A stretch of 5,682 nucleotides of DNA from Chloroflexota bacterium. Lineage in GTDB: Bacteria > Chloroflexota > Limnocylindria > Limnocylindrales > CSP1-4. The notes under the pieces were generated by a model that was given only the letters and a program-made list of their open reading frames with translations, was not told the origin of the DNA and searched no databases. Below, one piece after another: positions 1 through 5,682 of the stretch. The DNA is taken from NCBI GenBank assembly GCA_021785115.1, contig JAJYGO010000055.1, positions 1-5,682 of the forward strand, written 5' to 3'. Numbering within the stretch: position 1 is the stretch's first letter; each line of letters starts with the position of its first letter. A program made the position numbers and the translations under genes.

Positions 1-852
1 CTCCTCCTGCAGGCGCATGCCGACGGCCACGTTCGCGGGCGGGTGCTCGTCCAGACCGCGGAGGAAGCTCGGGACGACGAAGGAGACTTGGGGAAGCCGG
101 CCCAGCCGGAGGTCCCGGAGGTAGTCGTCCTTGCTCGCGCGGGTGCGCGGATCGTGGGCCCAGCGTCGCCAGAACACGAAGACGTTGTCGCTCTCCCCGG
201 AGGTCACCGGGTCCCAGCCGAGGTTGTAGACGCGCCAGCTCACCCCGGCCGCCTCGAGCAGGTCGAGGATCGTCGGGTGATCGAAGACCCCGTAGCCCCA
301 CACGTCGTTCGTCGTGATGCCCCCGCAGGTCCCGGACGCGAGCGCGAAGCGGTTCGGATAGGTCGGGCCCATGACCGAGCAGAAGTAGTTCACGCAGAGC
401 GTGAACTCGCGGAACAGGCCGTAGTAGAAGGGCAGGTCCGCTGCGGTGTAGTAGCCCATGCAGCCGCGGCCATCGGTCCTCGCGAAGCCGTCCATGGCCC
501 CTCCGTGGAACTCGGCGTGCATGGCCGCCCACGAATGCCCGATGTCCGGCGTGGACAGGCTCGTCAGGTGGTAGGGGGCGAGGGATCCGCCACCTTCGGT
601 CGGTTGCGAGTAGCCGGAGGGGACGCCGTGGGTCCCAACGAACGGGGCGAACCCGTAGTAGTGGTCGAAGGATCGGTTCTCCTGGCAGTCGACGACGATG
701 TGCTCGATCGGGGTTCGGGCCAAGGCGCGCCGCGCCGGCCGGGCGGTGCCGCATCCCGCGAGCAGGGGTCCGGCGAGGCCCGCCGCGGCGAGGCGGCCCG
801 CACGCCTCAGGAAGGTGCGCCGGTCTGTCGAGCGCTCGAGCACCGAACGCAT
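1..852 (-). CDS. Tat-exported lipoprotein phosphoesterase, phospholipase C / acid phosphatase family (partial, 3' end missing)
   Basis: Members of this family hydrolyse phosphate esters such as phospholipid head groups outside the cytoplasm. The frame is open to the left window edge, so the C-terminal part is not visible. Numbering from an upstream ATG at 927, the chain shows a twin-arginine motif (DRRTFLRR, 35-42), a hydrophobic stretch and a lipobox LAGC with Cys59. Then come PIEHIVV, the metal-site motif QENRSFDHYYG (E83, N84), DIGHSW (128-133) and the active-site block MGPTYPNR (186-193), where T189 matches the family nucleophile. VSFVVPSF and DEHPP follow near the cut. I prefer the ATG at 852 (Met26) because it gives a normal-length Tat leader and the first codons after 927 have poor GC3. 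Neither start has a clear ribosome binding site. The gene lies 268 bp downstream of the sigma gene on the same strand. Family assignment is firm; substrate is unknown. Confidence 0.9.
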   Translation of the reverse strand, partial: MRSVLERSTDRRTFLRRAGRLAAAGLAGPLLAGCGTARPARRALARTPIEHIVVDCQENRSFDHYYGFAPFVGTHGVPSGYSQPTEGGGSLAPYHLTSLSTPDIGHSWAAMHAEFHGGAMDGFARTDGRGCMGYYTAADLPFYYGLFREFTLCVNYFCSVMGPTYPNRFALASGTCGGITTNDVWGYGVFDHPTILDLLEAAGVSWRVYNLGWDPVTSGESDNVFVFWRRWAHDPRTRASKDDYLRDLRLGRLPQVSFVVPSFLRGLDEHPPANVAVGMRLQEE

Positions 853-1120
853 CCCGTGGGTGTCCGGCTGCGGCGACCCCGGCCCCCGGGCGTCGCGGAC
901 TGCTTGAACCCCACCCGGATGCTCCATCACCCGTGATGGTCGCACGCGCTGTCTCGCCAGGGCGCGTGAGCCGATCGAGGTTCCGGGGGCATGGAGGCCC
1001 GTGGACAGGAGAGCAGCGATCCGTACAAGGTGGCCATCGATCGTGTGACTCTTCTCCCGGCGGCACACGGAGTTCCTCAACCGCCTCGGCTCGTCGCCGG
1101 CGAGGGGCTCATCACGGATC

Positions 1121-2011
1121 TCATCGATCCTCGAACTCCGCGAGGTCGAGCTCGGAGAGGCGCTCGGGGTCGGCGAGGACGTCAATCTCGATGATCTTGC
1201 CGCCCGCCACCGTGAAGCCGAGCACCGAAGCTGGTCGCCCGCCCGGGGCCGCGACAATCCCCGCCGTTCCGTTCACGAGCACCGGTCGCGCGAACGGGCC
1301 GAGTCGCTGGGCGAACGCGACTGCCTGTTCGGCCACCGCCGATGCGCCGCGAATGACCCGGGAGGCGCCGGGAGGGACTGCGCCGGCATCGGCTCGGAGC
1401 ACGACGTCGGGGTCGAGCGCGGCGAGCAGCGCGTCGAAGTCGCCGCCGCGCGCGGCCGCGAGGAAGGCGTCGACGACCTCCCGCTGTCTGGGGAGATCAG
1501 CGTCGGGAACCGGCGCCGCCCCCTTGACGCGGCGTCGGGCCCGGCTCGCGAGCTGCCGGGCCGCCGCCGGAGAGCGCCCCACGATGCGGGCGATCTCGCC
1601 GAAGGGCACATCGAACATGTCGTGCAGCACGAAGGCGAGGCGCTCGGGGGGACCGAGCGTTTGCAGGACCACGAGCAGGGCGAGCCCCACCGAGTCGGCA
1701 AGGAGCGCTTCCTCCTCGGGGCCCAAGCCGTCCGCCCGGCTGACGATGGGATCGGGTAGGTGTGCCTCCAGGGGCTCCTCCCGCCGCGACCTGCGCGAGG
1801 CCAGCATGTTGAGGCACACGCGCGCCACCACCGTCGTGAGCCACCCGCCCAAGTTCTCGATGCCACTCGCGTCCTGACGAGTCAGCCGGAGCCAGGCCTC
1901 CTGGACGGCATCGTCCGCCTCGGCGAGCGAGCCGAGCATCCTGTAGGCGACGGCCCGCAGCCGAACCCGGTGCTGCTCGAAGCGCTCCGCCAGCCAGTCG
2001 TCCTGGTCCAT
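1121..2011 (-). CDS. ECF sigma factor, ECF41/SigJ type, with fused SnoaL-like regulatory domain
   Basis: This 296-residue protein directs RNA polymerase to a small set of promoters. Region 2 spans about residues 9-77 (RMLGSLAEADDAVQEAWLRL, then NLGGWLTTVVARVCLNML). Region 4 spans about 108-163 (ERLAFVLHDMFDVPFGEIA and the helix-turn-helix SPAAARQLASRARRRV). A SnoaL/NTF2-like domain follows from about 174 to the end. ECF41 proteins have no separate anti-sigma factor; this fused domain controls activity. The linker reads HLPDPIV where ECF41 usually has WLPEP, the C-terminal DGGGR motif is reduced to DAGA (208-211), and ADPERL near the end corresponds to NPDKL. The start is the ATG preceded by GAGGGG nine bases upstream. 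The gene diverges from a carboxymuconolactone decarboxylase gene, the classic ECF41 partner, and both face matching promoter-like elements. A weak CTCG/CGAG hairpin at 1090-1104 lies after the stop, without a T run. Confidence 0.95.
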   Translation of the reverse strand: MDQDDWLAERFEQHRVRLRAVAYRMLGSLAEADDAVQEAWLRLTRQDASGIENLGGWLTTVVARVCLNMLASRRSRREEPLEAHLPDPIVSRADGLGPEEEALLADSVGLALLVVLQTLGPPERLAFVLHDMFDVPFGEIARIVGRSPAAARQLASRARRRVKGAAPVPDADLPRQREVVDAFLAAARGGDFDALLAALDPDVVLRADAGAVPPGASRVIRGASAVAEQAVAFAQRLGPFARPVLVNGTAGIVAAPGGRPASVLGFTVAGGKIIEIDVLADPERLSELDLAEFEDR

Positions 2012-2013
2012 CG

Positions 2014-2040
2014 GTCACATCCCCTCGGCACGCCCGGTCA
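2014..2040 (+). promoter_or_regulatory. Putative ECF41-dependent promoter for the decarboxylase operon
   Basis: GTCACATC (2014-2021) and CCGGTCA (2034-2040) are 12 bp apart. Measured as ECF41 elements, this is GGTCACA at 2013-2019, a 16-bp spacer and GGTC at 2036-2039. As I recall it, the published ECF41 motif is TGTCACA with CGTC at -10. Transcription would begin near 2046, leaving about 40 bases of leader before the ATG at 2087. The -35 element lies just upstream of the divergent sigma gene and overlaps its ribosome binding region. Confidence 0.6.
2021..2026 (-). promoter_or_regulatory. Ribosome binding site of the sigma gene
   Basis: The minus strand reads GAGGGG here, nine bases before the ATG at 2011. 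It supports that start, and it overlaps the edge of the plus-strand -35 element. Confidence 0.55.
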
Positions 2041-2046
2041 TCGCAG

Positions 2047-2073
2047 TGACCGGGGAAACCGGCCCGATGTGAC
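2047..2073 (-). promoter_or_regulatory. Putative ECF41-dependent autoregulatory promoter for the sigma gene
   Basis: Read on the minus strand this is GTCACATC (2073-2066), 12 bp, then CCGGTCA (2053-2047), the same elements and spacing as the promoter on the other strand. With the preceding base it reads CGTCACA-N16-GGTC. Transcription would begin near 2041 and run into the sigma gene at 2011. Its -35 element sits inside the leader of the decarboxylase gene, a few bases before that gene's ribosome binding site. Autoregulation is inferred from the match between the two copies. Confidence 0.6.
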
Positions 2074-2074
2074 G

Positions 2075-2080
2075 AGGAGG
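2075..2080 (+). promoter_or_regulatory. Ribosome binding site of the decarboxylase gene
   Basis: A perfect AGGAGG lies six bases before the ATG at 2087. It decides the start: the open frame extends upstream to 1760, but that extension runs antisense through the sigma gene and is not real. Confidence 0.85.
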
Positions 2081-2086
2081 CGGGAC

Positions 2087-2638
2087 ATGGCCCGCATCTC
2101 GCTCGATCCCCCCGAAACCTTGCCGTACCGGATCGGCCGGTGGTTCCTTCGGCGAAGGTTCGGGGAGGTGCTCGACCCCTACCGCGCCCAGGGTCACAAC
2201 ATGCCGGTTGCCCACGCGTTCGGCAAGCTGGAGCAAGGCGCGGCGAAGTGGAGGAGGCTGGACCCGAGGCTCCGGGACCTGGCCGACCTGGCGGCGGCCG
2301 TCAAGATCGGGTGCCCCTGGTGCATGGACTTCGGGTACTGGATCCTTCAGGGGCACGGGATACCCGGCGAGAAGATCGAGGCGGCGCCGCATTGGCGGGA
2401 GAGCGAGCTGTTCGATCCGTCGGAGCGGCTGGTCATGGAGTACGCCGAGGCGATGACCGAGACGCCGCCGGGCGTCGGCGACGACCTCGTGAAGCGGCTA
2501 CTCGAGCACCTCGACGAGGCGGAGCTGGTCGAGCTCACCGCCATCGTCTGCCTCGAGAACGCCCGGTCGCGGTTCAACTCCGCGCTCGGAATGACCCCCC
2601 AGGGATTCAGGGACCGCTGCGAGATCCCGCCGGGGTGA
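2087..2638 (+). CDS. Carboxymuconolactone decarboxylase / AhpD-like protein, ECF41 partner
   Basis: This 183-residue protein belongs to the carboxymuconolactone decarboxylase/AhpD fold. It carries a CxxC pair, CPWCMDFG (C76, C79), in the helix where AhpD-type proteins hold their redox-active cysteines. The usual AhpD histidine after the second cysteine is replaced by the DFG sequence. Conserved helical blocks flank this: LRDLADLAAAVKIG before it, SERLVMEYAEAMTETP and ELVELTAIVCLENARSRFNSALG after it. Thiol-dependent peroxidase or oxidoreductase activity is the likely role, but the substrate of ECF41-linked members is not established. It is divergent from the sigma gene, has a perfect AGGAGG site and is preceded by an ECF41-like promoter. 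The stop overlaps a possible ATG in the next gene's frame (TGATG), which suggests cotranscription with the membrane methyltransferase. Confidence 0.92.
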   Translation: MARISLDPPETLPYRIGRWFLRRRFGEVLDPYRAQGHNMPVAHAFGKLEQGAAKWRRLDPRLRDLADLAAAVKIGCPWCMDFGYWILQGHGIPGEKIEAAPHWRESELFDPSERLVMEYAEAMTETPPGVGDDLVKRLLEHLDEAELVELTAIVCLENARSRFNSALGMTPQGFRDRCEIPPG

Positions 2639-2658
2639 TGAGGGAGGATGCCTCGACG

Positions 2659-3135
2659 ATGAGCCTCCTCGTCCGCAACCTCCTGTTCACCGTCGTCGTG
2701 CCCGGGCTGGGGGGAGCCGGGGTCCCTTGGTGGATTCTGACGCGCTCTGGCGGCACGGCCGCTCCGAGGGCATGGCCCGCCGTCGCCGTCATCGCGAGCG
2801 GCGTGGCCCTGTACGTCTGGTGCATCCGGCTCTTCGCTGCGGTCGGGCGAGGCACGCCCGGACCGTGGGACGCTCCTCGGCGCTTCGTCGCCGTCGGCCC
2901 CTACCGGTGGGTGCGCAATCCCATCTACGTCGCCGCTCTGCTTGTCGTCGCTGGCGAGGCGTGGTTGTTCCTCTCGCTGCCGCTCCTCGCCTACGCGGGG
3001 GCGATGGCCCTCTTCTTCCACCTGTTCGTGATCGGCTACGAGGAGCGGGCGCTGCATCGCCGCTTCGGAGACGCCTACGTGGAGTACCGCCGGACGGTTC
3101 CGCGCTGGATCCCGCGCCCGCAACGAGGCGGGTAG
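2659..3135 (+). CDS. Membrane methyltransferase, isoprenylcysteine O-methyltransferase (ICMT)-like
   Basis: This 158-residue integral membrane protein probably transfers a methyl group from S-adenosylmethionine. Hydrophobic segments lie at about 3-27, 39-62 and 89-125. The family signature is clear: GPYRWVRNPIYVA (80-92), the cofactor-binding region of ICMT-type enzymes, then E100, YEERALHRRFGDAYVEY (127-143) and the ending VPRWIPR. The start MSLLVRNLLFT is typical of bacterial members, and AGGGAGG lies 11 bases upstream. A longer start at 2638 would overlap the previous stop by one base (TGATG) but adds only seven unconvincing residues. It follows the decarboxylase closely and probably shares its promoter. 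Bacterial members act on varied small or lipid substrates; the substrate here cannot be read from sequence. The end of the gene, stop codon included, is duplicated just downstream. Confidence 0.87.
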   Translation: MSLLVRNLLFTVVVPGLGGAGVPWWILTRSGGTAAPRAWPAVAVIASGVALYVWCIRLFAAVGRGTPGPWDAPRRFVAVGPYRWVRNPIYVAALLVVAGEAWLFLSLPLLAYAGAMALFFHLFVIGYEERALHRRFGDAYVEYRRTVPRWIPRPQRGG

Positions 3136-3154
3136 ACCCACGAGGCGGGTAGAC
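3123..3154. repeat. Tandem duplication of the methyltransferase 3' end including its stop codon
   Basis: The 15-bp unit ACGAGGCGGGTAGAC occurs at 3123-3137 and again at 3140-3154, a period of 17 bp. The first copy contains the TAG stop of the methyltransferase gene (3133-3135). The second copy lies in the 31-bp gap before the stop of the convergent acetyltransferase gene. It looks like a small slippage duplication. Confidence 0.75.
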
Positions 3155-3166
3155 GCACTGAGTCGC

Positions 3167-3724
3167 CTACAGGGCATCGCCGGCTTCGCCGCGGCGGAGC
3201 TCGTACCGCACCCCCGACCAGCGCCCGGTGCCGCGGCCGCGCGTGTAGCGCTCGACGAGGTGCATCCCGACCCTCTCCGCGACCCGGATCGAGGCGAGGT
3301 TCTCCGCGCTCGCGTAGGCCCGAACGATCCCCGCCCCGAGGGTGTCAAGGGCGTAGGCCACGAGGGCCCCGACCGCCTCGGTCGCATACCCGCGCCCCTG
3401 GAACGCGGGCGCGATCGTGTAGCCGATCTTGATCGCCTCCGGCTCGCCCTCGACCCGGGAGAGCCCGACGTCCCCGACCAGCTGCCCGGTCTCTCGCTCG
3501 CAGACCGTGAACTGCACCCACCCGCCGGGCTCGCCGGGCGCCCGCGTGGCCATCGCCTCGATCTCCCGGGCGATCGAGCCCGGATCGGTGCGGGTCCATC
3601 CCTGGTAGCGGGACACCTCGGGGTCGGAGCGGTAGGCGGCGATCGTCTCGGCGTCCCCGGGCAGGGACCGGCGGAGCAGCAGGCGCTTGGTGAGCAGCGG
3701 GTGGGGGTCGAGATCGATGCGCAT
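3167..3724 (-). CDS. GNAT family N-acetyltransferase, RimJ/RimL-like (Acetyltransf_3 type)
   Basis: This 185-residue protein would transfer an acetyl group from acetyl-CoA to an amine, either a protein N-terminus or a small molecule. The N-terminus has the usual LLTKRLLLRR opening. Motif A, IGYTIAPAFQGRGYATEAV (100-118), contains the acetyl-CoA pyrophosphate-binding QGRGYA (109-114). Motif B follows with the conserved N142, S145 and ERVGM (150-154). Length and layout fit the RimJ/RimL-like group. The start ATG lies 22 bases after the stop of the aldo/keto reductase on the same strand, so the two are probably cotranscribed. No clear Shine-Dalgarno sequence precedes it, which suggests weak or coupled translation. 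It converges with the methyltransferase gene, the two stops being 31 bp apart. The specific substrate is unknown. Confidence 0.92.
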   Translation of the reverse strand: MRIDLDPHPLLTKRLLLRRSLPGDAETIAAYRSDPEVSRYQGWTRTDPGSIAREIEAMATRAPGEPGGWVQFTVCERETGQLVGDVGLSRVEGEPEAIKIGYTIAPAFQGRGYATEAVGALVAYALDTLGAGIVRAYASAENLASIRVAERVGMHLVERYTRGRGTGRWSGVRYELRRGEAGDAL

Positions 3725-3746
3725 GCAACGAGAGGGTATCCGAGCC

Positions 3747-4754
3747 TCAGGATGGGCGGGGCCGCTCGCTGTCCAGCATGGACATCTGCGGCTCGTCGTA
3801 GCGGTCGCCCGCCGCGGCGCCCGGGGGCAGGGCCCGGTCGATCGCCGCCAGGTCCTCGCCGCCGAGGTCGAGCTTCAGGGCCCCGATCGCCTCGGCGAGG
3901 CCCTCGCGGCGCGTGGTCCCGACGAGCGGCACGACGTCCTCGCCCCGGGACAGGACCCAGGCGATCGCGATCTGGGCCACCGTCGCGCCCCGGGGGCCCG
4001 CGATCTCCCGGAGAGCCTGGACCAGCGAGAGGTTGCGCTCCAGGTTCTCCGGCCGGAACCGGGGCATGCGGGCGCGAAGGTCGCCGGGCTCGATCACGCG
4101 ACCCCTGGACCAGTCGCCCCCGAGCAGCCCGCGAGAGAGGACCCCGTAGGCGGTCACGCCGACGCCGAGCTCGCGGCAGGCTGGCAGGATCTCGGCCTCG
4201 AGCCCGCGCGAGAGCACCGAGTACTCGATCTGCAGGTCGGCGATCGGATGCACCGCGTGGGCCCGGCGCAGCGTGTCAGCGCCCACCTCCGAGAGCCCGG
4301 CATGGCGCACGTATCCGGCCTGGATCATCTCCGCGATGGCCCCGACCGTCTCCTCGATCGGGACGGCTGGGTCCACGCGCCCGAGGCGGTAGATGTCCAC
4401 GTGCTCGGCCCCAAGCCGCTGCAGGCTGTAGGCGAGGAAGTTCTTCACGGCCGTGGGCCGCCCGTCGATGCCGATGAAGGCGCCGTTGGGGGCGCGGAGG
4501 CCCCCGAACTTCACGCTGAGGACCACGTCGTCACGGCGCGAGCCCTGCAGGGCCCGACCGATGAGGAGCTCGTTCCGTCCCATCCCGTAGTAGTCGCCCG
4601 TGTCGAGCAGCGTGACCCCGGCCTCGAGCGCCGCGTGGATCGTGGCGATGCTCTCGTGCTCGTCGGCGGGTCCATAGGCCCCGGACATCCCCATGCACCC
4701 AAGACCGATCGCCGACACCGTGGGGCCGGTCGAGCCGAGCTGCCGTGTGATCAC
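3747..4754 (-). CDS. Aldo/keto reductase, AKR13-like, lacking the canonical active-site histidine
   Basis: The 335-residue protein has the (beta/alpha)8 aldo/keto reductase layout and would use NADPH to reduce carbonyls. It opens with [25 protein letters not shown], split by the first strand. Of the catalytic tetrad, D51 (LLDTGDYYG), Y56 and K82 (LSVKFG) are present. The fourth residue, normally His in a motif like LHRVDP, is Gly125 (IYRLGRVDP). [13 protein letters not shown] and [13 protein letters not shown] follow, with the C-terminal cofactor block [16 protein letters not shown] and an ending [16 protein letters not shown] typical of the AKR13-like subgroup. The GTG start at 4754 is chosen because AGGAGG lies six bases upstream and homology begins there; the open frame continues to 5060 but that extension is low-complexity and antisense-like. 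The gene is downstream of vapC, and the acetyltransferase gene follows it. Confidence 0.93.
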
Positions 4755-4760
4755 GAGGTC

Positions 4761-4766
4761 CCTCCT
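4761..4766 (-). promoter_or_regulatory. Ribosome binding site fixing the GTG start of the aldo/keto reductase
   Basis: The minus strand reads GGAGGAGGG around here, with the AGGAGG core at 4766-4761, six bases before the GTG at 4754. It rules out the much longer upstream reading of this frame. Confidence 0.85.
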
Positions 4767-4837
4767 CCGCGCCGATCCTCTCCTGGAACCCGTCGAGGGA
4801 TGTCGGGGCGACACCAGTATCCGGCGCCAGCGGTGTA

Positions 4838-4856
4838 CCCGCGGGGGCGCCGCGGG
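4838..4856 (-). other. GC-rich stem-loop between vapC and the aldo/keto reductase
   Basis: CCCGCGG (4838-4844) and CCGCGGG (4850-4856) form a perfect 7-bp stem with a 5-base loop. It lies in the 158-bp gap between the vapC stop and the reductase start. No T run follows on either strand, so it is at best a weak terminator or attenuator. GC-rich palindromes also arise by chance in such DNA. Confidence 0.3.
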
Positions 4857-4912
4857 GCGATCGAGTGGAACGGCTGGGCGGCGCCGTCCGAGCCTCGGGC
4901 GATGGCCGGGCC

Positions 4913-5308
4913 CTACGGACGCACTTCGACGAATCCCGCTGCGGCGAAGTCGCCATCGAAGGCCAGGGCCTCCCGCAAGCGAAGCCGGCGCATCAGCGCG
5001 AAGCTCGTGGCATCGACGAACGAGTAGCGTCGCTCGTCGTGGCGTCGGAGCCAGCGCCACGCGTCCTCCTCGACCTCATCCCCGATGTGGCGGATCGCGA
5101 GGCCTGGCACTCGGGTGACCGCGTCGAGGAACTCGACCGCCCGGCGGTGCCCTGCCCGCCGCGCGAGGAAGGTCCAGGTCTCGCCCACGACCAGCGTCGT
5201 GGTGAGCAGTGAGCCGGGCCCCGCCTCCCAGATGGCCCGGGCATCGGGGTGGCGGGCGTCACGGCGGAACCGCAAGCCGACCCAGAAGGACGTGTCGACG
5301 AACCTCAT
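4913..5308 (-). CDS. vapC: PIN-domain ribonuclease toxin, VapC family
   Basis: This 131-residue protein is the toxin of a type II toxin-antitoxin pair. VapC toxins are Mg2+-dependent ribonucleases, often cutting tRNA or rRNA. The acidic PIN residues are in place: D5 in FVDTSFW, E43 in [10 protein letters not shown]99 in [11 protein letters not shown] and D118 or D120 in [12 protein letters not shown]. The size and the ending FVEVRP are typical of a complete, probably active VapC. The ATG lies four bases after the antitoxin stop, so translation is probably coupled to it. The aldo/keto reductase starts 158 bp downstream and appears unrelated. Confidence 0.93.
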
Positions 5309-5312
5309 GAAC

Positions 5313-5522
5313 TCATGACCCGTACACGACCCGATCGATGTCTCCGGCCTCCTCGTCGATGTCCCCGACCAGTGCCGCCATGGGATCGCGATCCTGCGCT
5401 GGGCCCAGGCGCTCGCGCACGAGCTCGCGGATCAGCGCTGCCCTGGACATGTGCCGCCGCGCGGCCTCCGTCGCCAGGGCCTCGTCGAGCGCCTCGTCGA
5501 TGCTGATCTGGAGTCTCCGCAT
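5313..5522 (-). CDS. vapB: Ribbon-helix-helix antitoxin, VapB family
   Basis: This 69-residue protein is the antitoxin partner of the PIN toxin that follows it. The N-terminus is a ribbon-helix-helix DNA-binding domain: beta strand RLQISID (3-9), helix 1 around EALDEALATEAARR, and helix 2 around SRAALIRELVRERL. The acidic tail DPMAALVGDIDEEAGDIDRVVYG is typical of VapB tails that wrap the toxin active site. Such antitoxins repress their own operon, alone and with the toxin. The ATG at 5522 has no Shine-Dalgarno sequence, and a candidate -10 element ends nine bases upstream, so the message may be leaderless. Confidence 0.92.
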   Translation of the reverse strand: MRRLQISIDEALDEALATEAARRHMSRAALIRELVRERLGPAQDRDPMAALVGDIDEEAGDIDRVVYGS

Positions 5523-5530
5523 GACAGGAG

Positions 5531-5559
5531 CTTACATCATCAACGTGATGGTTACACAA
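5531..5559 (-). promoter_or_regulatory. Putative vapBC promoter, possibly leaderless
   Basis: On the minus strand TTGTGT (5559-5554) and TGTAAG (5536-5531) are 17 bp apart, matching three and four positions of the standard -35 and -10 hexamers. The start point would fall at or next to the vapB ATG at 5522. The stretch is clearly richer in A/T than the rest of the window. Confidence 0.4.
5538..5550. promoter_or_regulatory. Candidate VapB operator, inverted repeat
   Basis: CATCA and TGATG form perfect 5-bp arms around a 3-base centre. The repeat lies between the candidate -35 and -10 elements of vapB, where a ribbon-helix-helix repressor would block polymerase. The arms are short, so this is suggestive only. 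Confidence 0.4.
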
Positions 5560-5668
5560 CCACGAGAGAGGCGGAGGCCGACGCCACTGTCCTTCGAGGA
5601 CGACCTGTCGAAGTTGCGCCATCCGCCACATGGGATCGTCGGCATGCCGTGACGTGGCCCCGCTTCCC

Positions 5669-5682
5669 CGTGGAGATCCACG
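5669..5682. repeat. Short inverted repeat at the right edge
   Basis: CGTGGA and TCCACG flank two central bases. The window ends exactly at the second arm, so a longer repeat cannot be judged. A two-base loop is too tight for a terminator; a protein binding site or chance are the alternatives. Confidence 0.25.

Follow-up and report, generated by a model that had tools for sequence, protein, structure and literature searches.

A mirror-symmetric pair of ECF41-type promoters, probably bidirectional, between a sigma factor gene and a carboxymuconolactone decarboxylase gene in a Chloroflexota bacterium

Can one sigma factor serve its own gene and that of its target from two promoters laid over each other? 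The question is raised by a 60-bp element between two divergent genes of a Chloroflexota bacterium, in the window of 5,682 nucleotides that is the whole stretch of DNA analysed here. A first-pass annotation had read the element as two ECF41-type promoters that face each other and form a self-amplifying switch of a single sigma factor.

The mirror element and its genes

The two genes lie where the annotation had placed them. An ECF41/SigJ-type sigma factor of 296 aa is encoded at 1121–2011 on the minus strand and a carboxymuconolactone decarboxylase (CMD)/AhpD-like protein of 183 aa with a CPWC motif (PF02627, E 1.5e-10) at 2087–2638 on the plus strand, with 75 bp between them. The sigma protein scores 280 bits against NF007214 SigJ (cut-off 271), and its sigma2 and sigma4 regions, the promoter-binding core, are matched by PF04542 and PF08281. 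They are followed by a C-terminal extension of 135 residues, possibly SnoaL-like, whose match to PF12680 (E 6e-4) is below the gathering score. Among solved structures the top match is SigJ (5xe7, E 6e-50), aligned to residues 9–288. At the position of the WLPEP linker motif the protein has HLPDP; of the 121 sigma rows aligned, 10 have WLPEP itself, and forms ending in PDP or PEP predominate. The COE gene next to the sigma gene is the CMD gene with CPWC, which is taken here as the target gene. After a 20-bp gap it is followed by a gene for a PEMT-family methyltransferase (2659–3135, plus strand; PF04191, E 1.1e-8), possibly the second gene of a target operon. The Pfam matches of the window genes scanned include no anti-sigma domain.

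Elsewhere in the window, the minus strand encodes a phosphoesterase/phospholipase C-like protein (1–852; PF04185) with an RR-type signal-like N-terminus and a PIN-domain protein (4913–5308; PF01850). The latter gene is preceded by a 69-aa gene at about 5313–5522 (minus strand), whose product is ribbon-helix-helix antitoxin-like by eye, and together they resemble a VapBC-type pair.

The motif GTCACATC-N12-CCGGTCA is present as a single exact copy on each strand of the window, at 2014–2040 (plus) and 2047–2073 (minus). The centre of symmetry is at 2043.5, between 2043 and 2044, and the exact pattern search agrees with the annotation on this point. There are no further copies in the window when up to three mismatches are allowed. 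At this tolerance shuffled windows have a mean of 0.26 matches, and two or more in 4 of 200 shuffles. The number of exact copies expected by chance is 9e-6 for the window's composition, and of 3000 order-1 chains as long as the window none had a relaxed mirror pattern.

The ECF41 promoter has been defined as TGTCACA-N16-CGTC, with COE genes as targets by reporter (Wecke 2012, PMC3426412). Both copies resemble it, as the annotation had proposed, each with 9 of 11 consensus positions and the exact 16-bp spacer. In the target arm, the −35 element GGTCACA (2013–2019, plus strand) lies between the Shine-Dalgarno sequence and the start codon of the sigma gene, and the −10 element is GGTC (2036–2039, plus strand). 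In the sigma arm, the −35 element CGTCACA (2068–2074, minus strand) abuts the Shine-Dalgarno sequence of the CMD gene, and the −10 element is again GGTC (2048–2051, minus strand). The probable Shine-Dalgarno sequences, recognised by their letters, are GAGGGG (2021–2026, minus strand) for the sigma gene and GAGGAGG (2074–2080, plus strand) for the CMD gene. The annotation was also correct in that each −35 element lies within the leader of the opposite gene and that the two polymerase footprints overlap, as follows from the element spacing. Together the −10 elements make the inner palindrome GGTCA-N6-TGACC, seen at 2036–2051 as annotated and predicted to be a common melted region. They are nonetheless two separate −10 elements, not one common symmetric −10.

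The start sites were predicted by analogy with the ECF41 promoter of S. meliloti, printed as TGTCACA-N16-CGTC-N8-G (PMC6180224, Table 1). We take the last base printed there, nine bases past CGTC, as the start, because another row of the table closes with the lower-case letter used for a start that two methods had located. Transcription would then begin at G2048 on the plus strand and at a G at 2039 on the minus strand, 9 bp apart; the positions 2046 and 2041 given by the annotation are probably 2 bp off. With N8 between the cores, GAC at +1 to +3 of each predicted transcript is the complement of the −10 core GTC of the other arm. An RNA hairpin of the two arms was rejected as a candidate, since with these starts neither transcript would contain both.

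Recurrence of the geometry in relatives and other phyla

Relatives were taken as the best 80 genome loci by sigma sequence. Within 250 bp, the sigma-side ECF41 motif is present in 75 of these, a motif on the opposite strand in 30 and both in 27, and the opposite-strand motif is at −8 from the sigma start, the offset of the window, in 23 of the 30. A regular expression for the whole mirror, which allowed spans of 57–68 bp, matched 32 loci of this set including the window, with spans of 62 bp (18 loci), 63 bp (7), 64 bp (2) and 65 bp (5).

A scan blind to the sigma gene used the pattern GTCAC-N18-GTC-N7..9-GAC-N18-GTGAC in the phyla of three centre genomes (L001, L065 and L047) that had been picked for carrying the mirror. 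Genomes with the pattern number 16 among 396 from Actinomycetota, 3 among 140 from Myxococcota and 13 among 121 from Chloroflexota, and the reversed control pattern is in none of the genomes scanned in these phyla. At 14 of 16 Actinomycetota loci (three further sites have no locus) and at 11 of 13 Chloroflexota loci, the mirror is no more than 15 bp from the start of an ECF41 sigma gene; the other two Chloroflexota loci are 85–97 bp off. For the four Myxococcota loci this is so in two; one is a second copy 1.75 kb off (Sorangium) and one is unrelated. Three of the six plasmid sigma loci read, all in Rhizobiaceae (L124–L126, the first from Rhizobium leguminosarum), and a Bacillota MAG (L076) carry the mirror as well. 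The layout is found in five phyla, one of them via this single MAG.

Divergent neighbours are predicted at 44 of 53 sites. Counting the window, 15 of the 45 partners match NAD_binding_10, 11 match CMD and the remainder are mixed; thus, the partner varies under a constant geometry. That the sigma/CMD pair itself is kept in relatives with about 85% sigma identity is suggested, though not shown, by three sigma/CMD protein pairs whose longest contigs are equal in size (7927, 37409 and 2307 bases). The annotation had called for the paired motif in related genomes. It does recur beside ECF41 sigma genes in several phyla, but some divergent pairs lack one arm: on plasmids of Streptomyces (L127–L129), divergent CMD, SDR or NAD(P)H-binding genes have the target arm only. 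Having no recognisable sigma arm, these loci have possibly lost autoregulation.

Some loci stand apart. Ahead of the sigma gene of Streptomyces rimosus (L070), the 60-bp element forms an inverted repeat without a mismatch, with 27-bp arms, spacers included; its nearest neighbour is predicted to be co-directional, which suggests palindrome correction or another constraint. Sorangium cellulosum So0157-2 has near-identical mirror promoters (L107, 4568634–4568693, and L110, 4570387–4570446) on either side of a 436-aa gene, with a CMD gene on the far side of L107 and the sigma gene on that of L110; this looks like a gene insertion that came with duplication of the promoter. At L103 the sigma relative is in three tblastn pieces, from a frameshift or a sequencing error, and the mirror promoter is intact.

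The mirror does not belong to ECF41 promoters in general, since it is absent from a control set of other ECF41 lineages (12 relatives of the window's CMD gene, L111–L122, and the S. meliloti gene). Though an ECF41 promoter is upstream of the CMD gene in 13 of 13 of these loci, the mirror −35 is found in 0 of 13. GAC follows at gap 8 in 0/13, at gap 9 in 3/13 and at gap 12 in 1/13; GA, counted by eye, is at gap 8 in 2/13 and at gap 9 in 8/13. By tblastn, an ECF41 sigma gene is present at 12 of the 13 loci, the exception being L117 in the sequence stretch searched. Best matches have 35–40% identity in the 11 relatives measured, and the gene is downstream in the same direction in nine of these 11, with L121 ambiguous. 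At L119 the pair is divergent, and its two promoters are separate, at a distance of 467 bp. CMD genes of the window's type thus mostly share a co-directional operon with a sigma gene whose product is a distant ECF41 member. In the window, a CMD gene of this operon type seems to be paired with a sigma factor of the divergent type, as in a re-pairing of modules.

How far the mirror goes with divergent transcription is less clear. Neighbour genes were called by a codon-usage score and are predictions, not annotation; six-frame clustering and third-position GC were too noisy for this purpose. Among the best 80 loci, the mirror −35 is present in 28/41 with a near divergent neighbour and in 8/39 without (Fisher 2e-5; one neighbour-less locus left out). 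On a tree in which the mirror −35 counted as present when GTGAC stood within the final 14 bases ahead of the start (39 of 81 rows), 1.7 independent pairs agree and 1.0 oppose out of seven. The association was therefore dropped as proof, its signal being lost after correction for kinship. Gain and loss are frequent, with 15 changes of the mirror −35 on one tree and 18 of the whole mirror on another.

Thirteen divergent loci are scored as being without the mirror −35. Three of these (L013, L020 and L046), which had been anchored on another motif, do have an opposite-strand motif at −8. In five of the others the neighbour was scanned: four are non-COE (L010 ketoacyl synthase, L014 Crp-like, L026 RibD-like, L044 fucosidase-like) and one, in Amycolatopsis (L059), is a CMD gene; L067, of the same genus, also has a divergent gene and no mirror −35. 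The annotation had tied its reading to the symmetry being kept with the gene pair in close relatives; pairs that have lost it are found in more distant ones (L059 and plasmid L127–L129). The inner mirrored −10 is kept in 21 of 31 loci of the best 80 that have neither a mirror −35 nor a divergent neighbour, and in 8 of 13 genus-level groups, a persistence for which divergent transcription by itself does not account. Part of it may be the GA near +1/+2 that is common to other ECF41 promoters, which leaves the C at +3 unexplained.

Residue 68 and the first −10 base

If one sigma factor serves both arms, they should share its specificity. The first −10 base falls in the same class in the two arms of nearly all mirrored rows (C in both arms in 34, another base in both in 25, a mismatch in 1). 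These 60 rows are 58 distinct elements, with L047 and L133 being one locus and L136 and L138 having identical elements. When every column of the sigma alignment was screened against the −10 class, residue 68 ranked first. For the sigma-side or operon promoter, D68 goes with C in 71 of 72 rows and N68 with another base in 44 of 45; one further row has S, and the total fit is 115 of 118. For the target arm, D68 goes with C in 33/33 and N68 with G or T in 26/26, that is in 59/59 D/N rows, with one S row. On the 121-row tree, the sigma-side or operon promoter gives nine independent pairs, of which eight agree and none opposes (p 0.008); in the target arm 4/4 pairs agree (p 0.125), too few for significance.

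The residue-68 match is post hoc, and its sole separate test is in the 12 distant ECF41 loci of the control set, which are counted among the 118 rows but were absent from the screen; the rule holds in 12/12. The window fits it too, with N68 (codon AAC, 1808–1810, minus strand) and GGTC in both arms. Position 88 of sigma-J is an arginine, and N92 of sigma-H touches the −11 base pair (PMC6411747). In the SigJ alignment this arginine is R64 of the window sigma, so residue 68 should correspond to N92 of sigma-H if R64 corresponds to N88 without a gap between. ECF residue/base pairing is reported to follow a code (Todor 2020). In the claim that a single sigma factor splits between two promoters as a switch, the two ECF41-type promoters of a single sigma factor are well supported by the consensus match, the geometry in several phyla and the residue-68 match in both arms, and the word switch goes beyond the evidence.

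Competing readings and a proposed mechanism

We consider it likely that the 60-bp element is a bidirectional promoter of one ECF41-type sigma factor, with mutually exclusive directions and autoregulation at a fixed sigma:target ratio. A serious contender, though we do not hold it to be probable, is that these are two ECF41 promoters of the ordinary kind, independent in function, whose overlap comes solely from the shortness of the intergenic region, with low activity, no exclusion effect, simple positive autoregulation and co-expression. The 75-bp distance would agree with this, as would the separate promoters of the divergent pair L119 in another ECF41 lineage and the treatment of paired promoters in Wecke 2012, which in the part available gives them no special geometry. 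In addition, the basal activity of five sigma70 bidirectional promoters was too low for competition, with strong activation one way able to repress the other (Warman 2026, PMC12825309). Against independence, the span is 62–65 bp in 32/32 loci though 57–68 bp was allowed, and it is kept where the intergenic region is predicted to be 150–200 bp (L019, L032, L043, L047). Compactness alone therefore does not force the geometry.

It is unlikely that only one arm, target or sigma, is active and the other a relic, with the inner GAC kept since its GA is the first transcribed bases. The GA at gap 8 or 9 in CMD promoters of other lineages, the frequent coming and going of mirror elements on both trees and the target arm standing alone at L127–L129 would be expected under such a history. 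Yet the window's arms score alike, and the −10 class of the target arm tracks residue 68. The same tracking in both arms speaks against the palindrome as an operator of a dimeric regulator, which we rejected as the main explanation and regard as very improbable. The near-perfect inverted repeat at conserved letters, the inner half kept where both the mirror −35 and a divergent neighbour are missing and the perfectly palindromic arms of S. rimosus L070 do look like an operator. But the arms fit the experimentally defined ECF41 promoter including its 16-bp spacer, and GAC at gap 8 is absent from the 13 control promoters. Between −35 and −10 the arms are barely alike: 5.35 of 16 positions agree, against 4.79 of 16 between loci (permutation p 0.0014, L070 included), and the mean is about 5.1 of 16 without L070.

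The element is real and recurrent, and probably a functional bidirectional ECF41 promoter. We suggest that in this organism RNA polymerase with the sigma factor would bind it in either of two mirror orientations, the left one leading into the sigma gene from the predicted start 2039 and the right one into the CMD operon from 2048. From the phasing of the arms, in which +1 to +3 GAC complements the other −10 GTC, we propose that both orientations melt the same 8–10 bp, so that they could not be occupied jointly. Active sigma factor would amplify itself and its target, the relative arm strength would fix the ratio, and self-amplification would have a built-in ceiling. With a common melted region, occupancy would be Ks*s/(1+(Ks+Kt)s) on the sigma side and Kt*s/(1+(Ks+Kt)s) on the target side; thus, the ratio would be Ks/Kt at every sigma level, with each side below 1. 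This is algebra, not measurement. The self-amplifying switch of the annotation does not follow from it: under simple exclusion one would expect the split to be constant and output to have a ceiling, with no bistability, and the sigma70 cases compete only at high activity.

Nor is the idea of autoregulation new to ECF41 biology. In 55 divergent ECF41/COE pairs the motif precedes 36 ECF41 and 41 COE genes, often both (Wecke 2012, Table 4, PMC3426412), so that autoregulation in such pairs is an existing inference. These pairs share with the window the C-terminally extended sigma factor, the CMD/AhpD partner with CxxC and TGTCACA-N16-CGTC-type promoters before both genes; in the part of the paper available there is no description of the mirror geometry, a −35 between Shine-Dalgarno and start codon, overlapping starts or exclusion, and an overlap of the paired promoters was not found there. 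Overlapping divergent ECF41 promoters did not appear in the titles and displayed abstracts of our literature search, which covered few subscription papers. What is new here is the fixed geometry of the interlocked pair; the pairing of ECF41 promoters is already in print. Besides this locked geometry, the analysis contributes a test of specificity in both arms.

Three further known systems are close. The sigma70 bidirectional promoters are pseudo-symmetric, with starts about 10 bp apart (9 bp predicted in the window) and one polymerase orientation at a time, but they use sigma70 and a common symmetric −10, whereas the window has an ECF sigma factor that is itself one product, two −10 and two −35 elements. 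Because of its two separate −10 elements, the window element would work like such a promoter rather than be one. Constrained bidirectional transcription is less noisy, and start distances of 10 bp are among the common ones (Warman 2026, PMC12825309). In Pseudomonas syringae an ECF sigma gene, hrpL, is divergent from its target hrpJ, and RNA polymerase-HrpL at the hrpJ promoter curbs hrpL transcription; there, however, hrpL has a sigma54-dependent promoter unlike that of its target, and autogenous control is negative, whereas both arms of the window are ECF-type (PMC5263251). RpoE9/SMb20029 of S. meliloti has an ECF41 sigma factor, a CMD target and a TGTCACA-N16-CGTC promoter with a mapped start, but it is a co-directional operon with a single promoter and no mirror arm (PMC6180224).

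The ECF41 sigma factors form a widespread group for which no anti-sigma factor is obvious. Competition of such a sigma factor with its own target at the promoter would be a simple brake on its self-amplification. It is plausible, though we place it just short of probable, that this is a general type of geometry-locked ECF bidirectional promoter, where autoregulation is capped and the ratio constant at all induction levels, whichever the target enzyme. Residue 68 offers a single-residue handle on the specificity of both arms. If our reading is true, bidirectional promoters extend from sigma70 to ECF sigma factors.
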